Position numbers and translations under genes: made by a program. A stretch of DNA of 64,000 nucleotides, taken from Acetobacter aceti NBRC 14818 (GTDB lineage Bacteria > Pseudomonadota > Alphaproteobacteria > Acetobacterales > Acetobacteraceae). Positions 1 through 64,000 of this stretch are shown one piece after another (positions within the stretch are counted from its first letter, which is position 1; each line of letters starts with the position of its first letter). The stretch is taken from positions 186,001 to 250,000 of the forward strand of contig NZ_AP023410.1 of the NCBI RefSeq assembly GCF_000193495.2. The letters run 5' to 3'. The notes beneath the pieces are model-generated. The model was not told where the DNA came from. It ran no database searches and was given only the letters and a program-made list of their open reading frames with translations.

Positions 1-244
1 TGCCCAGTGAGAGGAGCGGCTTGTCACGCACGAAGGACACGCCTTTTTCGACAAGGCTCTCGCTCTCTTCATACAGGTCGGCAAATTCCTCACGGGCGAT
101 GCCGGCCAGTTGGTCGACCTTGCCTTCAGCCTGAAGACCCAGATCACCTGTCAGGCCGCCGACAGCATCCTTGATGTGACCTTTGGCCTGATCGACGACG
201 CCATGAATTTTTTCTTCTGTGGTGTTGATCTTGTCGTCTGACAT
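1..244 (-). CDS. CsbD-like stress-response protein (3' end outside window)
   Basis: The reading frame starts with ATG at 244 on the minus strand and runs off the left edge. The first residues read MSDDKINTTEEKIHG, followed by a KGHIKDAVGGLTGD stretch and the LQAEGKVDQLAG motif typical of the small CsbD family of abundant stress proteins. After the CsbD part comes a second segment ending in RDKPLLSLG, which resembles the start of the hydrophobic tail of ElaB/DUF883 membrane-anchored proteins, so the protein may be a CsbD domain with a C-terminal membrane anchor. Function of the family is poorly defined (general and oxidative stress). The C-terminus cannot be seen. A broken second CsbD-like sequence lies near 46.9 kb. 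Confidence 0.75.
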   Translation of the reverse strand, partial: MSDDKINTTEEKIHGVVDQAKGHIKDAVGGLTGDLGLQAEGKVDQLAGIAREEFADLYEESESLVEKGVSFVRDKPLLSLG

Positions 245-448
245 GTCTGTCTTCCTTTCGAACATCCTGAGGCGTCAGTGGGACGCGGAACCGCAATACG
301 GTTCATGTGGGTATAGTTGGAACCGATCTCACTGATGATGCAACGCTTTTTATGGCAAACAGTTTTAACGGGTAACTCTGATCAGACATGAGTGACTGCG
401 GTCATCCGTCTGTTGTGCCCCGATTGGAAAATCTGTTTTGTGGCCCGC

Positions 449-1846
449 ATGCCAGCTCTTCGCCGATCCCAGATCATCGCCCTGACCATCTCCAGCCTTC
501 TGTTCATGGAGCAGCTCGATGGCACCATTCTGGCAACGGCCCTTCCGGCCATCGCGTCTTCCCTGCATGTGGACCCGGTGGCGGCCTCCGTGGCGCTGAC
601 CTCCTACATCGTCGGACTGGCCATCTTCATCCCCGCCTCAGGCGCGGTGGCCGACCGCTTCGGCAGCCGCACGACCCTGATGACGGCGATCACCCTGTTC
701 ATTGTCTGCTCCATCCTCTGCGGGCAGGCGAGCAGTCTTCCCGTGCTGGCCTTCGGACGCATGTTGCAGGGAGTAGGGGGCGCACTGATGGTGCCTGTCG
801 GCAGGCTGGTGCTGCTGCGAAGCGTCGCCAAGTCCGAACTGCTGAAAACCATGACATGGATGATGATGCCCGCCACCCTTGGCCCGATGCTCGGCCCCGT
901 GCTGGGCGGCTTCATCACAACCCTGCTGTCATGGCGCTGGAATTTCTACCTCAACGTGCCCGTTGGACTGCTCGGACTTTACCTGACGTGGAAACACGTC
1001 CCCCAGTTGCGGGAAAAGCAGAGCCGTCCCTTCGACTGGCCCGGCATGGGGCTGGCTGGCGGCGGTCTGGCGCTGCTGTCCTTCAGCGCGGAGATGATCA
1101 GCCACAACACAAAGCCCTACTGGCTTTCCGCCAGCCTGCTGATCGCCGGAGCCTGTCTGTTTCTCGGTTATTTCCGCCACATGAAGCGCTGCCCCAATCC
1201 GGTGCTTGATTTCCGGCTGATGGATGTCCCGACCTTCCGCCTGTCCGTCCTGAGCGGTGCCGCCTCCCGCCTTGCCGCCGGGTCATTTCCGTTTCTGATG
1301 CCCGCCATGTTGCAGATCGGCTTTGGACTGAGCCCGGCACAAAGCGGCATGGTCGTCTTTGCGGCCCCCATCGGAGCGCTTTGCTCGCGTCTGTATGTGC
1401 CGCGTCTGTTCCGTCGCTTCGGTTTCCGGGCCGTGATGATGACGATGGGTTGGGGCGGCGCGCTCACTTTTGGCGCAATCGCCTGTTTCCAGCCAGGCTG
1501 GCCGCTCTGGACGCTGACATTGGTGCTGCTGGCGTCGGGCGCTGTGCAGGCCATCCAGTTCTCGGCCTACAACTCCATCGCCTACGCCGATCTGCCGGAA
1601 GAGCGGATGAGCAATGCGACCAGTTTCTATTCCACTTTCCAGCAAATGATGCTGTCAGCCGGCATCTGCGTGGCCGCACTGGCTGTGACGGTCTCGCGCG
1701 CTGTTCAGGATCATCCGCAGGCGGTGGCGGCGGATTTCAGAGTAGGGTTTCTGGTGGTGGGCGCGTTGACCTGCATCGCAGTGCCGGTGGCAGCACGGTT
1801 GCGGCCGGATGCGGGAGCGAATGTTAGTGGGCATCGGAAGAAGTAG
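449..1846 (+). CDS. MFS transporter, DHA2 (drug:H+ antiporter) type
   Basis: A 465-residue membrane protein of the major facilitator superfamily, predicted to export small molecules at the inner membrane using the proton gradient. The N-terminus has the first helix with an LDGTI signature near residues 23-27, the loop 2-3 motif A (GAVADRFGSRT, residues 65-75), and a motif-C-like GPMLGPVLGG stretch characteristic of antiporters of the EmrB/QacA group. The frame is open upstream to a GTG at 392, but ATG at 449 fits the family start, just before helix 1. It stands alone between an unrelated minus-strand gene and the CcdAB module. Substrate is not predictable. Confidence 0.85.
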   Translation: MPALRRSQIIALTISSLLFMEQLDGTILATALPAIASSLHVDPVAASVALTSYIVGLAIFIPASGAVADRFGSRTTLMTAITLFIVCSILCGQASSLPVLAFGRMLQGVGGALMVPVGRLVLLRSVAKSELLKTMTWMMMPATLGPMLGPVLGGFITTLLSWRWNFYLNVPVGLLGLYLTWKHVPQLREKQSRPFDWPGMGLAGGGLALLSFSAEMISHNTKPYWLSASLLIAGACLFLGYFRHMKRCPNPVLDFRLMDVPTFRLSVLSGAASRLAAGSFPFLMPAMLQIGFGLSPAQSGMVVFAAPIGALCSRLYVPRLFRRFGFRAVMMTMGWGGALTFGAIACFQPGWPLWTLTLVLLASGAVQAIQFSAYNSIAYADLPEERMSNATSFYSTFQQMMLSAGICVAALAVTVSRAVQDHPQAVAADFRVGFLVVGALTCIAVPVAARLRPDAGANVSGHRKK

Positions 1847-1957
1847 AAGGTTTTGTTTCTACAACAATCGGCTGAAACAAGTCTGCTTTCGTCCGTTTGT
1901 CGGACGCAGGAGGAGTTGCTGGAGCTTCCGAAAAGTAGCCCATACATCTGGATGATA

Positions 1958-1993
1958 ATATGTGCATAGTTATGTGTATTGATATGTGCTAAG
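1958..1993 (+). promoter_or_regulatory. Three tandem 12-bp repeats upstream of ccdA (candidate operator)
   Basis: Three adjacent imperfect 12-mers, ATATGTGCATAG, TTATGTGTATTG and ATATGTGCTAAG, share the core TATGTG and end 29 bases before the ccdA start. CcdA-type antitoxins autorepress by binding repeated sites over their own promoter, so this is a good candidate operator; binding itself is inferred. Confidence 0.5.
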
Positions 1994-2022
1994 CTTCGAT
2001 TTTCAGGACATGGAGTAAAGCT

Positions 2023-2268
2023 ATGGTTCGCTCGCGTTCCGTCAGCCCATCACGTCGCCCCACCAATGTGACGTTACCGGCGCAGTTACTCGAAGAAGCC
2101 AAATCGCTTGATCTCAACATATCGCAGGCCTGCGAACAGGGGTTGAAGTCTGCGATCGCTTCGATCCGCGCTCAGCAATGGCTCTCGGAAAACCGTGCCT
2201 CCCTTGAAGCATCCCGACAGTATGTCGAAGAGAATGGTCTTCCTCTCGCGGATTACCGGAAATTCTGA
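2023..2268 (+). CDS. ccdA: CcdA family antitoxin
   Basis: 81 residues. The N-terminal half (TNVTLPAQLLEEAKSLDLNIS) is the ribbon-helix-helix DNA-binding part, and the C-terminal half carries the CcdA signature: a WLSENR segment followed by YVEENGLPLADYRKF, which in the F-plasmid protein wraps the toxin. It is expected to neutralise CcdB and autorepress the pair. The stop codon at 2266-2268 directly abuts the toxin ATG at 2269, so the two are translationally linked. A GGAG-like ribosome site precedes the ATG. A basic N-terminal extension (MVRSRSVSPSRRP) precedes the conserved part. Confidence 0.9.
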   Translation: MVRSRSVSPSRRPTNVTLPAQLLEEAKSLDLNISQACEQGLKSAIASIRAQQWLSENRASLEASRQYVEENGLPLADYRKF

Positions 2269-2574
2269 ATGGCCCGTTTTGATGTGTATCGTCTGGCCGG
2301 ACGAGGTGAAGCGCGTTTCGTTCTGGATGTACAGGCAGACTTGCTGGGTGAGTTGGGCACCCGCATCGTAGTGCCGCTTTTATCACGGAAAGCAGCGCCC
2401 AAACCGGCAAAGAGACTCAATCCGGTTTTTGTAATAGACGACCATTCGTTCGTCATGATGACGCAGTTTATGGCTGCCGTGCCTAACCGTGATCTGAAGA
2501 AAATCGTGACTTCATTGTCTCTTTATCAGGATGAAATCACCCAAGCGCTTGATCTGCTTCTAACTGGTTTCTGA
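2269..2574 (+). CDS. ccdB: CcdB family toxin (DNA gyrase poison family)
   Basis: 101 residues, the same length as F-plasmid CcdB, aligning by eye along its length: FDVYRL at the start, FVLDVQADLL, RIVVPLLSRKAAP, LNPVFVIDDHSFVMMTQFMAAVP. CcdB proteins poison DNA gyrase at GyrA. In the F-plasmid toxin the last three residues are Trp-Gly-Ile and matter for poisoning; here the end reads TGF, keeping the glycine but not the tryptophan. This may be normal for chromosomal homologues or may mean weaker or altered targeting. Immediately downstream of ccdA without a gap. Confidence 0.9.
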   Translation: MARFDVYRLAGRGEARFVLDVQADLLGELGTRIVVPLLSRKAAPKPAKRLNPVFVIDDHSFVMMTQFMAAVPNRDLKKIVTSLSLYQDEITQALDLLLTGF

Positions 2575-2711
2575 AACAGAGTCTTGGTCGGTTTTCGTCT
2601 TCATCTACGCCATTGATACGATGCTCGCTGTTTTTGAAGACGGGCACTTGCACGTATATGTTACGCTTCTAATGGCAGTGGTGAGGCAGCGACTGCTTTA
2701 GGAGCGAAATC

Positions 2712-3410
2712 GTGGATGATGATCAGAAAGGTCGCGGAGTAAATCTTGAAGAAGCTGAACAATTACGTCGGCTGCTTACAGCGCTTGAGGAGCAGGTGAG
2801 AAGCCGTCAAGGTCAAGCTGGCGTAGATGAGCTCTCGATGGAAGTTGCGAAGATACGAGAAGCGGTTCAGGCCGGAAATCGTACAACTCTCTTCACGGAG
2901 ATCTTCAAATCGGTTCGTAGCATCGCTGAAGGAATTGTTGGCGCTACAATTTACGACCTCATCCCCAACGGGGTAAAGTCTTCACTTAAAGAGGAGCTAC
3001 TCGGGGCACCTCAAGACCCCCGCGATGTCGATGATAGACGCCTTTACGCAATTCGCGTTCAGATTATGTGCGAATCGGTGTTAGCTTTTCAATTCGCCGT
3101 CAATACATGCTTGCCATTTGCCTTTACTTTGAACGGCTTAGATATGCGTATCTGGTGCGGTCCTCAGTTGGCGGCAATGTTACGATTAGCTTTTGAGAAT
3201 AGCGGCATCGAATACGCGGTCAGTGAGGATTTTGGAATAAGACTTCACGTTCTGTCGGCACGGGAGGCAACGATTGTGAAAGCATGGCTGTCGCAAGTCC
3301 GAGAAAAAGTTGCACTCGCGGTCTTGCGAGTGTCTGGATCATCACCAGAGGAAGCGGTAATCGACGCTTTGGCGGAGCTGTATACGATTTTGCCCCAGAT
3401 CCGGCCGTAA
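2712..3410 (+). CDS. Hypothetical protein, 232 aa
   Basis: Not recognised. Starts with GTG at 2712, supported by an AGGAG ribosome site at 2700-2704. Residues 8-60 are a charged, leucine-rich helix (NLEEAEQLRRLLTALEEQV) that looks like a coiled coil. The middle contains a hydrophobic turn around SIAEGIVGATIYDLIP and the remainder reads as a mixed alpha/beta cytoplasmic domain, with no signal peptide and no clear membrane span. Base composition is somewhat less G+C-rich than the core genes around it. It follows the CcdAB pair by about 140 bases and may belong to the same accessory segment between the MFS gene and glyS, but nothing ties it functionally to the toxin-antitoxin pair. Confidence 0.6.
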   Translation: MDDDQKGRGVNLEEAEQLRRLLTALEEQVRSRQGQAGVDELSMEVAKIREAVQAGNRTTLFTEIFKSVRSIAEGIVGATIYDLIPNGVKSSLKEELLGAPQDPRDVDDRRLYAIRVQIMCESVLAFQFAVNTCLPFAFTLNGLDMRIWCGPQLAAMLRLAFENSGIEYAVSEDFGIRLHVLSAREATIVKAWLSQVREKVALAVLRVSGSSPEEAVIDALAELYTILPQIRP

Positions 3411-3729
3411 CGACGGCGGGGGGAGGTAAGCTGATCACTGTCGGGGGCGGCATTATCGCTGTCGCCTGTTCTCGAAGGATGTTGCTATGCCAAACCAATG
3501 CAAATCGTGCAGGGGTTACGAGACAGAGTAAAGGTATAGTGAGGTGGGATTGGTGGTGATGTCTGCTTGTGAGCATTTGTGTCGGGAGTCCGACAATCAG
3601 CTTTTCCCCTCCAAGCCAGCCATTCAAATAATTGGCCACAGATAACAAATAAGCCAAACAACAAAAAACCGGGACAGGCCACACCCATCATCCCGGTTCC
3701 ATTAGCGCATCAGAGCCATTCAGCTCCAA
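3411..3729. other. Intergenic region without a gene
   Basis: 319 bases between two convergent genes. Short open frames exist on both strands but none has a ribosome site or recognisable product. The only clear element is the glyS terminator at 3667-3698. Confidence 0.6.
3663..3698 (-). terminator. Rho-independent terminator after glyS
   Basis: Read on the minus strand, AACCGGGA pairs with TCCCGGTT across a 16-base loop and is followed directly by a T run (TTTTTTGTTG). It lies about 30 bases beyond the glyS stop. Confidence 0.75.
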
Positions 3730-5805
3730 TCACCCATCAATCTGGCTGAAATCCGCAATCAGACGCGTCATCCGCACCAGTTCCGACAACAGCTTCAGAC
3801 GATTGCCACGAACCTGCGCATCATCGGCATTGACCGTCACCTTGTCGAAGAACGTGTCCAGCACCGAGCGCAGGCTGGCGGCCTCACGCATCGCATCCGA
3901 ATAGCGCTCCTCGCCAAAGGCCGCTTCCACCTTGGGAATGACCGCACCCAGCGCATTGGCCAGAGCGATTTCCTCCGGCTGCGTGTAAAGCGCGGCATCG
4001 GGTGTCCCTTCGTGCGGGCCGTCCTTCTTGTCCTCGATCCGCAGAATGTTCGCAGCCCGCTTGGTCGCGGCAAGCAGGTTCTTTCCATCCTCCGTCGCCA
4101 GCATGGAAACGAGCGCATCCGTACGGGCCAGCAGACGCACGATATCGCTGTCCGTATTGCCAACCGAAACGGCGGCGAGAATGTCGTGACGCGCGCCTTC
4201 ACTACGCAGCTGCACGCGCAGACGTTCGGCGATAAAGCCCGGCAGCAGATCCAGATCAGGTGCGTTCTGAAGGGCAGGGGGCAGAGCCGCGGACGCCTTC
4301 ACGAACAGTGCCACCAGATCAAGACGCAGACTGTTGGTGCGGATCAGGTTGATAATCCCCAAAGCTGCGCGACGCAGGCCATACGGATCGCCGGAACCGC
4401 TCGGCTTCGCGCCCACAGCAAAGAACCCGACCAGCATGTCAAACCGGTCAGCCAGCGCGAGGGCGATGGAAACTGGAGCCGTCGGCACAGTATCGGCAGG
4501 ACCGCGCGGCATATACTGCTCGGCAATCGCGGTGCAGACATCCTCAGGCTCATGGTCGTGACGGGCGTAATAACCGCCCATCACGCCCTGCAACTCGGGG
4601 AACTCGCCGACCATACCGGTGGAAAGATCGCTCTTGCTCAGCAGCGCGGCGCGCGCGGCATGGGACGGGTTGGCACCCACCATCGGCGCGATGATCTCCG
4701 CCAAACGCACAAGCCGCTTCACGCGTTCGCCCTGACTGCCGAGATCGGCATGGAACGTGACGCGGTCGAGGCCCGCAACACGTGACTCAAGTGTCTGCTT
4801 GCGATCCAGATCCCAGAAATGACGCGCATCGGAGAAGCGGGCGCGCAGCACGCGCTCGTTGCCGGCAATGACCTGTGCGCCGCCATCACTGGGTTCGATA
4901 TTCGCCACAAACGCGAAGCGTGGCGCTGCGGTACCGTCGCTATGGCGCAGCGCAAAGTAACGCTGGTTCACGCGCATGGAGACCTGCATCACCTCGGCAG
5001 GCAGTTCCATGAACGTCTCGTCAATGCGACCGAGCAGCGGCACCGGCCATTCGACCAGTCCGGCGACCTCGTCCACCAGTCCGGCATCGGGGACGATGTT
5101 CAGCCCTTCCTGTCCGGCCAGTTCATTGATGCCTTTCAGGATGGTCTGACGACGCTCCGCTGCATCGATCAGCACACGCCGTTCACGCAGCCCATCGCGC
5201 CAGCTGTCAAAACCGGAAACGGTGAACGGCTCTGCACGGGTCGCGCCAACCGGGAAGAAGCGATGCCCTTCCGTCTGGTTGCCGCTCTTTAGACCATGGC
5301 CATTATCCGTGTCCGTCGCTAGTGAGAAGGGAACAACTGTCCCATCGAGCAGACACAGGATACGGCGAAGCGGACGCACCCACGTAAAGCTGCTGCCCGT
5401 GCCCCAGCGCATCGACTTCGGCCATGGGAACTGGCGGAGGATCTCAGGCAGACGCTCGGCCAGAGAAACCTCGGCGGAAATGGCGGGCGTCTGACGGTTC
5501 AGCACCCAGAAGCCGTTTTCCAGAACCAGATCGTCCTTGGTCACGCCATGCTTGCGTGTGAAACCGGCCAGAGCCTGTTCCGGCGCGCTCTCGCGTGGGC
5601 CGCGTTCGGAAACGGTTTCAGCCGGGACCTCGGTGTTCAGACCGCAGGTAAGGGCGATGCGACGCGGACCGGTAAAGGTCTTCACATCACGAGGATTGAG
5701 GGCGGCAAAGGTTTTCTGGAACAGACGCGCCAGATCCTCGCCCGCCGTTTCCTGCATGCGGGCCGGGATTTCTTCCGAGAGAAGTTCGAGCAGAAGTTCA
5801 GCCAT
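3730..5805 (-). CDS. glyS: Glycine--tRNA ligase beta subunit
   Basis: 691 residues, the usual length for the beta subunit of the bacterial alpha2beta2 glycyl-tRNA synthetase. The N-terminus (MAELLLELLSEEIPARM) is the family hallmark; the C-terminal third carries the anticodon-binding-like region ending in VRGNRLKLLSELVRMTRLIADFSQIDG. With GlyQ it charges tRNA-Gly in the cytoplasm; the beta subunit mainly recognises tRNA. The ATG at 5805 lies three bases after the glyQ stop, a tight operon. A rho-independent hairpin follows the gene. Confidence 0.97.
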   Translation of the reverse strand: MAELLLELLSEEIPARMQETAGEDLARLFQKTFAALNPRDVKTFTGPRRIALTCGLNTEVPAETVSERGPRESAPEQALAGFTRKHGVTKDDLVLENGFWVLNRQTPAISAEVSLAERLPEILRQFPWPKSMRWGTGSSFTWVRPLRRILCLLDGTVVPFSLATDTDNGHGLKSGNQTEGHRFFPVGATRAEPFTVSGFDSWRDGLRERRVLIDAAERRQTILKGINELAGQEGLNIVPDAGLVDEVAGLVEWPVPLLGRIDETFMELPAEVMQVSMRVNQRYFALRHSDGTAAPRFAFVANIEPSDGGAQVIAGNERVLRARFSDARHFWDLDRKQTLESRVAGLDRVTFHADLGSQGERVKRLVRLAEIIAPMVGANPSHAARAALLSKSDLSTGMVGEFPELQGVMGGYYARHDHEPEDVCTAIAEQYMPRGPADTVPTAPVSIALALADRFDMLVGFFAVGAKPSGSGDPYGLRRAALGIINLIRTNSLRLDLVALFVKASAALPPALQNAPDLDLLPGFIAERLRVQLRSEGARHDILAAVSVGNTDSDIVRLLARTDALVSMLATEDGKNLLAATKRAANILRIEDKKDGPHEGTPDAALYTQPEEIALANALGAVIPKVEAAFGEERYSDAMREAASLRSVLDTFFDKVTVNADDAQVRGNRLKLLSELVRMTRLIADFSQIDG

Positions 5806-5808
5806 GAC

Positions 5809-6711
5809 TCAGCCCTCCACCTTCTTTGTGGCAGCTTCTTCGGCCAGCCAGGTTTCACAGCAGAGTTTCGCCAGCGTGCGGACGCGACCGATATAGGAAG
5901 CCCGCTCGCTCACGCTGATGACGCCACGCGCATCGAGCAGGTTGAACAGATGGCTGGCCTTCAGACACTGATCGTACGCAGGCTGGGCCACACCCGCTTC
6001 CGCCAGCGCCACAGACTCCTTTTCGGCGTCAGTGAAGTGGCGATGCAGCATCTCCGTGTTCGCCAGCTCAAAGTTATGCCGCGAGTAATCACGCTCGGCT
6101 CGCAGGAACACGTCGCCATATTTCAGACCGGCGTCGTTGAAGGCGAGGTCATAAACGTTCTCGACGCCCTGCACATACATGGCGAGGCGCTCAAGCCCGT
6201 AGGTCAGTTCCGTGGACGGGACCGACACAGGGATACCGCCGACCTGCTGGAAGTAGGTGAACTGCGTCACTTCCATGCCGTCACACCAGACTTCCCAGCC
6301 CAGCCCCCATGCGCCGATGGTCGGGTTCTCCCAGTCATCCTCGACAAAGCGGATATCGTGCAGATCCGGGTCGATCCCGATGGCGCGATAGCTCTCCAGA
6401 AGAAGCTGCTGGCTCTCTTCCGGCGTCGGCTTCAGCAGCACCTGATACTGGTAATAGTGCTGGAGCCGGTTCGGGTTCTCGCCATAGCGCCCGTCGGAAG
6501 GGCGGCGGGACGGCTGCACGTAGGCTGCCTTCCACGGAGTGTCGCCCAGAGCCCGCAGCGTGGTATGCGGGGAGAGCGTACCCGCGCCGACCTCGATGTC
6601 GTAGGGCTGAAGGATGGCGCACCCTTGGGCCGACCAGAAGCGATGGAGGGTCAGGATCAGATCCTGAAACGACAGGGGTTTGCCGGTAGGGCGAGGGGAC
6701 GCCGGGTCCAT
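5809..6711 (-). CDS. glyQ: Glycine--tRNA ligase alpha subunit
   Basis: 300 residues from ATG at 6711, matching the family length. It holds the class II catalytic core: [18 protein letters not shown] near the start, [14 protein letters not shown], and the [16 protein letters not shown] segment that follows. It forms glycyl-adenylate and works with GlyS, whose gene follows after three bases. The frame stays open upstream to 6873, but [15 protein letters not shown] matches the usual N-terminus and the upstream part reads as non-family sequence. Divergent from the dihydroxyacetone kinase gene. Confidence 0.96.
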
Positions 6712-6896
6712 GGGACTTAACAAGCTCCGCTTATATGCAGGGGCGGGCACCATACAGTGATGAAGCCGGAACGGAAAGAAAGGAGCCGGAGGGGACCGTC
6801 GTGCGTTGCGGGAATGGCAGCTCTCGGGGCTGTTTCTTGTCTCCTGACGGACAGGAGGGCATGACTGGGACAAACAAAAAGAAAGAGACCAAGCCG

Positions 6897-8528
6897 ATGA
6901 AGCGCTTCTTCAACTCCCGTGAAACTCTGGTGACGGAATCGCTCGACGGCCTGTTGCGTTCTTCCATGGGGCAGCATCTCTGCCGCCTCGACGGCTATCC
7001 CGAGATCAAGGTTGTCCTGCGCAAGGAGCGGAATCCAGAGCATGTGGCGATCATCTCCGGCGGTGGCTCCGGCCACGAACCGGCCCACGCGGGATTTGTC
7101 GGTGAGGGCATGCTGGACGCGGCGGTCTGCGGCTCCGTGTTCGCGTCGCCCGGCGTCGATGCCGTTCTGGCCGCGATTCTGGCCGTCTCCCGAAAAGCCG
7201 GATGCCTGCTGGTCATCAAGAGCTACACCGGAGACCGCCTGAACTTCACGCTGGCCGCCGAGCAGGCCCGCGACATGGGCATCCCCGTCGAAACGGTGAT
7301 CGTGGGCGACGACATCGCGCTTCCCGGCAGCCGTTATCCCCGCGGGCTGGCCGGAACCGTGCTGGTCCAGAAGATTGCCGGTCACGCAGCCTCACAGGGC
7401 GAGCCTCTGGAGGTCGTGGCCCGCAAAGCGCGGGAAGCCGCAGAGAAAATTGCGTCGATCGGTCTCTCCCTGACGGACTGCAACGCCTACGACACCGCGC
7501 ACGAAACCCGGCTGGAAAAAGGGCAGGCCGAACTGGGCCTTGGCATCCACGGCGAACCCGGCGCCCAGCAGATTGACGTCGCCAAGGCGGACAGCCTCAT
7601 GGAGCAGGCGGCCGCCGCGCTTCAGAAGGCGCTTCCCGGGGGTGAGAAGAAATACGCCCTCCTGCTCAACATGCTCGGCAGTGTACCGCCGGTCGAAATG
7701 ACACTGCTGCTCGAAGCCTTTGCGAAAACACCCCTCGCAAAACAGGTCGAACTCATTATCGGGCCAGCGCCCGTCATGACGGCTCTGGATATGAACGGCT
7801 TTTCGCTGACCGTCATCGAACTGACTGACGATATTGCGGAGGCGCTGAAGGCATTCGTCGAGCCGCCCGCATGGCCCGGCGTCGCGATTTTCGGCAAGCC
7901 CGCTCTCCGCAGGATGCCCGCGCTTCCGAAAACCTTCGAGACCGCGCCGTCTTCCAACCCGCAACTGGAAGCCCTGATGCGCATCGGAGCCGAGGCCCTG
8001 ATCGCAAACGCGGACAGTCTCAATGCGCTCGACGCCAAGATTGGCGATGGCGACGCAGGCTCGACATTTGCTGAGGCCGCAAAGGAAATCCTCAATGCGC
8101 TGGACCGCCTGCCTCTCGCTGATCCGCACGCGCTATTCAGCACCATCGGGCGCGTGCTGGCCCGTCACACTGGCGGTTCCAGCGGGGCTCTTCTGTCGGT
8201 TCTGTTCTCGACAGCAGGCCGCAGCACGTCATCATGGGCCGTGGCGCTACAGGAAGGACTGGGGGCCATGCAGACACTGGGAGGCGCGAAACCGGGTGAC
8301 CGGACCATGATCGACGCGATTGATCCGGCTCTGAAAGCGCTGGCTGAGGGCGGCTCGCTCAGGGACGCGGCAACAGCAGCCCGCAAAGGAGCCGACGCCA
8401 CCAGAAAGATGGGCAAGGCTCAGGCCGGACGGGCATCCTACGTGCCGGAAAGCCAGATGAACGACGTGCCGGATCCCGGCGCGGAGGCGATCGCACGGCT
8501 GCTGGAAGCTATGTCTGCATCGTCATGA
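6897..8528 (+). CDS. Dihydroxyacetone kinase, fused DhaK-DhaL, ATP-dependent
   Basis: 543 residues. Phosphorylates dihydroxyacetone to DHA phosphate, feeding glycerol-derived carbon into triose metabolism, a relevant route in bacteria that oxidise glycerol to dihydroxyacetone. DhaK part (about 1-335): the GGGSGHEP signature at 55-62 and His218 in GIHGEPG, the position expected to hold substrate covalently. DhaL part (about 355-540): acidic [11 protein letters not shown] motif with Asp379, Asp384 and Asp386 for Mg-ATP. Fusion of both parts indicates the ATP-using, not the phosphotransferase-using, type. An earlier in-frame ATG at 6861 has a good AGGAGG very close to it and is an alternative start. 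Divergent from glyQ. Confidence 0.92.
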
Positions 8529-8580
8529 TTGAAGAAGGGGTCCCGCTGTTTCGGGAATCCCGTTGCCAGAGGCATGAAGT

Positions 8581-9054
8581 ATGAGTCTTGAATCTGTTAA
8601 AGCCTTTTTCGCCGCCAATGCGCCCGACGTGGAGATCATCGATCAGGGCGCAAGCACGGCCACCGTCCCTCTGGCAGCGCAGGCGCTGGGCGTGAAGGAA
8701 GGCCAGATCGCCAAGACACTGGCCATCAAGGTGGGCGACGAGCGGGTTCTCGTCGTCATGGCCGGAGATGCGAGGCTCGATAACCGCAAGACCAAGGCCG
8801 CCTTCGGTGCACGCCCCAGAATGCTCCCCGCCGAAGAGGTGCTGGAACTGACCAGCCACCCCGTCGGCGGCGTGTGCCCGTTCGGTCTGCCTCAGCCGCT
8901 GAAAGTTTATTGCGATGTCTCATTGAAGATGTTTGACGAGGTCTATCCGGCGGCTGGGTCGCTCACGAGTTCCGTGCGGCTGACACCGGCGCGTGTGGCG
9001 GAATTGGTGGATGCGGGGTGGGTGGATGTTAGTCAGGATATAGCAGAAGTGTAG
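8581..9054 (+). CDS. YbaK/EbsC-type aminoacyl-tRNA deacylase
   Basis: 157 residues, a single YbaK/ProX editing domain. Members hydrolyse mischarged tRNA (for example Cys-tRNA-Pro) in trans. Visible family features: the VPLAAQALGVKEGQIAKTL segment near residues 30-48 with the conserved lysine, LDNRKTKAAFG, and the glycine-rich VGGVCPFGLP turn near residue 100. It is 52 bases downstream of the dihydroxyacetone kinase and may be co-transcribed. The exact mischarged substrate cannot be assigned from sequence. Confidence 0.85.
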   Translation: MSLESVKAFFAANAPDVEIIDQGASTATVPLAAQALGVKEGQIAKTLAIKVGDERVLVVMAGDARLDNRKTKAAFGARPRMLPAEEVLELTSHPVGGVCPFGLPQPLKVYCDVSLKMFDEVYPAAGSLTSSVRLTPARVAELVDAGWVDVSQDIAEV

Positions 9055-9223
9055 TTTTGAGGCTACTTTCTAATTTCTAAAAATATTCTTTGGAGGTGAA
9101 GAAGATTAATTCAAGTTTCAAAGATATTATGTATAATTTTTATGTTTCAAAAGGTTCTTGTGTATAAATTTTTTATCTATATATTTGATTTTGTATACTT
9201 TATTTTTGTGTGAGTAGCATTAG

Positions 9224-10216
9224 ATGCGTCAAAATGAAGTTATTTTTGCAAATTTCACATTGCGATTTGGGAATGGGCCACAGGACAAAGTTTTTCTAGA
9301 TTTGGCTACAGAAATAGTTCTTCCAGCCTTTTTTGATTCTGGGTTAATCCGTAATTATGGCGATAAAACTAGCTACTTTTTTCATAGACTGTCATTGAAG
9401 AAACTAGAAAAAGAAAATGACGATTCTTGGGTGATCTACGGCCAATTTATAAAAAACACGACAATTTCACGCGAGCAAATTTTTAAAGATGGTGAAGGAA
9501 TAGTTCGCAATCCAGCAGAATTGGCTACCGCACCATCAGCTTTCTTTGTATTGATACTTAGCAATCATCGAATTATTTATCTTTCCGAAACAAAAGATGC
9601 TCCTGATTTGAAGGCATTTAAAGCAACCGTATTGCAATTTGTTCGTAAAAAATATGAATTTTATATAAATAAATTGCATGAAGAAAATAAGGAAAAAAAG
9701 AATTATCTAAGAACTATATATAAGCCTCCTACTTTAGAGGTGGTTCCTCTTACGGGAAAAGAGGATATATCAGATTTTATTGATCGTTATAAAATACTTC
9801 GTCGTATTGAATTTGATATAATTATTCCAAACGAGGAAATTGATGCAAAGCAGATGTTTGATGCGATGAGAGATTTTTCTCAAGCAGTAGATTCAACAAA
9901 AACTCAATTTATAATGCAAAATAAAAACGGATTAGATGCAGATCAAGCTAAGGAAGAAATTGAGGAAGCGACCAGAAAAGGCAATCAAACAGTCCATGTT
10001 TCTGGTGTTGACCATAATAACCAAAAACTTGTTGGTAATAACGAAGAGTTTAAAATTAGCACTCAATTAGTTAAACCAGAAGTCTCTGAGATAGGTAAAG
10101 CTAGGCAGTTGTGGAGTATTTTTAAAAAATACACGAAAGAAAAAATGATAGATTTTGGAGGAACAAGCACGCAAAAAGTATTGAGCCTTCCTGATGTGCG
10201 AAATAAAAATGAATAA
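9224..10216 (+). CDS. Hypothetical soluble protein of an A+T-rich two-gene module
   Basis: 330 residues, not recognised. No signal peptide or membrane span. The first half is mixed alpha/beta with a strand-rich SAFFVLILSNHRIIYLSET block near residue 105, followed by a lysine/glutamate-rich helix (about 130-165) and a second domain with a FDIIIPNEEIDAKQMFDAMRD segment near 210; the C-terminus is basic. The gene is extremely A+T-rich and prefers A/T-ending codons, unlike the flanking core genes, a sign of transfer. It overlaps the next gene, so the two products probably act together. The architecture (soluble protein plus four-helix membrane partner) recalls phage-exclusion pairs such as lambda RexA/RexB or Kiwa, but this is only an analogy. 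Confidence 0.7.
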   Translation: MRQNEVIFANFTLRFGNGPQDKVFLDLATEIVLPAFFDSGLIRNYGDKTSYFFHRLSLKKLEKENDDSWVIYGQFIKNTTISREQIFKDGEGIVRNPAELATAPSAFFVLILSNHRIIYLSETKDAPDLKAFKATVLQFVRKKYEFYINKLHEENKEKKNYLRTIYKPPTLEVVPLTGKEDISDFIDRYKILRRIEFDIIIPNEEIDAKQMFDAMRDFSQAVDSTKTQFIMQNKNGLDADQAKEEIEEATRKGNQTVHVSGVDHNNQKLVGNNEEFKISTQLVKPEVSEIGKARQLWSIFKKYTKEKMIDFGGTSTQKVLSLPDVRNKNE

Positions 10217-10856
10217 TATAGAAAACGAAATATTTCATGATAAAAATATTTTTTGTCTTTATAAGGAAGCTCGGAAATATGTTGTTTCTGTAAGTAATAT
10301 AATTGTGTCAATTTTTTTTGGAGTTTCGTTTTTTATTTTATCGGCAATAGGTTTGTTTTTAGTTCACGGATTATTTGATTTTTCTAAGATTCCATCCGTC
10401 ATTCGGACAGAGGTGTCTTTAGGAATTTCATATACATCAAGTATACTTGGTTTTTTGGTGTCTGGATTCGCTTTATTTTTTGCTCTTATAAGCAAAAAAG
10501 AAATTAAGAAATTGGTTTATACTGCGTATCCTATCAAAAAAAATAATGAAAAGAAAATAAGCTGCATGAGAATGACACTTTATAGCTTTATGTATGTTTT
10601 TGTGCATTATGCTTTGTTTCTTTTATTGTGTCTCTTAGTATCTTTGTTTTTTCCTGAAGGTGGTCCTCTCCAATATATAACAACATATATTTTTAATTCT
10701 CATCAATATATAATGAAAATTACTTGTTTGATATTTTTATCTACTATATCTGGGTGGTTTATTTATATAGTAATGCTACTTAAATCATTTATTTGGAATC
10801 TTTATCAGTCTATTCTACTGTCAATTGCATTAGGTTTTGAAGAAGATAGTGTTTGA
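10209..10856 (+). CDS. Hypothetical four-helix inner-membrane protein
   Basis: 215 residues from ATG at 10209 (an alternative ATG lies at 10194). The start overlaps the stop of the preceding gene (ATGAATAA), indicating translational coupling. Four hydrophobic segments can be read: around residues 30-56, 80-99, 128-155 and 172-205, with a short lysine-rich cytoplasmic loop after the second. No enzyme motif is visible. Very A+T-rich like its partner. It is followed by msrA in the opposite direction. Function unknown; together with the upstream soluble protein it forms a compact accessory module inserted between core genes. Confidence 0.7.
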   Translation: MNNIENEIFHDKNIFCLYKEARKYVVSVSNIIVSIFFGVSFFILSAIGLFLVHGLFDFSKIPSVIRTEVSLGISYTSSILGFLVSGFALFFALISKKEIKKLVYTAYPIKKNNEKKISCMRMTLYSFMYVFVHYALFLLLCLLVSLFFPEGGPLQYITTYIFNSHQYIMKITCLIFLSTISGWFIYIVMLLKSFIWNLYQSILLSIALGFEEDSV

Positions 10857-10903
10857 ATTTTATCTATTATTTTTGATCGATAATATATTTAGATTTTGTA
10901 TTT

Positions 10904-11449
10904 TCAGATATAATTTGATGCTTTCTGCAAACCTGCAAAAACCTTCCGCATCTTCACAACCTTCGGCGCAACAACAACCTGACAATACCCATTGTCAGGA
11001 TTTCGTCTGAAGTAGTCATCATGCTCCGCTTCCGCAGGCCAGAATTTGCTCAGCGGCTCAATTTGCGTGACCAACGGCGCACTCCATAGGCCAGACTGTT
11101 CGATTTCCTGCCTGACGGTTTCCGCCGTTTCACGCTGTTCCTCACTGGTCCAGAAGATGACCGACCGATACTGAGTGCCTCTGTCGTTGCCTTGCCGGTT
11201 CAGCGTGGTCGGATCATGCAGCGTGAAGAAGATCCGCAAAAGCTGGGCATAAGAGATCACTGCCGGATCAAAGATAACTTCCACGACTTCCGCGTGACCG
11301 GTGAGGCCGGAGCAGACCTCTTTATAGGTCGGGTTTTCGGTCTTGCCGCCCGCATAGCCGGACTGCACGCTCAGGACTCCGTTGATGGAGACCAGGACAG
11401 CCTCTACGCACCAGAAGCATCCTCCACCGAGTATCGCAGTTTCAGTCAT
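10904..11449 (-). CDS. msrA: Peptide-methionine (S)-S-oxide reductase MsrA
   Basis: 181 residues. Reduces methionine-S-sulfoxide in proteins, repairing oxidative damage. The catalytic GCFWC motif is at residues 10-14 with nucleophilic Cys11; LGGGCFWCVEA, VQSGYAGG, the YKEVCSGLTGHAEVVEV block and the C-terminal NGYCQVV cysteine that recycles the active site are all present. Monocistronic by spacing. It lies between the A+T-rich accessory pair and valS. Confidence 0.96.
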   Translation of the reverse strand: MTETAILGGGCFWCVEAVLVSINGVLSVQSGYAGGKTENPTYKEVCSGLTGHAEVVEVIFDPAVISYAQLLRIFFTLHDPTTLNRQGNDRGTQYRSVIFWTSEEQRETAETVRQEIEQSGLWSAPLVTQIEPLSKFWPAEAEHDDYFRRNPDNGYCQVVVAPKVVKMRKVFAGLQKASNYI

Positions 11450-11593
11450 GGCGCGTCCTGTCAGTTCATTCTGTGAAGGTTTCTCTTACCTTTAACCACA
11501 TATGGGTGACAGGGTTTCCCCGCCACCCACGCATAAGGGGAAACCCGCAAAAGCCCCCCAACAGCATGATCTTAAATATAAGAAGTTTTTGGT

Positions 11594-11645
11594 GAAGCTT
11601 TTTTCAAAAAGCTTCAAAGAACACCGCCTTTTTGAAAAAAGGCGG
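11594..11645. repeat. Double-palindrome intergenic element after valS
   Basis: Two perfect or near-perfect hairpins follow each other: GAAGCTTTTTTCAAAAAGCTTC (11594-11615, a little over 20 bases in all) and CCGCC...GGCGG at 11624-11645 with T/A-rich arms. Read on the minus strand they lie just beyond the valS stop and are followed by T-rich sequence, so they can end valS transcription. I remember near-identical double hairpins scattered between genes in acetic acid bacteria, which would make this a dispersed repeat; that has to be tested by search. Confidence 0.6.
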
Positions 11646-11683
11646 CACCCAAAAACGTTTATCTGCTTAAAAAAACTCAGCAC

Positions 11684-14377
11684 TCACCCCAGACGGGCGA
11701 GTGCTGCCTTCAGACGATCCCGGTCACCCTGCTGCGTTACCAGACGCTCGCGGGTTTCCTCAACGACTTCCGGTTTACCACGGGCGATGAAGTCGGCATT
11801 GCCCAGCTTGCGCTCGGTCTTTTCGATTTCACCTTCCGCCTTGGTCAGTTCCTTCGCCAGCCGGGCGCGTTCAGCATCCAGATCAATGATATCGGCAAGC
11901 GGCAGAACCAGCGTCGCTTCATCAAGCACCGCCTGAGCCGAGCCTTTCGGCACATCGCCGTCCAGAACGCCGATTTCGGAAACGCGGGCCATACGACCGA
12001 TCGTTTCCTTCCAGCGTGTGGCCCGATCCTGCGTGGTGGCCGACGCATCCTTCAGTAGCACAGGCGACAGACGGGAAGGGGGCACATTCATTTCCGAACG
12101 CACAGTGCGGATTTCGGAAATAAAGCGTGTCAGCCAGTCGATTTCCTCAACAGCCGCCTCAGCGCCCGGCACGGTTACAAGCACTGGCCATGTCGCGCCC
12201 ATGAGTTCGCCACGCGGACCATAGCCGAACTCGTGCCAGAGCGTGTCGGTGACAAACGGCATGATCGGCTGAAGCAGACGCAGGATCGTCTCCAGCACCC
12301 ACGCCGTGACAGCGCGCAGTTCGTCGGCTTCCGGCGTTGTGTCGCCCGAGAACAGCGGCTTGGTCAGTTCCAGATACCAGTCGCAGAAACGGTTCCAGAC
12401 AAAACGGTAGCAGGCACCGGCATATTCATCGAAACGATAGGCTTCGAGCGCGCTGGTCGCCTCGCTGATGGCCTTGGACGCTTCGAAGATGATCCAGCGA
12501 CCGAGCGGGCTCTGCACGGTCGAGGGATCGAAGCCCTCAACCGGCTTCACACCGTTCATTTCGCAGAAACGCGAGGCATTCCACAGCTTGGTGACAAACG
12601 CCCGGTGGTCTTCCACGCGCTTCGGACCAAATTTCAGATCACGTCCAACGCCGGTCAGCGCGCAGATGGTGAAACGGACCGCATCCGCGCCGTACTGATC
12701 GAGCAGTTCCAGCGGGTCGATGCCGTTGCCCTTGCTCTTCGACATTTTCTGGCCGCGCTCGTCGCGCACCAGACCATGAATGAAGACGGTGCGGAATGGC
12801 ACATCCTTCATGAAGTGCAGGCCCATCATCATCATCCGGGCGACCCAGAAAAAGATGATGTCAAAACCGGTGACCAGCACATCGGTCGGATAATAGCGGG
12901 CCAGGTCCGGTGTCTTTTCAGGCCAGCCGAGGGTAGAGAACGGCCACAACGCGGAGGAGAACCACGTGTCCAGCACGTCTTCATCCTGCGTCAGCTCGAC
13001 GTCTTCCCCGTAATGGGCTTTCGCCTGCTGCTTCGCGTCGGCGTCGTCATACCCGACGAAAACAGCGCCATCCGGACCATACCAGGCCGGGATACGATGC
13101 CCCCACCAGAGCTGGCGCGAAATGCACCACGGCTGAATGTCCCGCATCCAGGCGAAGAACGTGTTCTCCCACTGGCGCGGCACGAAGGTGACATCGCCTT
13201 TTTCAACAGCTTCAATCGCCGGACCGGCGAGAGTGGCGGCGTCGCAATACCACTGTGTCGTCAGGCGCGGCTCGACCACGGCGCCACCACGTTCGGCGTG
13301 CGGCACCTGATTGGTGTGCGGCTCGATCTCGACGAGGTAACCCAGCGTCTCAAGCTCGGCGACAATGGCCTTGCGGGCGTCCTCGCGGGACTTGCCTTCC
13401 AGACCGCGCACAAAAGCAGGATCGGCCAGACCGTCCACGGTGTGAAGATCGTCCTCGATTTCCGCGAGCGTAACGGCAGCACCTTCGTCCAGCACTGTCA
13501 GCATCGGCAGGTCATGACGCTTGCCGACTTCAAAGTCGTTGAAGTCATGAGCTGGGGTGATCTTGACCGCGCCAGTGCCTTTTTCCGGATCAGAATAAGT
13601 GTCGGCAACGATGGGAATGCGGCGGCCGGTCAGGGGCAGGACAACAAAGCGTCCGACCAGAGCCTTGTAACGCTCGTCCTCGGGATGCACGGCAACAGCC
13701 GTATCGCCCAGCATGGTTTCCGGACGGGTCGTGGCGACCACAATGGATTCACCCTCAGCGTCCGCGACCGGATAGCGGATATGCCAGAGATTGCCGCGCA
13801 CTTCCTTGTTCTCGACCTCAAGGTCGGAAATGGCGGTCCGGAAATGCGGGTCCCAGTTGACGAGGCGCCGGTCACGATAGATCAGCTTCTCACGGTACAG
13901 CGTGACGAAGACTTCCTTGACGGCCTTGGACAGCCCGTCATCCATGGTGAAGCGCTCGCGCGACCAGTCGAGGGACGAACCGAGGCGACGAAGCTGGCGG
14001 GTGATGCCGCTGCCGGATTCACCCTTCCATTTCCACACACGATTGAGGAACTCTTCGCGGCCAAGCTCCTGTCGCGTGGTGTTTTCGCCTGCCAACTGAC
14101 GCTCAACCACAAGCTGGGTTGCAATGCCTGCGTGGTCCGTGCCCGGCTGCCAGAGCGTGTCGCGCCCCTGCATACGCTTCCAGCGGATGAGCGTGTCCTG
14201 CAACGTCATGGTCAGCGCATGCCCCATATGGAGCGTGCCGGTGACGTTGGGCGGCGGGATCATGATGGTGAAAGGCGTGGCCTTGCTGTTCGGATCGGCA
14301 GCGAACCGTCCCTCAGTTTCCCAGGTTTCGTAGAGCTGGGCTTCGGTGTCGTTCGCCTGAAACGTTTTGCTGAGCAT
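11684..14377 (-). CDS. valS: Valine--tRNA ligase
   Basis: 897 residues, the usual size. Class I synthetase: the HIGH motif is HMGH at residues 50-53 within PPPNVTGTLHMGHAL, and the KMSKSKGNGIDPLELL segment near residue 540 is the second ATP-binding signature. The large CP1 editing domain (TTRPETMLGDTAVAVHP) hydrolyses Thr-tRNA-Val. The C-terminal coiled coil (LDAERARLAKELTKAEGEIEKTE) contacts tRNA. It closes the pcm-tolC-popZ-valS series found in many alphaproteobacteria, but a strong hairpin between popZ and valS implies its own promoter. Confidence 0.98.
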   Translation of the reverse strand: MLSKTFQANDTEAQLYETWETEGRFAADPNSKATPFTIMIPPPNVTGTLHMGHALTMTLQDTLIRWKRMQGRDTLWQPGTDHAGIATQLVVERQLAGENTTRQELGREEFLNRVWKWKGESGSGITRQLRRLGSSLDWSRERFTMDDGLSKAVKEVFVTLYREKLIYRDRRLVNWDPHFRTAISDLEVENKEVRGNLWHIRYPVADAEGESIVVATTRPETMLGDTAVAVHPEDERYKALVGRFVVLPLTGRRIPIVADTYSDPEKGTGAVKITPAHDFNDFEVGKRHDLPMLTVLDEGAAVTLAEIEDDLHTVDGLADPAFVRGLEGKSREDARKAIVAELETLGYLVEIEPHTNQVPHAERGGAVVEPRLTTQWYCDAATLAGPAIEAVEKGDVTFVPRQWENTFFAWMRDIQPWCISRQLWWGHRIPAWYGPDGAVFVGYDDADAKQQAKAHYGEDVELTQDEDVLDTWFSSALWPFSTLGWPEKTPDLARYYPTDVLVTGFDIIFFWVARMMMMGLHFMKDVPFRTVFIHGLVRDERGQKMSKSKGNGIDPLELLDQYGADAVRFTICALTGVGRDLKFGPKRVEDHRAFVTKLWNASRFCEMNGVKPVEGFDPSTVQSPLGRWIIFEASKAISEATSALEAYRFDEYAGACYRFVWNRFCDWYLELTKPLFSGDTTPEADELRAVTAWVLETILRLLQPIMPFVTDTLWHEFGYGPRGELMGATWPVLVTVPGAEAAVEEIDWLTRFISEIRTVRSEMNVPPSRLSPVLLKDASATTQDRATRWKETIGRMARVSEIGVLDGDVPKGSAQAVLDEATLVLPLADIIDLDAERARLAKELTKAEGEIEKTERKLGNADFIARGKPEVVEETRERLVTQQGDRDRLKAALARLG

Positions 14378-14403
14378 CGCCTCTAACCAGATGGAAGGTG
14401 TTT

Positions 14404-14442
14404 GAACAAAAAGAAACGCAGCGCTTGTGTGCGCTGCGTTTC
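14404..14442 (-). terminator. Rho-independent terminator between popZ and valS
   Basis: GAAACGCAGCGC (14413-14424) and GCGCTGCGTTTC (14431-14442) form a perfect 12-bp stem with a 6-base loop. On the minus strand it is followed by TTTTTGTTC, a typical terminator tail. It lies after popZ and before valS. Confidence 0.85.
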
Positions 14443-14517
14443 CTCATACCGCTTCGAGCGGGTCTCTGACCAGTCGTCCCGAACTGTTGCCAGTCGGTCG
14501 GACCGGGATCAGAGTGA

Positions 14518-15438
14518 TCAGCGGTCGCTAAGACGCTCGATCTCTTTCTGAACAGCCTGCTGCACGATGCCGGACAGGTGCTGATCCAGCCATTCCTTGA
14601 GGAATGCACGGACTTCATCGCGAACGATGTCTTCAATGGTCAGGTTTCCACCACGCGTGATAGCCACTCGTCTCTCCTTGTGTTCAAAAGATTGTTTGCG
14701 GCGCAGCATCTGCTGCAGCGCACCAAAAGAATGTTCCGTAGCGCCGACAGTCTGCTTGTCCAGAGCGATCTGTACGGGGTCCGGTGCATCAGAGTCGGAA
14801 TAGCCGGCGGCCGTTTCCGCCGGAGTTCTGTTCTCGCTCATTCTGGTCCTAGCCTGTTGTGTCTCGACAGTCTCCACCAGGTGCGCTGGTCGAGACAAGG
14901 GGGGAACTACAGGTAATGATGTTGGCAGGGTGGGGACGGGGACATGAGGTTCGGTTTCTGCCGTTACCGAGTCATGTGTCTCTGCAGGCTGAGCGGAAAC
15001 GGTTTCCGGTTCAGGTGCAGGAGATGGCGGGGGAGCAGCAACGGGCTCTGGTTCTGCAGGAGCGGGCGCTTCAGCCACGGGAGCTGGCGGCTCAGGTTCT
15101 GGTTCCGGCTCTGGTTTGTGCTCAGCTTCTGGTGGCGGTGGAACTGGAGCATGAGCTTCTACAGGTGCTGCCTGCTCCTGCTGTCCTGCGTGTTCGTGTA
15201 CTTCCGGCTTTTCCTCATCCACAAACATGGATGAGTCGAGCACGAGAACACTGTCGTCATCGTCCTGCGCGGGCGGTGTTGGTGGAGTAACGGGTTCCTC
15301 GGCTTTCGGCTCCTCAGGCGTAGCAGCCTGCCGGGATGCTGCGTGAGCCTCTTTTCCTTCCTGCAGAATGCGACGGATGGAACTCAGAACAGTGTTGATG
15401 GAACCGTTTTCCGGCTGCGTGTCGTTATTCTCTGTCAT
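14518..15438 (-). CDS. popZ: DUF2497 / PopZ-like polar organising protein
   Basis: 306 residues. The N-terminus has the short conserved helix (INTVLSSIRRILQEG, residues 14-28) and the C-terminus the DUF2497 homo-oligomerisation helices (TIEDIVRDEVRAFLKEW and LSGIVQQAVQKEIERL). Between them lies a long proline-, glutamate- and alanine-rich disordered linker, the layout of Caulobacter PopZ, which forms a polar matrix that anchors ParB and the chromosome origin. The linker is longer than in Caulobacter PopZ (which is about 177 residues). Position between tolC and valS matches other alphaproteobacteria. Role at the pole is inferred from family. Confidence 0.85.
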   Translation of the reverse strand: MTENNDTQPENGSINTVLSSIRRILQEGKEAHAASRQAATPEEPKAEEPVTPPTPPAQDDDDSVLVLDSSMFVDEEKPEVHEHAGQQEQAAPVEAHAPVPPPPEAEHKPEPEPEPEPPAPVAEAPAPAEPEPVAAPPPSPAPEPETVSAQPAETHDSVTAETEPHVPVPTLPTSLPVVPPLSRPAHLVETVETQQARTRMSENRTPAETAAGYSDSDAPDPVQIALDKQTVGATEHSFGALQQMLRRKQSFEHKERRVAITRGGNLTIEDIVRDEVRAFLKEWLDQHLSGIVQQAVQKEIERLSDR

Positions 15439-15461
15439 TCAAAAACCTTTCCACGCCGCGC

Positions 15462-16901
15462 TTATCGTCCGGGCTGATCCAACGCATAGTCATTCAGCCC
15501 CCACAAACGATCCTTAACCGCGTCATAGTAGGCTTTCTCATTATAAAGCGGCACGTTCAGATGCAGATCAAGCGCTGTCAAGCGCCCGATAGCAGAAGCG
15601 ACGTTGTAAGAGGACGTGACCATGTTACTCAGGCTCTGAACAAGCGCAACCTGCGCCTGAAGAAGGGTACTCTGCTGCTGCAGCACTTCAAGAGTGGTGC
15701 TCGTACCTACAATGGCCTGTCTTTCCACACCATCAAGCGCAATCATACCGGCCTTGATGGCGGCATGATTGCTCTCGATAGCGGCTTTGTAAGACACCAG
15801 TCGCTGCCAGTTTGACGCGGCAGCCTGCGCAGCGGTTCGGCGCTGCACGTCAACGGCGCGACTGGAGGCCTGAGCCTGCTGTTTGGCCTGCCGGACTTCA
15901 GAATATTCTGACCCTCCCTGATAGAAGGGTACTGACACATCCAGAGTGGCGTATTTATCGTCATTGGTCTGACCGCCAAGCTGCTGGTTGACCTGATGCA
16001 TATAGGCGATGGAGGCGGCGACAGTCGGCATCAAGGCCGCCATGGCGACCGCCACAGCATCTTTCTGCGCTGATTCGGTGAAGAGCGCGGTGACCACGTC
16101 AGGATTGTTCTTCACAGCCATGGCCACGGCCTCGTTTTCCGATTTGACTGGAAGCACGAGTGGCTGCGGGGGAACCAGATTGGGGGGAGGCGCCATTCCC
16201 ACAACCTGCATGTAGGTTGCCTGTGCGGTCTGGAGCGTTCCTTCGGACTGCTGGCGGGTCGCCTTCGCGCTGGCATAGGCTGATTCAGCCTGCGCCACGT
16301 CGGTACGCGTAATTTCACCAACGCGGAAACGCTCGTTCGTGGCCTTGAGCTGCTGTTCAAGCACGCGTTCGTTGTTGATGTTCAGCTGCAGTAGCTGCTC
16401 GTCCTCGATCACGCCGACATAGGCGTTCACAACGCTCATGAAAACCTGCTGCTCCGTGGAGATCAGCTTCGCTCTTTCAGCCATGACCTTGTTGACGGCC
16501 TGATGGGTCTGGGCCGTCGTCTTGCCACCGGTATAGATCGATTCGGTTGCTGAGACGTTCGCTGCGAAACCGAATGTGCTGTATTTGCGCTGATAGCCGC
16601 GAATACCGTCTGCAGAGTCGCCATTATAGTTGTTGCTACCCTTGTAATAGCTGGGATTGAACTGCGCCTTGATCGTAGGATGCCAGCCCGCAAGCGCGGT
16701 TGGGACATTTTCGTCCGTCGCCCGCAGTGTCGCCCGTTCCTGCTGAAGTGTCGGGTTGGTCAGGTAGGCAACAGAAAGAGCTTCCTCCAGCGTGTGAGGA
16801 ATGAAACTGGGCTCACCGCTGCCATCATATTTCTGGGCCATAGCTGTTGAACTACACAGCAAAGCTGCCAGTCCCAGACCCAAGTGGCAGGAATGTTTCA
16901 T
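15462..16901 (-). CDS. tolC: TolC family outer membrane efflux channel
   Basis: 479 residues with an N-terminal signal peptide (MKHSCHLGLGLAALLCSSTAMA). Mature sequence begins with the family segment SFIPHTLEEALSVAYLTNPTLQQERA and contains two repeats of long amphipathic helices rich in Ala, Gln and Glu, the pattern of the trimeric channel-tunnel. It forms the outer-membrane exit duct for tripartite efflux pumps or type I secretion. No pump genes adjoin it, so it probably serves several, possibly including the HlyD/FUSC pump at 21.8-25.2 kb. It lies between pcm and popZ, the conserved alphaproteobacterial order; 23 bases separate its stop from the popZ start. Confidence 0.93.
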   Translation of the reverse strand: MKHSCHLGLGLAALLCSSTAMAQKYDGSGEPSFIPHTLEEALSVAYLTNPTLQQERATLRATDENVPTALAGWHPTIKAQFNPSYYKGSNNYNGDSADGIRGYQRKYSTFGFAANVSATESIYTGGKTTAQTHQAVNKVMAERAKLISTEQQVFMSVVNAYVGVIEDEQLLQLNINNERVLEQQLKATNERFRVGEITRTDVAQAESAYASAKATRQQSEGTLQTAQATYMQVVGMAPPPNLVPPQPLVLPVKSENEAVAMAVKNNPDVVTALFTESAQKDAVAVAMAALMPTVAASIAYMHQVNQQLGGQTNDDKYATLDVSVPFYQGGSEYSEVRQAKQQAQASSRAVDVQRRTAAQAAASNWQRLVSYKAAIESNHAAIKAGMIALDGVERQAIVGTSTTLEVLQQQSTLLQAQVALVQSLSNMVTSSYNVASAIGRLTALDLHLNVPLYNEKAYYDAVKDRLWGLNDYALDQPGR

Positions 16902-17042
16902 TTAACTTCTCTCTTTGATACCTGCTCCGCACACTCTACCGGAGTTGAGAGCTTATGCCACGCTGATGTCGGATTTTCCACTATTCTACTTAACAGCAGA
17001 TTGCCACACCAGAATTTATCTCAGCTGGAGAGGTTTCTTTCC

Positions 17043-17762
17043 TCAGAAAGCAAAGGCCGCAGGCCGTTCAAAAGAGGGAAGCACAGGCGCTTCAGAATCG
17101 AAAAAGCGACGGATGGACCAGCCTTCACCTGTTTCTGCTTCAGCCAGAAAAGCTGAAGAGGTCCCATCATCCGGGCGCAGTATCCCGGCCACACGACCGT
17201 TTTCTGTCAGCTGGGTGCTGCAGAAACGGGGGATTTCTTCAATGGCGCCGTCAAAAAAGATCAGGTCGAAAGGCGAGCTTTCGGGTGCGCCGCCAGAAAG
17301 AGGAGCCTGCTTCCATGATACATCGACAGACGCACGCGTCGTAAATGCCGTGCCGATGGCCAGCAGGGAGGCATCTTCTTCCAGAGCGGTCACCTCTGCG
17401 CCGAGCATGGCGATAAGGGCTGCCGTATATCCCGTAGCGGCCCCGACCACGAGCACGCGCTGGCCAGTCTGAATGGCCGCCATTTGCACAAGTCGTGCGG
17501 TTACCATCGATTGCAGCAGGTAGCGGCCTTTTCCAAGCGGAAGAGTGAGGTCGGAATAAGCGAATTCCTGCTCATTTTCCGGAACGGCATATTCACGGGG
17601 AAGCGCCCGCATTGCCGTGACGATGCGCGGATCATTGACTTCCAGCGGACGCACTTGGTCATCGACCATCCGCTGCCGGGCATCGTCGAAAGCCGAGGCG
17701 CTGGTATCCGGGAAGTACGGAGCCATCACGGAGGTCGGGGCCTGATCTGCGGCATAGGTCAT
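17043..17762 (-). CDS. pcm: Protein-L-isoaspartate O-methyltransferase family protein
   Basis: 239 residues from ATG at 17762. A Pcm-type methyltransferase: ARQRMVDDQVRPLEVNDPRIVTAM near the start, a PREYAVPENEQEFAYSD block, and the S-adenosylmethionine loop VLVVGAATGYTAAL. True Pcm enzymes methylate isoaspartyl residues to start protein repair. The homologues that precede tolC in alphaproteobacteria are a divergent subgroup, so repair activity is likely but not certain. The open frame reaches back to 17864, but the upstream part is not family-like. It sits 141 bases before the tolC start. Confidence 0.85.
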   Translation of the reverse strand: MTYAADQAPTSVMAPYFPDTSASAFDDARQRMVDDQVRPLEVNDPRIVTAMRALPREYAVPENEQEFAYSDLTLPLGKGRYLLQSMVTARLVQMAAIQTGQRVLVVGAATGYTAALIAMLGAEVTALEEDASLLAIGTAFTTRASVDVSWKQAPLSGGAPESSPFDLIFFDGAIEEIPRFCSTQLTENGRVAGILRPDDGTSSAFLAEAETGEGWSIRRFFDSEAPVLPSFERPAAFAF

Positions 17763-17979
17763 GATGGCGGTGTTCCGTTTCAGTCTGTGTGGTCTCCGTG
17801 GAAACGCAGCCGTTCCAGGATCATCATACAATAATGAGAAAACCCAGCTGGAGCCCTTCGTCAACCGGTTGTAGCATCAACTGTGCTGACAATGGGTTGA
17901 GCAGGCATGATGGCAGAGGAATGACAGACAGGACTTGACCCGCCGCGAGACGTGAGAGATATAGCGCTGGCACCGATGA

Positions 17980-18053
17980 GGTCCGGTGGCAGAATGGTGA
18001 TGTAGCGGACTGCAAATCCGCGAATGTGGGTTCGATTCCCGCCCGGACCTCCA
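17980..18053 (+). tRNA. tRNA-Cys (anticodon GCA)
   Basis: Complete cloverleaf: acceptor GGTCCGG (17980-17986) with CCGGACC (18043-18049), anticodon stem GCGGA/TCCGC with loop CTGCAAA (18010-18016, anticodon GCA at 18012-18014), and T-loop GTTCGATTC. Discriminator base is T at 18050, the identity base expected for tRNA-Cys, followed by an encoded CCA. Confidence 0.96.
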
Positions 18054-18393
18054 ATGCTTTAAGAAAACCGCAAAAACCCAACAAAAACCAAACTGGTTTT
18101 ACAGTCTGGCTATTTCGGTTTTACAGCCTCCAAAAGACCTGCATCCTTAGCCAAGCAAGATGTCTCTGACCTAGGGTTCGACAACATCGAGCCACTCTCG
18201 GTAGATTCTTGTTATCGTTCACCGCTGCTGTCTGGTTGGTAGTGGATCCAACTTATACAACCATCTGGCAGACATTTTTCGCAGCCCGTGCGCTGACGGG
18301 GTCAAGCAAACAGGACGGACAGCGAATCAGATCCCCGCGTTCTCATTTTTTTCAGAGTTCGATATCGCCGTCCAACCGGAAGCCCGGTTTCCG
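18054..18393. other. Intergenic region after tRNA-Cys, possible integration scar
   Basis: No intact gene. A 10-base direct repeat, GGTTTTACAG, occurs at 18095-18104 and 18117-18126, 22 bases apart. On the minus strand, within about 18240-18330, a short stretch reads LTPSAHGLRK in one frame, resembling the His-x-x-Arg box of tyrosine recombinases, but stops occur on both sides. Both fit a decayed integrase and arm sites at a tRNA, but the match is short. Confidence 0.35.
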
Positions 18394-19368
18394 TCACTCT
18401 TTCGCCATCTGGCAGGCGAGGGCGGACGCTGCTCCAAACAGACCCGGCTCAGGGTAATGGATCATTCTGACGGGGATTTTCCGCATCAGTGTTTCGAAGC
18501 GACCTTTTTCAATGAAACGATGAAAGAAGTCCGAGCGGGGCAGAACGTTCATCAGACGTTTCCCCAGCCCTCCGGCGATGACAATCCCCGTAGCGCCATG
18601 AGCAAGAGCCATATCGCCGGCAAATGATCCCAGCAGTCGGCAGAACCGGACCATTCCCTGCATGGCGACCTGATCATGGCCCTCGAGGGCCAGTGTCCAG
18701 AGCTGTTTGTCATCCAGATTACGATTCACTTCGCCCATATCGTCGGCGACAAGGCCGCAGATATGAATGATCGCCGGTCCTGAAATCACGCGCTCGGCTG
18801 AGACGCGTCCGTAGATGGCGCGCAGCCGATCCAGCAGACGGTCTTCAAAGTCGTCGCAAGGACTGAAGCCGATATGGCCACCTTCCGCGCCCCGCACGAG
18901 AGTTTCTCCTCCATGCCGGATGATGCTGGCCGTGCCGAGTCCCGTTCCCGGCCCAATCGTCAGGATGGTTCCATTCTCCGGGAGCGGATGATCGGGGCCA
19001 CACAGATAGGGCTGATGATCGTGATCAAGGTGAGCCACCGCGTGAGCGACAGCTTCAAAATCATTCAGCAGAAGAGGGTTGTCGACCGCCAGCTGCTCGG
19101 CCAGTTCTGCTCTGACAATGACCCAGGGATTGTTCGCCATCGTCAGAATCTCGCTCTGAACCGGGGCGGCGACCGCTAGAGCAGCCCGGCGGGGGAGAGG
19201 TTTTCCCAGATTCTGGCGGAAATGGCTCCAGGCGCTTTCCAGCGTGTCATGGTCCGCCACATTCAGGATCATCGGCGCATCAAGTGAACTGACACGTCCC
19301 TGACTCACTGTCGCAATGCTGAAACGCGCATGGGTTCCGCCGATATCGGCGACGACGATCTCTTCCAT
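18394..19368 (-). CDS. glk: Glucokinase
   Basis: 324 residues, the length of proteobacterial hexokinase-type glucokinase. Phosphorylates glucose to glucose 6-phosphate with ATP in the cytoplasm. The N-terminal phosphate-binding motif VADIGGTHARFSI is complete, the catalytic-base region reads LLNDFEAVAHAVAHL, and the TIGPGTGLGTASI and GAEGGHIGFSPCD loops follow. No sugar transporter or Entner-Doudoroff gene adjoins it. It precedes the intergenic stretch after tRNA-Cys. Confidence 0.94.
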   Translation of the reverse strand: MEEIVVADIGGTHARFSIATVSQGRVSSLDAPMILNVADHDTLESAWSHFRQNLGKPLPRRAALAVAAPVQSEILTMANNPWVIVRAELAEQLAVDNPLLLNDFEAVAHAVAHLDHDHQPYLCGPDHPLPENGTILTIGPGTGLGTASIIRHGGETLVRGAEGGHIGFSPCDDFEDRLLDRLRAIYGRVSAERVISGPAIIHICGLVADDMGEVNRNLDDKQLWTLALEGHDQVAMQGMVRFCRLLGSFAGDMALAHGATGIVIAGGLGKRLMNVLPRSDFFHRFIEKGRFETLMRKIPVRMIHYPEPGLFGAASALACQMAKE

Positions 19369-19490
19369 GATCAGCAGGCTTCCTTTTTGTTTATCAGGGA
19401 CAAAACGCGCTGTACCTCAGGGTAGATAAGATGTTCCGAAAAGGGTGGTTTTCAGAATGTCTGTTATGAGGCGGGTTTGGTGAAGGGAAA

Positions 19491-20264
19491 CTAGCGTGGT
19501 TTCTGGTCTGCTGTGATGCGTGACATGATCGCACTCCGAATAATGCCGGGCGTGAAACGGTCAATCAGCCGCAACAGCCGGAATGGCCACGGGAAAATTG
19601 TCTCTCCCGTATTGCGGGCAAGAGCGGCGATGATATGGCGGGACGCTGCTTCAGGCGTGACGAGAAAGGGGCGGGGACCGATAATGCGGCGGCTCATGGC
19701 GGTATCCACAAACCCAGGCGCAATCAGGACCACGTTCACCCCCAGCGGAGCAAGCGCGATGCGCGCAGAGCTTGCGAATCGGGCCAGACCGGCCTTCGAT
19801 CCACCGTAACCGGCAGCAAAAGGGAGATCATGATAGGCGGCTACAGAGCCGATCAACGCGATTTTTCCGCCGCCGCGCGCTTGCATCCTGTTAGCCGCCG
19901 CCATGGTGAGGGCCGAAGGCACGGCGTAATTGACAAGCCCGAGTTCCAGAACGGTTTCGGCGCGTTCCGTTTTTTCCGAAGCGGTCTTCATATCGGACAG
20001 ACCGGCGCAGAGTATGACTGTATCAAACTGTGTCACGTCGTCATCAGCGCGAAAGGCCGTGATGGCTGCATGACCATCAGACAGGTCGATTTCCCGTGTC
20101 AGGACAGAGGCGCCACGTTCCCTGCAAATCCGTGAAATATCCTGAAGACGATCGGCATTGCGCCCCCACAGGACAAGCGTATTGCCTGGCCGCGCGTAAT
20201 CGCAGGCAAGCACTTTTCCGATCCCACCTGAAGCGCCTGTGATGAGAATACGAATCGGTTTCAT
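19491..20264 (-). CDS. Short-chain dehydrogenase/reductase
   Basis: 257 residues from ATG at 20264. Classical SDR Rossmann fold: TGASGGIGK at residues 8-16 binds NAD(P), a CAGLSD segment corresponds to the NNAG region, catalytic Ser is in LIGSVAAYHDLPFAAGY and the YxxxK pair is Y-GGS-K. The C-terminal IIRSAIMSRI looks hydrophobic and basic, and may contact membrane. Substrate unknown. The open frame extends to 20375, but the upstream part is not family-like. Divergent from the GNAT-like gene at 20448 with a 183-base gap. Confidence 0.85.
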   Translation of the reverse strand: MKPIRILITGASGGIGKVLACDYARPGNTLVLWGRNADRLQDISRICRERGASVLTREIDLSDGHAAITAFRADDDVTQFDTVILCAGLSDMKTASEKTERAETVLELGLVNYAVPSALTMAAANRMQARGGGKIALIGSVAAYHDLPFAAGYGGSKAGLARFASSARIALAPLGVNVVLIAPGFVDTAMSRRIIGPRPFLVTPEAASRHIIAALARNTGETIFPWPFRLLRLIDRFTPGIIRSAIMSRITADQKPR

Positions 20265-20447
20265 CGGTGCGTGACTTGTCGCGCCGGACGTTCTGATGGA
20301 TGAAAAGCAGGAAAACGGAAACAATCTGTTGTGTCGTTTCACGTTGGCAGCGGTTTCTTTCAACGGTATGTCCAATGCCCTTCACGCACCGAGAGCAAGG
20401 TGCTGGTTATGGTATCGCGCGGAACCGCGTGTTTGCAGGGAGAGTTC

Positions 20448-21614
20448 ATGACCCAGACGGCGCGCCTTGTCATTACCCCGGTCAGGGGTTTTCGGCAGTT
20501 GTCGACCTTTATCCGGCTCCCTCGTCGACTTTATGCAGGCAAGGCGGGATACGTGCCGCCTCTGGACATGGAACAGCGCAATCTGCTCGATCCTGCGAAG
20601 TCTCCTTTCTTTCGTCATGGAAAAGCGCAGTATTTTCTGGCCTGGCGCAATGGGCGCGCCGTAGGGCGTATCTCTGCGCAGACGGACGATCTGGTGCGTG
20701 ACGCCGCGCCGGAAACCGGCCTGACACCGCAGACAGGATTTTTCGGCGCCCTGGATGCAGAGTCGCCTGACGTGGTGGCCCCGCTTCTGGCAGCTGCCGC
20801 CGAATGGCTGCGCTCACAGGGCATGACTTCAATGCTCGGTCCGTGGACGCTGAACAGCAACGGTGAATACGGCACGATGATCGAGGGCCAGCAGGCCGCT
20901 CCCATGGTCATGATGCCGTGGCACCCGCCATTTCTCAGCGAGGCCATCGAGGCCGCCGGTCTGACGAAAAAGATGGATGTCCTGTCCTATCAGATGGAGA
21001 TGGGACCGCAGGCCGAGAATGCGCATATCGTTCCAAAAGGACTCTCCCTCGGGGAAGGGCGGCTCGGCGCGCTGTCTGTTCGTCAGATGGATGCGAAGAA
21101 TATAGAGCGCGACGGCGAGATCCTTCGCTCAATGTATAATGATACGTGGCGGGATACCTGGGGTTTCGTCCCTTATACAGACGATGACATGAGGGGCATG
21201 ATCCATGAGATCAAGCCCATCCTCAAATCCGAGCATTTCGTGCTCGTCGAGCAGAACGGTGAGCCGGCGGGCGTTGCGCTGGTGGTTCCGAATGTTTTTG
21301 ACGTGGCAGCCGATCTGGGAGGAGCGCCGTCGCCTCTCGGCTGGGTGAAACTGGGCTTGCGTCTGCTGCGTCACGAGTTTCATTCCGCGCGGGTCATCCT
21401 GCTGGGTGTCAGCAAGGCGCTTTCAGGAACTGCTCTGGGTGCGCTTCTGCCCGCATTGCTGATCAGCGAACTGATGAAGCGGGGACATGTCCTGCCTTAC
21501 CGCCAGATCGAACTCGGGTGGGTGCTGGAAACCAACATGCCGATGCGCCGTCTGATCGAGCGTATTGTGCCGCAGCCGACCAAAAAGCACCGGGTTTTCC
21601 ATCGCTCTCTCTGA
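20448..21614 (+). CDS. GNAT-like N-acyltransferase family protein
   Basis: 388 residues from ATG at 20448, with a GGGAGAG ribosome site. Family blocks seen: VRGFRQLSTFIRLPRRLYAGKAGYV at the start, DPAKSPFFRHGKAQYFLAW, GRAVGRISAQ, then LGPWTLNSNGEYGTMIEG and a C-terminal ELGWVLETNMPMRRLIER, which resembles the acetyl-CoA fold end. This widespread family is mostly unnamed; as I recall, the bacterial ceramide synthase of Caulobacter belongs to a related GNAT group, and acetic acid bacteria make ceramides. With an SDR next door a lipid role is possible, but there is no serine palmitoyltransferase or acyl carrier protein in the window to support it. Confidence 0.7.
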   Translation: MTQTARLVITPVRGFRQLSTFIRLPRRLYAGKAGYVPPLDMEQRNLLDPAKSPFFRHGKAQYFLAWRNGRAVGRISAQTDDLVRDAAPETGLTPQTGFFGALDAESPDVVAPLLAAAAEWLRSQGMTSMLGPWTLNSNGEYGTMIEGQQAAPMVMMPWHPPFLSEAIEAAGLTKKMDVLSYQMEMGPQAENAHIVPKGLSLGEGRLGALSVRQMDAKNIERDGEILRSMYNDTWRDTWGFVPYTDDDMRGMIHEIKPILKSEHFVLVEQNGEPAGVALVVPNVFDVAADLGGAPSPLGWVKLGLRLLRHEFHSARVILLGVSKALSGTALGALLPALLISELMKRGHVLPYRQIELGWVLETNMPMRRLIERIVPQPTKKHRVFHRSL

Positions 21615-21852
21615 CAGCCTGTGTGCTGGCAGCCTCCTCCCCGGATATCATGCCACACACCTGCGCCGTTGACGCTGCGATGTAATGCACTCAGCTTCAG
21701 GGGCGTTCAAATAATCATGATGCGCAGTCTGTGAATATCACGTCGAACAGTGACGCATGGACTGCCACGTTTTGTTATTTGTAATTCTGCCCGGCACAGT
21801 TGATGAGAAGTCGTTGATTTCCGTCAACTGAGTAGCGAGGGTGGAGAGTGGG

Positions 21853-23952
21853 GTGAACGCGCGCAGTCAGACACCTGCCACGCGCTGGTCGTCGCTACGA
21901 CGACTGGTGTGGATGCCGTCACCCAGCAAAGAATACTTTCCAGCAGGCTGGTTCATGTTCTGTGTGCGGACATGGCTGGCCGTCTGGCTCGCTCTGGCCG
22001 TGTCATTCTGGTTGCAGATCTCCTCTCCGGGATCATCAGCCGTGACCGTCATGATTCTGGCCCAGCCTCTGCGTGGCCAGATGCTGTCCAAAGCCCTCTA
22101 CAGACTTGCTGGCACCTTTGTCGGAGCGTTTGTCGCGCTGGCGCTGACATCCTGCTTCAGTCAGGATCGTTCCCTGCTTCTGGGTGGCGTCGCCCTGTGG
22201 CTCTCTCTGTGCTGCATCATGGGAACACTGGAGCGGGATTTCCGTGCTTATGCCGCCATGCTGGCAGGCTATACCGTGGCGCTGATCGCCATCGGCTGCA
22301 TCGACACACCGGAGTCCGCCTACGATGTCACGGTCAACAGGGTGTCGGCCATCGTCATCGGGATCGCCGCTACGGCCGCCGTCAACGATGTCTTCGGTTC
22401 ACCCACAGCCTGGAGCAAGCTGACACACGCGCTTGATTCGCTGGCCGCAATGGTGGCGCGGATCGCCCGTGATGCTGTTGCAGGCCGATCGGTGCCGGAT
22501 GCTTCCGCTGCCGCCGGTATTGCAGGCCAGATCATGGCTCTGACCTCGCAGGTCTCCTTTGCCCGCACCGAGATTTCCGACGGGCGTCTCCGTATGGTCG
22601 GCGCTCGCTCCGCGATGGTCGCCCTGCTGGAGATGCTGAATTGTAGTCGCGCGATTGCCATGGCGCTCGAGCGCGGGCTGGTGTCGGACGCTGTTATCAA
22701 GCGTGTCCGCTCGGCGTTCGGCACGGGCGATGCGGTGTCATCGCCCCGCATCGCTGTGGAGGATCTGGAACAGCTGGCGCGGGAGACCCATCTGGACGCG
22801 GCGGGCAACGAAACCAGGCTGACACTGGATGAAGCGTGGTTCGTTGAGCGGGTCATGTCCCTTCTGTCCTACTGGCGCTGGGCCGAGGATGGTGTCGATT
22901 GCGTCCACAAGGGAGGGCACGCCCGGACGCAGGCGCCTGAACTGAAGATCGTGACGCATCAGGATATCATTCTGGCGCTGCTGAACGGTCTGCGTGTGCT
23001 GATCGGTTTTTCTCTCGCGGCCGGGCTCTGTATCCTCACCGGGCTGCCGCAGAGTTATTCCGCGCTGTCCCAGACGGCGATCGTTCTGACGCTGGCGGCA
23101 ACGACCTACGATGTCCGGGCCTTTGGCATGGGCGCGCTGATCGGCATGCCGCTGGCGATCGCCGTCGCGGCCATTCTGAATTTCGGCATTCTGCCGCACG
23201 GATCGGAAATGACGTTCTTTGCGATTATGGTGATGCCCGTCATCTTCGGCAGCTGTCTGCTGCTGCTGAATTCGAAGACGTCCGCGATCGGCTTCAATGC
23301 GGGCGTGTTCTTTTTCGTCATTCTCGGCGTCGCCAATGAACAGAGCTATGACCTCGCGCAGTTCATCAACCGTGACGAGCAGTATCTGTTTGCCGGCGTG
23401 CTGATCTTCATCACCCTGACGCTCCTGCTGCCGCCCAAGGCGAAAACCCGTCGTTTCCGTGTGGCGATGGCCATCGGGCACGATCTTCACCGTCAGTTCG
23501 AAGGGCATGGCGAGCAGGAAGGGTCAGCCCTCATCAGTCGCCATTATGACCGCCTGACCAAACTCAGGATGTGGAACAGCTATCTCAGACCTTCAAAAGG
23601 ACGGGATCGTGTCTTTGCCCGCTTCGCCAGCCTTGATGATCTCGGGGCGGCGCTGGCCCGTGCCCGACGCCATCTTCAGCGCGCGGTGACCATTCCGGTG
23701 GTGAAGGCCGAGGCAGAGGCTGCTCTGCGGTCTTCAATTATTTACAACGTGGATTCCGCAGTCACCCGTATGACCATTCATGCGGAACGTCTTCTGCTGC
23801 TGTCCGAAAACCTGCCGCATGGTGAAATGGCCACGGTTCTGGGGGCTGTGTCCGGCATGGCTGGTGCGATCCGGGTGCTGGAGCACAACCGTTCCGCCAT
23901 CAGGCTTTATGACATCTGTCCGGTTCCATCGATGCGCTGGAGGGCTTTATGA
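21853..23952 (+). CDS. FUSC family inner-membrane transporter (AaeB-like)
   Basis: About 699 residues from GTG at 21853, which has GGAG six bases ahead (another GTG lies at 21841). Two repeats each begin with a hydrophobic bundle: CVRTWLAVWLALAVSFWLQISS with VTVMILAQPLRGQMLSKALYR early on, and LRVLIGFSLAAGLCILTGLP in the second half. This duplicated membrane/soluble plan is the fusaric acid resistance/AaeB type, which exports aromatic carboxylic acids. It is the first gene of a three-gene operon with DUF1656 and HlyD-like genes; the DUF1656 start overlaps its stop by four bases. Confidence 0.9.
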   Translation: MNARSQTPATRWSSLRRLVWMPSPSKEYFPAGWFMFCVRTWLAVWLALAVSFWLQISSPGSSAVTVMILAQPLRGQMLSKALYRLAGTFVGAFVALALTSCFSQDRSLLLGGVALWLSLCCIMGTLERDFRAYAAMLAGYTVALIAIGCIDTPESAYDVTVNRVSAIVIGIAATAAVNDVFGSPTAWSKLTHALDSLAAMVARIARDAVAGRSVPDASAAAGIAGQIMALTSQVSFARTEISDGRLRMVGARSAMVALLEMLNCSRAIAMALERGLVSDAVIKRVRSAFGTGDAVSSPRIAVEDLEQLARETHLDAAGNETRLTLDEAWFVERVMSLLSYWRWAEDGVDCVHKGGHARTQAPELKIVTHQDIILALLNGLRVLIGFSLAAGLCILTGLPQSYSALSQTAIVLTLAATTYDVRAFGMGALIGMPLAIAVAAILNFGILPHGSEMTFFAIMVMPVIFGSCLLLLNSKTSAIGFNAGVFFFVILGVANEQSYDLAQFINRDEQYLFAGVLIFITLTLLLPPKAKTRRFRVAMAIGHDLHRQFEGHGEQEGSALISRHYDRLTKLRMWNSYLRPSKGRDRVFARFASLDDLGAALARARRHLQRAVTIPVVKAEAEAALRSSIIYNVDSAVTRMTIHAERLLLLSENLPHGEMATVLGAVSGMAGAIRVLEHNRSAIRLYDICPVPSMRWRAL

Positions 23953-24155
23953 ACGCACCGCTTCAGTCCGTCATCAATATCGGTGGACTGCTTGTTTCAT
24001 CATTTCTCGTACATGTCGGTCTTGGTCTTCTGACCATGCTGATCCTCAAGCCGATCCTGACCAAGACGCGTCTGGACCGGTTCATGTGGAATGTACCGCT
24101 GGCCGAGTTCGGCATGCTGATCATCTTTACCGGGATCTACACGATCCTGCTCTGA
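23949..24155 (+). CDS. DUF1656 small membrane protein (AaeX-like)
   Basis: 68 residues with two hydrophobic segments (GGLLVSSFLVHVGLGLLTML and GMLIIFTGIYTILL) flanking a short basic loop KPILTKTRLDRFMWN. This is the DUF1656/AaeX family always found between FUSC and HlyD genes in AaeXAB-type pumps; its role in the pump is not known. ATG overlaps the FUSC stop (ATGA). Confidence 0.9.
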   Translation: MNAPLQSVINIGGLLVSSFLVHVGLGLLTMLILKPILTKTRLDRFMWNVPLAEFGMLIIFTGIYTILL

Positions 24156-24269
24156 ACTGAATGCTGATCTGGCGCTCTGCCGGACGGAGAAAGGAGCCTT
24201 GAGGGGCAATGGAACGACTGCAAAGCGCGATGGAGTCAGAACAGAACAGAGCAGACAGAGGGCCGGCCC

Positions 24270-25226
24270 GTGTTTGAAAAGGCGCGCAAGGCTCTCCAGT
24301 TCACGACCACGGCAGTCATTCTCATCATTGCTGCGATCACGGCTTTTGTCCTGTGGGACTACTATACCTCCGCTCCATGGACACGAAACGGACAGGTCCG
24401 TGTCCAGACGGTGAACATTGCGCCGCGTGTCTCCGGGCCGATCATTGCCCTTCACGTCCATGACAACCAGTTCGTGCATGCGGGGGACGTGCTGTACGAT
24501 ATTGATCCGTACGATTTTCAGGTCGCCGTCGCCAATGCGACAGCCGTTGCCGATCAGCGAAAAGCCGACCTGATCCTGAAAACAGCCCAGCATAAGCGAC
24601 GTGACAAGCTGACCGATGCGGCGGCGTCACCAGAGGAAAAGCAGGTCTACGAAGCGACCGCCGAAGTCGCACGGGCGGTCTATGCCCAGGCGCTGGCGCA
24701 GCTTGCCCAGGCCAAGATCAATCTGGAACGAACCCACATCCGGAGTACGGTCACGGGTCCGGTCAACAATCTGATCATGCGGGTGGGTGACTTCGCTACC
24801 GCCGGCAAAGCGAACATCACGGTCATTGACCAGAGTTCTTACTGGGTGGATGGATATTTCGAAGAAACCAAGATCGGCTCGATCAACATTGGCGATCCTG
24901 TCCGCGTTGACCTGATGGGTTTTCATCATCCGCTCGAAGGGCATGTGGTGAGTATCACCCGAGGCATTGCGACAGCCAATGCGAACAGTGGCGTGCAGGG
25001 ACTGCCGACTGTGGACCCGGTCTATACATGGGTGCGTCTGGCCCAGCGTATCCCGGTCCGCGTGCAGATCGACCGTATTCCGGAAGATGTAACTGTGGCT
25101 GCCGGTATGACGGCGACCGTGACAGTTGTCGGCAGCAAGGGCCACCGTGCACACGATACCCTGCAGGATGCTTTTGAGCGACTGCATGACACGGTCTTCG
25201 CAGTCGGTGCGGGAACGCATCGCTGA
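24270..25226 (+). CDS. HlyD family periplasmic adaptor (AaeA-like)
   Basis: 318 residues from GTG at 24270 with a GAGGG ribosome site. One N-terminal membrane anchor (residues 10-30, VILIIAAITAFVLWDYYTSA), then the lipoyl half-motif VRVQTVNIAPRVSGPIIAL, a helical hairpin (residues about 85-150) and the second lipoyl half (IRSTVTGPVNNLIMRVGDF), followed by a beta-barrel domain. It links the FUSC pump to an outer-membrane channel such as TolC. Last gene of the operon; likely substrates are aromatic or weak organic acids by family analogy. Confidence 0.9.
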   Translation: MFEKARKALQFTTTAVILIIAAITAFVLWDYYTSAPWTRNGQVRVQTVNIAPRVSGPIIALHVHDNQFVHAGDVLYDIDPYDFQVAVANATAVADQRKADLILKTAQHKRRDKLTDAAASPEEKQVYEATAEVARAVYAQALAQLAQAKINLERTHIRSTVTGPVNNLIMRVGDFATAGKANITVIDQSSYWVDGYFEETKIGSINIGDPVRVDLMGFHHPLEGHVVSITRGIATANANSGVQGLPTVDPVYTWVRLAQRIPVRVQIDRIPEDVTVAAGMTATVTVVGSKGHRAHDTLQDAFERLHDTVFAVGAGTHR

Positions 25227-25363
25227 GCGTGCTTCAGACTATCTTGCGTGAAGAGGCGGATGTCCCCGTTTGGGCATTCTCCGGTACAGAAATGGACATC
25301 TGTGAGACGTCATGGACAAGGTGTCTGACAGAATGTGCTCTTTTGCGTACAGGGGACATTTCG

Positions 25364-26305
25364 TCAGTTAAGGCCTTCTGGTGCCACAGGGCTCGGCTGC
25401 TGGCAGCACACGGCATCCGCCAGTTGATCAGATGAATATTGACCAGTTGCCGCCGATGTTTTCGCATATCTGTAGCGTAACGATGGAGCCAGATTCCAGA
25501 GCACGGCAGCAAGCACGATCCCGCCGCCGATGAGTGCTCCTGTACCCGGATATTCTGAAAGGACCAGCCAGACCCACAGCGGCCCAAGCACGACGTCAAG
25601 CAGTTCCACCAGGGCTGCTTCAGTCGAACTGATGAAACGGCTTCCCATCAGGAACAGCAGGAAGGAAAGGGCTGTCGTCAAAATTCCGAGCGCGAAAAGA
25701 AAAGTAAGATCGTGCAGTCCGGGGACCGATCCTGAGGAGAAGGGAAGGGCGACCAGTGAACAAAGGAATGCGGCGACAGCATTGATAAGGGCGAGATTAA
25801 GTCGTGGGATGGCGCGCGCTAATATCAGCAGTCCTGCAAAGGTGACGGTCATGAGAAGCGCCAGAAGATTTCCGGCCATATCTGCAAGCTGCATTCCCTG
25901 GCCAGCAACAATTCCTACGCCGATGAGTGAGACCACACTGGCGACGAGCGCACGGCGCGGGCTGCGTTCACCGATGAACGCCCAGCCGATCGCAGCCGTA
26001 AAGAAAGGCAGCGTCGCATAGAGAATCATCACATTTGCCACGCTGGTCAGTGTCAGGGATGCGGCATAGGCCCCCATTGATGCAGCTGATAAGAGAGAAG
26101 CGCCGAATCCTGCCCAGCCGAAAACACTCTCTCGCGCAGGGCAAAGAACAGCGATTGCCAGAAGGGCGCATCCGGCAAAAAAGGAGCGCCACAGGATCAG
26201 ATCGCCGACCGGCACATCAATAAGATGCACAAACAGGCCTGCCAGACTCCAGAACAACGTCGCGACTGTCACGAGTATCAAGCCGTATTGCCTCTGTCGT
26301 TGCAT
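25364..26305 (-). CDS. DMT/EamA family transporter
   Basis: 313 residues from ATG at 26305 with GAGG six bases before it; an upstream TTG (26317) is less likely. Ten hydrophobic helices in two EamA repeats: GLILVTVATLFWSLAGLFVH opens the first and LLALLMTVTFAGLLILARAI the second; both contain the usual glycine and proline kinks. Such proteins export amino acids, nucleotides or small metabolites. It is divergent from a TetR regulator, with a strong palindrome between them, so its expression is probably controlled by that regulator. Substrate unknown. Confidence 0.9.
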   Translation of the reverse strand: MQRQRQYGLILVTVATLFWSLAGLFVHLIDVPVGDLILWRSFFAGCALLAIAVLCPARESVFGWAGFGASLLSAASMGAYAASLTLTSVANVMILYATLPFFTAAIGWAFIGERSPRRALVASVVSLIGVGIVAGQGMQLADMAGNLLALLMTVTFAGLLILARAIPRLNLALINAVAAFLCSLVALPFSSGSVPGLHDLTFLFALGILTTALSFLLFLMGSRFISSTEAALVELLDVVLGPLWVWLVLSEYPGTGALIGGGIVLAAVLWNLAPSLRYRYAKTSAATGQYSSDQLADAVCCQQPSPVAPEGLN

Positions 26306-26326
26306 CGAGCACCTCAATTATAGCGG

Positions 26327-26360
26327 ACTCGTAAACATACCGACCGGTCTGTTTACGAGT
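26327..26360. promoter_or_regulatory. Palindromic operator between DMT transporter and tetR
   Basis: ACTCGTAAACA (26327-26337) and TGTTTACGAGT (26350-26360) form a perfect 11-bp inverted repeat, and the spacer contains GACCGGTC (26342-26349). A further half-site-like CGGTCT occurs at 26379-26384. Its place in the 90-base divergent gap points to TetR binding. Confidence 0.65.
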
Positions 26361-26395
26361 TTGACGAATTAGGGCGATCGGTCTAATTTTGTCCA

Positions 26396-26980
26396 ATGAA
26401 AAAACGAAACACCCGGGAAATTCTTATCGAGGAAGGCCTCAAGGCTTTTCTTATGAATGGCTTCGAAGGCATTGGCATTCAGCCGATCCTCAAGCGCGCC
26501 GGGGTCACGAAAGGATCGTTTTACAATTTCTTCCCCAGTAAGGAGGCTTATGCGCTCGAAGTGATCGAAGCCTATTCACTTCGGTACGAGGCCTTTCGGA
26601 TGCGTAGCTTTGCGAGGGATGTTTCGCCGTTAAGTCGGTTGTGGGCCTATTTCGAGGATCTTGAGACCGAAATGGAACAGACGCCGGAGACGGCGGGATG
26701 CCTCTATGGCGTTCTGTCCCAGACGACCACTCCTCACAATGAAGCCCTGCGAAACCGAGTGAAGGCGGCGTTCGCGCATTGGCAGGCGCAAATGGCGGAT
26801 TTGCTCGAAGAAGCGCAATCAGCTGGAGAGCTGGAAGCTGACGTCGACGCAGCAGACCTCGCCGGTGCTATCATTGATGCATACGAGGGAGCGGTCATCC
26901 GTATAAGGGCTGAAGGAAATATGAAGCCAATGCGGCGCTTTCGGGAATTGACTTTGAAACGACTGCTTACGGCGGTGTAA
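26396..26980 (+). CDS. TetR/AcrR family transcriptional regulator
   Basis: 194 residues. The N-terminal helix-turn-helix (about residues 8-48) reads REILIEEGLKAFLMNGFEGIGIQPILKRAGVTKGSFYNFF, the standard TetR DNA-binding domain; the rest is the helical ligand-binding part. Divergently placed 90 bases from a DMT exporter, with a perfect palindrome in between, so it likely represses that transporter and itself and responds to the exported compound. The C-terminal domain resembles regulators for electrophiles or small toxic molecules only in general terms. No ribosome site is obvious just before the ATG. Confidence 0.9.
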   Translation: MKKRNTREILIEEGLKAFLMNGFEGIGIQPILKRAGVTKGSFYNFFPSKEAYALEVIEAYSLRYEAFRMRSFARDVSPLSRLWAYFEDLETEMEQTPETAGCLYGVLSQTTTPHNEALRNRVKAAFAHWQAQMADLLEEAQSAGELEADVDAADLAGAIIDAYEGAVIRIRAEGNMKPMRRFRELTLKRLLTAV

Positions 26981-27231
26981 CGGCAGCACAAAAGAACACG
27001 CTTTTTGCCAGACTAAAACCGTGCAGATAGCTCGTAAAGGTCAATGGCAACCTGAGATCGACAATCCGTGCGGCATCCAGCTTATGTGAGTTCTCGCGGG
27101 ACTTAATTGACGACATGCTCTCGATAATGTCGTCCGGTTCCCGTCGGGGGACGGGACGTTCAGTTTCACTTTGGCTTGATCTGCCCGACCGCGCCCGATA
27201 GGTTTTCCGACAGACCATTCCCGGTCTTTGC
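26981..27231. other. Intergenic region between tetR and the copper genes
   Basis: 251 bases with no convincing gene. It should carry the promoter of the copper operon; I see no certain box. Confidence 0.4.
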
Positions 27232-27696
27232 ATGAGGCAGGCACTGGTGCGTCGGGTGACTGAGACAAAAGTCGGAAAGTGGGGTGTGATTCTGCTGTTG
27301 CAGATCGCGCTGCTTCTGGCTGCGCTGTCGCCCGCTCAGGCTACCATGCTGCATACACAGGGCGGCGCATCGTCAACACATATGGACGCCGGCAGTATGG
27401 CGATGGTGGGAATGGCACATTCCGATGGCGCCGGTCCATCGGAATGTGGCCACCATCATCACGCTCTGTCTGCTCCGACAGCCTCCCGGCATTGCAGTGT
27501 TTCCCATCACGCGCATGGACCTGAGTGCTGCATGGCCGGAGGGTGCGTTCAGTTTTCGCTGACGACAGATCCATGGGTCTCCACCGTTCATGGAAAACGG
27601 CTGCTCACTGAAACTGATTACCACAGATCTGCATTCGGCCTGCCGTCGGGTGAAGCGACCATCCCGGCCCTGCCACCCCCCAGAATCCTGTCCTGA
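27232..27696 (+). CDS. Secreted His/Cys/Met-rich protein of the copper operon
   Basis: 154 residues, no named family recognised. An N-terminal hydrophobic segment (WGVILLLQIALLLAALSPAQA, residues 17-37) acts as signal peptide. The mature part is rich in possible copper ligands: MDAGSMAMVGMAHSDG, the cluster ECGHHHHAL, CSVSHHAHGPECCMAGGC. It is the first gene of a cop cluster, 85 bases ahead of the CopA start. Small secreted His/Met-rich proteins often accompany CopA/CopB and are thought to bind or hand over copper in the periplasm; that role is inference from content and position. Confidence 0.75.
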   Translation: MRQALVRRVTETKVGKWGVILLLQIALLLAALSPAQATMLHTQGGASSTHMDAGSMAMVGMAHSDGAGPSECGHHHHALSAPTASRHCSVSHHAHGPECCMAGGCVQFSLTTDPWVSTVHGKRLLTETDYHRSAFGLPSGEATIPALPPPRILS

Positions 27697-27780
27697 AAAC
27701 CGCCTGAAGCGGTGATCTTGTCCGAAGGACCGCGTCTCCGGCTGTCCTTCCTCTGCGATCTTTTTCAGGATTTTTCAGAC

Positions 27781-29712
27781 ATGGTTGAGTCTGTTTTCCC
27801 GAAACGTACGTCCATCGGGCGTCGTCGTTTCGTCACCGGTGCTGCGGCTTTGAGTTGCGGAGCCGCGATGTCACCCGCTCTGGCCCGCAAGGCCGCGACT
27901 GAAAGCACGCTTTCGGCTGAGCTACCGGAATCTGCTTCATCATTCCTCCTCAATGTTGAGAAGATTCCCGTTCGTGTCGGGGAGCAGCACGCCAAAGGTG
28001 TGGGAATCAACGGCTCCGTACCGGCTCCCACTCTACGCTGGCGGGAAGGCGATACCGTCGAGATACAGGTCCGAAATCACCTTCATGAAGACACGTCGAT
28101 CCATTGGCACGGTATCCGTCTTCCGGCCGATATGGACGGGGTGCCGGGACTGAGTTTCGCGGGCATTCCGGCGGGGGAAGCGTTTACCTACCGCTTCCCG
28201 GTCAGACAGAGCGGCACCTATTGGTATCACAGCCATTCCGGTGGTCAGGAACAGGCTGGCCTCTATGGCGCGCTGGTGATTGATCCGGCCCGCAGGCCTG
28301 CCTACACGGCGGACCGGGATTACGTGGTGCTGTTGTCCGACTGGACCGACGCTGATCCCATGGACATCGTCTCCAATCTGAAATTTGACGGCGATTATTA
28401 CAACTTCCGCCAGCGTACGGTCGGCACTTTTCTCCACGATATCCGTAAGGACGGCCTGATGGCGAGTGTCCGGGATCGGCTTGCGTGGGGAGGTATGAAC
28501 ATGGCTCCCACGGACATCTCTGACGTGTCCGGAATCATCTATACCTATCTCATGAATGGCCGGTCGCCGGAGAAAGGTTGGACCGGCCTGTTCCGTCCGG
28601 GCGAACGCATCCGCCTGCGTTTTATCAACGCGGCCTCCATGACGCTGTTCGATGTGCGCATTCCGGGGCTGACAATGCAGGTTGTGTCAGCCGACGGTAA
28701 TGATGTGGAGCCGGTGCCTGTCGATGAGTTCCGTATCGCGCCAGCTGAGACATACGATGTGATCGTGCAACCGACGGTCGACCAACCTTACACGATCTTC
28801 GTGCAGTCAGAAGATCGCACTGGCTACGCGCGTGGAACACTCGCCACACAAGAGGATGTTCTGGGGCCGATCCCGCCCATGGACCCGCGACCGCTGCGGA
28901 CAATGACGGATATGGGCATGGGAGACATGAAGGGCATGTCCATGGGTGGTGAGCATAAAAGCGACCCAATGGCTAGGATGGATATGTCGTCTCACGAGAA
29001 GGCTGCCGAGCAAGATACGGCAGCCCATCATCCCGCAGCCATGCACGATATGGATATGAGCGACATGCCGGGGATGGACATGAACGACATGTCTGAGGGG
29101 CACATGGATATGCCCGGAATGTCCATGCACCACGCCATGTCGCACCAGGATAGCCAGAAGCCGCAGAACAAAGTCTCTGTCATGCCTCAGCCTGAGAGCC
29201 ACCTTGTGTCGCTTCAAACGGGTGTGGAAGTGCAAAGTCTTGCCCCGCAGCCCAAAAACCGTCTTGGAGAAGCTGGTGACGGGCTGGATGGCAATGGACG
29301 TCGATGCCTGCGTTATACGGATTTGCGTGCCCTGAAGCGCGGAATAGATCCACGCGAGCCTTCCCGGGAGATCGAGCTGCATCTGACCGGAAACATGGAG
29401 CGCTTCATCTGGGGCTTTAATGGCAAGAAGTTTTCGGAGGCAGAGCCTATCCGGCTGGCGCTTGGCGAGCGTGTCAGGTTTGTCCTGATCAACGACACCA
29501 TGATGGAGCATCCCATTCATCTGCACGGTTTGTGGAGTGAACTGGAGAACGGGCAGGGGACTTTTCAGCCCTATAAGCACACGGTGAACGTCAAGCCGGG
29601 AGAGCGGTTAAGCTACCTCGTGTCGGCGGATACTCCCGGATTGTGGGCGTATCACTGTCATCTGCTCTACCACATGGACACCGGCATGTTCCGGACAGTG
29701 GTGGTGTCATGA
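27781..29712 (+). CDS. copA: Copper-resistance multicopper oxidase CopA/PcoA
   Basis: 643 residues from ATG at 27781. A twin-arginine signal (SIGRRRFVTGAAALS) sends the folded, copper-loaded enzyme to the periplasm. Cupredoxin domains carry the copper motifs HWHGIR, YWYHSHSGGQ, HPIHLHG and WAYHCHLLYHMDTGMF. Between roughly residues 373 and 460 is a long Met/His/Asp-rich insertion (repeats of MGMGDM, MDMSDMPGMDM type) that binds Cu(I). It oxidises Cu(I) in the periplasm, protecting the cell. copB follows with a four-base overlap. An in-frame upstream extension to 27712 has no signal-like logic and was left out. Confidence 0.95.
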   Translation: MVESVFPKRTSIGRRRFVTGAAALSCGAAMSPALARKAATESTLSAELPESASSFLLNVEKIPVRVGEQHAKGVGINGSVPAPTLRWREGDTVEIQVRNHLHEDTSIHWHGIRLPADMDGVPGLSFAGIPAGEAFTYRFPVRQSGTYWYHSHSGGQEQAGLYGALVIDPARRPAYTADRDYVVLLSDWTDADPMDIVSNLKFDGDYYNFRQRTVGTFLHDIRKDGLMASVRDRLAWGGMNMAPTDISDVSGIIYTYLMNGRSPEKGWTGLFRPGERIRLRFINAASMTLFDVRIPGLTMQVVSADGNDVEPVPVDEFRIAPAETYDVIVQPTVDQPYTIFVQSEDRTGYARGTLATQEDVLGPIPPMDPRPLRTMTDMGMGDMKGMSMGGEHKSDPMARMDMSSHEKAAEQDTAAHHPAAMHDMDMSDMPGMDMNDMSEGHMDMPGMSMHHAMSHQDSQKPQNKVSVMPQPESHLVSLQTGVEVQSLAPQPKNRLGEAGDGLDGNGRRCLRYTDLRALKRGIDPREPSREIELHLTGNMERFIWGFNGKKFSEAEPIRLALGERVRFVLINDTMMEHPIHLHGLWSELENGQGTFQPYKHTVNVKPGERLSYLVSADTPGLWAYHCHLLYHMDTGMFRTVVVS

Positions 29713-30464
29713 GGAGGCGTCAGATCTCACCCCTTCTCATGATCGCAGCTTCATGGAGTTTATCTGCGCATGCAGCTCCGATGAACAGAACGATGGCTGT
29801 TCCCTATGTGAAAGGCATCATGCCCGTCATGGATCAGCGGGTGTATGTCCATGCGCTGCTGGATCAGTTCGAAGCACGTTACAGTGGAGCTGGAGGGCAG
29901 TTCCGTTATGACGGGCAGGCGTGGTTCGGTTCCGATTACAACAAGCTCTGGCTGAAATCGGAGGGGACTGTTGGAACGGATGGTCGTTTTGGCGACGGAG
30001 ATCATGAGATCCTCTATGATCGCTCAATCTCACGTTATTTCGATGTTCAGTCGGGTGTGCGGCTGGACATTGATCATGGCCCCACACGCGCGTGGGGTGC
30101 CATAGGCCTGCAGGGCCTGGTGCTTTATTTCTTCGATGCCGAGGCGACATTCTATTTCAGCGACAGGGGGGTCGCCGGACGCCTGACTGGTTCCTACGAT
30201 ATCTTCATTACCAACCGATTGATTCTTCAGCCTCAGGCAGAACTTAATTTTTATTCAAATTCTGACCCAGCTCGCGGAGTGGGACGGGGACTGTCGGATA
30301 TCGATACGGGACTGAGGCTGCGGTACGAATGGCATAGAAAAATTGCACCTTATATTGGAATCACCTATTCAAACATGTTTGATAAAAGCATGTTTTTTCG
30401 AGAAAATAACGGGAAAAACAATTCTGGCGTCAATTTTACATTTGGCATTCGCAGCTGGTTTTAA
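29709..30464 (+). CDS. copB: Copper-resistance outer membrane protein CopB
   Basis: 251 residues with a signal peptide (MRRRQISPLLMIAASWSLSAHA). The mature sequence has the family features YVHALLDQFEAR, YDGQAWFGSDYNKLWLKSEG, and alternating beta-barrel strands to a C-terminal aromatic residue (IRSWF), indicating an outer-membrane barrel. Shorter than many CopB proteins, which carry an additional Met-rich N-terminal part; here that part is absent, while CopA carries a long one. ATG overlaps the copA stop (ATGA). A hairpin follows. Confidence 0.93.
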   Translation: MRRRQISPLLMIAASWSLSAHAAPMNRTMAVPYVKGIMPVMDQRVYVHALLDQFEARYSGAGGQFRYDGQAWFGSDYNKLWLKSEGTVGTDGRFGDGDHEILYDRSISRYFDVQSGVRLDIDHGPTRAWGAIGLQGLVLYFFDAEATFYFSDRGVAGRLTGSYDIFITNRLILQPQAELNFYSNSDPARGVGRGLSDIDTGLRLRYEWHRKIAPYIGITYSNMFDKSMFFRENNGKNNSGVNFTFGIRSWF

Positions 30465-30473
30465 TGTTTTGCT

Positions 30474-30509
30474 ATCGGAAGAGATTGTTTGAAAAAATTC
30501 TCTTCCGAT
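30474..30509. terminator. Hairpin after copB (terminator-like)
   Basis: ATCGGAAGAGA (30474-30484) and TCTCTTCCGAT (30499-30509) form a perfect 11-bp stem with a 14-base loop ten bases after copB. No T run follows, so it may slow or protect transcripts rather than terminate fully. Confidence 0.5.
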
Positions 30510-30657
30510 TAGGTGGAAAACAGGCGTTTATCCCTGCGTCATTAACTATTGATTAAATGTTTTGCGGCAAATCTCTAGCAAGCCCGCGAGTGCGAAAGAC
30601 CATGACCGCTCCATAGGGCGCAACAGGTAACTCACTGTGACGACAGGATCAGGACGC

Positions 30658-30885
30658 ATGGACTACTTCATTGTTCAGAAAATTGCCGAAAGCAAAGCCG
30701 CTGAACGCATTCGCGCTCTTCTTAGTGACCGCGAGGGTGTGACGGCTATCGAATATGCTCTCATTGCCGGGCTGATTGCTGTTGCATCGTTTGGTGCGAT
30801 GAAGCTGCTTGGGTCTTCGCTGCAGACTCTTTTTAGCACGATTTCTACGACGCTCGGTAGCGCACCGACATCATCGGGTACCTAA
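30658..30885 (+). CDS. flp: Flp-type pilin
   Basis: 75 residues from ATG at 30658 (GTG at 30637 is an alternative). The prepilin has a charged leader, cleavage expected between Gly27 and Val28, and a mature start VTAIEYALIAGLIAV with Glu at mature position 5 followed by Tyr, the hallmark of Flp/Fap pilins. The C-terminus is rich in Ser and Thr. It is the major subunit of the Tad (tight adherence) pilus built by the following genes. Its codon and base use is nearer to the core genome than the A+T-rich genes that follow. Confidence 0.92.
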   Translation: MDYFIVQKIAESKAAERIRALLSDREGVTAIEYALIAGLIAVASFGAMKLLGSSLQTLFSTISTTLGSAPTSSGT

Positions 30886-30910
30886 AACTTCCTGAAGGCA
30901 GACTTCAAAG

Positions 30911-31396
30911 ATGCTGCAATGTATTGCGTTGAATGCAGCATCTTTCCTGCTTGTCTTTTCAGCTGGTACAGACATACGTTCACGTAAAATATATAATTCA
31001 GTTTCTCTCTGTATTTTTTTTCTGGCTATTTTAGTGTCTTGTGAGCGTGGCGACTTAATAAAAGAGATAATAACAGTTATATTTATTTTTCCTTTTTTCT
31101 ATATGTTGTGGATTTTACGTATATTCGGTGGAGGAGATGTCAAGCTTCTTTTGGCAGTAGTTCCTCTTGTTCCTCTTTGCCATTTAATTTCTCTGTTTTT
31201 GTCAATTTCAATTGCTGGAGTGTTTGTGGCGTTATGCTGCATCGCTGTGTCGTTGTTTGGCAGGTGGAGCGGTGAAGCCAAGGCATCTTTGCGTGGAGTT
31301 TCTGCCTTACGCATGAGGTCACCCATTTCAGTTCCATATGGCGTGGCTATCGCAATGGGTGTTCTTGTTGAAACATTCAAAGATCAAGGCATGTAA
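30911..31396 (+). CDS. cpaA: Prepilin peptidase CpaA/TadV
   Basis: 161 residues, mostly membrane. A24-type aspartic peptidase without the methylation domain: Asp21 in TDIRSRKIYN and Asp76 in FGGGDVKLL are the catalytic pair. It cleaves the Flp leader (and pseudopilins if present). Located 25 bases after flp; its TAA overlaps the ATG of cpaB by one base. Base composition turns markedly A+T-rich from here. Confidence 0.9.
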   Translation: MLQCIALNAASFLLVFSAGTDIRSRKIYNSVSLCIFFLAILVSCERGDLIKEIITVIFIFPFFYMLWILRIFGGGDVKLLLAVVPLVPLCHLISLFLSISIAGVFVALCCIAVSLFGRWSGEAKASLRGVSALRMRSPISVPYGVAIAMGVLVETFKDQGM

Positions 31397-32262
31397 TGAA
31401 ACTTTACCGTTATATACTTTATTTTTGTGTTGTTGTTCTGACGATTGTTTGTTTCATCCTGATTTTCAGGCTGGCGACAAAACAGCAACCAGCTCCCAAA
31501 GTTGTACAGGTTGCGAAGCCCGAACCTATGGTTGCAGTACTGGTAGCCAACCGGCAACTTTACGCTGGTGAGGTTCTTCACTCTTCCGATATCACTGGTG
31601 CAAGTATTCCTAAGGCTTTTGTTCTTCCAGGAACAGTTATGGATTCACCGGCTGCCCGACAGAATGTAGTTGACGGTCTGTTGCGTGTATCAATTCCCAA
31701 AAATGCTCCTGTTCGAGGAGAGGATGTTGTGCATGCCGGAGATGGAGGGTTTTTGGCGGCACTCCTGAGCCCAGGCAAAAGAGGCGTTGCAATGCCGGTT
31801 GATCCCGCCAACGCTGTTGGTGGTTTGATATGGCCTGGAGATTATGTGGACGTTCTACTCATGCCAACACAAGAGCACAGTGAAGGTAATGCAGATTCGC
31901 AAATGTCATCTGTTAAGACGCTTTTGCAGAATGTTCATGTTGTGGCTGTAGACCAGCATCTTGTTCGAGGGCAGGGGCCTACGGCGGGAACCACTCAGAG
32001 TGCCCGGACTGTTGTATTGGAATTGAATGCAGAAGATGCACAGAAATTAGCCCTGGCGGAGAAAGTTGGCCGTCTTACCTTGACATTAAGATCTATGACG
32101 AAAGCATCGGAAGACGCTCTTTCTGCGGGATCTACTTGGAATGATGATATTTTTGAGTCCAAAGTTAAAGAGAAAAAAGTGAAAGAACGTGATGCAGCAG
32201 AAATTGAAAGTTCTCTTCATGTTTTTAATGGTTTGACGGAAGTTAAAGACAATGTGCACTAA
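31396..32262 (+). CDS. cpaB: Flp pilus assembly protein CpaB/RcpC
   Basis: 288 residues. One N-terminal membrane anchor (LYFCVVVLTIVCFILIFRLA), then the SAF/CpaB domain: MVAVLVANRQLYAGEVLHSSDI and GKRGVAMPVDPANAVGGLIWPGDYVDVLLMP. In the family it is a periplasmic, possibly peptidoglycan-binding, partner of the secretin. TAATG overlap with cpaA and 11-base overlap zone with the secretin gene frame. A charged C-terminal tail (ESKVKEKKVKERDAAEIE) is longer than I would expect. Confidence 0.9.
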   Translation: MKLYRYILYFCVVVLTIVCFILIFRLATKQQPAPKVVQVAKPEPMVAVLVANRQLYAGEVLHSSDITGASIPKAFVLPGTVMDSPAARQNVVDGLLRVSIPKNAPVRGEDVVHAGDGGFLAALLSPGKRGVAMPVDPANAVGGLIWPGDYVDVLLMPTQEHSEGNADSQMSSVKTLLQNVHVVAVDQHLVRGQGPTAGTTQSARTVVLELNAEDAQKLALAEKVGRLTLTLRSMTKASEDALSAGSTWNDDIFESKVKEKKVKERDAAEIESSLHVFNGLTEVKDNVH

Positions 32263-32266
32263 TTAT

Positions 32267-33664
32267 ATGAAATTTCTTTTTAGAATATCATTGTTTAGTT
32301 TTTTTGCTTTTGTTCTTGTGGAAAAAACAAGTTTTGTAGCTCAGGCGCGGGTATCATCGAGTGTTAATCTTGAGGTCGGTAGTGGAAGGCTGATTGAGCT
32401 GGATTCAAATGTTACCAGTGCATTCGCGGCAGATCCTAAAGTTGCTGAAGTAAGGCCTGCGAGTTCAAAAACACTTTTTGTATTTGGAACCGGTGTGGGG
32501 CGAACCACAATCTCTGCTGTTAATAACGAGGGACGACCTGTTGGGCAGTATAATATAGTTGTTAATCCGTCACAATATGCTGCACATCAGACGAAAGAAA
32601 GCGTCTCTCAATTTTCAGGAGTAAATTATGGGGCGCATGGTGGTCAGAATGGACTTGATTTTACTGGAGATGCTCCAAATCCTGAAAATGCTGAACGTGC
32701 TTGGGAAATGGCAAAGGATCAGGCCGGGAAATCTGAAGTTTATGACCATGTGCGCTTAAAGGACTCTACGCAGGTCAATCTACAGGTTCAGATTGTTGAA
32801 ATGTCCAGGCAACTCGTAAGGGAAATTGGGGTTGAATGGCAGAATATGAATGCTTTGGGCACAAGTGCAGTTATTGGTCTGGCAACCAAAAATCCATTGG
32901 CTGCCTTAGCTTCAAGTCAAAGTAGTTTTGCCTTTTTGTCGCGATTTAAGATTGGAGGGCAGCAAACAACTTTAGAAACAATAATTGATGCTCTTGCTCA
33001 GGATCAATTAGTGCATATGCTGGCAGAGCCTAATCTGACAACATCTAGTGGTGAACCAGCAAGTTTTCTTGTCGGTGGTGAATATCCAATACCCATTTCA
33101 TCTTATAATAACACAATATCTGTTCAATTTAAGCAGTATGGCGTGTCTTTGTCGTTTGTGCCGACAGTTCTGTCAGCTGGACGGATAAGCCTTCATGTAA
33201 GGCCAGAAGTCAGTCAGCTTTCAAGTAATGGTGCTGTCTCATTTGGTGAAGGAAATTCAACCATAAGTATTCCTGCAATAACTGTAAGTAGAGCTGATAC
33301 AACTGTAGAATTAGGGAGTGGGCAGAGTTTTGCTATTGCTGGTTTGTTCCAGGATAGCACAACAACGCAAGGACTTGGTTTGCCCGGTCTTGGAGATATC
33401 CCAATATTGGGTGCATTATTTAAATCGAATAGTTTTCAGCATAATCAAAGCGAGTTAGTTATTATTGTTACTCCTTATATAGTAAAACCGGTTTCTAATC
33501 CGGATTTATTGTCAAAGCCAAATGATCATTGGTCAGCTCCGGATGATTATCAGAGAGTGTTTCAAATGAGTCAGACTGGAGGAGAAAGAAAAGGTATTAG
33601 AAAAAATGGAAATTATAAAAAGGAAGAGACGATTCCCTCTGATGTAGGTTTTGTGGTGGAATAA
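32267..33664 (+). CDS. cpaC: Tad pilus secretin CpaC/RcpA
   Basis: About 465 residues from ATG at 32267 (ATG at 32252 also possible). Signal peptide (MKFLFRISLFSFFAFVLVEK), an N-terminal pilus/BON-type domain with IELDSNVTSAFAADPKVAEVRP, and a C-terminal secretin domain with VHMLAEPNLTTSSGEPASFLVGGEYPIP and LPGLGDIPILGALFKS. It forms the outer-membrane pore for the Flp fibre. Part of a dense run of overlapping tad genes. Confidence 0.94.
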   Translation: MKFLFRISLFSFFAFVLVEKTSFVAQARVSSSVNLEVGSGRLIELDSNVTSAFAADPKVAEVRPASSKTLFVFGTGVGRTTISAVNNEGRPVGQYNIVVNPSQYAAHQTKESVSQFSGVNYGAHGGQNGLDFTGDAPNPENAERAWEMAKDQAGKSEVYDHVRLKDSTQVNLQVQIVEMSRQLVREIGVEWQNMNALGTSAVIGLATKNPLAALASSQSSFAFLSRFKIGGQQTTLETIIDALAQDQLVHMLAEPNLTTSSGEPASFLVGGEYPIPISSYNNTISVQFKQYGVSLSFVPTVLSAGRISLHVRPEVSQLSSNGAVSFGEGNSTISIPAITVSRADTTVELGSGQSFAIAGLFQDSTTTQGLGLPGLGDIPILGALFKSNSFQHNQSELVIIVTPYIVKPVSNPDLLSKPNDHWSAPDDYQRVFQMSQTGGERKGIRKNGNYKKEETIPSDVGFVVE

Positions 33665-33665
33665 A

Positions 33666-33959
33666 ATGAAAAATAATCTTAAAGTTTCTATTTTTTATTT
33701 TTATATTGTTGTTACTTTAAGTGGTTGTGCTCAAATAGATCCTCTATATCAAGCATCTGCATGGAATGCACAAAACTCAAATAGAAAAAATTTATTGTTA
33801 CAGGTTGAAAATGCAAATGATCTTTCTATCGGAAGATCTGTTTTAGATTATGATGGCTCTTTAGCTGTAGATGCAATAAAGAGACTGCGCGATGGAAAAA
33901 TAAAAAATCTTGAAAAAATCAAGCTAAACGATGTTGCTAATAATCAGTCAGGTGGATAA
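33666..33959 (+). CDS. Short CpaD-like lipoprotein
   Basis: 97 residues from ATG at 33666. A lipoprotein signal (FYFYIVVTLSGC, lipobox LSGC) followed by a segment reading WNAQNSNRKNLLLQVENANDLSIGR, which resembles the CATQKNLAAMVANPxDL motif of CpaD, though the first cysteine is missing. CpaD proteins are usually about twice this length, so only a core is kept here. The position between secretin and CpaE fits CpaD. It would be the secretin pilotin-like lipoprotein. Its stop overlaps cpaE by one base. Confidence 0.65.
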   Translation: MKNNLKVSIFYFYIVVTLSGCAQIDPLYQASAWNAQNSNRKNLLLQVENANDLSIGRSVLDYDGSLAVDAIKRLRDGKIKNLEKIKLNDVANNQSGG

Positions 33960-35215
33960 TGAGCCAGTTTAAATCGATTGATCATGGGCACCCATTTGAA
34001 TCAACTTCAAAGAAAAACTCATCAGAATTTACTATTCAAGGTTTTGTTTCTGATGTTGCTAGTGAAAATGTTCTAAGAGAAGTGTTGGATGAATTTCATC
34101 CAGGAAAATTTTCTTTATCATGTTTGTCTTGTTCTCTTGCTGCAGTAAAGCTGAGTAGAGGTCTCTCTCCTGACATATTAATTATTGATGTTTCAGGCGA
34201 AGAGCAGCCAATTACTGCTCTTGTTGAACTTTCTAACGTGCTTGAACCTGATGTTAAAGTTCTTGTTGTTGGTGATAGACAAGACGCAAATTTTTATAGA
34301 CAATTAACAAGAGGTCTCGGTGTTGCCGAGTATTTATATAAGCCTCTCAATAGATCAATGGTTTCAAGATTTTTTGGTCCTTTTCTTAATGAGGATGAAT
34401 ATACGCCAGAAGCCACTCGTGGAGGTAGGGTATTAGGTTTTGTGGGAGCCAGGGGAGGGGTTGGAACAACAACAATTGCTGCAAATTTTGCGTGGTACTT
34501 AGGTGAGATTGCTAGGCGTCATAGCCTTGTTATAGATGGTGACTTATATACTGGTGCATTGTCGATACTCATGGGTACTAAGGCTGATAGCGGACTTCGA
34601 ACCGCGTTTGAAACACCTCAGCGTGTAGATGAATTATTCATTGAAAGAAGTGCCCAAAAAATAGGAGAACGGTGTGATATTTTAAGTAGTCAGGCTGATA
34701 TGTCGGAAATTATTTCAATATCACGAGATGGGCCAAGGCACCTTATTGATGTGGTAAAGAAAAAATATAATTATATATCTATAGACATTCCAAGAGGTTT
34801 CGGAGAAATTTCTAGAAGTATGATAGATTTATGTGAACAAAAAATAATAGTAATAGATCCATCTCTTACTTCATTAAGGAATGTTTTACGATATATAGCG
34901 TATCAAAAAAATAGTCGTTATGGCACAAGACCCTTAGTTGTTTTGAATAAGCTAGGCAAACCAGGAACTCTTTCTCTTAAAGAGGTAACTGATGGTCTTG
35001 GAAGAACGCCTGATGTAGTTATACCATTTTTGCCTAGGGTTATTAATGAATGTGAAATATCAGGATATCCTGCTGCTCGATCAAAAAATTCATTTAGCTC
35101 AGCTATATCTATTCTTGTCCAGGAAGCAGCTTCAGTAGCCATGGAAAAAAAACAGAGTAAAGTTGGAAAAATAAGAAACAAAATAGAAAGTCTGTTTGCT
35201 AGGTGGCCGTCATGA
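33959..35215 (+). CDS. cpaE: Tad pilus localisation ATPase CpaE/TadZ
   Basis: 418 residues. An N-terminal atypical receiver-like domain (about 20-145) precedes a MinD/ParA-type ATPase domain with Walker A-like GARGGVGTTTIAANF; the lysine of the usual GGVGKTT is replaced by Thr, as in other TadZ proteins. It places the pilus machine at the cell pole. TAATG start overlap with the CpaD-like gene and ATGA overlap with cpaF. Possible partner of PopZ is speculation. Confidence 0.92.
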   Translation: MSQFKSIDHGHPFESTSKKNSSEFTIQGFVSDVASENVLREVLDEFHPGKFSLSCLSCSLAAVKLSRGLSPDILIIDVSGEEQPITALVELSNVLEPDVKVLVVGDRQDANFYRQLTRGLGVAEYLYKPLNRSMVSRFFGPFLNEDEYTPEATRGGRVLGFVGARGGVGTTTIAANFAWYLGEIARRHSLVIDGDLYTGALSILMGTKADSGLRTAFETPQRVDELFIERSAQKIGERCDILSSQADMSEIISISRDGPRHLIDVVKKKYNYISIDIPRGFGEISRSMIDLCEQKIIVIDPSLTSLRNVLRYIAYQKNSRYGTRPLVVLNKLGKPGTLSLKEVTDGLGRTPDVVIPFLPRVINECEISGYPAARSKNSFSSAISILVQEAASVAMEKKQSKVGKIRNKIESLFARWPS

Positions 35216-36558
35216 GTTTAAGTCCACGATTCGGAAAAGTATTGCCTCAAAATACTTCTTATCTTGGAAAAGATGAGGATGTATTTGGTGTTCAGCATAG
35301 AGAAACTATTGTTCAGTGGGCTGAACTGCATGGATTGTGTCTTGAAAGATTAGATCCAGTTGCTGTTTCTAAGCTACCACCTGAGCGGCTTATTCCTGAA
35401 ATTGAGCGTGTAGTTGATGAAACGGCTACTGAAAAAAGAATTCAGCTTAATGCTCGTGAACAAAAAATTTTAGCAAATGAACTTGTAAATGATATAAATG
35501 GTCTGGGACCTATTCAACCACTTTTGGATGATGATAGTATTACTGACATTATGGTGAATGGTCCATTTAAGATATTCGTTGAAAAGTCAGGAAAACTTGT
35601 CGAGAGTGGAACAAAATTCCGAGATAGACGACATTTAATGGCTGTAAGTCAAAGAATTGCCTCTGCTGTTGGAAGGAGAATTGATGAGTCAAGTCCAACT
35701 GTAGACGCTCGTTTAGAAGATGGGTCTCGCGTCAATATAGTTTTCCCGCCCTTGGCTCTGGATGGTCCTTATTTATCGATACGTAAATTCTCAAGGAAAA
35801 AAATAGACTTTAAACAATTAGTTGAAAATGGCAGTTGCTCTATCCAATTGGCTAAAATATTGGAAATCGCTTCTCGCATACGATTAAATGTAATTGTTTC
35901 TGGTGGGACTGGATCTGGTAAAACAACACTAATGAATGCGATGTCACGTTTGATAGATTCAAGTGAACGAATAATTACAGTTGAAGACGCGGCTGAATTG
36001 CAGTTTCAGCAGCCTCATGTTGTCCGACTGGAGACGCGTCCTCCTTCTATTGAGGGGACTGGTGAAATTACCCAAAGAGATTTAGTGCGAAATGCATTGC
36101 GTATGAGGCCAGATAGAATTATTATTGGTGAAGTTCGTGGACCTGAAGCGTTTGATATGTTGCAAGCTATGAATACGGGACATGATGGAAGTATGTCTAC
36201 AATTCACGCCAATACAACAAGAGATGCTATAACTAGAATAGAAAACATGGTTCAAATGGGTAACTTTGGATTGCCTACATCTTCAATAAAAGCCCAAATT
36301 GTTGGAGCCGTTGATCTTATAGTGCAGATAGAACGGCAACGTGATGGTGTAAGGCGAATTGTGCAGGTTACTGATGTTTCTGGTATAGAAGGTGAAATAG
36401 TTACATTGAATGATATAATATCTTTTCACATTGATGGTGAAAATTTTAATGGTAAAATAAATGGACACTATTCTGTTTCCAGGTCCAGGCCAAGTTTCTA
36501 TAAAACGTTAATATATTATCAGCTAGATCATGTTTGGTCAAGCATATTTGAGGAGTAA
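35212..36558 (+). CDS. cpaF: Tad pilus assembly ATPase CpaF/TadA
   Basis: 448 residues from ATG at 35212, which overlaps the cpaE stop. A type II/IV secretion ATPase: Walker [10 protein letters not shown] near residue 232, Asp box [10 protein letters not shown], Walker [12 protein letters not shown] and His box [16 protein letters not shown] are all present. The N-terminal all-helix part (about 1-130) is complete. It powers pilus extension and perhaps retraction. The C-terminal ~45 residues are unusually long and aromatic, with low G+C. Confidence 0.95.
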
Positions 36559-36562
36559 TTTT

Positions 36563-37534
36563 GTGTATATTTTTAATGAAGTTATTTTTTATATAACTAT
36601 TGTTGTTGTTTGTAATTTATTGTGTGTTATTGCTTTTTTTAAGCAGAAAGAAATGGATTCTTATATAGAGACAAGGTTTGATGGTGTTGTTGAAAGTGGT
36701 AAATATTCAGAATTCTATGATGATATTCCTACTAAAATTATAACTAATAAAGTTATTAAGAAAACATATTTTGACCATATTCTTAAAATATTGTTTTCAT
36801 TTGATAGAAATTCAGAAATATGTTCAGGTGATGAATTTAAGAGATTTTCTTTGTTTTCTTTTATTTTCTTTTTTTTGATTTTTATTTTTTGTATATCCTA
36901 TATCCCGTTTAATTTTACTGTTGTTTTTATTTTTTCTGCTTTATGGATTGTATTTATTAGATTTCATTTTGTACGTAAAGTAAATAAGTTTAGAAAAAAT
37001 CTTGTTGAACAACTACCAGATACTGTTTTTATGATGGCAAGAAGTCTAAAAATAGGTGTTTCATTGTCTCGTACTTTGGAGCTTATTGCAAGACAATCAC
37101 CTGAGCCGACAAAGGCTTTATTTGAAGATGTTGTAAAAAAAATATCTGTTGGAAAAGAGTTAGGTGAAGTTTTGGACGAGCTAGCAATTAAATCTGGTAT
37201 GAATGAGTATAGATTTTTTTCAATTATTACAAAATTGCAGAATAAAACAGGAGGGGGGCTTGCTGATATTTTAAATGAATTTGGAAAAAATATTAGAAAA
37301 AGAATTTCAGCTAGAAAAAAAGCTATAGCTTTAGCATCGGAAGCTCGTATGAGTTGTTATGTTTTATCGGCTCTTCCAATATTTATGGCTGTTGTATTAA
37401 GCATAATGAATCCACAATATGTTTCTGTATTGTATAGAACAGATTCAGGATTAAAATTGCTATATGTTGCTATGGTTTTATTTTTCTCTGGGATAAGTTC
37501 TATGTTTCTTGTGACAAAGCTTACGCTGAGGTGA
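36563..37534 (+). CDS. tadB: Tad inner-membrane platform protein TadB
   Basis: About 323 residues. Start GTG at 36563 chosen because GAGGAG lies eight bases before; ATG at 36530 inside cpaF is possible. Type II secretion F domain: three to four membrane helices (residues about 9-28, 100-140 and near the C-terminus) and the cytoplasmic helical part VEQLPDTVFMMARSLKIGVSLSRTLELIARQSPEP with EFGKNIRKR. It forms the inner-membrane base with TadC. Extremely A+T-rich. Confidence 0.88.
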   Translation: MYIFNEVIFYITIVVVCNLLCVIAFFKQKEMDSYIETRFDGVVESGKYSEFYDDIPTKIITNKVIKKTYFDHILKILFSFDRNSEICSGDEFKRFSLFSFIFFFLIFIFCISYIPFNFTVVFIFSALWIVFIRFHFVRKVNKFRKNLVEQLPDTVFMMARSLKIGVSLSRTLELIARQSPEPTKALFEDVVKKISVGKELGEVLDELAIKSGMNEYRFFSIITKLQNKTGGGLADILNEFGKNIRKRISARKKAIALASEARMSCYVLSALPIFMAVVLSIMNPQYVSVLYRTDSGLKLLYVAMVLFFSGISSMFLVTKLTLR

Positions 37535-37540
37535 GTGGTG

Positions 37541-38443
37541 ATGTTGTTTTTTTTGATTGTATATATATTATTTTTATTGGCTTTTTTTATCGACGTTAAT
37601 AGTTTGATTTCATTTAATAAAAGAAAGTTATTGAGACTGGATGGTATTTGTAAAAATTTTGATTTTGTGGAGAATGATAGTGATAATAAGTCAATAATAT
37701 CATTTATTCTTTTGAAATTATCTGGATTTGTATCTAGATCAAAGCTGTTTAATGTTTATGGAGATAGTAATGAAAGAAAATATTTGGATATATTTGGATT
37801 TGATTATAGTTATTTTGTGTCTTTAAAAATATGTAGTTCATTTTTGTTCTCATTAATTGTATTGTTATTTTCATTTCTGATAAATTTAGAAATATTTTAT
37901 TTAATTTTTATTTGTATTGTTTTTGGATTTGTGGGGTTTAAATTTCCAAATTTTATTTTTAAACAAAAGAGAAAATGGCATTTTTCACGAGTCGAAGCTG
38001 GAATGGCAGATGCTCTGGATCTATTTTTGGTGTGCGCAGAAGCGGGTTTGGCAATGGAATCTGCAATGGAATGTGTTGCTGTCGAGATGATGTCACTAAA
38101 TAAAGATATAGCAGAGGAGTTTAGAATTACCATTAATGAAATGAGAATTAGTAGTGATAGAATAAAGGTTATAGAAGATTTTGGCAAAAGAACGGGTTTG
38201 GTCGCTATGCAGCGATTAAGTGGCGCTTTAATTCAAACATTTGAAACTGGATCTTCTTTGGTTTCTGTTTTGAGAGTGTTAGTTTCTGAGATAAGAGAAG
38301 ATTCATTAATTAAATTTGAAGAAAAGGCTGCAAGGCTTTCTGTTGTTCTTACTTTTCCTATGATACTATTTTTGCTTCCATGTATATTTATAATTATTGC
38401 TGGTCCGGCAATGTTGGGTATTTTTGGTGTTCTTAAGAATTGA
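37541..38443 (+). CDS. tadC: Tad inner-membrane platform protein TadC
   Basis: 300 residues from ATG at 37541 (GAGG nine bases before; GTG codons at 37535 and 37538 are alternatives). N-terminal membrane helix, a pair of helices around residues 100-140, the F-domain segment VEAGMADALDLFLVCAEAGLAMESAMECVA and a final hydrophobic hairpin. Last recognisable tad gene: TadD, and pseudopilins TadE/F/G, which normally follow, are not found; an IS element begins about 32 bases after its stop. Confidence 0.9.
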   Translation: MLFFLIVYILFLLAFFIDVNSLISFNKRKLLRLDGICKNFDFVENDSDNKSIISFILLKLSGFVSRSKLFNVYGDSNERKYLDIFGFDYSYFVSLKICSSFLFSLIVLLFSFLINLEIFYLIFICIVFGFVGFKFPNFIFKQKRKWHFSRVEAGMADALDLFLVCAEAGLAMESAMECVAVEMMSLNKDIAEEFRITINEMRISSDRIKVIEDFGKRTGLVAMQRLSGALIQTFETGSSLVSVLRVLVSEIREDSLIKFEEKAARLSVVLTFPMILFLLPCIFIIIAGPAMLGIFGVLKN

Positions 38444-38474
38444 TTTTATTTATAATTTAAATTTTTTCTTCTAT

Positions 38475-39340
38475 GGGTCTATTTGGAAAATCACGTGTGA
38501 ACATTTCTGCGCATGAGATTGGCGCCCAAGGCGACGAAGATCATGGCCTGTGACACGTCGACGCGGCGCTCGTAATCACGCACGAGCTGGCGCCAGTGGA
38601 TCATTCTGCAAAGGTCCTCTCGACCACCCAGCGTCACGGCAACACCTCGAAGCCCTTTACTCTGTCACGACGACGGATAATCTCGACGATGAAATCCAGA
38701 TAAGTCGCCTTGTGTATCAACTTCAAGCGGTCATAGGCGCCATCGGCGAACAGATGCTTCCCCCACAGCCAACGCTTGCGGATCGTATCTAGGATCATCT
38801 GAGCGCCGGCACTGTCGGAGATGTCGGCCCATCAGGAGGCGCCCGTCCGTGTCGACGGCGATATGCCGCTTGTGCCCGACGATTTTTTTGCCAGCATCGT
38901 AACCCTTGTCCTCGCATGAGGCGCCTTGATGCTCTGGGTGTAGATCACCGCGCTGTCGGACTGGCCTCGCGGCCTGCCTGCTCCCGGTCGAGCATCAGTT
39001 CAACGTCATGGATGGTCTGGAACAGGAGCCGTCGCGCCAACTCAAGAAACCAGCCATAGACCGTGCGCTAGTGCCCGAAGTGGATCGGCAGCATTCGCCA
39101 ACCGCAGCCTGAACGAACGAGATAGCGCACCGCATTGATCACCTCACGAAATTCGACCTCGCGTGGGCGGTCACGACGCCCAAGACTTGGCATCAGCGGC
39201 GCGATCCGCTCCCATTCCTCGTCTGTCATGTCAGACGGGTAGCGTTTCGTCTTGCAGGTGATCCTGGCCATCCGGCCCCTCTGTTCTGGCGTCCACATCC
39301 AGAGATTGAAGCACATCAGACCGATTTTCCAAACAGGCTC
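38475..39340 (-). mobile_element. Decayed IS5-family insertion sequence (first of two)
   Basis: Bounded by imperfect inverted repeats: GGGTCTATTTGGAAAATC (38475-38492) and the complement of GATTTTCCAAACAGGCTC (39323-39340), matching 15 of 18 positions. Length about 866 bp. The transposase inside is on the minus strand and broken. No clear target duplication is left. It begins just after tadC. Confidence 0.75.
38491..39271 (-). pseudogene. IS5-family transposase, frameshifted
   Basis: The N-terminus from ATG at 39271 reads MARITCKTKRYPSDMTDEEW...IAPLMPSLG, a DUF4096-type start of IS5-family transposases, with REVINAVRYLVRSGCGWRMLP. The frame then breaks; later pieces, such as GHKRHIAVDTDGRLLMG and the C-terminal YERRVDVSQAMIFVALGANLMRR, occur in other frames. 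At least two frameshifts or deletions separate them, so no active enzyme is made. Confidence 0.8.
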
Positions 39341-39363
39341 TCAGAAACTTTGCCATCTACGGT

Positions 39364-40189
39364 GTGTCGTCAGTTAAGCCCTGAAAGCTTGAGGTGAAGG
39401 TTGTACTTTCTGTCGCTCTGTACTGACTGTTTTCCCGGCTTTGGAGAAGAACAACAGATGCGGCGCCATGGCTTACCTGACGACCAGTGGGAGCGGATAA
39501 AAGACCTTCTTCCGGGGTCGCGAGGGCCTTGTCGGCGGCACGGCTGCAGACAACCGCCTTTTTCGTAGAAGCTGTGCTGTATCGCTAGCGTGCGGGTATT
39601 CTCTGGCGTGATCTTCCGGCCCGTTTCGGGGGACTGGAAAAACGTGCACCAGCGACTGCGGCGCTGGTGTGAAACTGGTGTGACCGAAAGAATATTTCGC
39701 CTTCTCGCCGCCGATCATGACAATGAATACATGATGATCGACAGCACGATAGTCCGTGCGCACCAGCACAGCACGAGTGCCCATAAAAAAAGGACGCGAA
39801 CTGACCACGACGATCAACGTCATCGTCGATGCCACGGGAAAGGCTGTGGCTCTTTCCCTGACGTCCGGGCGGAGAGCCGGTATCAATGAAGCAGAGCCGC
39901 TTCTGGATGAAGTCGATCCCAAGACCATCATCGCCGGTTAGGTTTGTGATGTGCCGCTCATCGAAAAACCCAAGGAACGGCACGTCACCCCGGTTATTCC
40001 GCCAAGGAGGAACCGATGCTATCCACGGCAAATCAGCTTCCTGCTCTGCAAAAAGAGAAACGCATCCAAACAGTTCTTTGCCAGACTGAAGCAGTTCAAA
40101 GGCATTGTAACGCCCTACAACAAGCTGGATACACCTTCCTCGCAGTCGTCCAACGTGTCGCCGTTATCGTTGGAATTAACTGGCGACAC
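39364..40189 (+). mobile_element. Decayed IS5-family insertion sequence (second)
   Basis: Inverted repeats GTGTCGTCAGTTAA (39364-39377) and the complement of TTAACTGGCGACAC (40176-40189) match at 13 of 14 positions. The element is about 826 bp, normal for IS5-family copies. It lies 23 bases after the first IS, in the opposite orientation by its transposase, and its right end is close to the cytochrome c peroxidase stop. Confidence 0.78.
39458..40181 (+). pseudogene. IS5-family transposase, frameshifted
   Basis: Begins MRRHGLPDDQWERIKDLLPG, the standard start of this transposase group. Further pieces are in different frames: FGDWKNVH-like and WCETGVTERIFRLLAADHDNEYMMIDSTIVRAHQHS, then KINVIVDATGKAVALSLTSG-like, EAEPLLDEVDPKT, VTPVIPPR, and a C-terminal FLAVVQRVAVIVGIN. 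Several frameshifts and an in-frame stop make it non-functional. Confidence 0.82.
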
Positions 40190-40224
40190 GTCCTACGAAC
40201 GCGGTGAAGAAACTGACCTTCAGA

Positions 40225-41646
40225 TCAAGGTGTTGCTTTGACCTGCTCCAGCGGCACACCTTTGTATTTGCCGGTCAGCGTCTTCAGGAATGCTGTGATG
40301 TCGGACACGTCCTGATCGGAAATCTTTCCGTCTGGTGTCTGGTAATACGCCATCTTGCGGACGGCATCTTCCAGCGTTTTCACGCTTCCATCATGGAACC
40401 ACGGTCCGGTCAGAGCAACGTTGCGCAGGGTTGGCACCAGGAAGCGCGACTTGTCCAGCGGGTCATGGGTCACGTCTTCCCGACCACTATCGGCAGCCGT
40501 GAAAGCGCCGCCTCTATCAGCAAAGTAATCATGCTCAAGCCCCATGACCTCCATGGCGCCGCCGCCCATGTCGGGTCCACTGTGACAGCCGGAGCAGCCA
40601 ATGCTCTTGAAGAGGGCGTAACCGTGCTTCTCCTGATCCGTCAGGGCCTTGTCATCACCTTTCAGATACAGATCGAACTTGCTGTCGGGGGTGATGAGTG
40701 TTTTCTCATACTCCGCGATCGCATCCGTGATGGTATCCTTGCCGATCGGCTGGTCTGGATAGAGTGTTGCGAACTGCGCTCCATAATCCGGATCGTTCAT
40801 GATCTTGGTCGCGACGTCTTTCCAGTCATGCGACCCCATTTCCACGGGGTTCATGACCGGTCCTGCCGCCTGCTCGGCCAGTGTCGCGGCGCGACCATTC
40901 CAGAACTGCACGATATTGTAGACAGAATTATAGACGGTCGGCACATTGATCGGACCTTTCTGGCCCCCGATGCCTGTCGCCGTCACAAGATTGTCCACGC
41001 CGCCCTTATCCAGACCGTGACAGCTTGCGCAGTTCAGCGTGTTGTCACCTGACAGACGCTTGTCAAAAAACAGTTTTTCGCCCAACGCCACCTTGTCGGT
41101 GTTCACAGGCCAGCTTTCCGGAATGGGCTGAACCGGTTCGCCCGCGAACTTCGCCGCCACGCCGTTGCCTGCGTAATGCGCCCGACGTTCCGTATCGATC
41201 CATGTCAGGACAGCTTTACGCTGGCCCTCATTCAGGTGGGCGTGCCAGTGAATCAGCAGATACAGTGACGGTGGCATGCGGTTCTGCGTGATGACTTCTT
41301 CGATGCGGGATAGCTGTTCCTCTGTGGGAGAATCCCCTTTCTGGAAGGCGGCGATCACCGGCTCCATGCGGAAGTGGCGCAGACCCTGTTCCAGATCACG
41401 CTGCATCAGCGTGCTGGCCACGGGGAGGTGGAAATAGAAGGGCAGATCAGCGCCTTTAGTGTGACAGTAATCACACCGGGCTTCACGCAGCACATCGAAA
41501 GCGGCTTTTGCTGCCGGATCTTTCAGTGTCGGTGAATCTGCCGAGAGGGTTGGGCCTCCCTGATGATCGAAATGCTGGATATAGGCGACGGTCCCGCCAT
41601 AGGCCGCCAGTCCGGCACCGATCAGTCCTGCGACGATACGTTTCAC
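40225..41646 (-). CDS. Tri-haem cytochrome c peroxidase
   Basis: 473 residues from GTG at 41646, preceded by GGAGAG. N-terminal membrane anchor (IVAGLIGAGLAAYGGTVAYI), then three haem-binding CxxCH motifs at Cys58-His62, Cys206-His210 and Cys351-His355. The last two lie in the classical di-haem peroxidase; the first adds an extra N-terminal haem domain as in E. coli YhjA-type quinol peroxidases, so it may take electrons from quinol and reduce hydrogen peroxide in the periplasm. Other peroxidase features: GEKLFFDKRLSGD and LFKSIGCSGCHSGP. An FNR-like box lies about 100 bases upstream. The 3' end is about 36 bases from an IS end. Confidence 0.92.
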   Translation of the reverse strand: MKRIVAGLIGAGLAAYGGTVAYIQHFDHQGGPTLSADSPTLKDPAAKAAFDVLREARCDYCHTKGADLPFYFHLPVASTLMQRDLEQGLRHFRMEPVIAAFQKGDSPTEEQLSRIEEVITQNRMPPSLYLLIHWHAHLNEGQRKAVLTWIDTERRAHYAGNGVAAKFAGEPVQPIPESWPVNTDKVALGEKLFFDKRLSGDNTLNCASCHGLDKGGVDNLVTATGIGGQKGPINVPTVYNSVYNIVQFWNGRAATLAEQAAGPVMNPVEMGSHDWKDVATKIMNDPDYGAQFATLYPDQPIGKDTITDAIAEYEKTLITPDSKFDLYLKGDDKALTDQEKHGYALFKSIGCSGCHSGPDMGGGAMEVMGLEHDYFADRGGAFTAADSGREDVTHDPLDKSRFLVPTLRNVALTGPWFHDGSVKTLEDAVRKMAYYQTPDGKISDQDVSDITAFLKTLTGKYKGVPLEQVKATP

Positions 41647-41747
41647 AATGCTCTCCAGAATTAAATGTCTGTAACCCGTATGTGCAGGATATCGCTGCGT
41701 CCTGTCAAAGCGATTATATTTATCTAAATAATCGTCAAAATCGATCA

Positions 41748-41761
41748 ATGATCGAGATCAA
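41748..41761 (-). promoter_or_regulatory. FNR/CRP-type box upstream of cytochrome c peroxidase
   Basis: On the minus strand TTGATCTCGATCAT fits the FNR consensus TTGAT-N4-ATCAA at nine of ten positions. It is about 100 bases before the peroxidase start and overlaps the end of the methyltransferase gene. Low-oxygen regulation of this peroxidase type is well known in other proteobacteria. Confidence 0.6.
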
Positions 41762-42621
41762 TCGGAAGACTGATCTTTCAGTCTCTGACGAGCGATTGCC
41801 ACGTAGGCAGGATCGATTTCGATTCCGATACCGTGCGCTTTCAGGCGGGCTGCGGCCAGCAATGTTGTTCCCGTGCCCATGAAGGGGTCGAGAACAACAG
41901 GCTCAGGCTGACCATGCAGCCGGATGCAAAGCTCGGGCAGTGCAACCGGAAAAGTGCCCGGATGATTGAATTTCTGCTGTCTGTCACGAACGGTTTCATA
42001 AGGGACGAACCACGTATCGCCGCGACAGCGTCGGTCCTGTGCGTGTCCCCGACGGGCAATGTTGCTCTTGTCCTTGAATGGTACACCGGCATCGAGCCGT
42101 TTGAGCGGCACATCACCCTTTAATGTCAGATGAAACAGATGCTCGTGATTGCGGTTGAGGAAGCGTCCGCTGTTGACCGGTTTGAAATGGCCGAACGATG
42201 TCTCGCCGACTGCAATCGATTTGACCCATGAAATATGATTCTGGAGCACAAAAAGTTCACGCAGACGCACTGCCAGCTCGAACGGAAGCCAAGGCTCTGA
42301 GGACGTGCCTGCGATATTGAGGAAAAAGGACCCTTCCGGCTTCATGACACGACGGACGGCGCTGGCCACGCCCATCATCCAGTCGAGATAGTCCGCTTCG
42401 CTGCGGCGATCCTTATAGGAAAGATAGCCGAGACCGATGTTGTAGGGAGGAGAGGTGATGACGACATCGACCGTTTCCGCCTTCATCCTCTTTAGAACGC
42501 GAAGGCAGTCTCCCTGAACAATCTCTTGCTGACCAATGTGATACCGGCGGGTGCGGGGAAGCGGGGAGGCTTTTTCGGTTTCCGCTTTCCTCGCAGAGGC
42601 GCCGTCAGTTCTGGACTTCAC
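41758..42621 (-). CDS. Site-specific DNA methyltransferase (beta class)
   Basis: 287 residues from GTG at 42621, whose codon overlaps the timA stop (GTGA). The catalytic motif IV TSPPY is at residues 56-60 and the SAM-binding motif I FMGTGTT at 247-253, the order of beta-class enzymes. SPPY is commonest in N4-cytosine enzymes, although adenine enzymes with it are known, so the modified base is not certain. No restriction enzyme adjoins, so it acts as an orphan, perhaps regulatory, methyltransferase. Confidence 0.85.
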   Translation of the reverse strand: MKSRTDGASARKAETEKASPLPRTRRYHIGQQEIVQGDCLRVLKRMKAETVDVVITSPPYNIGLGYLSYKDRRSEADYLDWMMGVASAVRRVMKPEGSFFLNIAGTSSEPWLPFELAVRLRELFVLQNHISWVKSIAVGETSFGHFKPVNSGRFLNRNHEHLFHLTLKGDVPLKRLDAGVPFKDKSNIARRGHAQDRRCRGDTWFVPYETVRDRQQKFNHPGTFPVALPELCIRLHGQPEPVVLDPFMGTGTTLLAAARLKAHGIGIEIDPAYVAIARQRLKDQSSD

Positions 42622-43295
42622 GCACTCCGGGCCGCCGCAAGTCGCCAGCTTGAGCCGGCGACACCGAGCAGTTTCTCGAATGTCCAGAGATCGGAGAATT
42701 CGGTCACGGCATCGGTGCCGGTGACAGGCTTTCCGTCCTTGTCCAGAAGAAGGCTGATCTGGTCGGAAACAATGCGCACATCAATGGAGGCTGCTGTTCC
42801 GGCAGGGCCATCAGCGAGACGGACATCCTCGATTGCCAGACTGTCGATCCCCCGAATTGCGCTCTTCTGGGTTTCGTCCGCCTGTTCGCGTGCCGTGATG
42901 GCTGCGTCAAAAGCAGTATAGGCGTCGGGAGTCAGGCGCTCCCTGAGCACATTACGGTTGCCCGTTGCGTAGGCTTCGACAACCTGTCGGAAGGCGCCTT
43001 CAACGCCCGTCATGAACTGCTGGGGAACAAAGCCGGATTCCTTCTGGGCGACCTGAGCGAGAATGGAACCAACCCGGGTGTTGGGACCTGGGATATCGAG
43101 ACGCGTGTCAGGAGCTGGCTCAGCCTTGCCATCAATAACCGGTCCTGCAGGCGCTTGCTGTGCCGGAGGCGGCATGGGTGCGATCTGGAAGCCGACTTTC
43201 TTGCCGAGAACACTGCGCAGGCGCAGGGCAAGGAAGGCTGCAATCAGCGCGAAAATTACAATATCGACCGGAAAATGGCCGAGAGAGCCGTCCAT
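42618..43295 (-). CDS. timA: Tim44-like TimA family protein
   Basis: 225 residues from ATG at 43295. N-terminal membrane helix (FPVDIVIFALIAAFLALRLRSVLG), a proline-rich linker, and the Tim44-like domain (about 95-225) beginning with FVPQQFMTGVEGAFRQVVEAYATGNRN and ending in FEKLLGVAGSSWRLAA. Bacterial relatives are proposed inner-membrane-associated adaptors; the mitochondrial protein is part of the import motor. Near secB as in many alphaproteobacteria. Divergent from the phosphatase and secB. Confidence 0.85.
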   Translation of the reverse strand: MDGSLGHFPVDIVIFALIAAFLALRLRSVLGKKVGFQIAPMPPPAQQAPAGPVIDGKAEPAPDTRLDIPGPNTRVGSILAQVAQKESGFVPQQFMTGVEGAFRQVVEAYATGNRNVLRERLTPDAYTAFDAAITAREQADETQKSAIRGIDSLAIEDVRLADGPAGTAASIDVRIVSDQISLLLDKDGKPVTGTDAVTEFSDLWTFEKLLGVAGSSWRLAAARSA

Positions 43296-43500
43296 CAGCA
43301 ATGCCACCCAACATGGATGCCGGGGCGGTTGTCGCCCGGCAAAAGAAATCAATTACCTAGAATAAGGTCCGCTCTCCTGCCATGCAATGACCCTGCTCAT
43401 ATTTGCTTCGATAACACGACATTCATGTCCGGGTGACAGGCTGCTTTTCTGCTCTGTCCGCCATTGCGGACAGGGGCACGTTACCCCTATCTGGGAAGCC

Positions 43501-44040
43501 ATGATCGTTCTTCGCCATTGTCAGTCCGAGTTCAACCGGCTTTTCACCGCGACCCGAAAGGATCCCGGCATTGCCGATCCGCCTCTCTCCGAGAAGGGAG
43601 AGAAACAGGCGGAAGAGCTTGTTCAGGCGCTGGTGGGCGAGGGGATCAGACACATTATTGTCTCTCCTTATACAAGGGCTCTGCAGACCGCAGAACCGAT
43701 TGCCCGTGCGCTGAACATTACGCCGACCATCAATCCTCTGATCCGGGAGCGTGCTGCTTTCTCCTGCGATATAGGCAGTCCGCCTGCCGCATTGGCATTG
43801 AATTGGCCCGAGCTCGATTTCTCGGGACTGGATGAAATGTGGTGGAGTTCCGCCATCGAGTCTCCGGAGGCCGTGGAGGAACGGGCCGCGTTGTTCCGCG
43901 CCGAAATGGCGGCCTCGCCGATGTGGCGTGACACGCTGGTGGTTTCCCACTGGGCATTTTTACTGGCGTTTACCCGAAGCAGCGTTGAGAACGGTTCATG
44001 GTTCAGACTTGATCCGACCGTGCCGCCTGCCATCTCCTGA
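43501..44040 (+). CDS. Histidine phosphatase family protein
   Basis: 179 residues from ATG at 43501. Phosphoglycerate-mutase-like fold: the active-site region reads MIVLRHCQSEFN, with Cys in place of the usual Gly in the RHG motif; the catalytic His is kept. Further family residues: SPYTRALQTAEPIA and the second catalytic His in VVSHWAFLLAFT. Substrate unknown; the family covers phosphatases of sugars, metabolites and phosphoproteins. Upstream of secB by 90 bases. Confidence 0.82.
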   Translation: MIVLRHCQSEFNRLFTATRKDPGIADPPLSEKGEKQAEELVQALVGEGIRHIIVSPYTRALQTAEPIARALNITPTINPLIRERAAFSCDIGSPPAALALNWPELDFSGLDEMWWSSAIESPEAVEERAALFRAEMAASPMWRDTLVVSHWAFLLAFTRSSVENGSWFRLDPTVPPAIS

Positions 44041-44130
44041 AGCGGACGGTTGGCGAACGGGGTTCGTCATGCTACCGCCGGGCACTACACAAGGGCGAAT
44101 TCGTCCGAATATGAAGGAAAAAGGACCACC

Positions 44131-44631
44131 ATGTCTGACACCATGACTCAGGGCGTTCCGCCGGCTCTCCCGCTTGCCGTCAATCTTCAGTACACGAAGG
44201 ACCTGTCTTTCGAAGTGCCGCATGGTCCCGAGATCTTCACGGCTCTGACGGCTGCTCCCCAGATTTCCGTCAATATCGACGTGCAGGCCAATCGTCTCCA
44301 GAACGATCAGCCGCATTTTGAAGTCGCCCTGACAATCAAGGCTGAAGCGGACGAAGCGCCCGCTACCGAAGGTGGTCCGGCTGGCCGCAAGGTGTTCATT
44401 GCCGAGCTGACCTATGCAGCTGTTGTCACGCTGAACAACCCGCCGGCTGAACTGGTCGAGCCTCTGCTGCTGGTTGAAGTGCCGCGTCTGATCTTCCCGT
44501 TTGCCCGCAACATTCTGGGCGATGTCACGCGTGATGGCGGTTTCCCGCCGGTTGTGCTGCAGCCGATTGACTTTGTAGCCCTGTGGCAGGCTCGCCGCGC
44601 CGAAGCATCCCAGACAGTCGGCCACGCCTGA
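44131..44631 (+). CDS. secB: Protein-export chaperone SecB
   Basis: 166 residues from ATG at 44131 with AAGGA before it. Family blocks: NLQYTKDLSFEVPHGPEIFTAL, PQISVNIDVQANRLQNDQPHFEVALTIKAEA, and RLIFPFARNILGDVTRDGGFPPVVLQPIDFVALW. The tetramer keeps preproteins unfolded and delivers them to SecA. Adjacent to timA on the opposite strand. An 11-bp hairpin follows. Confidence 0.96.
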   Translation: MSDTMTQGVPPALPLAVNLQYTKDLSFEVPHGPEIFTALTAAPQISVNIDVQANRLQNDQPHFEVALTIKAEADEAPATEGGPAGRKVFIAELTYAAVVTLNNPPAELVEPLLLVEVPRLIFPFARNILGDVTRDGGFPPVVLQPIDFVALWQARRAEASQTVGHA

Positions 44632-44642
44632 TTTGTCCTGTT

Positions 44643-44677
44643 GCAGGGAACGAAAATTTCCATCAGTCGTTCCCTGC
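44643..44677 (+). terminator. Hairpin after secB
   Basis: GCAGGGAACGA (44643-44653) and TCGTTCCCTGC (44667-44677) form a perfect 11-bp stem with a 13-base loop, twelve bases after the secB stop. There is no T tract, so termination strength is uncertain. Confidence 0.5.
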
Positions 44678-44717
44678 GGCAGATGTTTGATATGACAGAC
44701 TAGAGGAAGCAGACCGC

Positions 44718-45110
44718 ATGGCCCATCTTTCATCCCGCAACCGGTTTCAGGCTGTTCATGTGGGTCTGATGGCGACGGCGCTGGTGTTCTCTTCCTTTGG
44801 CCTTTCTGGATGTGCCAATCATCCTGATGCCACCTCTGCTGCCCATTCCGGCCGTATTCCTCCCCAGACATTCCCGCCGGGCACTGTCACGGAAACGCCG
44901 CCGCCAGAGGGGCAGGTGCTAGTGAATGATCCTTCTGCTCCAGTTAACACGCCGCTTTGCGGAACTTCCGCACGCGAAGCGAACGCCATGGGGCAGGCGA
45001 TTTATCCGCAGCCGCTGACCAATGGCGGGGCCTGCACGCAGAACGCCTGTTTTGATCCTGCGACCCAGACTTATATCGCGTCCGATAACAGCCGGCGTGT
45101 TTGCCGCTGA
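44718..45110 (+). CDS. Hypothetical lipoprotein
   Basis: 130 residues, not recognised. An N-terminal signal with a lipobox (FSSFGLSGC, residues 24-32) predicts attachment to a membrane through Cys32. The mature part is proline-rich (PPQTFPPGTVTETPPPEGQ) and then holds four cysteines in LCGTSAREANAM, ACTQNACFD and RVCR, possibly two disulfides. A small secreted envelope protein, close to secB but not obviously in its operon. Confidence 0.7.
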   Translation: MAHLSSRNRFQAVHVGLMATALVFSSFGLSGCANHPDATSAAHSGRIPPQTFPPGTVTETPPPEGQVLVNDPSAPVNTPLCGTSAREANAMGQAIYPQPLTNGGACTQNACFDPATQTYIASDNSRRVCR

Positions 45111-45419
45111 GAGACCGTCGCTTGCCGAGGCGATTAGTTTTCAGGGCGTTGTCCCAAACTCCACAAGGGCACGTGGTCCCTTTGATGCCGGCTTATTAAG
45201 TTAAGGCGCAGAGCGTTACTTCATTGTCTGTTTAAGGAATGTGAGATCATCGGTTGCTCATCAGAAACTGACGACTGCTTTGGTAATTACAGTCAGGATA
45301 ACCGCTTTTTTGCCGCGCAAGAGCCCGCGAGTTCTCCTCTCCTGTGTGGTTAAACCGGAAAAAGCAAAGAACAGAGACACCAGATCCCTGTTCAATGATC
45401 CCAGATATAAGCGCCATCG
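45111..45419. other. Intergenic region without a gene
   Basis: 309 bases between the convergent lipoprotein and TonB-like genes. Short open frames are present but without family match or ribosome site. I see no clear terminator or repeat. Confidence 0.5.
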
Positions 45420-46595
45420 TTAATGACGGATCAGAATGTAGTTCACCGTCACATCCAGATCGAAATGATCGCCCGTAATTCCTGGCGGAATGGGTGGAAG
45501 ATGGGCGTTACGGAACATGCCGGTCGTGGCTGCGTCAAGCAGGTAGGAGCCTGACTGGTTTGTCAGACGCACAAACCGTACATTTCCTGACCGGTCCAGC
45601 ACAACATGGACGGAAGACGGGCCTTCCTCGCCGTTCTGGGCGGCTTCTTCCGGATAATACATATGCCGTCTGATCCAGCGATCGACTTCTTCGCTGTAAT
45701 CATCGCTGACGCCGCGCACGGTGCTGCGGGTGGCGAATGGCGTGTTCAGCTTGCCGTTCTGCACCAGTGGCCCAAGAGACAGGTCGATCGGGCCGCCTGA
45801 CCCGCCCGTACGACCGTGGTGACGTGGGCGTGGAGGCGCTGATGACTGGTCCAGTGACAGATCGGTCATGGAATCAAAGGGCGACGGGGCACGCTGGTGG
45901 GTTGGCGTCTGTCGGGCAGTTTGCTTGCGCGGTGCGGATTGCTTTGTTGTCTGGCGGCTGGCCTTGCCTGCCTTGTTGGAGGCCGGGTTGACCGGAGCGT
46001 TTTCATTGGCCGGTTTCGGATAGCTTTCGTCCGATGGAGCCTCCGGTATTGGCGGGGCTGCGGGTGTTTCCGGAGTGGGGCGATCCGTGCCTTCAGCAGC
46101 TTCGGACTGTTCGGGCTGTGCTTCGCTGCTTTGCGATGACTTTGTCGCGGACGTTCCGCCTGCCTGCTGGTCCGAGTGCTCGCCTTTCATGCCGCTTTCT
46201 GCCGGCGGCGTGACAAACATCATGTCCACTGAGCCGGTTTCACTCGCCTGTGGGTTGCCGCGAGGGGCGTGATACAGCGACATGTAGATGGCGAAGGCCA
46301 GCAGAAGCGCATGAAGAAGCGCGGAAAACAGAAAAATGAACAGCAGATCGGGATCCGCGAAAACCTGCCGGGGGGAGAGCGGTGTTTTAGCGGATTTGAG
46401 GTTACGATACGCTCCCGTTTTCGCAATGAACGCCGGGCGCAGACCGATACGACCCGCGGCATCGGTTTCCTCTTCCAGAGCTGCATGTCTTGTTTTGGAG
46501 GTATCCCGCTGTTTCCCGGTACCGACGAGCAAGGGCTCTTTCTTCGTTCCGGGCGTAGCTGAAGGCCGTGGCGACGCCGTCATGGAGGTGAACAT
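45420..46595 (-). CDS. TonB family / energy-transducing C-terminal domain protein
   Basis: 391 residues. A cytoplasmic N-terminal part of about 80 residues, a membrane helix (DLLFIFLFSALLHALLLAFAI, about 83-105), a long Pro/Ser/Glu- and Lys-rich periplasmic linker (about 120-265), and a C-terminal TonB-like domain (VDRWIRRHMYYPEEAAQNGEEG, VVLDRSGNVRFVRLTNQSGS). It would couple the proton gradient to outer-membrane receptors. No ExbB/ExbD genes adjoin. The long N-terminal extension is unusual for TonB. Start at 46595 or 46583 is uncertain. Confidence 0.8.
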   Translation of the reverse strand: MFTSMTASPRPSATPGTKKEPLLVGTGKQRDTSKTRHAALEEETDAAGRIGLRPAFIAKTGAYRNLKSAKTPLSPRQVFADPDLLFIFLFSALLHALLLAFAIYMSLYHAPRGNPQASETGSVDMMFVTPPAESGMKGEHSDQQAGGTSATKSSQSSEAQPEQSEAAEGTDRPTPETPAAPPIPEAPSDESYPKPANENAPVNPASNKAGKASRQTTKQSAPRKQTARQTPTHQRAPSPFDSMTDLSLDQSSAPPRPRHHGRTGGSGGPIDLSLGPLVQNGKLNTPFATRSTVRGVSDDYSEEVDRWIRRHMYYPEEAAQNGEEGPSSVHVVLDRSGNVRFVRLTNQSGSYLLDAATTGMFRNAHLPPIPPGITGDHFDLDVTVNYILIRH

Positions 46596-46820
46596 GTCTC
46601 CGGAAGAAGAAATCAGAAGTGCTGGTATTCAGGGACTGTTACCGCACATTGCCATCGGGAGGGAAGCATGACTACCCCTCTGTTGCTTATCAAAATGTCA
46701 CGTATCTTGACGATGCTGTCTGCTTCCTTTGCGAGCGGGAGGGGAGAGGTTTTCTTCCGGTATCCGGATGAAACCACGCAGACAATGTTGTGTTGAGAAA
46801 ATACATCCCTTTCAAAGGAT

Positions 46821-46940
46821 GAGGGGAAAACGAAAAGCAGCGTCAAGGAAGGCATCGGCAAGGCGACGGACACTCCCGAGCTTGAGGCTGAAGGCAAGGC
46901 GCAGCAGCTCAAGGTCAAAGGCGCTCTTAGCGATCTCTGA
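46821..46940 (+). pseudogene. CsbD-like remnant lacking an in-frame start
   Basis: Reading from 46821 the frame gives EGKTKSSVKEGIGKAT then ELEAEGKAQQLKVKGA and a stop at 46938-46940, an almost complete CsbD domain. No in-frame ATG, GTG or TTG exists after the preceding stop; an ATG at 46819 is one base out of frame. A one-base deletion near the start (or a sequence error) explains this. Related to the CsbD gene at the left edge. Confidence 0.6.
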
Positions 46941-47001
46941 TTGACGGCCCTTTCCCGCCTTCAGTGGATTTCCGCATGAAGGCGGGACTGGAAGCCGCTC
47001 T

Positions 47002-48498
47002 TCAGGACAGGCGGCTGCGGTGCCTGAAGCTAACCGCTTCAGCAACGTGCTGTTTCCCGATGAGAGGAGCGGCTTCAAAATCCGCTATCGTGCGGGACAC
47101 GCGCAATAGCCGGGTAAAGCCACGTGCTGACAGGCGCAGTTTTCTGGCCGCATCCGTCAGCAACGATCTGGCGTCATTCTCAAGCTCAAATTGATCCGGA
47201 TTGGCTTCCGCATTGCGAACGGCCTGTCCCCGTGCATGTTGGAAATTTCGCGCAGCCGCTACGCGTTCCCTTATTGTGACGGAGCTTTCTCCGGCAGGCG
47301 CTGTCATCATGTCGACCGGTGAGAGCGGCTGCATGCTGACCCACAGATCCATACGATCGAGTAGTGGGCCGGAAAGACGGTTGAGATAATCTTCTCCACA
47401 GCGAGGCGCTTTGCGACATTCCCGGCTGGCGTCGCCAAGATAACCACACCGGCAGGGATTCATCGCGGCTACGAGCTGGAAGCGGGCAGGGTAGGTGATG
47501 TGAGCGGCGGCGCGGGCAATTGTCGTCTGGCCGGTCTCAAGCGGTTGTCTCAGGGATTCCAGAGCCTGTCGTGAGAATTCCGGAAGCTCGTCCAGAAAAA
47601 GAACACCACGGTGAGCCAGACTGATTTCACCCGGTTTTGCCTTGGCTCCGCCACCGATTAGTGCCGGCTGGCTGGCCGAGTGATGCGGGTCACGGAAGGG
47701 TGGCCGGCGAACGGGACCGCCGTCTTCGCTTATGATCCCCGCAGCGCTGTAGATACGGGTGACCTCCAGCGCTTCCGATGGCGTGAGGTCTGGCAGCAGG
47801 CCGGGCAGACGGGCCGCGAGCATGGATTTTCCAGAACCCGGCGCGCCTGACATCAGGATGGAGTGGCCACCGGCAGCGGCGATTTCCAGCGCCCGCCTTG
47901 CGACTTCCATTCCCTTTACGTCGGCCATGTCCGGGAATGAGTGGGCGATTTCTTCGGTGGCGGAAAAAACCGGAGGCGATAGAACCTGCTCGCCGCGAAA
48001 ATGATTCACCAGTCCGACAAGATCCGGCGCGGCGAGAATATCGGAATTGCCGCCGAAGAGCGCTTCACTACCCTGCACGGCGGGACAGATCAGGCCGAGT
48101 TCCATTTCTGCGGCACCAAGTGAGGCGGAGATGACATTCGGGACGCGGTTGATGCGGCCATCGAGAGACAGTTCTCCCAGAGCGGCATAACGTCCGAGCT
48201 CCTCGATCGGGATGATTTCCATGGCCGCCAGCACGGCGAGGGCGATGGGCAGATCGAAATGCGAGCCTTCCTTGAGAAGATCGGCAGGCACCAGATTGAC
48301 GAGGATTCGTTTGGGAGGAAGGGCCAGACCCATGGAGGTCATGGCGGCGCGGACACGTTCGCGCGCTTCACCAACCGCCTTGTCAGGCAGTCCTACAATC
48401 AGAAAAGCGGGAAGGCCGTTCGCGATCTGGACTTCCACCCAGACCGGAACGGCCGTGATCCCTGAAAAAGCAAAAGCACGGACGCGCGTGTTGATCAT
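47002..48498 (-). CDS. comM: YifB/ComM-type AAA ATPase (magnesium chelatase-like)
   Basis: 498 residues. An N-terminal Lon-like ring (INTRVRAFAFSGITAVPVWVEV) precedes the AAA domain with Walker A GAPGSGKSM, Walker B GVLFLDELPEFSR, and the zinc-like CRCGYLGD...C motif of the family. In Vibrio and Haemophilus ComM is a helicase that helps branch migration during natural transformation. Whether this strain is competent is unknown. It follows serA by 36 bases on the same strand. Confidence 0.92.
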   Translation of the reverse strand: MINTRVRAFAFSGITAVPVWVEVQIANGLPAFLIVGLPDKAVGEARERVRAAMTSMGLALPPKRILVNLVPADLLKEGSHFDLPIALAVLAAMEIIPIEELGRYAALGELSLDGRINRVPNVISASLGAAEMELGLICPAVQGSEALFGGNSDILAAPDLVGLVNHFRGEQVLSPPVFSATEEIAHSFPDMADVKGMEVARRALEIAAAGGHSILMSGAPGSGKSMLAARLPGLLPDLTPSEALEVTRIYSAAGIISEDGGPVRRPPFRDPHHSASQPALIGGGAKAKPGEISLAHRGVLFLDELPEFSRQALESLRQPLETGQTTIARAAAHITYPARFQLVAAMNPCRCGYLGDASRECRKAPRCGEDYLNRLSGPLLDRMDLWVSMQPLSPVDMMTAPAGESSVTIRERVAAARNFQHARGQAVRNAEANPDQFELENDARSLLTDAARKLRLSARGFTRLLRVSRTIADFEAAPLIGKQHVAEAVSFRHRSRLS

Positions 48499-48534
48499 CA
48501 GCTTTCCCGGGACAACACGCGCCGCAGCAGGGCG

Positions 48535-49788
48535 TCAGGTGCCCTGATAGAGCAGGCGTGCGCGCACGGTGCCTTTCAGTTCCCGCAGCAGAGACAGCAG
48601 ATGCATGTCCTTGTCGTCGTTTCCGCCGGTTTCGGCATCAACCACGACATAACCGATCTCGCCGTCTGTCTGGAGATACTGCGCCGTAACGTTGCAGCCT
48701 TCGTTGGAGAAGATGTCGTTGATCTTCGACATCACGCCGGGAAGGTTGTGGTGCACATGCATGAAGCGGGTGCCGCGCGGGCTCTGCGGAAGCTGCACGC
48801 TCGGAAAATTTACAGCGCCCAGAGTGGAGCCGATGTCCGAGTATTCGACCAGCTTGCGGGCGACTTCAACACCGATGCGCTCCTGAGCCTCGACGGTTGA
48901 ACCGCCGATGTGCGGGGAGAGGATCACGTTGTCGAGTCCGCGCAGCGGAGAGACGAACTGCTCGCCAGCCACTTTCGGCTCGACCGGGAACACGTCGATG
49001 GCCGCACCCAGAAGGTGACCGGATTTCAGGGCTTCGGCTGCCGCATCAAGATCGACCACGTTGCCGCGGGCGTTGTTGATGAGGAAGGAGCCCGGCTTCA
49101 TCTGACGGATCTGCTCCGCGCCGATCATGTTCTTTGTGCTGGGGAGCTGCGGAACATGCAGGCTGACGATGTCGCTCTCGGACAGAAGTGTCTCAAGTGT
49201 ATCGCAGGCCGTTGCGTTGCCATGCGGCAGCTTGTCGACGACGTCGAAATAGAGGACGCGCAGACCGAAAGCTTCGGCCAGAACCGAAAGCTGTGAGCCG
49301 ATCGAGCCATAGCCGATGATGCCCAGCGTCTTGCCGCGGACTTCCCAGCTGTTGGTCGCGGATTTGTCCCATTTGCCTTCGTGGCAGCCGACCGAGCGCG
49401 GGAAGATCCGGCGCAGCAGCATCACGATTTCACCCATCACCAGTTCAGCGACAGAGCGTGTGTTGCTGTAGGGGGCGTTGAAGACGGGAATCGCCAGTTC
49501 GCGGGCAGCGTCGAGATCCACCTGGTTTGTTCCAATGCAGAAGCAACCGATGGCGAACAGGCGGTCAGCGCCTTCGAGAACTTCACGGGTCAGCTGCGTG
49601 CGGGAACGGATGCCCACTACATGCACACCCTCAAGGGCTTCTTTCAGGGCATTGCCTTCAAGGGCGCCCTTGTGTCGGGTGACGCTCTCATAGCCACTGG
49701 CTTTCAGGAGCGCGACAGCACTGTCGTGTACGCCCTCAAGAAGCAGGATGCGGATTTTGTCCTTCGGGAGGGACAGATGAGGTGTCAT
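48535..49788 (-). CDS. serA: D-3-phosphoglycerate dehydrogenase
   Basis: 417 residues, the E. coli-like length with a C-terminal ACT domain. First step of serine synthesis, oxidising 3-phosphoglycerate with NAD. Features: ATP/NAD site LGIIGYGSIGSQLSVLAEAFG, catalytic FLINNARGNVVD and HIGGSTVEAQERIGVEVA, and a C-terminal ACT part (HHNLPGVMSKINDIFSNEG) where serine inhibits. comM follows on the same strand. Confidence 0.96.
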   Translation of the reverse strand: MTPHLSLPKDKIRILLLEGVHDSAVALLKASGYESVTRHKGALEGNALKEALEGVHVVGIRSRTQLTREVLEGADRLFAIGCFCIGTNQVDLDAARELAIPVFNAPYSNTRSVAELVMGEIVMLLRRIFPRSVGCHEGKWDKSATNSWEVRGKTLGIIGYGSIGSQLSVLAEAFGLRVLYFDVVDKLPHGNATACDTLETLLSESDIVSLHVPQLPSTKNMIGAEQIRQMKPGSFLINNARGNVVDLDAAAEALKSGHLLGAAIDVFPVEPKVAGEQFVSPLRGLDNVILSPHIGGSTVEAQERIGVEVARKLVEYSDIGSTLGAVNFPSVQLPQSPRGTRFMHVHHNLPGVMSKINDIFSNEGCNVTAQYLQTDGEIGYVVVDAETGGNDDKDMHLLSLLRELKGTVRARLLYQGT

Positions 49789-50008
49789 TCAGTTCGCTCG
49801 TGCTGTTAAAGCGGCCCCGGCCAGATTTGGCATTGCCCGGAGCAGCTTAATTTCTGCCTGCAGGATCATGGGAAATCCTCACGGACAAAGCATCCAGACG
49901 AAGTTGCCGGGGAAGGCAACCTAACGGGTGCGCCCTCATAGCACGTTTCCCGCGAAGCGGAAATTAACCTGCACGGCGCACTCCGAAGGTGTGTGGAAAC
50001 CAGTGTTA

Positions 50009-50809
50009 TCAGGAACGAAGGCAGGCGACTGCCGCTTCGTGAAGAGCCCGGTTGCCAGTGGCGAGCACGGTACGATCCCCATCGTGACGCAATGTCTGGC
50101 CATTCCAGTCGGTCATGATTCCACCGGCGCCTTCCACGATGGGGACCAGAGCGCTCCAGTCCCATGGCTTCATATCGCACTCCGCGATGACATCGATATG
50201 CCCGCCAGCCAGCAGACCATAAGCGTAGCAATCGCCTCCCCAACTGACCCGCTTGGCAGCGGCTTTCAGTGTGTTCCATACGGGACGAGGCGCGTCTTCC
50301 AGCATTTCCGGTGATGTGCAGGAAAGATCGGCTTCCGCCAGACTGGCGCACGGGCGGGTCGTGATGGGAGCGAAACCGGACGGCTCCCCGAATCCGGAGC
50401 GAAACAGCGTTGGGCGACCTTCCACGCCGATCCAGCGTTCACCGGTGACGGGCTGATCGATGATGCCGATGATCGGCTTGCCCTCGAAGGAGAGCGAAAT
50501 CAGTGTGCCAAACGTCGGACGTCCCGTGATGAAGGCGCGGGTACCGTCGATGGGATCGAGCGTCCACTGATAGCCGCTGGTGCTTTCGTGCAGACCGAAT
50601 TCCTCACCCAGAATCGCATGGTCGGGATGCAGTTCGGCAAGCTGGGCGCGCATGACCCGCTCGGCCATGCGGTCGGCAATTGTGACCGGGCTTTCATCGC
50701 TTTTGTCGGAGGGGGCGAGGCGGGAGCGGAAGAAGGGGCGGATGACGGCCCCGGCCACGTCTGCGAGCGCGTGAGCCGTTCTGACAAGCTGGTCGAGATC
50801 GTGGGACAT
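50009..50809 (-). CDS. hisN: Histidinol-phosphatase (inositol monophosphatase family)
   Basis: 266 residues. Metal-dependent phosphatase motifs: GEEFGLHES, DPIDGTRAFITGRPTFGTLISL and the C-terminal WDWSALVPIVEGAGGIMTDW. The RAFITGRPTFG signature is that of the HisN type, which performs the penultimate histidine step in many alphaproteobacteria, but a general inositol phosphatase role cannot be excluded. A cytochrome c gene precedes it by 36 bases. Confidence 0.85.
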   Translation of the reverse strand: MSHDLDQLVRTAHALADVAGAVIRPFFRSRLAPSDKSDESPVTIADRMAERVMRAQLAELHPDHAILGEEFGLHESTSGYQWTLDPIDGTRAFITGRPTFGTLISLSFEGKPIIGIIDQPVTGERWIGVEGRPTLFRSGFGEPSGFAPITTRPCASLAEADLSCTSPEMLEDAPRPVWNTLKAAAKRVSWGGDCYAYGLLAGGHIDVIAECDMKPWDWSALVPIVEGAGGIMTDWNGQTLRHDGDRTVLATGNRALHEAAVACLRS

Positions 50810-50845
50810 GAGCGATTTCCGTTCTGGTTGAAGGACGTTTTTCTG

Positions 50846-51316
50846 TCAGTGCAGGGTTTTGAGCCAAGCGATGATATCGGCGCGCCCGTTGATGTCTGGG
50901 AGACCGCGAAATGACATCCGCGTGCCGGGACTGAAGGCCGCCGGGTTTCGCAGCCAGGCGTTCAGCCGGGCCTCATCCCACTGACCACCGAGAGAAACGA
51001 GGCTGCTGGAATAGGTATAGCCCGGCTGTCTGCCGGTGGGGCGACCATACACGCCGAACAGGGAAGGACCGGCGGTGTCCTGAGCAGAGGGCGTGAAGCT
51101 GTGGCAGCGGGAGCAGATCGCATTGGCCAGAATGGCGCCATTTTCGACATTGCCTGTGGGGAATGGTGCTGCCGGGTCATCTTCCGGTGTAACAATGACC
51201 GGTCGGGTGGGGAGACGGTCAGGGATCACCATGGACCCGGTGAGCCACGAGGCACCCATCATCGCCGCGACGAGAAGGATGACAAAAGCCCCACGATTGG
51301 CTGCCGCGAAGTCCAT
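50846..51316 (-). CDS. Class I c-type cytochrome
   Basis: 156 residues. N-terminal membrane anchor (residues 8-27, RGAFVILLVAAMMGASWLTG) and one haem site at Cys68-Cys71-His72 (CSRCH); the axial Met is probably in GTRMSFRG. Sequence GPSLFGVYGRPTGRQPGY and WLRNPAAFSPGTRMSF match membrane-anchored cytochrome c2/c552-like carriers that bring electrons to terminal oxidases. Same strand as hisN, 36 bases ahead. Confidence 0.88.
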   Translation of the reverse strand: MDFAAANRGAFVILLVAAMMGASWLTGSMVIPDRLPTRPVIVTPEDDPAAPFPTGNVENGAILANAICSRCHSFTPSAQDTAGPSLFGVYGRPTGRQPGYTYSSSLVSLGGQWDEARLNAWLRNPAAFSPGTRMSFRGLPDINGRADIIAWLKTLH

Positions 51317-51493
51317 TGGTGAGAAGGCGTCCCTGTCTGCCGCTCCGAACCCGCCGGAAAAGACCGTTCGACAGGTGTTTCGGGGTACTGTTGCGTCAAT
51401 CGACTGTCTTTCCTAGAGTGCGCCCCGCTTCATGTGAAGCCATCGGCTGAATACACGCCGTTTTCTCCCACTCTCAGGTTTCCATACGCTGCA

Positions 51494-52237
51494 ATGATCA
51501 GCCCGATCGTCATCATTCCCGCCCGCATGGCGTCCTCACGTCTACCGGGTAAACCGATGGCCGACATTGCAGGACGCCCCATGATTCTTCATGTGCTCGA
51601 ACGCGCTCGGATAGCGGCAGTCGGGCGTGTGGTCGTGGCGGCCGCCGAACAGGAAATTGTCGATGTGGTGAGGCAGGCGGGCGGTGAGGCGGTTCTGACC
51701 GATCCTGATCTGGCGTCGGGTTCGGACCGTGTGCATGCAGCCCTGCGCGAGGTCGATCCGACTGGCGAGCATGATGTGATCGTCAATCTTCAAGGGGATC
51801 TGCCGGGGCTGGACCCGGTGACGCTTCAGGCCGCTTTGCTCCCGTTGCAGGATCCGGCGACGGACATCGGCACACTGGTCGCGCCCATAACAGAAGAGCG
51901 GGAAGCGAAGGCTGAATCAGTGGTCAAGGTTGCCTGCGCGTTTGTTTCGGAAGACACGCAGAGCACACGCGCGCTGTATTTTTCCCGGTCCTGCATTCCG
52001 TGGGGCGCAGGGCCACTGTGGCATCACATCGGGGTCTATGCCTGGCGTCGTCAGGCGCTTGAGCGCTTTGTGGCGCTGCCGGAGTCTCCGCTGGAAAAGA
52101 GAGAGCGTCTGGAGCAGTTGCGAGCCTTGGAAAACGGCATGATTATTGGGTGTGCACGCGTGGAAAAAGCGCCGTTCGGTGTCGATACGCCGGATGATCT
52201 GAAAAGAGCGCGTCGGATTTTGGGAGAGCAGCTGTGA
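51494..52237 (+). CDS. kdsB: 3-deoxy-manno-octulosonate cytidylyltransferase
   Basis: 247 residues from ATG at 51494. Activates KDO as CMP-KDO for lipopolysaccharide. Features: IVIIPARMASSRLPGKPMADI at the N-terminus (nucleotide loop), NLQGDLPGLDP, and a C-terminal RARRILGEQ. The stop overlaps the pheA GTG start. An upstream in-frame ATG at 51434 is non-family sequence. Confidence 0.94.
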   Translation: MISPIVIIPARMASSRLPGKPMADIAGRPMILHVLERARIAAVGRVVVAAAEQEIVDVVRQAGGEAVLTDPDLASGSDRVHAALREVDPTGEHDVIVNLQGDLPGLDPVTLQAALLPLQDPATDIGTLVAPITEEREAKAESVVKVACAFVSEDTQSTRALYFSRSCIPWGAGPLWHHIGVYAWRRQALERFVALPESPLEKRERLEQLRALENGMIIGCARVEKAPFGVDTPDDLKRARRILGEQL

Positions 52238-53100
52238 CGGCCGGACACTCGCACGGGCGGATCGCCTTTCAGGGACGCCCCGGTGCCTATTCCGATCTTG
52301 CCTGCCGCACGGCTTATCCCGGCTGGACAACAGTCCCTTGCGAGACTTTCGCTGGCGCGATTGCCGCTGTGCATGACGGCAAGGCGGATCTGGCCATGCT
52401 GGCCTGCGAAAACAATCTGGCCGGTCGTGTGCCGGATATTCATGCACTGCTGCCGGAAGCCGGACTGCATATTGTCGGCGAACACTTCCAGCGGGTGGAG
52501 CATTGTCTGATGGGCGTACCGGGCGCGACGCTGGAGCAGGCTAAGAAGGTGCACACTCATCCCGTGGCGCTGGCGCAGGTGAGGGGAATGATCAGGGATC
52601 TGAATCTGACGCCTGTCGCCGAATTCGACACGGCCGGAGCCGCTGAGCTTGTGGCGAAGTGGGGGCGGGCAGAGGATGTGGCAGTGGCATCGGAGCTTGC
52701 CGCCACCTTGTATGGTTTGACAATTTTTCAGCGCAATGTCGAAGACGCCAAGCACAATACGACCCGCTTCTACATCGCCGCGCGCGAGCCGTTGCCGCTG
52801 CCGGAAGACAGACCGATCATGACCACGGTCCTGTTCAATGTCCGCAATGAACCGGGTGCTCTCTATAAGGTGTTGGGCGGATTTGCGACCAATGGCGTCA
52901 ATATGACGCGTCTTGAGAGCTACATGCTTGACGGATCGTTCGCCGCGACCCAATTCCTGCTTGATGTTGAAGGACGGCCTGACAGGCCGAACCTGAAGCA
53001 GGCGCTTGCGGAACTGGAGTTCTTTTCCGCACGTTTCCGTATTCTCGGGGTCTATCCCCAGTCGCCTTTCCGGCAGCTGAAGAAAACCGGGGTGGCCTGA
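52234..53100 (+). CDS. pheA: Prephenate dehydratase
   Basis: 288 residues, a monofunctional enzyme making phenylpyruvate for phenylalanine. Dehydratase domain (about 5-185): RIAFQGRPGAYSDLACR, LACENNLAGRVPD and NTTRFYIAA, which holds the catalytic Thr-Arg-Phe. The C-terminal ACT domain (about 195-285) with NEPGALYKVLGGFA and LESYMLDG gives feedback inhibition. GTG start overlaps the kdsB stop (GTGA). Confidence 0.95.
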   Translation: MTAGHSHGRIAFQGRPGAYSDLACRTAYPGWTTVPCETFAGAIAAVHDGKADLAMLACENNLAGRVPDIHALLPEAGLHIVGEHFQRVEHCLMGVPGATLEQAKKVHTHPVALAQVRGMIRDLNLTPVAEFDTAGAAELVAKWGRAEDVAVASELAATLYGLTIFQRNVEDAKHNTTRFYIAAREPLPLPEDRPIMTTVLFNVRNEPGALYKVLGGFATNGVNMTRLESYMLDGSFAATQFLLDVEGRPDRPNLKQALAELEFFSARFRILGVYPQSPFRQLKKTGVA

Positions 53101-53174
53101 CAGTTTCCATCATTCGTGGCATACTGACCGCCACACCTGAGTTTTGCAGCGTCGGACGACAAGAAGAAAAGCCA

Positions 53175-54068
53175 ATGACCGAAGCCATGTTCACGGGGGC
53201 GATTACGGCCCTCATTACTCCGATGAATCGCGATGGCTCGCTCGACCTTCCGGCCTTTGACCGGCTTGTCGAATGGCAGATTGCAGAGGGAATTTCCGGC
53301 CTGGTGCCTGTGGGCACCACCGGTGAGAGCCCCACCCTGTCACACGAAGAGCATCACAAGATTGTCGAGCGGACAGTGCATGTGTCGGCAGGGCGTGTGC
53401 CTGTCATCGCGGGCGCTGGCTCCAACAGTACGGCGGAAGCGGTCGATCTGGCCAAGCATGCGGAATCCGCTGGTGCGTCTGCGGTTCTGGTGGTCTCGCC
53501 CTATTATAACAAGCCGACACAGGAAGGACTTTACCGGCATTTCATGGCTGTGGCTGATGCCATCAGGATTCCGGTCATGCTCTATAATATTCCCGGCCGC
53601 TCGGTGGTTGATATCTCAGTTGAGACCACGGCGCGTCTCGCTGCGCATGGCAACATCGTTGGTGTGAAGGACGCGACCGCCAACCTGCTGCGTCCGCTTC
53701 AGGTGCGTCGTGCCGTGACGAACAAGCATTTCAACCAGTTGTCCGGTGAAGATGGTACGGCTGTGTCCTTCCTTGCCGCCGGTGGCGATGGCTGCATCAG
53801 TGTGTCGTCGAACATCGCTCCGGCTCTCTGCTCCAGAGTGCAGAGTCTGTGGCGGGCAGGGCAGGTGAAGGAAGCCATGGCGCTTCAGGATCGTCTGCTG
53901 CCGGTTCACGACGCCATGTTCTGTGAAACCAGCCCCGGCCCCGTGAAATATGCTGCTTCATTGCTTGGTCTGGCGGGTGAGACCTGCCGTCTGCCGATTG
54001 TCCCAGTTTCAAATGACACACGGGCGACCGTCCGGGCGGCTTTGACGGAAGCTGGGCTGCTGGGCTGA
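53175..54068 (+). CDS. dapA: 4-hydroxy-tetrahydrodipicolinate synthase
   Basis: 297 residues. Condenses pyruvate with aspartate semialdehyde in lysine and diaminopimelate synthesis. N-terminal FTGAITALITPMNRDG, the GTTGESPTLSHEEH signature, Schiff-base lysine in GVKDATANL and Tyr in VMLYNIPGRS are present. Two bases separate its stop from the smpB start region. Confidence 0.97.
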   Translation: MTEAMFTGAITALITPMNRDGSLDLPAFDRLVEWQIAEGISGLVPVGTTGESPTLSHEEHHKIVERTVHVSAGRVPVIAGAGSNSTAEAVDLAKHAESAGASAVLVVSPYYNKPTQEGLYRHFMAVADAIRIPVMLYNIPGRSVVDISVETTARLAAHGNIVGVKDATANLLRPLQVRRAVTNKHFNQLSGEDGTAVSFLAAGGDGCISVSSNIAPALCSRVQSLWRAGQVKEAMALQDRLLPVHDAMFCETSPGPVKYAASLLGLAGETCRLPIVPVSNDTRATVRAALTEAGLLG

Positions 54069-54070
54069 TC

Positions 54071-54565
54071 ATGGCAAAGGCAGCAAAGAAGTCAGGCCTG
54101 ATTTCGCACGGCATTGCCGCGCAGAACAAAAAGGGCCGCTTCAATTATACAATTATCGACACGATTGAGGCCGGGATTGTTCTGAAGGGGCCGGAGGTGA
54201 AGAGCCTGCGGTTCGGTCGGGCGACGATCACGGAAGCCTATGCAGGCGAGCGGAATGGAGAGATCTGGCTCTTCAACAGTTATATCCCGGAATATCAGGG
54301 TGGGGTGCTGTCACGTTTCGACTCGCGTGCGCCGCGCAAACTGCTTCTGCACGCCAAGCAGGTTGATCGCCTGTTGGGAGAAGTGGCCCGGGATGGTATC
54401 AGCCTCGTGCCGCTGGATATCCACTTCAATGCGCGTGGACTGGCCAAGATCACGCTGGGAATTGGGCAGGGGCGGAAGAAAGAGGACAAGCGTCACGCCA
54501 TTGCGGAACGTGACTGGCAGCGCGACAAGGCGCGGCTCATGCGAAACAAGGGCCGCGAGTACTGA
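54071..54565 (+). CDS. smpB: SsrA-binding protein SmpB
   Basis: 164 residues. With tmRNA it rescues stalled ribosomes. Core motifs: NRKGRFNYTI-like NKKGRFNYTIIDTIEAGIVLKGPEVKSLR, YIPEYQG, RKLLLHAKQVDRLLG, and a basic C-terminal tail KRHAIAERDWQRDKARLMRN. Directly after dapA. Followed by a strong hairpin. The tmRNA gene is not in the window. Confidence 0.97.
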   Translation: MAKAAKKSGLISHGIAAQNKKGRFNYTIIDTIEAGIVLKGPEVKSLRFGRATITEAYAGERNGEIWLFNSYIPEYQGGVLSRFDSRAPRKLLLHAKQVDRLLGEVARDGISLVPLDIHFNARGLAKITLGIGQGRKKEDKRHAIAERDWQRDKARLMRNKGREY

Positions 54566-54603
54566 GTTCCGCGTCTTTCTGAAAGCTTTTCTGCGTTAGA
54601 TAT

Positions 54604-54641
54604 AAAAATACCGCCGACCTCATTGAGGCGGCGGTATTTTT
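54604..54641. terminator. Bidirectional terminator between smpB and the cold-shock gene
   Basis: AAAAATACCGCC (54604-54615) pairs with GGCGGTATTTTT (54630-54641). The A run on one arm and T run on the other let it work for both convergent genes. The inner loop has a further small CCTC/GAGG stem. Confidence 0.85.
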
Positions 54642-54684
54642 ATGGAGAGACGTCTGTTTTCACAGACGCCTGTTCCGTTCGGGA

Positions 54685-55401
54685 TCAGTCAAAAGAAACT
54701 TCAGCAGCCTCTGGACCCTTCTGGCCCTGAACAACCTTCACGTTGGTGCTCTGACCTTCGTTCAGCGTCTGGACGCCTGAGCGCTCCAAAGCGGAAGCGT
54801 GAACGAAGATGTCCTTGCCGCCGCTTTCCGGTGTGATGAAGCCGAAGCCCTTTGTGGCGTTGTACCACTTTACGATGCCACGGATATCTTCAGCGTTGGA
54901 CAGGTCGGGAGCCGGACGCGGAGAGCGCCCACCACCAAAGCCGCCCTGACGCGGGCCACCGAAACCACCCGGCTGACGCGGACGCTCCGGCTGGGCCGTG
55001 CTTTCGTCAACGGAGATCACTTCAGCGACCTGACGGCCCTTGGGGCCCTGTCCGATGCGAACCTGAAGCGTGGCACCGGGGCTGACACTGTCGTGGCCTG
55101 CCTGTGAAAGTGCGTTGGCATGGAGGAATACGTCACCTGAACCATCGACGAGTTCGACAAAGCCGAAGCCTTTCTCGCCGTTGAACCACTTCACTGTGGC
55201 TTCAATTTCCGGTCCGGATGCGATCACCTGCGGCCCTGCTGCCCGACGGGGCGCTCCATAACCACCACTGTTGCCACCGCGGTCACCACCATAAGGAGAT
55301 GAGTTTCCACGATCATATGGCGACGGCGCGCTCATGAAATCATCGTCAAATCCGCCGCGGCGGGGGGAGCGGGAGCTGCGGTCGGTCCTGTTACTTCTCA
55401 A
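54685..55401 (-). CDS. Double cold-shock-domain protein
   Basis: About 238 residues if started at TTG 55401 (ATG at 55335 is the safer but shorter choice). Two cold-shock domains: the first with VKWFNGEKGFGFVELVDG and DVFLHANAL, the second with VKWYNATKGFGFITPESGGKDIFVHASAL; both carry RNP1 (KGFGF) and RNP2 (VFLHA, IFVHA) motifs. A Gly/Arg/Pro-rich linker joins them and an Arg/Ser/Asp-rich tail (SNRTDRSSRSPRRGGFDDDF) precedes them. Binds single-stranded RNA/DNA. Convergent with smpB. Confidence 0.85.
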   Translation of the reverse strand: MRSNRTDRSSRSPRRGGFDDDFMSAPSPYDRGNSSPYGGDRGGNSGGYGAPRRAAGPQVIASGPEIEATVKWFNGEKGFGFVELVDGSGDVFLHANALSQAGHDSVSPGATLQVRIGQGPKGRQVAEVISVDESTAQPERPRQPGGFGGPRQGGFGGGRSPRPAPDLSNAEDIRGIVKWYNATKGFGFITPESGGKDIFVHASALERSGVQTLNEGQSTNVKVVQGQKGPEAAEVSFD

Positions 55402-55813
55402 CGGTCTTGATCCCGAGGTCTGACTGGCGAAATTTTTGTATCGCGCTGTGAATAAAACCGGCTCGGGAGAAACAGCGCCCCAGATATGGTGCTCTGTTTT
55501 GATGTACGATGTCTCATCCTGGGTCCGGCGCCCATCCCGTTTGAAGGCGGTCTGGACAGAAAGAAGAAAAGCATAAGGACAGAGGCGAACGCTACTGCCT
55601 TTTTGCGAATTTACCCTTCCTCGGGATGAATTTCTTGCAACGATAGCCTTTTCGGACCGCTGCAACCGAAAAAACGCCCTCGTTGGTGTCTTGGAAAAAC
55701 ACGAAAACGTGAGTTTTGGAGGACAAAATAGCCGGGAGGGCTTTTGCATTGACATTTTTCACGGCACACACAGAGAAGATAAAGCCAAACCATACCGTTT
55801 GAGATGAGCGGTC
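55402..55813. other. Long leader upstream of the cold-shock gene
   Basis: 412 bases to the divergent LpxR-like gene. The cold-shock frame stays open through most of it (to 55755), but the sequence does not look like family protein. Cold-shock genes often have long regulatory 5' leaders; no defined element was recognised. Confidence 0.4.
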
Positions 55814-56872
55814 ATGCGGAGAATCGGAAATATGCTCTCTCGTCCAGCACGCCGTCTTCCTCTTCAGAAACCTCTGGCGCTTTTGATAGGGACAGCACTG
55901 GGCGCATCAGGTTTCTCCCGGGCCCATGCGACGCCTCTTCAGGACAAGCAGGGCACCTGGACGATACAGGGCGAAAATGATGCGGTGACGACGCTGAAAG
56001 GAACCTCCGACCAGTATTATACCAGTGGTCTGAGGATTAACTGGACGTCGGGCACTGATAACCTGCCGGGCCCGTTCGCGATGATCAACAGAACGCTCCT
56101 CGGTGAGGGGATGCAGCGCATAAGTCTGGGTGTGCAGCAGCTGATCTTTACGCCAAGCAACACGCAGACTCCGAATCCCTCTCCACGTGACCGGCCCTAT
56201 GCCGGGCTGCTGCTTGGCACCATCAACATGATCAACGACACGGATCTGTCGCGGAGCGTGTTTGGCATTCAGCTGGGCGTCATGGGACCGGACGCTCTGG
56301 GCAGACAGCTCCAGAACGGGTTCCATGGCGCAATCGGCGACACATCAAATCTGGGATGGCGCCATCAACTCGCCAACCAACCCATCTTTCAGGTTCAGGC
56401 AGGCCGGACCTGGCGGCTACCTCTGGGAACGATTGGCGGTTCCAACGGGCTGTCCTTTGATATGCTGCCAGCTGCAGCGGCCCGCATCGGTGATTATCGT
56501 ATCGCGGGCACAATCGGCGATACGTTCCGTTTCGGTCAGGGACTCGACAGTGATTTCGGTGTTCCGACCATTGGCGCGGGAACGGACGGCACGGATGCCT
56601 ACAAGCAGACGCGTCCTGTCGCGTGGTATTTTTTCGGCGGTGTGACGGGCAACGCCGTTGCCTATGATGCGACGCTGGAAGGCAACACGCTCCGGAAGAA
56701 CTCACCGCATGTGAACAAGAAATGGGATGTGGGCGAAATTCATGCCGGTGTCGCCGTCATGTTTTACGGTCTGAGAGTGTCCTACAGTCAGGTGTGGCAG
56801 ACACAGGAATTCACAACGGCCCGCTCTGGTCTGTTCAACTATGGCTCGCTCAACGTTTCCGCCAAATTCTGA
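55814..56872 (+). CDS. LpxR-like lipid A deacylase family outer membrane protein (DUF2219)
   Basis: 352 residues. An N-terminal signal (LALLIGTALGASGFSRAHA). Mature part has the LpxR/DUF2219 features: NDAVTTLKGTSDQYYTSGLRINW, SPRDRPYAGLLLG, GALGRQLQNGFHG-like DALGRQLQNGFHGAIG, and beta-barrel strands ending in VSAKF. Salmonella LpxR removes the 3'-acyloxyacyl group from lipid A in a calcium-dependent way. Family membership is clear; lipid A activity here is inferred. Confidence 0.85.
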   Translation: MRRIGNMLSRPARRLPLQKPLALLIGTALGASGFSRAHATPLQDKQGTWTIQGENDAVTTLKGTSDQYYTSGLRINWTSGTDNLPGPFAMINRTLLGEGMQRISLGVQQLIFTPSNTQTPNPSPRDRPYAGLLLGTINMINDTDLSRSVFGIQLGVMGPDALGRQLQNGFHGAIGDTSNLGWRHQLANQPIFQVQAGRTWRLPLGTIGGSNGLSFDMLPAAAARIGDYRIAGTIGDTFRFGQGLDSDFGVPTIGAGTDGTDAYKQTRPVAWYFFGGVTGNAVAYDATLEGNTLRKNSPHVNKKWDVGEIHAGVAVMFYGLRVSYSQVWQTQEFTTARSGLFNYGSLNVSAKF

Positions 56873-57066
56873 TTGAAGTTAGGGACAGAGTATACCTCCT
56901 GTTGACGTTCCCGTCTTATAGTGCCGGACAGCAGGAATGTGCCGGGTTATTATGATATTCCGGCCAGAAAGATCAGGTCTCACGCAATGAAATGAGGCCC
57001 GATCAGGTTATTGCGTTTGACGGGTTTTTGTCGCATAAGCCCGTCACCGTATGGCGTTTCTTCCTT

Positions 57067-57156
57067 GGATGGGTGGCCGAGCGGTTGAAGGCACCGGTCT
57101 TGAAAACCGGCGAACGTGCAAGCGTTCCGTGGGTTCGAATCCCACCCCATCCGCCA
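57067..57156 (+). tRNA. tRNA-Ser (anticodon TGA)
   Basis: Complete 90-base class II tRNA with a long variable arm: acceptor GGATGGG (57067-57073) with CCCATCC (57146-57152), anticodon loop CTTGAAA (anticodon TGA), T-loop GTTCGAATC, discriminator G and encoded CCA at 57154-57156. Its 3' end is followed within 75 bases by a truncated integrase gene, the usual arrangement at tRNA attachment sites. Confidence 0.96.
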
Positions 57157-57228
57157 TACCTTGGATTGTTCCGCAGAATACCGCAAAATAATTACATCCT
57201 TAGACAATTAAAAATCAGCCTTAGACAA

Positions 57229-57960
57229 TCAGCGCAATTTCTTCACGCTGGTTTCGGCCATCTTTTGCTGTGACGCGGCGCGGGTATATCGGCTGACCTC
57301 TGACAGCGTTTTGTGTCCAGTGATGGCGGCGATTTCATGCGGCGAGCAGCCTGCTTCAGCCAGCCTTCGAGCAACCGCTTTCCTGAGCCCATGAGGCGAA
57401 CAGTTATCCGGCAGCCCTGCTTCTTGGCACCAGTCTTTGAAGACATTGTAGAAACCATTCGCCGAGAGAGCGTTGCCTCGCGCCCCAGTGAGAAACGTCT
57501 TTGAGTTTCCGCTCCATTGGTCGATCTCGATCTGCAGCGTGGGATGAATGGGAATGAACAATTCTGTCTTCGTCTTCTGCTGCCGGACGTAGATCATTCC
57601 ATCGCGGATATTGTCTGGCCCAATCCGCACCGCGTCAGACCGCGTCTGCCCAGTGTAAAGCAGAAGTGCGAATGTGAGCCGTTGATAGGTTCCGGATGGC
57701 CACCTCCTCTCATATGCGTCAATCTCTTCATCGCTCCATGAGTGGATGCCCTGCGAGGCGTTCATTTTTGGAGGCTTAATGCCAACCGTCGCATCATTCT
57801 CCAGCCAGCCGATGCTGATTCCATACTGCGCCAGCAGGCGCAAAATAATAAGTATGCGCGCCCCGGTGGTTGGTGAATCCCTGCCCATGGTAGAGACGAT
57901 CACCCAAGCGTTGCCGGACATTGGTATCGTAATTGCGTTGATTGTGCGGGTTATGTTCAA
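57229..57960 (-). pseudogene. Truncated tyrosine recombinase (integrase) at tRNA-Ser
   Basis: The C-terminal catalytic half is well preserved: Arg in LYTGQTRSDAVRIG, Lys in RQQKTKTELFI, HGLRK, GHKTLSEVSRYTRAA with the catalytic Tyr. Ahead of KPPKMNASQGIHSW the frame reads poorly, and the normal N-terminal DNA-binding domain (about 100-150 more residues) is missing; pieces of it appear in another frame near 57794-57976. It is read toward the tRNA-Ser 3' end and probably belongs to an integrated island. Likely inactive. Confidence 0.75.
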
Positions 57961-57970
57961 ATGGTAATCT

Positions 57971-57985
57971 TTCCATTGTATGGAA
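57971..57985. promoter_or_regulatory. Palindrome upstream of the MocR-type regulator
   Basis: TTCCAT-TGT-ATGGAA is a perfect 15-base palindrome ending ten bases before the regulator ATG. The nine-mer TTGTATGGA (57976-57984) occurs again at 59566-59574 in the nitrilase-operon promoter region. Suggests a common binding site of the regulator. Confidence 0.45.
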
Positions 57986-57995
57986 GCTTCACTCT

Positions 57996-59399
57996 ATGTC
58001 CGCATACCCCTATCTCGCCCGCTGGAAAGCAGAGATCAGTCGAAGCCCGAATGCGATCTACCTGACGATCGCGGACGCACTGGCTCTTTCCATCCGCAAG
58101 GGTGATCTGCGGGAAGGAGACAGGTTGCCGCCACAGCGAACGATTGCGGAGTATCTCGGTACCAATCTGACGACTGTGACCCGAGCGTTCACCGAGGCTC
58201 GGCGGCGCGGCCTGATTGACGCGACGGTGGGCCGGGGCACGTTCGTTCGTGTCGGTGCCGGGGAGAGCCATTGGCGCCATACGGGACCAGCTGTGGTCGA
58301 TCTGACCATGAATCTGCCGCCGATCCCGCAGGATCCGCCTCTGCAACGGATCATCCAGAGTGACATTACCACTATCCTGAAACAGCAGGATCTGAACAGC
58401 CTGATGTCCTATCGGGTAACGGGCGGCACTTTGGAGGAGCGCCAGCTTGGCGCAAAATGGATCGCGCCCGTCATCGGGCAGCGGCGCACGGATGAAATCC
58501 TTGTCTCACCGGGCGCCCAGAGTGCGCTTGCGGCGATTGTCAGCACGCATACCCAGCCCGGCGATGTCATTGTCACCGACCGCATCGCCTATCCCGGTAT
58601 TCGGACCATCGCGGCGCAGTTTGATCTTATTCTGGTCGGTGTGGACAGCGACATGGAAGGCATGATGCCGGATCAGCTTGATCGGGTCTGCGCCGAGCAT
58701 CATCCCCGACTGCTCTACTGCATCCCGACCATCCACAATCCCACCACGGCCACCATGTCCCTGCAACGGCGCAAGGACATCCTGAAGGTCGCCCAGCACC
58801 ATCATCTGCATATTGCTGAAGACGATCCATACAGTCTTCTGATGGACAATCCGCTGCCTGCGTTGGCGGCCCTCGACCATAACCGTGTCAGCTACGTGGC
58901 TACTCTCGCCAAGACACTCAGTCCGGGCCTGCGCACGGCGTATGTCGCCCTGCCCAACGCGGACATGACCCGGCGCGTTACGGCGGCGATCCGGGCTATA
59001 GCTCTCACCAATGCCGGTCTGCTCAGTGCGCTCACGGCACGGTGGATGCAGACAGGGCAGGCGCATACAATTCTGCACGCTATCCAGAAGGAACTGCGTC
59101 TGCGCCAGTCGATTGCCCGGAAGGTGCTTGGGGAAGGGCACTGCATGAACCCCGACGGACCGCATGTCTGGTTAAAACTGCCGGACTGGTGGGGCAGCGC
59201 GGATTTCGTCGCCTATGCCCGCAGGCGCGGTCTGGCGCTGGTGCCCAGCACCGTTTTTGCCATCAGCGGTGAGCCCCCGCAGCGCGCACGGATCGCCTTG
59301 GGCAGTGCACCTGACGCCGCAAGCCTTGAGGAATCCCTGCATGGGGTCCTGTCAGTCCTGCAGCACAAGCGTTCTCCCGGTTTTGCCGATATTGTGTGA
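57996..59399 (+). CDS. MocR/PdxR-like regulator (GntR winged helix fused to aminotransferase fold)
   Basis: 467 residues from ATG at 57996. N-terminal GntR-type helix-turn-helix (about 1-75): ADALALSIRKGDLREGDRLPPQRTIAEYLG, TTVTRAFTEARRRGLI. The C-terminal domain is a type I aminotransferase fold with NPTTATMSLQRR and the PLP lysine Lys306 in TLAKTLSPG. Such proteins sense an amine or PLP-linked ligand. Next to it begins the Nit1C operon on the same strand, so it is the likely activator; the 339-base gap between them contains the operon promoter. An upstream frame extension to 57942 was rejected. Confidence 0.88.
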   Translation: MSAYPYLARWKAEISRSPNAIYLTIADALALSIRKGDLREGDRLPPQRTIAEYLGTNLTTVTRAFTEARRRGLIDATVGRGTFVRVGAGESHWRHTGPAVVDLTMNLPPIPQDPPLQRIIQSDITTILKQQDLNSLMSYRVTGGTLEERQLGAKWIAPVIGQRRTDEILVSPGAQSALAAIVSTHTQPGDVIVTDRIAYPGIRTIAAQFDLILVGVDSDMEGMMPDQLDRVCAEHHPRLLYCIPTIHNPTTATMSLQRRKDILKVAQHHHLHIAEDDPYSLLMDNPLPALAALDHNRVSYVATLAKTLSPGLRTAYVALPNADMTRRVTAAIRAIALTNAGLLSALTARWMQTGQAHTILHAIQKELRLRQSIARKVLGEGHCMNPDGPHVWLKLPDWWGSADFVAYARRRGLALVPSTVFAISGEPPQRARIALGSAPDAASLEESLHGVLSVLQHKRSPGFADIV

Positions 59400-59738
59400 C
59401 CTGACAGCACGATCAGGAATGGTTGGAATCGCCTGATTCCCAGAGGCTGTTCGCGACCGCGCGAAAAACAAAATCGCTTTCGGTTCACGAATGCGTGAAA
59501 TAAATATCCTTATAAAACAAAGAGGTATTCAATTTTCTTCCGATTGTCATGCCCGTTAATGCTTTTTGTATGGATCTGTCTTGGCTGGAAACAGGTCTGT
59601 CACATGCTTTGCGTCGTTTGTCATGCATAGATCAGGCATACAATATTTTGTCTCCCCATCATCCCATGTCACGTTCGTTTCGGCAAAGCGGTCAGCTCCG
59701 GCTTCTCGCTGGAGACCGCAGCACACGGGAGACATACC
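59400..59738. other. Promoter region of the nitrilase operon
   Basis: 339 bases with no coding sequence that I can support. It contains TTGTATGGA at 59566-59574, also found in the palindrome ahead of the regulator gene, and an A+T-rich zone near 59500-59550 that could be a promoter. The first nit gene has a GGAGA ribosome site. Confidence 0.45.
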
Positions 59739-60221
59739 ATGCCGAAAGTCGAACACGCTCCGTACAAAGATGGCGACTGCTTCGTCGATTATGAAAACAA
59801 GGTTTTTGAGGACGTCAAAGCCAAACCCGGCGAAAAAGCCCTTATCACCTTCCACACCGTTGCCAATGAAGGCTCGGTCGGGTTCGTAAATCTTCTGCAG
59901 GCCACTCGTCTGATCCGTAAAGGTTTCGAGACGTCGGTGCTGCTGTATGGGCCGGGTGTCACCCTTGGAGTGCAGCGCGGCTTTCCCCGTCTGGGCGACG
60001 AAGCCTTTCCGGGGCACATGAACTGCAACAAGCAGATCGCGAAAATCCTTGAAGAGGGCGGTAAAGTCTATGCCTGTCGCTTCGCGCTTCAGGCTCTCTA
60101 TGGCTACGGCGAGCAGAACCTGATCCCCGGCATCACGCCGATCAACCCGCAGGACGTGCTGGACATCATCCTGCTGGCCCGGCGCGACAACGCCTTCATC
60201 CTCAATACCTGGACTCTCTGA
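59739..60221 (+). CDS. MSMEG_0572/Sll0783 family nitrogen-starvation protein
   Basis: 160 residues, first gene of the Nit1C-type operon (probably NitB in Pseudomonas fluorescens naming). Sequence [32 protein letters not shown] and [26 protein letters not shown] resemble the DsrE-like fold; a conserved Cys lies in [14 protein letters not shown] and another in [14 protein letters not shown]. No activity is known; the gene is induced in nitrogen starvation in other bacteria. About 24 bases precede the nitrilase start. Confidence 0.9.
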
Positions 60222-60245
60222 AGGCCGAAGGAAGGACCGCACGCC

Positions 60246-61229
60246 ATGTCCCGTATCGTTCGCGCCGCAGCGATCCAGATCAGTCCCGTCCTTGGCGATG
60301 ATGGTCTGGGAACTGCCCGGAAAGTCTGTCAGGCCATCCGCGATGCCGCCGAAAAAAGTGTGAAGCTTGCGGTCTTTCCTGAAACCTTCGTGCCCTATTA
60401 TCCCTATTTCTCATTCATCCAGCCGGCTTTCTGTTTCGGCGGCGAACATCTGGAACTTTACGAGCGCGCCGTCGTCATTCCTGGTCCGGTCACCGACATG
60501 GTCGCCGAAGCCGCGCGTGACACCGGCATGGTCGTCGTGCTGGGTGTAAACGAGCGCGATTTCGGCACGCTTTACAACACGCAGATCATCTTTGATGCGA
60601 CAGGTGAGATCCTTCTCAAACGCCGCAAGATCACGCCCACCTACCATGAGCGGATGGTCTGGGGACAGGGCGATGGCGCAGGGCTGAAAGTGGTGGACAG
60701 TGCCGCCGGTCGTATCGGCGCGCTGGCCTGCTGGGAGCATTACAACCCGCTCGCCCGCTATGCGCTGATGACCCAGCACGAGGAAATCCATTGCGCCCAG
60801 TTCCCCGGTTCGCTGGTTGGGCAGATCTTTGCCGACCAGATGGAAGTTACCATCCGGCATCATGCACTGGAGTCCGGCTGCTTTGTCGTAAACGCCACGG
60901 GCTGGCTGACGGAAGAGCAGATCACGGAGATCGCCCGCGATCCCGCGCTGGAAGGGCCGCTGCGTGGTGGGTGCTTTACGGCCATTGTCTCCCCCGAAGG
61001 GAAACTGCTCGGCACACCGCTGACAGAAGGCGAGGGGATGGTGATTGCCGATCTCGATTTCGCCCTGATCACCAAGCGCAAGCGGATGATGGACTCAGTG
61101 GGCCATTACGCACGCCCCGAGTTGCTGAGTCTGCTTCAGGACCGGCGTCCGGCGCGCACGGTGCATTATGTCGGTGAGCACGGAGCTGTTGAGCCGATTG
61201 GTCCCTCCAATGACGAGGCCAAGCTATGA
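60246..61229 (+). CDS. Nit1C-type nitrilase (Sll0784 family)
   Basis: 327 residues. Carbon-nitrogen hydrolase with the catalytic triad Glu46 ([13 protein letters not shown]), Lys128 ([20 protein letters not shown]) and Cys162 ([13 protein letters not shown]). The Nit1C group (Sll0784) hydrolyses nitriles; in Pseudomonas fluorescens the operon is needed for growth on cyanide as nitrogen source. Whether cyanide is the substrate here is inferred. Its stop overlaps the next start (ATGA), so the nit genes are translationally coupled. Confidence 0.93.
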
Positions 61230-62335
61230 CTGTACCAACACTCGGCACGCTTTCCGGTCGTAAGCTCGTCACGGATCTGCAGTCCTTCGGGCTTCAGATC
61301 GGCGAAGATATTGGCGGCATCGCTCGCAAGGGCGGAGCTGGTCCTTCGGATCACAAGACAATCACCATCGCGGGTCAGACTGTCATGGTTCCGGTCTATA
61401 CATCTGGCGCGCAGCGGTCTCCGTTTCAGGCCAGTCCGCCTGACCAGAGCGGCGTCAGCACGCTGCTGCGTGACGGTCAGACGCTGGGCACAATCCATTT
61501 TCCGGCTGCCCCGCGCTTTTACGGGCTGAGCACGGCAGACGGTATTCCCTACTGGAAGATCGCGCTGTTGCATGGCCGTGACACGTTGGCGACCACGGTG
61601 CACCAGACCTGCATCCGCTACGCCGACCGGCGCACGTCCTGCCAGTTCTGCGCCATTGGCCAGTCACTGGAGGCTGATCGCACCATTGCCTACAAGACGC
61701 CAGCACAGCTGGCCGAGGTCGCCAAAGCCGCCGTGGAACTGGACGGCGTGCGCGACATGGTGCTGACCACCGGCACGCCTAACGTGGTGGACCGGGGTGC
61801 AGCCGTGCTGGCGGACTCTGCCCGCGCCATCAAGGCGGCGGTGGATCTACCGCTTCAGGTGCAATGCGAGCCGCCACGCGATCACGGCTGGTTCCAGCGT
61901 CTGCGCGATGCTGGGGCCGACAGTCTGGGGATGCATCTCGAAGCCGCTACGCAGGCGGTGCGCGAGAAGATCATGCCCGGTAAGGCGACAATCAGCGTCG
62001 ATCGCTATATGGACGCTTTCGCCAGCGCTGTGCCAATCTTCGGACGTGGGCAGGTCAATACCTATATTCTGGCCGGTCTTGGCGACAGCGCCGAGGACAT
62101 TCTGGCGCTGGCCGAACGGCTGATTACGCTGGGGGTGTATCCCTTTGTGGTGCCGTTCGTGCCTATCTCCGGCACCCCGCTGGAAAATCATGTTCCGCCT
62201 TCAGCCGATTTCATGAAATCCGTTCTGGCGCCGCTTGGGCGGATGTTGCGGGAAGCCAGCATGAAATCCACCGACATCCGGGCCGGATGTGGCCGGTGCG
62301 GCGCCTGTTCCTCGCTTTCGGCGTATGAACAATGA
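61226..62335 (+). CDS. MSMEG_0568 family radical SAM protein
   Basis: 369 residues. Iron-sulfur cysteines occur at Cys129, Cys139 and Cys142 ([14 protein letters not shown]), that is C-x9-C-x2-C, rather than the common C-x3-C-x2-C. A second group of cysteines (Cys355, Cys358 and Cys361, [10 protein letters not shown]) lies near the C-terminus and could hold an auxiliary cluster. A TIM-barrel-like body follows ([31 protein letters not shown]). Reaction unknown; belongs to the Nit1C set. ATGA overlaps on both sides. Confidence 0.9.
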
Positions 62336-62895
62336 CCGCGATCCTCGAAGGCGTGGTAGACCGGCCGTTTATTCCGACGGAATATGTCGTGCGTCTTGCC
62401 CGCACGCCATGGGAGTGCGCTGGCTATCACGCGCTCCGTCGCGAAGTGTTCTGTCGTGAGCAGCATGTTTTTACAGAGGATGACCGCGACGCAATCGATG
62501 ATGTCGCCATTCCCATCATCGCCGCCTGCTGTATGGCGGGGATGCCGGACCGGGTTGTGGGAGCGGTGCGCATCCATGAAGCTGAACCCGGCATCTGGCG
62601 TGGTTCCCGTCTGGCTGTGCATGAAGATCACCGCAAGCTGGGGCGGATAGGGGCGGAACTTATCCGGATGGCGGTCAGCACGGCGCATGGGCTTGGGGCC
62701 ACGCGGTTTCTGGCTCAGGTGCAGGAGCAGAACGTGCTGTTCTTCCGCCGCCTGCACTGGAAGAGCCTCGGCGTCGTCACGCTGCATGGTCTGCCGCATC
62801 ACGATATGGAGGCCGATCTGTCACGCTATCCGGCACACGGTCTGGATCAGATCTGGCTGCTGCGTCCGCAGCCCCGGATACGACAGGTGGCGTGA
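62332..62895 (+). CDS. MSMEG_0567/Sll0786 family GNAT N-acetyltransferase
   Basis: 187 residues. An acetyl-CoA-binding GNAT fold: AGYHALRREVFCREQHVF at the start, VVGAVRIHEAE, SRLAVHEDHRKLGRIGAELIRMA (acetyl-CoA loop) and RFLAQVQEQNVLFFRRLHWKS. Its substrate in the Nit1C pathway is unknown. Overlaps the radical SAM stop and the next gene by a few bases. Confidence 0.9.
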   Translation: MTAILEGVVDRPFIPTEYVVRLARTPWECAGYHALRREVFCREQHVFTEDDRDAIDDVAIPIIAACCMAGMPDRVVGAVRIHEAEPGIWRGSRLAVHEDHRKLGRIGAELIRMAVSTAHGLGATRFLAQVQEQNVLFFRRLHWKSLGVVTLHGLPHHDMEADLSRYPAHGLDQIWLLRPQPRIRQVA

Positions 62896-63866
62896 TGGCA
62901 CACGCACTCACCACACTGCTGAACACGCTCCGGAACGGTCGCGCCCTGGTGGGTAAACAGGACATCGCCGAAACTGCGGCAATCCTGAAACCTGTCAGCC
63001 CGGACGTTATCCGGCTTGGCGATGACTGCGCTGCGATCCCTGATGGTGATGGTTATCTCCTGCTGGCCAGCGAGGGCTTTCAGGACAGCTTTGTCCGCTC
63101 AATGCCATGGTTTGCCGGGTATTGTGGTGTGATGGTCAATGTCAGCGACATCGCGGCGATGGGTGGTCGTCCCGTGGCCGTGGTGGATGCGTTGTGGAGC
63201 GATACGTCCGAGGCGGCCGCGTCCATTCTGACCGGTCTGCATGAAGGTGCGCGCACCTATGGCGTGCCGGTTGTTGGCGGACACACCAACATGCGCAGCA
63301 CCCATAACTCGCTGTCGGTGGCGATCCTCGGCCGTGCCCGTCATCTGCTGACCAGCTTCGATGCAAGACCGGGCGAGGTTCTGATCGCCGCCATCGACCT
63401 GCGTGGCCGCTGGCACGACCCGCATCCGTTCTGGGATGCAAGCTCCGCCCTGTGCGGCACCGACGGGGCGGCACGTCTGCGGGGTGATCTCGAACTTCTT
63501 CCGTGCATAGCCGAGGATGGGCTGAGCCGCGCCGCCAAGGACATCAGCATGGCCGGACTGCTGGGCACCGCCCTCATGCTGGCCGAATGTTCGGGCGTGG
63601 GCATGACTATCGCGCTCGATGACATTCCGCGCCCCGATGACGCGCCTATGGCGCGCTGGCTCTCCGCATTCCCCAGCTATGGCTACCTGCTCACGGCGCG
63701 CCCCGAAGATGCCGAAGCGATCATGGCCCGGTTTCGTGGGCGTGATATTGCGGCTTCTGTCATCGGGCAGTGTGACAGCACGCAGCGGCTGGATGTCACA
63801 TGGGCGGACGAGAAAGAAACCTTCTGGGATCTCGCACGGACGCCGCTCATGGGGTTTGCACCATGA
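62895..63866 (+). CDS. AIR synthase-related protein, Sll0787 family
   Basis: 323 residues from ATG at 62895 (GTG at 62892 possible). PurM/SelD/ThiL-like ATP-binding fold: IRLGDDCAAIPDGDGYLLLASEG and VNVSDIAAMGGRPVAVVDAL, GVPVVGGHTN, and the GLLGTALMLAECSGVG C-terminal part. It likely uses ATP to activate a carbonyl or amide for a step in the Nit1C pathway; the product is unknown. Overlaps both neighbours. Confidence 0.9.
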   Translation: MAHALTTLLNTLRNGRALVGKQDIAETAAILKPVSPDVIRLGDDCAAIPDGDGYLLLASEGFQDSFVRSMPWFAGYCGVMVNVSDIAAMGGRPVAVVDALWSDTSEAAASILTGLHEGARTYGVPVVGGHTNMRSTHNSLSVAILGRARHLLTSFDARPGEVLIAAIDLRGRWHDPHPFWDASSALCGTDGAARLRGDLELLPCIAEDGLSRAAKDISMAGLLGTALMLAECSGVGMTIALDDIPRPDDAPMARWLSAFPSYGYLLTARPEDAEAIMARFRGRDIAASVIGQCDSTQRLDVTWADEKETFWDLARTPLMGFAP

Positions 63867-64000
63867 GACTGTACATTGGCATTCTGACTCATTCGACCAA
63901 TCCGCGCGGCGGTGTGGTGCACGGCATGGCTCTGGCGGAAGCCCTGTGTGACGCGGGTCATGACGCAACGCTGATCGCACCGGACGTGATAGGAGCCGGT
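63863..64000 (+). CDS. MSMEG_0565 family glycosyltransferase (5' end only)
   Basis: 46 codons from ATG at 63863 to the window edge, overlapping the AIR gene stop (ATGA). The N-terminus MRLYIGILTHSTNPRGGVVHG, with the nucleotide-sugar loop RGGVVHGMALAEAL, fits GT4-type glycosyltransferases and the Nit1C member usually found here. The rest lies outside. Confidence 0.85.
   Translation, partial: MRLYIGILTHSTNPRGGVVHGMALAEALCDAGHDATLIAPDVIGAG

Follow-up and report, generated by a model that had tools for sequence, protein, structure and literature searches.

The Nit1C gene cluster was described in 2005, and conservation outside Nit1C was then stated to be none (PMC1199592). In Pseudomonas pseudoalcaligenes/oleovorans CECT 5344, the Nit1C cluster (nitA-nitBCDEFGH) was reported to be required for cyanide assimilation, and its regulator NitA is a sigma-54-dependent protein of the Fis family encoded on the opposite strand (PMC11049912). 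Nit1C chemistry, and its regulation outside Pseudomonas, are still unsettled in the literature consulted. Regulators of the MocR type have been connected with cyanide at other genes. MpaR, a MocR of P. aeruginosa, requires cyanide for full function and targets ccoN4; exchange K314A abolished target expression, the mutant protein also being less abundant, and its authors proposed cyanide-modified PLP as the signal (PMC10790758). In P. pseudoalcaligenes, mocR is divergent from a cio cluster whose nitrilase is Nit4 rather than that of Nit1C, which in this strain is accompanied by NitA; a MocR mutant was cited, as unpublished work, to express the cio/nit4 cluster constitutively (PMC8567248).

The Nit1C operon and its MocR regulator

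The window, a stretch of 64,000 nucleotides from Acetobacter aceti NBRC 14818, contains mocR, nitB-C-D-E-F and the start of a glycosyltransferase gene. The rest of that gene, NitG, a flavin oxidoreductase and an acyl-CoA synthetase were found past its end.

57996..59399, + strand: MocR-type regulator, 467 aa, PLP lysine K306; Pfam GntR and Aminotran_1_2
59739..60221, + strand: nitB (Sll0783/MSMEG_0572 family); TIGR04044, 270.7 bits, cut-off 109.85
60246..61229, + strand: nitC, Nit6803-family nitrilase; TIGR04048, 568.7 bits, cut-off 502.6
61226..62335, + strand: nitD, radical SAM protein; TIGR04043, 587.8 bits, cut-off 303.7; variant_rSAM NF045502, 166 bits, cut-off 125
62332..62895, + strand: nitE, GNAT N-acetyltransferase; TIGR04045, 231.5 bits, cut-off 68.45
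62892..63866, + strand: nitF, AIR synthase-like protein; TIGR04049, 432.4 bits, cut-off 321.3
63863..64000, on past the window to G000:C1:251041, + strand: glycosyltransferase; TIGR04047, above cut-off
251029-251316 (past the window): NitG; TIGR04042, above cut-off
251331-252578 (past the window): flavin oxidoreductase; TIGR04046, above cut-off
252594-254366 (past the window): AMP-forming acyl-CoA synthetase; AMP-binding and ACAS_N domains

The sequence-only reading had proposed a Nit1C operon with start/stop overlaps that continues past the window behind a PLP-linked MocR fusion unlike the Pseudomonas regulator. Its genes and coordinates agreed with the open reading frames at 57996..64000, all eight Nit1C-family proteins scored above the curated NCBIfam cut-offs, and extension of the contig gave the complete set, including the expected flavin oxidoreductase. 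Nit1C was defined by seven conserved families, mostly on one strand and with few or no gaps; all seven (NitB, nitrilase, radical SAM, GNAT, AIRS-like, NitG of ~100 aa and flavin oxidoreductase) were above cut-off and contiguous. NitC/D, D/E, E/F and F/glycosyltransferase share 4 bases each, and NitB and NitC are 24 bases apart. The description of NitB as DsrE-like received little support, with a Pfam DsrE score of 17.2 bits below the cut-off of 22.7. The nearest named NitB locus was that of Acetobacter estunensis AV380 (99%), in keeping with the guess of an acetic acid bacterium; loci of Acetobacter tropicalis, A. pomorum and Komagataeibacter europaeus were also among those compared. NitC matched the solved nitrilase 3wuy (E 1.9e-144, residues 3-303), and alignment placed E46, K128 and C162 at the triad positions, which we take to be the Glu-Lys-Cys catalytic triad of nitrilases.

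The structural gene families are the same as in CECT 5344, to which the window operon adds the glycosyltransferase and the acyl-CoA synthetase. The glycosyltransferase gene lies between ORF 5 (AIRS-like) and ORF 6 (~100 aa), as in the Nit1C of Burkholderia and Rubrivivax (Podar 2005; PMC1199592). The regulator does differ from the Pseudomonas type, since the sigma-54-dependent NitA is encoded on the opposite strand (PMC11049912), whereas the window has a co-directional MocR. By homology with the Pseudomonas work, the window operon may scavenge cyanide or nitriles.

The MocR-type fusion, a GntR helix-turn-helix joined to an aminotransferase class I/II domain, was confirmed by Pfam, and the sequence alignment showed the PLP lysine, K306, which was kept in 114/114 aligned MocRs. 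Other pocket residues in the window MocR were N248, D277, Y279 and R313. Its two best NCBIfam matches, both of like architecture, were EhuR (NF052286, the best, 362.9 bits, cut-off 480) and PdxR (NF052282, 178.9 bits, cut-off 320). Because both scores lie under the cut-offs, the window MocR is a member of neither family.

Upstream of mocR and outside the operon, a tRNA gene and an integrase fragment were found.

57067..57156, + strand: tRNA-Ser(tga), beside the integrase fragment; ARAGORN
57229..57960, - strand: tyrosine integrase of 243 aa with an apparently shortened N-terminal side; Pfam PF00589, 8.2e-23

The 5' end of the integrase gene reaches into the mocR upstream region. An integrase near mocR was seen in none of 54 further Acetobacteraceae loci, a few of which had short flanks, and exact matching in 40 kb gave no att repeats of the tRNA-Ser end, the mark of a complete island.

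MocR beside Nit1C in Pseudomonadota

MocR adjoins nitB in 32 of the 33 Acetobacteraceae genomes with Nit1C over cut-off, and in the 33rd it lies 6 kb upstream. The same was found in 21/22 other Pseudomonadota loci and in 53/55 readable named Pseudomonadota loci, and in none of the 16 readable cyanobacterial loci. A MocR next to Nit1C is thus no oddity of this bacterium, being the usual neighbour in the Pseudomonadota loci examined. As MocR adjoins nitB in nearly all of them, the idea of a chance neighbour was rejected. The sequence-only reading had counted against the link MocRs beside unrelated genes in close relatives, with another regulator at the nit operon, and here the outcome was mixed: the Acetobacteraceae with Nit1C keep MocR at nitB, but eight genomes of the family without Nit1C keep MocRs of 57-60% identity beside other genes. 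No report of a MocR-Nit1C link was found in the literature searches; one listed only in the supplementary tables of PMC5320631 would be missed.

Nit1C is served by two MocR lineages, and in the tree the window MocR belongs to a different one from the common divergent MocR. A single lineage for all Nit1C MocRs was rejected, as the log-likelihood was 635 lower when they were held together (p-AU 6.8e-5; from a quick tree under LG+G4 with 112 of the 114 rows, the other two being long and dropped). The two types also differ before nitB. A strict sigma-54 promoter (TGGCAC-N5-TTGC) was present in 26/48 divergent loci, with 0.05 expected, and weak NtrC-like sites in 8/48, with 1.8 expected; among co-directional loci of the window type, a sigma-54 site was found in 2/47, by a loose pattern.

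These promoters bear on whether Nit1C is here primarily a nitrogen-starvation operon, merely tuned by MocR and with a substrate other than cyanide. The sigma-54 and NtrC-like sites of the divergent loci would fit, as would the NCBIfam naming of nitB, nitE and NitG after nitrogen starvation. The near absence of sigma-54 sites from the window type argues against it, and so does the lack of the Sigma54_DBD domain in 11/26 genomes of that type, although the window genome has the domain. We regard this explanation as improbable.

Repeated boxes before mocR and nitB

TTGTATG repeats near mocR and nitB are conserved and are candidate MocR sites.

57976..57982, + strand: operator-like box TTGTATG, 20 bases upstream of mocR
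59484..59498, no strand assigned: conserved palindrome TTCACGAATGCGTGA; at most 2 mismatches in 35/47 co-directional loci and 0/48 divergent loci
59544..59551, + strand: degenerate distal box (TTGTCATG); exact TTGTATG at this place in 11/20 aligned loci
59566..59572, + strand: operator-like box TTGTATG, -173 from nitB
59637..59643, - strand: inverted box CATACAA, at -102 relative to nitB; overlaps a -10-like TACAAT

At least two exact TTGTATG copies precede nitB in 42 of the 47 co-directional loci, which include five pairs that are each one genome. In a first-order Markov test of 13 co-directional loci, 10 held 2-3 copies, with 0.01-0.09 expected. The box also precedes mocR in 40/47 loci and is absent in 7/47. 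The commonest form of MocR sites was described as two direct boxes and one inverted box (PMC5320631). Upstream of nitB, the window strain retains a single exact direct copy besides the inverted box. The early-branching co-directional loci L087, L092, L100 and L101 showed only variants before nitB, such as TTGTCTG, and no exact box, and L089 and L093 have both the box and a sigma-54 site.

When the genome of the window strain was searched for a regulon by the exact box pair TTGTATGN{3,33}TTGTATG, nothing matched; the distal box is degenerate in this strain. The sole exact site of the palindrome TTCACGAATNCGTGA in the genome was the one before nitB. With at most 2 mismatches it had 18 matches, versus 7 for a reversed control pattern, and it was dropped as a genome-wide regulon site.

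Respiratory oxidase neighbours and the predicted signal

Among MocR relatives without Nit1C, 25/40 have genes for cytochrome bd, DUF983 or CcoG nearby, compared with 0/20 controls, which were picked by hand from hit lists outside the subfamily in the tree and not matched genome for genome; many of the DUF983 matches are weak (identities with the query span 26-100%), and L303, L304, L305 and L311 of the 23 'sister' loci were placed by similarity outside the tree. The bd oxidase genes adjoin the Nit1C unit itself in 9 of about 44 window-type loci, in two arrangements. The box was found before cydA in the four Gluconacetobacter genomes with cydA divergent from mocR. Five genomes carry cydAB downstream; their cydA genes lack an exact box upstream, and in one of these genomes (L106=L116) the cydA frame is interrupted. 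In the window genome, the three cydA genes are located away from the operon, and the 500 bases upstream of the match contain no exact box. Of the eight loci with the nearest MocRs that lack Nit1C, six have MocR facing a cluster of acyl-CoA dehydrogenase and luciferase-type monooxygenase genes, and we know of no cyanide role for this cluster. In searches meant to place MpaR, CydA, CcoG or DUF983 genes were beside none of 30 MocR loci from the genus of G844 (79 genomes; Pseudomonas-like in our reading) and 26 from the family (69), within flanks of 1.5 kb, the 30 being the top matches from a longer list.

Neighbours of this kind would fit any inhibitor of heme-copper oxidases, so that MocR might sense respiratory inhibition or redox state generally (nitric oxide, sulfide or low oxygen) and have captured Nit1C. 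To our knowledge, Nit1C has no role with NO or sulfide. We consider this explanation very improbable, as Nit1C is tied to cyanide in Pseudomonas (PMC11049912).

MocR could also control Nit1C by sensing an amino-nitrile or amine rather than cyanide, for example 3-cyanoalanine bound to PLP as an external aldimine, and the operon would then be a nitrile or amine nitrogen route. The MocR regulons described so far mostly concern PLP, GABA, taurine and ectoine metabolism (PMC5320631), the best NCBIfam match of the window MocR, below cut-off, is the ectoine regulator model EhuR, and 3-cyanoalanine in P. pseudoalcaligenes was reported to induce nit1C proteins and, except for HisC, not cio proteins (PMC8567248). 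However, many related MocRs lie near respiratory oxidase genes and MpaR responds to cyanide (PMC10790758), and we rate amine sensing as rather unlikely.

Taken with the published work on MpaR and the cio-cluster MocR, which were likened to the window MocR by published description, outside the tree, the locus data are best read as a MocR that depends on PLP and turns on the assimilation of cyanide. MpaR is likewise of the MocR type; it needs its PLP lysine and gives cyanide-dependent induction, but its target is an oxidase subunit and not Nit1C (PMC10790758). On balance, it seems somewhat more likely than not that the complete operon assimilates cyanide-derived nitriles as nitrogen under its own PLP-binding MocR, which reacts to cyanide or a nitrile. 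We infer DNA binding, the sign of regulation, the effector and cyanide use in the window strain as follows. MocR would sit on the TTGTATG boxes before nitB, both the direct ones and the inverted one that covers the -10 region, and also on the box of this type upstream of mocR. Reaction of the PLP on K306 with cyanide, or with a nitrile derived from cyanide, would change the shape of MocR, which would lead to transcription of nitBCDEF-GT-nitG-FMO-ACS. In some relatives, the switch may also cover the genes of the cyanide-insensitive cytochrome bd oxidase.

A wider proposal, which we hold tentatively and at somewhat less than an even chance, is that a large MocR subfamily is a PLP-based cyanide sensor across Pseudomonadota, governing both the assimilation of cyanide and the genes of the cyanide-insensitive bd oxidase. 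Nit1C would have been wired to it twice, at first to a divergent MocR with a sigma-54 promoter; in Acetobacteraceae another lineage would then have replaced the first, and a TTGTATG-box promoter the sigma-54 promoter, with L089 and L093 as intermediates.

Acetic acid bacteria live on fruit and flowers and may encounter cyanogenic plants. Having its own MocR and a predicted operator makes Nit1C directly accessible to study, and the regulon of this MocR may be read from the boxes. The pairing of MocR with Nit1C ties the proposal made for MpaR, that cyanide is sensed via PLP, to a widespread gene family, and suggests that Nit1C with its adjacent MocR is a testable cyanide-sensing switch.

Gene content of the Nit1C unit and its MocR neighbour

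The end of the window (G000:C1:186001-250000 of the 3.69 Mb genome) holds mocR, nitB, nitC, nitD, nitE, nitF and the first part of a glycosyltransferase gene. The sequence-only reading held that the cluster runs on past the window and expected a flavin oxidoreductase that it could not see. Both were borne out in the adjoining stretch, where the glycosyltransferase, NitG, the flavin oxidoreductase (just past the window) and then an acyl-CoA synthetase follow. The glycosyltransferase, NitG and the flavin oxidoreductase belong to Nit1C families, and all eight Nit1C-family proteins exceeded the curated cut-offs. The NitC nitrilase matched the solved nitrilase 3wuy (E 1.9e-144) and retains E46, K128 and C162. 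The synthetase gene is located as follows:

G000:C1:252594-254366 (L002:11595-13367), acyl-CoA synthetase, directly behind Nit1C

Its scores resembled those of propionate/acetate-CoA ligases but were below their cut-offs. In most window's-type loci of Acetobacteraceae (mocR co-directional and upstream of nitB) a synthetase gene immediately followed Nit1C; all 22 loci from other families lacked it there. A possible role of the enzyme is to activate the acid that the nitrilase sets free. In locus L097 the synthetase gene was split by about 1.5 kb, and in L136 (A. okinawensis) mocR and the flavin oxidoreductase gene were each in two frames.

NitB exceeded its cut-off in 33 of 299 Acetobacteraceae genomes. 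A search for MocR beside nitB, as the earlier reading had proposed, found it in 32 of these 33: MocR lay within 1.5 kb in 29 of 30 NitB loci, and the remaining three loci also have it. Only in G277 (apparently Gluconacetobacter aggeris, L127/L086) was the mocR-nitB distance about 6 kb, so that operon and regulator lie apart. Among the 22 loci outside Acetobacteraceae, which are all those over the cut-off in the class and phylum scans, 21 had a divergent MocR; the exception, L079, carried in its place a gene resembling sigma-54-dependent regulators. Among the best 80 named loci of the scan, which are biased to close relatives, partly from the same genomes as other loci (so that counts overlap) and in five cases too short to read, MocR lay no further than 2.4 kb away in 53 of the 55 readable loci of Pseudomonadota and also in the single locus without a phylum name. 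Over the same distance in this set, none of the 16 readable loci of Cyanobacteriota had MocR, nor did the one locus each of Bacteroidota, Myxococcota and Vulcanimicrobiota. MocR is thus the rule beside Nit1C in Acetobacteraceae and in the readable Pseudomonadota loci. Downstream of the operon in L162 and L173 (both Methylomonas) and in L074 stands a MocR-like gene of only distant similarity (22-24% identity), perhaps a third MocR association.

Two MocR lineages and the distribution of the unit

In a quick tree of 114 MocRs, built without a mixture model, the 38 common-type Nit1C MocRs (three co-directional) from alpha-, beta- and gammaproteobacteria fell with three others into one group of 41 rows (SH-aLRT 99). 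The window's-type MocR fell into a separate group of 31 Acetobacteraceae MocRs (SH-aLRT 98), 17 of them without Nit1C. A single group of all 52 Nit1C MocRs was rejected by a constrained-tree test. In the NitB-C-D tree, the enzymes of the window's type formed one group of 16 (SH-aLRT 97) inside MocR-bearing Pseudomonadota, and the enzymes of L099, a locus with the common type of divergent MocR, grouped with them. The enzyme tree contrasts with the MocR tree, which is most simply read as an exchange of the regulator with the operon left in place. Divergent MocRs 57% identical to that of the window were found in A. indonesiensis (L124) and G272 (L096).

The closest NitB locus among the best 80 named loci was that of Acetobacter estunensis AV380. 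Over a span that opens 47 bases upstream of mocR and ends about 490 bases beyond the synthetase gene, its DNA was 93% identical to that of the window genome; there was no DNA match in the 2.9 kb before the unit or in the stretch after it, where both were compared. nitB was present in four of eight genomes drawn from the same genus. The occurrence of the Nit1C unit is patchy, and the unit has probably moved. One further feature lies beside it:

window 57229-57960, short tyrosine integrase, between tRNA-Ser and mocR

The integrase reading frame begins inside the mocR upstream region and therefore looks cut at its N-terminal side. The other 54 Acetobacteraceae loci, some with short flanks, showed neither the tRNA-Ser nor the integrase near mocR, and no exact att repeat was found within 40 kb. 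L002:18155-19702 of the window genome, which lies downstream of the unit, holds two reading frames that are transposase-like by our reading.

Promoters and predicted operator boxes

A strict sigma-54 site was found before nitB, at -52 to -111, in 26 of 48 divergent loci (L064 and L168 being the same genome) versus 0.05 expected. A loose sigma-54 pattern occurred in two of 47 co-directional loci (L089 and L093), both also with TTGTATG boxes. All 28 genomes that are of the divergent type or carry the L079 regulator had Sigma54_DBD. Among 26 genomes of the window's type only 15 had it, including that of the window itself, and four same-genus genomes without Nit1C lacked it.

In the mocR-nitB gap of the 20 aligned co-directional loci, an inverted CATACAA over a -10-like TACAAT was present in all 20, a proximal TTGTATG 71 bases upstream of it was exact in 18, and a distal TTGTATG 22 bases above the proximal one was exact in 11. 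At least two exact boxes preceded nitB in 42 of 47 co-directional loci, with one in L108 and none in L087, L092, L100 and L101. A box preceded mocR in 40 of the 47, mostly at -51 to -77 and in the window at -20. Of the 13 co-directional loci tested, 10 had two to three copies where a first-order Markov model predicts 0.01-0.09, and three had none; in the same comparison the divergent L096 had one box and five loci with the common MocR had none. The gap also contains a palindrome:

window 59484-59498, palindrome TTCACGAATGCGTGA, between mocR and nitB

Allowing two mismatches, 35 of the 47 co-directional loci had it and none of the 48 divergent loci did. At L223, which has a MocR relative and no Nit1C, a small membrane protein gene was preceded by boxes ordered like those before nitB, with intervals of 22 and 70 bases that match the spacing of the nitB promoter. 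Behind MocR relatives in other genomes without Nit1C, genes for a membrane-like protein of about 80 aa (L226:9757-9993, L222:9543-9803) were seen; the protein matched no Pfam family over the cut-off.

MocR relatives and cyanide-resistant respiration

Cytochrome bd subunit I, DUF983 (many matches weak) or CcoG was encoded within 5 kb at 25 of 40 same-subfamily MocR loci without Nit1C versus 0 of 20 control MocRs, chosen by us outside the subfamily and not matched genome for genome (Fisher p 8e-7). For bd alone the count was 12 of 40 (p 0.005 versus the same 20 controls). Genes near 12 of the 20 controls were, by our reading, pyridoxal kinase/ThiD-like or PhzF-like. A DUF983 gene was repeatedly seen beside MocR (L229-L236, L238, L239, L294, L296-L298, L301-L308), in some loci also with bd oxidase. 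At L223, L225-L228 and L241, MocRs 57-58% identical to that of the window face an acyl-CoA dehydrogenase and luciferase-like monooxygenase cluster.

cydA also stood beside window's-type Nit1C units, in nine of about 44 distinct loci, a lower bound because several flanks are short. In five genomes (L105, L106=L116, L107, L109, L113) it lay 278 bases behind the synthetase gene on the same strand; in four (L086=L127, L091=L128, L130, L131) it was divergent from mocR at 352-368 bases, and each side of that gap carried a box. The cydA frame was interrupted in L106 and ran off the stretch in L109. Complete frames had 477 or 465 aa versus 514 and 522 positions in the bd-II and bd-I models. A passage of PMC5322542 describes a cyanide-insensitive bd type without the long Q-loop, and the short frames fit this type without proving it. 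In the window genome no cydA was found near the operon; its three cydA genes are all elsewhere.

Cyanide-modified PLP was proposed as the signal for MpaR, a P. aeruginosa MocR (PMC10790758), and this chemical idea comes from that work and is not new here. Titles and abstract openings of the papers listed on MocR with nitrilase, cyanide or cytochrome bd, on MocR regulons and on nit1C with GntR yielded no report of a MocR-Nit1C link. The 2016 MocR regulon paper (PMC5320631) contains no 'nitril' in its main text, and a part of it notes cytochrome oxidases among MocR targets. Regulation by MocR, its effector and the use of cyanide are what we infer. The new findings are the systematic association of MocR genes with Nit1C and the occurrence of MocR relatives beside bd oxidase genes.
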